This document shows, piece by piece, positions 1 through 8,793 of a stretch of 8,793 nucleotides of DNA (its first letter is position 1; each line of letters begins with the position of its first letter). The stretch spans positions 1-8,793 of the forward strand of contig CAMWZE010000043.1 of assembly GCA_947178685.1 (NCBI GenBank), given 5' to 3'. The DNA comes from an uncultured Porphyromonadaceae bacterium. GTDB taxonomy: Bacteria; Bacteroidota; Bacteroidia; Bacteroidales; Muribaculaceae. The translations under genes were made by a program, and so were the position numbers. The notes under the pieces are model-generated. The model saw only the letters and a list, made by a program, of their open reading frames with translations. It ran no database searches and was not told the DNA's origin.

Positions 1-1
1 G

Positions 2-1870
2 CTCCTTATCACTAAAGATATGAATCGCGTGGCGCAGATGTCGTGCAACCCTGCTGTCGGCGGTATCGCCAAAGGCCAGATTGTGCGCGAGATAGATGCT
101 CTGGGCGGCCAGATGGGCATAATTGCTGATAAAACTGCCATTCAGTTCAGAATGCTCAACCGTTCGAAGGGGCCGGCCGTGTGGTCGCCACGTGTGCAAA
201 GCGACCGCGAGAAGTTTATCAGCGAATGGCGTAATGTGCTGGAAACCACACCACATCTGAACCTGTTTCAGGATATGGTAACCGGTATGGAGTTTGAGGA
301 AGCGGAGGGTAAGCAGAGAATCTGCGGTGTGCAGACTGCTCTTGGCTTCTCATTCTCAGCAAAGAAGGTGGTGCTCACAGCCGGTACGTTCCTTAACGGA
401 CTCATGCATTTCGGCGCCACACAGATTGAGGGTGGACGCATCGCTGAGTCTGCATCAAAGGGTATTACCGAGCAACTTAGAGAGATCGGTTTTACGGCTC
501 TGAGGATGAAGACCGGCACTCCGGCGCGTATCGATGCCCGTTCAATTGATTTCTCTTTGACAGAGCGGCAGGATGGCGACGATAAGGTTGTGGCTGTAGA
601 GGAGGAGATGCTCTCTTCAAAGGAGACGGTCGTGGAATTGGTGGAACGGGATTTCCATAAATTCTCATTTCTGCCGGAAATAGGGCGTTCGCTTAAACCT
701 CGGAGCTGTTTTATTGTCCATACTAATCCTGAGGTTCACGAGATCCTGAATGATAATCTGGCGGATTCTCCGTTATATAATGGTCAGATACAAAGTATAG
801 GTCCTCGTTATTGTCCCAGCATTGAGACTAAGATTGTGACATTTGCCGACAAGGAGAGCCATCAGCTTTTCCTCGAACCGGAGGGGGAGACCACTCAGGA
901 ATTTTATATAAACGGCTTTTCAAGTTCATTGCCCTGGAGAGTGCAGTTGGAGGCACTTAAGAAAGTTCCCGCTCTGCGTAAAGTGCATTTCTATCGCCCC
1001 GGCTATGCCATAGAATATGATTATTTCGATCCTACGCAACTTACTCATGACCTCCAGACAAAACTTGTGGAGGGCTTATATTTTGCCGGACAGGTGAACG
1101 GCACCACCGGCTATGAGGAGGCTGCGGCCCAGGGTCTGATGGCGGGTGTCAATGCCGCTCTTGCAGTGAGAGGGGATGCTCCGTTGGTTCTTGGCCGTGA
1201 CGAGGCTTATATCGGAGTGCTAATTGATGATCTGGTGACAAAGGGTGTCGACGAGCCTTACCGTATGTTTACCTCCCGTGCTGAATATCGTATACTCCTT
1301 CGTCAGGATGATGCCGATATGCGGCTCACGCCGAAGGGCGGCGCTATCGGATTGGCTACTCCCGAGCGGGTGGCCGCTATGGAGGAGAAGCGTCGTCAGA
1401 GAGATGAACTGATAGAATGGTGTGAGAATTTCACAGTCAAGATGGGGGATAAGATCAATGCTTCCCTCACTGAGTTGGGCACAACACCGCTCTCTGCATC
1501 CACGCGCATTGTGGAGCTGCTTAAACGCCCGCAACTCAATTTTGCGAATCTTTCGGATGCGATCTCCCGTTTGAATAAGCGTCTTCAGGAGATACCTGAG
1601 CAGAGACGGGATGAGATTGTGGAGGCTGCGGAGATTCTTATAAAGTATGGCGGCTACATAGCGAGAGAGCGCGATCTTGCTGAAAAGGCAAAGCGCCTTG
1701 AGTATGTAAAGATTCCGGATGGGGTAGACTACAATTCGCTCACATCACTCTCCACAGAGTCGCGCCAGAAATTGTCGGCTATCCGTCCGGCTACGATAGG
1801 ACAGGCTTCACGCATACCGGGAGTGTCGCCGGCTGATATCAATATCCTCTTGATTCTGCTCAACCGTTGA
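2..1870 (+). CDS. mnmG: MnmG (GidA), tRNA wobble-uridine modification enzyme, 5'-truncated
   Basis: MnmG is the FAD-dependent partner of MnmE. Together they place the (carboxymethyl)aminomethyl group on C5 of the wobble uridine (U34) of certain tRNAs in the cytoplasm. The first ATG is at 20, but the frame is open to the window edge, and the residues before it (LLITKD) continue the family sequence. The gene is therefore cut, and about 30 N-terminal residues with the Rossmann GxGxxG FAD motif are missing. Counting from the Met at 20: QMSCNPAVGGIAKG with a conserved Cys at 9; the conserved GPRYCPSIE at 261-269 with the second conserved Cys at 265; FAD-contact motif GLYFAGQVNGTTGYEEAA at 352-369; FTSRAEYRILLRQDDADMRL at 417-436; and the C-terminal helical MnmE/tRNA-binding region ending RIPGVSPADINILLILL. 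One oddity is about 22 extra residues near 188-212 relative to E. coli MnmG as I recall it. Identity is secure. Confidence 0.97.
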   Translation, partial: LLITKDMNRVAQMSCNPAVGGIAKGQIVREIDALGGQMGIIADKTAIQFRMLNRSKGPAVWSPRVQSDREKFISEWRNVLETTPHLNLFQDMVTGMEFEEAEGKQRICGVQTALGFSFSAKKVVLTAGTFLNGLMHFGATQIEGGRIAESASKGITEQLREIGFTALRMKTGTPARIDARSIDFSLTERQDGDDKVVAVEEEMLSSKETVVELVERDFHKFSFLPEIGRSLKPRSCFIVHTNPEVHEILNDNLADSPLYNGQIQSIGPRYCPSIETKIVTFADKESHQLFLEPEGETTQEFYINGFSSSLPWRVQLEALKKVPALRKVHFYRPGYAIEYDYFDPTQLTHDLQTKLVEGLYFAGQVNGTTGYEEAAAQGLMAGVNAALAVRGDAPLVLGRDEAYIGVLIDDLVTKGVDEPYRMFTSRAEYRILLRQDDADMRLTPKGGAIGLATPERVAAMEEKRRQRDELIEWCENFTVKMGDKINASLTELGTTPLSASTRIVELLKRPQLNFANLSDAISRLNKRLQEIPEQRRDEIVEAAEILIKYGGYIARERDLAEKAKRLEYVKIPDGVDYNSLTSLSTESRQKLSAIRPATIGQASRIPGVSPADINILLILLNR

Positions 1871-1978
1871 CCATTCTTGACGAAGCTCGCACCTGCGTTA
1901 GAGACAACTCGCGTAAGACTGAAAACAGGGGTGTGGAACATTCATCAATCCGCGTGTAACAATCAATACCCAAAATTG

Positions 1979-1994
1979 TGTTCCACGTGGAACA
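1979..1994. other. parS: Putative parS centromere site (ParB-binding palindrome)
   Basis: TGTTCCACGTGGAACA is a perfect 16-bp palindrome centred between 1986 and 1987, in the gap between mnmG and apt. It fits the widespread parS pattern TGTTNCACGTGNAACA. It differs from the Bacillus subtilis form only at one symmetric base pair and is very close to Pseudomonas parS sites. ParB (Spo0J) binds such sites, loads as a CTP-dependent clamp and works with ParA and SMC to segregate the replication origin. parS sites cluster near oriC, often around mnmG/gidA, so the location fits. parA, parB and dnaA are not in the window, so function is inferred from sequence and position. A lone half-site (GTGGAACA) lies 54 bp upstream at 1933-1940. 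A transcription-factor operator is the main alternative. Confidence 0.8.
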
Positions 1995-2054
1995 ATTTCA
2001 AAAATTAAATTCAAAGTAAATCCAAGATATCAATTCCAAAATTACAACTGAACT

Positions 2055-2579
2055 ATGGAACTCGAAGAACTGAAATCAATGATCCGCGATGTGCCCGATT
2101 TTCCGTCGAAGGGTATCATTTTTCGCGATCTCACCACAATGTTGAAAAATGGAGAAGCTCTTCATCTTATGAGCCGGGAGCTTGCAAAGCTTTATAAGGA
2201 TAAGGGCGTGACTAAGGTTGTGGGTATAGAATCCCGCGGTTTCATCGGCGGTAGCATTCTTGCTTATGAGCTTGGATGCGGCTTTGTACCGGCTCGTAAG
2301 CCCGGTAAGCTTCCCTCGGTGACGGTGAAGAAAGCGTATGCCAAAGAGTATGGTGTGGATACTATCGAGCTACATAGCGATGCGATTACATCTGACGATG
2401 TGGTGGTGCTCCATGATGACCTCCTTGCTACAGGCGGCACAATGGAGGCTTGCTATGAGCTCGTGAAAAGTATGAACCCGAAGAAAATCTATATCAACTT
2501 TATCGTTGAGCTTACAGCTCTCAACGGCCGCGAGCATCTCCCTGCCGATTGTGAGGTGACAACACTTCTCAAGTATTGA
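2055..2579 (+). CDS. apt: Adenine phosphoribosyltransferase
   Basis: This cytoplasmic purine-salvage enzyme converts adenine and PRPP to AMP and pyrophosphate (EC 2.4.2.7). The protein is 174 residues, full length for the family. It has the Apt N-terminal signature DVPDFPSKGIIFRDLTTML (12-30), the core VVGIESRGFIGGSILAYELG (55-74), the flexible-loop region with RKPGKLP (81-87), and the PRPP-binding motif VVVLHDDLLATGGTM (116-130). The acidic pair D121-D122 and the T126-T129 loop hold the ribose-phosphate. The start at 2055 places the signature about 12 residues in, as in homologues. The leader before it is A/T-rich without a Shine-Dalgarno sequence, as is usual in Bacteroidota. It sits 184 bp after mnmG and 167 bp before uvrC; the mnmG-apt-uvrC order is one I recall from Bacteroidales. 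No defects are visible. Confidence 0.97.
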   Translation: MELEELKSMIRDVPDFPSKGIIFRDLTTMLKNGEALHLMSRELAKLYKDKGVTKVVGIESRGFIGGSILAYELGCGFVPARKPGKLPSVTVKKAYAKEYGVDTIELHSDAITSDDVVVLHDDLLATGGTMEACYELVKSMNPKKIYINFIVELTALNGREHLPADCEVTTLLKY

Positions 2580-2707
2580 ACCCCGGCAGCCATCCGGATT
2601 TCTTCCGATTCTATCGTTGGCTCGATTTTTGACAGAGCTTGATTCCGATGGGATGGGAGAGACCCCGGTTTCAGGTCTATCCCTGATACGGTGGCCGGCG
2701 ATGATAA

Positions 2708-2738
2708 AAGTGACGGATGCGTGATGCGTCCGTCACTT
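2708..2738 (+). promoter_or_regulatory. Strong hairpin immediately before the uvrC start
   Basis: The arms AAGTGACGGA (2708-2717) and TCCGTCACTT (2729-2738) pair perfectly. The inner TGC/GCG bases extend the stem to about 13 pairs, with one G-T wobble, around a 5-nt loop. A short T-rich stretch (CTTAAATT) follows and the uvrC ATG begins 8 nt after the stem. It could be a weak intrinsic terminator or attenuator after apt, or a structured 5' leader controlling uvrC translation. The stem is directly visible; its role is inferred. The rest of the 167-bp gap shows no convincing promoter or gene. Confidence 0.5.
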
Positions 2739-2746
2739 CTTAAATT

Positions 2747-4798
2747 ATGAAACAACATAACGAAGACGCGAAGATGCAACAGAAAGAAAATATAAATATT
2801 GAATTGATGCCGGTGAATCCTGCTATTGAAGCTGACGCTCCTGTCAGCTCGTCGGAACCGGAATCAGCTTCCGTAGATGTGAAGGCCACCATTGACAGGC
2901 TCCTCGCAGACACCGGACGCGATATCGATAAAATGGGGAAATTCGATATCGAAATAGTCCCTGACAGGACGCGAGAGGATCTCTTCAATAATCGCCCGGG
3001 CGCTCATCTCAGAGAGAAAATACTAAACCTTCCGGAGTCACCGGGAGTGTATATGTATATTGACAAGCACGGAAAGGTGATATATGTGGGGAAGGCGAAA
3101 CGGCTTAAACGGAGGGTCTCCTCTTATTTCAACCGACGCCACGACTCCGTGCGCACGAATCTTCTCGTAAGGAATATAGTGGATATGCGTTTCATTGTGG
3201 TGGGGTCGGAGCAGGATGCGCTTCATCTCGAGAATGCCATGATCAAGGCTTATCAGCCGCACTACAATGTCTTGCTTAAGGATGATAAGTCGTATCCTTG
3301 GATCGTGGTGACGAAGGAGCTTTATCCACGGGTGTTCATGACTCGCGAGAGGGATGTGGATGGAAAGTATTACGGTCCCTACAGCAATCAGCAGGCGGCG
3401 AAGGTGGTGCTCCAGCTAATCCGTGATGTGTATCCTCTGCGTAGTTGCCGGCATGCGCTCGATGAGAAAAATATAGCCAGAGGTAAGTTCAGCCTCTGCT
3501 TAGACTATCATATCAAGAAATGCAGCGGTGCATGCAGGGGCCTTATCGCTCCGGAAGAGTATGGCAAATATGTGGCGCAGGTGCGTCAGATTCTGAACGG
3601 CGAGACTGTGGTGCTGGAGAATTATCTGAAGGATGAGATGGCGCGCCTCAGCGAGAATTGGAAATTTGAGGAGGCTCAGGCCGTGAAGGAGAAATATGAG
3701 ATTGTCAGAAGCTACAACGCGAAGTCGGTGATCGGAGTTGCCGACGAGGAGGATTGCGATATGTTTGCATATGATGAGTCGGGCGATTCGGCATATGTGA
3801 ATTTCATGCATCTCCATCATGGCGCGGTGGTGCAGAGTCTCAATATGGAGTTCCGTCGCCGTCTTGCTGAGACACCTGCCGAGATTCTTTCGCTGGCCAT
3901 GGGAGAGGTGGCGCGACGGTTTGACCGCACATTCAAGAGGGTGGTGGTGCCGTTCCTTCCCGATACGGAGTTAGAGGGGGTGGAGATGATCGTGCCTAAG
4001 CGGGGCGACAAAAAGAAGATTCTTGACGTGGGTATGAAAAATGTGCGTCAATATATGGCCGACAAGGAGAAGATGGCGGAGAAGATGGACCCTGAGAAGG
4101 GTGTGGAGAAACTCATGGAGCAGATGAAAAGTGATTTCCGCCTGAACGTCCAGCCGAGGCATATAGAATGTTTCGATAATTCCAACATACAAGGCACAAA
4201 TCCTGTGGCGAGCTGTGTGGTGTTCCGCGATGGTAAACCGGCGAAGCGTGACTACCGTCATTTCTGCATAAAGACTGTGGTTGGCGCCGATGACTTCGCC
4301 TCTATGAAGGAGGTGCTCCATCGAAGATATTCCCGCATGATGGCCGAGGGTGAACCGTTGCCTCAGCTTGTGGTGGTCGATGGCGGAAAGGGGCAGCTCA
4401 GCGCAGCGGTCGAGGCTTTCGATGAAATGGGGATTCGTGGGGAGGTGGCTCTCGTGGGTATCGCAAAACGTCTTGAGGAGATATATTTCCCGGGCGATAC
4501 GTTGCCTCTCTATATTGATAAGAAAAGCCGCAGCCTCCAGGTGGTGCAGCATCTGCGTGACGAGGCACACCGTTTCGGAATCACACATCACCGCCTTCGC
4601 CGCTCCAAGGGACAGGTGCGTAGCGAGCTTGACAATATCAAGGGGGTGGGAGATGTGACGGCCAAGAATCTCATGAAGGAATTCAAGAGCGTGAAGCGTC
4701 TCTCCGAAGCCGCCGAGGAGGAGATTGCCGCCGTGGTTGGTCCCGCAAAGGCGAAAGTAGTGTATCAGCATTTCCATCCGGAGGAGATGAGCGAATAA
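2747..4798 (+). CDS. uvrC: UvrABC system protein C (excinuclease subunit) with N-terminal extension
   Basis: UvrC joins the UvrB-DNA pre-incision complex and cuts the damaged strand on both sides of a lesion in nucleotide excision repair. Domains by residue: GIY-YIG nuclease for the 3' cut at about 88-175 (PGVY at 99-102, IYVGKAKRLKRRVSSYF at 112-128, conserved Glu in HLENAMIK at 160-167); four cysteines C234, C251, C259 and C263 spaced like the 4Fe-4S ligands of E. coli UvrC; a UVR UvrB-interaction motif at about 295-325; an RNase H-like endonuclease for the 5' cut with ECFDNSNIQGTNPVAS (474-489, Asp 477), LVVVDGGKGQ (541-550, Asp 545) and LRDEAHRFG (603-611, His 608); and a tandem helix-hairpin-helix at about 628-665 (NIKGVG). 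The 683-residue length exceeds the usual figure of about 600 because roughly 87 hydrophilic, acidic residues precede the GIY-YIG domain. Internal Met codons at residues 10, 21 and 63 are alternative starts; none restores the standard N-terminus exactly. Identity is certain, the start is less so. Confidence 0.96.
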   Translation: MKQHNEDAKMQQKENINIELMPVNPAIEADAPVSSSEPESASVDVKATIDRLLADTGRDIDKMGKFDIEIVPDRTREDLFNNRPGAHLREKILNLPESPGVYMYIDKHGKVIYVGKAKRLKRRVSSYFNRRHDSVRTNLLVRNIVDMRFIVVGSEQDALHLENAMIKAYQPHYNVLLKDDKSYPWIVVTKELYPRVFMTRERDVDGKYYGPYSNQQAAKVVLQLIRDVYPLRSCRHALDEKNIARGKFSLCLDYHIKKCSGACRGLIAPEEYGKYVAQVRQILNGETVVLENYLKDEMARLSENWKFEEAQAVKEKYEIVRSYNAKSVIGVADEEDCDMFAYDESGDSAYVNFMHLHHGAVVQSLNMEFRRRLAETPAEILSLAMGEVARRFDRTFKRVVVPFLPDTELEGVEMIVPKRGDKKKILDVGMKNVRQYMADKEKMAEKMDPEKGVEKLMEQMKSDFRLNVQPRHIECFDNSNIQGTNPVASCVVFRDGKPAKRDYRHFCIKTVVGADDFASMKEVLHRRYSRMMAEGEPLPQLVVVDGGKGQLSAAVEAFDEMGIRGEVALVGIAKRLEEIYFPGDTLPLYIDKKSRSLQVVQHLRDEAHRFGITHHRLRRSKGQVRSELDNIKGVGDVTAKNLMKEFKSVKRLSEAAEEEIAAVVGPAKAKVVYQHFHPEEMSE

Positions 4799-4818
4799 TT
4801 CGCAGATGAGATAGTAAA

Positions 4819-4852
4819 ATGGAGGGTCGATAAAGAATAATCAACTCTCCAT
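4819..4852 (+). promoter_or_regulatory. Hairpin 1 in the uvrC-rnr gap
   Basis: ATGGAGGGT (4819-4827) pairs with ACTCTCCAT (4844-4852) over nine positions, including one G-T wobble, with a 16-nt A/T-rich loop. It lies 20 bp after the uvrC stop. There is no T-tract after it, so it is not a classical intrinsic terminator. It may protect the uvrC 3' end or be part of the rnr leader. The pairing is seen; the role is a guess. Confidence 0.3.
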
Positions 4853-4869
4853 ACGTTATAATAGTAAAC

Positions 4870-4911
4870 GGGAGCCGTAGACTGCCATATGTGATGGCAT
4901 ACGTGGCTCCC
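4870..4911 (+). promoter_or_regulatory. Hairpin 2 in the uvrC-rnr gap (rnr leader)
   Basis: GGGAGCC (4870-4876) pairs with GGCTCCC (4905-4911). An inner stem, TGCCAT (4883-4888) with ATGGCA (4894-4899), closes a 5-nt loop, and the two stems are separated by a small internal loop. The structure ends 31 nt before the rnr start codon and is followed by A-rich sequence rather than a T-run. It is a candidate structured 5' UTR of rnr, or a transcript-end stabiliser for uvrC. Confidence 0.4.
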
Positions 4912-4942
4912 ACATCAGGCAAACGAAAAGAAATTACGAAAT

Positions 4943-7210
4943 ATGAGAAACCCAAATGATAATGGAGCTTCGGCTCCCCGAATGAAGAAGAAAGATCTTC
5001 AGGAGAAGTTGATGAAATTCCTGGAGAAAGAGAATAAACAGGCTTTTAATTATAAGCAGATCGCCTTTGCGATAGGGGCCACCAACCCTGCCAACCGCAT
5101 GGACGTGATCAACCTCCTTGATGAGCTCGCTGCCGCCGACCTTATTCAGGAGGTGGCGCTTGGAAAATATAAGGCAAATGCCAACCGTGGCACGGAGAAT
5201 ATAGGTCTCTTCGTGCGTCGCAGCAACGGCAAGAACGGCGTGATGATCGACGACGAGCTGATCATGGTGGCCGAACGTAATTCCATGCATGCACTGAACG
5301 GCGATAAGGTGAAGGTGGAGATCTCAGCACGCCGCAAGGGTGTGGAACCTGAGGCGAAAGTAATCGAGATAATCGAACCGAAGGAACAGGTGTTCATCGG
5401 CACGCTCAACGTAGAGAAGGATTACGCGGCTCTCGTGACCGATTCCAAGTTCCTCGCCGCCGATATCATTATCCCGCGCTCGAAGCTCAAGGGTGGAAAG
5501 ACCGGCGACAAGGCTATAGCCCGCATCACTCAATGGCGCGACGAGGAGATGAATCCTCGTGGCGAAGTGGTGGATATCCTTGGTAAGAAAGGGGAGAACA
5601 CCGCCGAGATGCACGCCATACTTGCAGAGTTCGGACTCCCTTATAAATATCCCGAAGCTGTGGAGAAGGCCGCCGCTAAGATTGATGCCGGAATCACTCC
5701 GGAGGAGGTGGCGAAGCGTGAGGATTTCCGTGGCGTCACTACTTTCACCATCGACCCGCGTGATGCAAAAGACTTCGACGATGCGCTCTCGATACGCCAG
5801 CTCGCCAATGGCAACTGGGAGGTGGGCGTGCATATCGCTGACGTAACCCACTATGTGCAGCCTAACACTATTATCGACCGCGAGGCTCAACAGCGTGCTA
5901 CAAGTGTATATCTTGTAGACCGTACTATACCGATGCTCCCGGAACATCTGTCAAACGGAATCTGCTCACTCCGCCCGAATGAGGAGAAGCTTACCTTCTC
6001 AGCCATTTTCGAGCTGGATGCAAAGGCAAACGTGGTGAACTACCGTATCGGGCGCACCGTGATAAAATCTGACCGCCGCTTCACTTATGAGGAGGCACAG
6101 GAGATAATCGAGACCGGGAAGGGTGACTTCGCCAAGGAGGTGCTCACTCTCGATAAGCTGGCCAAGGAGCTTCGCCGCCGTCGCTACGATCAGGGTGCGT
6201 TGGAATTCGACCGTGCGGAGGTGCGCTTTGAGATCGATAAGACCGGTCATCCTATAAGTGTCTACTTCAAGGAATCGAAAGATGCCAACAAACTTATCGA
6301 GGAGTTCATGCTTCTCGCCAACCTCACAGTTGCAGAGAGCATCGGCAAGGTGCCGAAGGGGAAGAAGGCGAAATCGTTCGTCTATCGTGTGCATGACAAT
6401 CCCGATCCCGAGAAGATCAATAACTTTTCAATGATAGCCCTGCGCTTCGGACATAGGGTGAAGACTGAGGGTAGTGCCAAGGAGGTAAACAAGAGTCTCA
6501 ACAGATTGCTGAAGGATGTGAAGGGCAGAGGCGAGGAAAATATGCTTGCGATGCTTGCCATACGAAGCATGGCGAAGGCTGTATACACCACCGACAATGT
6601 GGGCCACTACGGACTTGCACTCGATTATTACACTCACTTCACATCGCCGATACGCCGCTATCCCGATATGATGGTTCACCGTCTTCTCGCCAAGTATGCC
6701 GACGGAGCACGCAGCACCGACAAGATGAAGCTCGAAGATCAGTGTAAGCACTCCTCCGATATGGAGCAGCTTGCTGCCAACGCAGAGCGTGCATCTATAC
6801 GCTACAAGCAGGTGGAGTTCATGCGCGACCGTCTCGGTGAGGTCTACACCGGTGTGATCTCGGGAGTGACGGAATGGGGATTCTATGTGGAGCTCGACGA
6901 GAACAAGTGTGAGGGTCTTGTGCCCGTGCGCGACCTTGCCGACGACTACTATGACTACGATGAGAAGAATTATTGCCTTATCGGAAGAAAGTATCACAAT
7001 AAGTATACCCTCGGCGACATCGTGAAGGTGCAGGTGGCTCGGGCCGATCTTGAGCGCAAGCAGCTCGATTTCGCTCTTATGAGCGACGAGGGAAATCCCA
7101 ACAAACCGATAGAGGAGAGGAAGAGCAAGAATCCTCGCCATAATCCGAAAGACAAAAAGCACAAGAGCCGTAGTCACGGCGGAAATTCCCGCCGCAAAGA
7201 GAAAGAGTAA
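4943..7210 (+). CDS. rnr: Ribonuclease R (3'-5' exoribonuclease)
   Basis: RNase R degrades RNA processively from the 3' end and can pass through duplexes. In E. coli it handles structured mRNA, defective rRNA and trans-translation targets. The 755-residue protein has an N-terminal winged-helix-like region (about 15-75), cold-shock OB domains (about 80-215), and an RNB catalytic domain (about 255-590). It ends with an S1 RNA-binding domain (about 632-712) and a Lys/Arg-rich tail (about 720-755). The metal-binding active site is IDPRDAKDFDDA (270-281) with Asp 271, 277, 279 and 280. Tyr 323 in SVYLVD and the TSPIRRYPD motif (567-575) are conserved RNB landmarks. Length is in the family range, and the basic tail argues for RNase R over RNase II. 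The start at 4943 follows an A-rich leader without a Shine-Dalgarno sequence; Met 14 is a possible alternative. A glycosidase gene begins 11 bp downstream. Confidence 0.96.
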   Translation: MRNPNDNGASAPRMKKKDLQEKLMKFLEKENKQAFNYKQIAFAIGATNPANRMDVINLLDELAAADLIQEVALGKYKANANRGTENIGLFVRRSNGKNGVMIDDELIMVAERNSMHALNGDKVKVEISARRKGVEPEAKVIEIIEPKEQVFIGTLNVEKDYAALVTDSKFLAADIIIPRSKLKGGKTGDKAIARITQWRDEEMNPRGEVVDILGKKGENTAEMHAILAEFGLPYKYPEAVEKAAAKIDAGITPEEVAKREDFRGVTTFTIDPRDAKDFDDALSIRQLANGNWEVGVHIADVTHYVQPNTIIDREAQQRATSVYLVDRTIPMLPEHLSNGICSLRPNEEKLTFSAIFELDAKANVVNYRIGRTVIKSDRRFTYEEAQEIIETGKGDFAKEVLTLDKLAKELRRRRYDQGALEFDRAEVRFEIDKTGHPISVYFKESKDANKLIEEFMLLANLTVAESIGKVPKGKKAKSFVYRVHDNPDPEKINNFSMIALRFGHRVKTEGSAKEVNKSLNRLLKDVKGRGEENMLAMLAIRSMAKAVYTTDNVGHYGLALDYYTHFTSPIRRYPDMMVHRLLAKYADGARSTDKMKLEDQCKHSSDMEQLAANAERASIRYKQVEFMRDRLGEVYTGVISGVTEWGFYVELDENKCEGLVPVRDLADDYYDYDEKNYCLIGRKYHNKYTLGDIVKVQVARADLERKQLDFALMSDEGNPNKPIEERKSKNPRHNPKDKKHKSRSHGGNSRRKEKE

Positions 7211-7221
7211 TTAAAAATAGT

Positions 7222-8739
7222 ATGATGAGAAGGAACACAGTGGCGGCATTATTGGGAGGTGTGGCTCTCTTTACGGGAGGACACTCCCTCTTTGCCGCAG
7301 ATGATGTAATCGTGACGACTGATGCCTACACATGGAAGGGCGACACGCTTTATCAGGATGAGTTCAAGGCTTGGGCCGTAAGCCCGGAGGAGATCCGCTC
7401 CACCTACAAGGGGCGTCCCGGCTATTTCATGCCCATCGATCAGGTGTGGCGCCGGAAGAATGACCTCTCCGCCTATCCTAAGGTGAGCGGTGGAAATCCA
7501 TTGATGGAGGCGGTCTACAATATGGGGCTCGATGAGATGGTGAATGCCGTGGAGCCGGATACAACCCTGCGTACCGGCAAGGAATGGGCCGGAGTGTGGA
7601 CACGCGACGTGAGCTATTCCATAATCCTCTCCATGGCCGCTCTTCAGCCGGAGGCCTCCATGATCTCACTTATGAAGAAGGTGAATCCGGAGGGGCAGAT
7701 AATTCAGGATACAGGTTCCGGCGGCGCCTGGCCGATATCGACCGACCGTATGATATGGACGCTCGCTGCCTGGGAGATCTATAAGGTAACAGGCGAGAAG
7801 AGCTGGCTTGAGAAGGTGTATCCGATAGTGGTGCGGTCGCTTGCCAAGGATAAGGCTACGGTGATGAGCGAGGATGGTCTGGTGAAGGGGGAGACCTCTT
7901 TCATCGACTGGCGTGAGCAGAGCTATCCTCGATGGATGCAGACCGCCGACATATCGCAGAGCGAGGCTATGGGCACCAACGTGCTCTATGCCACCGCGCT
8001 TGATGCCGCCTCGGAGATGGCTTCCGTGCTCGGGAAGAAGAAGGAGGCGGCCGCCTACAAGAAGGAGGCGTTTGATCTCGCTCAGGCTATCGACAAGACA
8101 TTCTGGATGCCCGACAAGGGTTATTACGGAATGTACACATATGGCCGCGACAACAAGATTCTCAACCCACGGGCAGAGACTCTCGGTGAGGCGCTCGCCA
8201 TCATCTATGACGTGGCACCTAAAGATAAGCAGAAGTCTATCTCAGAGAATAACCCGACTACAAAGTTCGGTCCTGCCATATTCTATCCGCAGATAGCCGA
8301 CATCCCCAACTATCATAACAATGCCCTTTGGCCATTCGTGGCATCTTATTGGACGCTCGCACAGGCTAAGACCGGAAACGAGCAGGGGGTGCTGGAGGGT
8401 ATAGGTAGCGTGGTGCGTCCGGCGGCTCTCTTCGCAACCAATAAGGAGAACTTCAATCTCGACAACGGCGACATCTTCACCGAGCTCAACTCCTCAAATA
8501 TGCTCTGGAGCCTTGCCGGAAACATTGCCTTGACAAATCAGATTCTTTTCGGAATACATTTCGAGAAGAATGGCCTGCGCATCGAGCCTTTCGTGCCCGA
8601 GGCTTTGGGAGGCACCCGCACGCTTTCCAACTTCCCTTACCGTGGGGCGCGACTCAACATCACTGTGAGTGGCTTCGGCGACAAGGTGCGTAGCCTTACG
8701 GTAAATGGCAAGTCATATTATCCGGAGAAGGGTAAGGTA
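7222..8739 (+). CDS. Secreted (alpha/alpha)-barrel glycoside hydrolase, 3'-truncated
   Basis: This is probably an exported carbohydrate-degrading enzyme. Residues 1-26 form a Sec signal peptide: basic MMRRN, a hydrophobic core AALLGGVALF, and a likely cut near SLFAA/DD. Residues about 90-440 look like a six-hairpin (alpha/alpha) glycosidase domain of the kind in GH63/MGH1-type and related clans. It is rich in Trp and in helical pairs, with GVWTRDVSYSI (124-134), GGAWPISTDRMIWTLAAWE (167-185), SFIDWRE (226-232), NYHNNALWPFVASYW (363-377) and GDIFTELNSSNMLWSLAG (416-433). Asp 129, Asp 229 and Glu 421 are plausible catalytic acids, but this is inference. A beta-sandwich cap begins after about 440. 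I cannot assign a CAZy family or substrate. The frame appears to end at a TAA at 8746-8748, but that codon is inside adapter sequence, so real coding stops at about 8739 and the true C-terminus is missing. It starts 11 bp after rnr, so co-transcription is likely. Confidence 0.85.
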
Positions 8740-8793
8740 TGTCTCTAATACACATCTCCGAGCCCACGAGACATCTCAGGATCTCGTATGCCG
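8740..8793. other. Illumina Nextera adapter read-through (non-genomic)
   Basis: The contig end reads, in order: 18 of the 19 bases of the Tn5 mosaic end in read-through orientation (8740-8757, matching TGTCTCTTATACACATCT with one T-to-A change at 8747); the Nextera read-2 stretch CCGAGCCCACGAGAC (8758-8772); an 8-nt index ATCTCAGG (8773-8780), which I recall as i7 index N715; and ATCTCGTATGCCG (8781-8793), the start of the P7 flow-cell sequence. The base at 8739 is A where the mosaic end has C, so the exact junction is 8739/8740 within one base. The order and exactness of these parts leave no realistic biological explanation. Confidence 0.98.

Follow-up and report, generated by a model that had tools for sequence, protein, structure and literature searches.

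Nextera XT adapters that persist in assemblies after Illumina read-through have a recognizable layout, in which a mosaic end (ME), the read-2 handle, an i7 index of the catalogue set and the P7 adapter follow one another at the end of a sequence. The ME derives from the ends of Tn5. When two-colour Illumina reads run past the end of a fragment, they turn into poly-A and then poly-G. The canonical Tn5ME-B and ME oligonucleotides are among those printed in PMC7402673, and the N715 sequence is found in the Nextera XT v2 index table printed in PMC7589761. Here, we analyzed the end of a bacterial contig, in which such a layout was observed. The whole stretch of DNA analyzed, 8,793 nucleotides in length, is referred to as the window.

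Identity and order of the adapter parts

The tail of the window reads ...GGTAAGGT and, after the junction, ATGTCTCTAATACACATCT CCGAGCCCACGAGAC ATCTCAGG ATCTCGTATGCCG, with 8793 being the last base of the window. Its parts are as follows:

8739..8757, + strand: Tn5 mosaic end (ME), read through; ATGTCTCTAATACACATCT, 19 nt, 17/19 matching
8758..8772, + strand: remainder of the Nextera read-2 (transposase B) adapter, CCGAGCCCACGAGAC; 15/15 exact
8773..8780, + strand: i7 index ATCTCAGG, N715 of Nextera XT v2 (index table printed in PMC7589761)
8781..8793, + strand: first 13 nt of the P7 flow-cell adapter, ATCTCGTATGCCG, read through and ended by the window end; 13/13

The read-2 handle adjoins the ME without a gap. 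In total, 45 of the 47 fixed adapter positions agree with the canonical sequence, and the 8 other bases form a catalogue index, in agreement with the initial annotation, which had described the last 54-55 bases as ME, read-2 adapter, 8-nt index and P7 in this order. It had also counted two mismatches, one internal and the other at the junction, and both could be located: compared with the canonical ME (CTGTCTCTTATACACATCT), the window has T>A at 8747 and C>A at 8739 (the junction). When both strands of the window were searched with the ME pattern, allowing up to three mismatches, the single match was that at 8739-8757 on the + strand (2 mismatches). No other ME within three mismatches was detected anywhere in the window, including its 5' end, and the pattern was found in none of 200 shuffles of the window. 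Positions 8739-8793 are almost certainly leftover Nextera library adapter, that is, a non-bacterial artefact without biological function.

Junction with the genome and the interrupted gene

Window positions 7201-8793 were compared with 80 related loci (the best 80 of 135 relatives), whose records are named from Muribaculaceae, Porphyromonadaceae, Bacteroides sp. and similar. Alignments stop at exactly 8738 in nine of the 80 loci (L001, L002, L003, L005, L006, L008, L009, L011 and L036), that of L004 stops at 8737, and the remaining 70 stop earlier. None of the 80 loci could be aligned past 8738, and none has the adapter bases at this place. The nine loci that reach 8738 read on in frame as coding sequence (for example, ...AAGGT followed by GATTCCGGCC in L003): after GT they have G, or C in L002, then ATT, ATA or ATC, and then CC. 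At position 8739, therefore, eight of them have G and L002 has C; the window has A, which can be either genomic (as the third position of a valine codon) or an error in the adapter. The genomic part of the window therefore ends at 8738 or 8739. The genome had been expected to diverge at about 8739, and this expectation was borne out, here by relatives and not by reads. The same bases in another genome, which had been named as the finding that would speak against an adapter, were sought among the 80 related loci and are absent, and the closest proteins continue differently.

The gene that is interrupted at this point, and the stop codon that seems to end it, are located as follows:

7222..8738, + strand: glycoside hydrolase gene with a six-hairpin domain, real but 3'-truncated (Pfam and relatives)
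8746..8748, + strand: false stop TAA (TTA in the canonical adapter), due to the mismatch at 8747

Four genes were recognized upstream by Pfam, encoding MnmG (5'-cut), a phosphoribosyltransferase, UvrC and an RNase R-like protein. The first of them, MnmG/GidA (window 1-1870), runs off the 5' end of the window, where there is no ME. The gene beginning at 7222 matches the Pfam families Bac_rhamnosid6H (3.6e-15) and MGH1-like (7.9e-8). Its ORF (7222-8748) is seemingly complete and encodes 508 aa, an apparent end that arises because T>A at 8747 turns TTA into TAA within the adapter; with the canonical adapter substituted, the frame stays open up to the window end. Two homologues, P0001 (775 aa) and P0002 (774 aa), are each 99% identical to the product of the window ORF and continue ...YYPEKGK-VIPAKLLKGDVDI, where the window reads an adapter-derived KVCL-stop. 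Among the homologues listed (120 of 3911 matches), none of the 120 has KVCL at this place. Of the first 30 listed, 29 read on, and the other one, P0022, a 445-aa partial sequence, ends short of the place. P0022 is named from a Muribaculaceae bacterium, and 443 of its 445 residues are identical to those of the window protein. Judged by these comparisons, the last gene of the window is 3'-truncated and belongs to a Muribaculaceae-like bacterium. For data hygiene, the 55 artefactual bases should be masked, as had already been advised, and the last gene should be marked 3'-partial, not as a 'complete' glycoside hydrolase of 508 aa.

Two alternatives assign the ME-like sequence to the genome. A natural Tn5-like transposon end at this position would account for the match at 17 of the 19 ME positions, but what comes next is a synthetic read-2 handle, a catalogue index and P7; moreover, relatives carry the gene onward without an ME, and similar strings end unrelated contigs with sample-specific indices (see below). 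The synthetic parts, together with the absence of an ME from relatives at this place, led us to reject this explanation, whose probability is vanishingly small. It could also be supposed that the ME-like bases TGTCTCTAA are genomic and that, in a PCR or assembly chimera, the adapter was joined to them by short homology, with the true junction near 8748. The position of both mismatches within the first nine ME bases would fit such a join. However, in the nine relatives whose alignments extend this far, nothing at the place resembles TGTCTCTAA, the two 99%-identical proteins read V-I-P-A and not V-C-L, and residual adapters elsewhere have the same kind of errors. On the evidence of the relatives' DNA and of these two proteins, this second alternative was also rejected, as highly improbable. 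We thus return to leftover library adapter as the preferred reading of the tail.

Adapter remnants in the genomes of relatives

When an exact 22-nt adapter pattern was used, only 1 of 34 relatives' genomes matched, which gave the impression that the relatives were clean. This view was overturned by a mismatch-tolerant search of 80 relatives' genomes with the 66-nt adapter as the query. Matches were identified in 29 of the 80 genomes (15/40 plus 14/40) at 95 places, all of which were read. They are concentrated in two series of metagenome-assembled genomes (MAGs), with matches in 20 of 26 genomes of SRR14411xxx and 8 of 10 of SCxxxx (28/36 MAGs together); outside both series, 1 of 44 genomes matched, namely the isolate G007. 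The match in this isolate (L224, G007:C17:90535-90558) comprises the P7 part only (96% of 24 nt) and lies about 300 bases from the contig end. The other 94 of the 95 places are at contig ends, with the loci stopping within about 75 bases past the adapter 34-mer. These places (L210-L304 except L224) are contig ends of 28 published MAGs with error-bearing Nextera remnants. In L208 (1-96), and at the contig end in L211, L212 and L241, the remnant passes P7 into poly-A and then poly-G.

Among the 95 remnants, 94 reach into the ME, and every one of these has at least 2 edits there. Over all 95 places, the ME has 2 edits in 75, 3 in 12, 4 in 3, 5 in 1, 6 in 3 and 9 in 1. An ME with 0 or 1 edits was found at none of the 95 places, nor when the whole loci were searched regardless of place. 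If indels are disallowed, exactly 2 ME differences are counted in 74 cases; L235, whose ungapped score is weak, has 2 ME edits with gaps allowed. L264 is so strongly degraded that hardly any of its ME can be read. The two ME changes of the window recur in L225.

For each place, the nearest catalogue index with up to 2 mismatches was called. The MAG series have nearly one index per sample: N704 was called at all 10 places of SRR14411261, N711 at the 6 of 7 places that could be read in SRR14411294, and N714 at the 5 of 6 that could be read in SRR14411253 (two bins). Exceptions are L295 (SRR14411243), in which the call is off by one base, and L221 (SRR14411285), which has three mismatches to the nearest index, and ties were obtained for L259 and L264 (SC0363) and L250 (SC0364). 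The index of the window, N715, occurs in SRR14411350 (exact in L262, with one mismatch in L242, the third place being too short) and beyond this sample only as a tie in L264. It is possible that the window and SRR14411350 have a library in common; the window may also come from outside the SRR14411xxx and SCxxxx series.

Read trimming, contig end and comparison with other records

In the window, the 34-mer has exactly 2 edits, both within the ME and none outside. When trimming rules were applied to the remnants of the relatives, none of the 95 would be removed by the rule '19-mer, at most 1 edit', against 57 of 95 by '12-mer, at most 1 edit' and 50 of the 84 full-length remnants by '34-mer, at most 3 edits'; for the relatives, these removals rule out the 12-nt and 34-nt rules. 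The 12-nt form corresponds to trimming in use elsewhere, as given in a passage of PMC7089989. In 80 clean rows, each taken with its own number of mismatches, at least 2 mismatches always fall in the ME. Under uniform placement, this has a probability of ~10^-20, a figure that leaves out 15 rows because they were cut by the contig end or had more than 8 mismatches, and to which some libraries contribute several rows, so that the 80 are not entirely independent. An error tolerance of 10% is the cutadapt default. The sharp edge at 2 or more edits in the relatives looks as if it were the residue of trimming against the 19-nt ME at about 10% error, and the adapter of the window probably escaped such trimming because of its two ME mismatches. 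We consider it likely that this account holds for the window itself, with the trimming setting inferred from the relatives' genomes, which may be of another study.

According to this account, the library would have contained a short fragment produced by Nextera (Tn5) tagmentation of an uncultured Muribaculaceae-like genome, and sequencing would have run past the insert of this fragment, first into the read-2 adapter, then through the N715 index and as far as the start of P7. Trimming would have searched the reads for the 19-nt ME with an error tolerance of about 10% (a maximum of 1 edit). A read-through would then have been kept only if its ME had 2 or more errors, and the assembler would have extended the contig into the adapter tip and halted at the read end. 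The initial annotation had attributed the end of the contig to the end of the insert. This is right in part, but it is incomplete, because inserts end at every position; presumably, an untrimmed adapter tip was assembled where too few reads crossed.

A different picture was obtained for viral contigs, in which the adapter pattern was found in at least 120 stretches. Among the matches listed, the ME is exact in 121 of 125, and these remnants look untrimmed, although the control is biased to low-error copies because the pattern demanded an exact handle plus P7. Since viral MEs are mostly exact, some remnants are not survivors of trimming. This lends some weight to the view that the window, too, has a plain untrimmed adapter, whose two mismatches are chance sequencing errors with no bearing on trimming. 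However, the viral set is dominated by exact MEs and the ME of the window is inexact, and among the relatives' remnants that reach into the ME, 0 of 94 have fewer than 2 edits. Chance errors are therefore a rather unlikely explanation, and we retain escape from ME trimming as the preferred one. Searches of the viral contigs for two exact strings, one containing the N715 index and the other the ME variant of the window, gave 0 matches each, so no sister contig was obtained via that route. In three viral stretches, L133 (6363-6400) and L175 and L197 (about 2.6 kb in), the adapter lies thousands of bases from both stretch ends; such internal strings are probable chimeric joins.

Window positions 8700-8793 had matches in 39 phage records and 10 plasmid records, and no match to complete E. 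coli genomes at E 1e-5. The matches listed (20 phage rows and 10 plasmid rows) all start within a few bases of the adapter. Adapter-like strings are present in deposited records such as LR597637.1 and MK327946.1 (GenBank phage) and in NZ_LC520282.1 (plasmid). In such records, some of the strings overlap genes annotated as hypothetical proteins, and one overlaps a putative baseplate hub gene.

Because similar residue occurs in 28 of 36 MAGs of two series, mismatch-tolerant adapter screens are needed. Error-bearing remnants probably constitute a sharp fingerprint, from which the trimming rule and the sample index could be read in finished assemblies. By the same reading, public, species-representative gut MAGs are likely to carry contig-end remnants that are missed by exact-match screens and that can make false stops and gene ends.

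Compared with known systems, the window resembles Illumina Nextera XT read-through remnants in assemblies in the order of its oligonucleotides, in its place at the end of the sequence and in its index, which belongs to the catalogue set. It differs from the Nextera XT remnants in viral contigs, most of which have an exact ME among the matches listed, in that its ME has two errors. With the residual adapters in the SRR14411xxx and SCxxxx MAGs, it shares both the presence of at least 2 ME edits and the position at a contig end.
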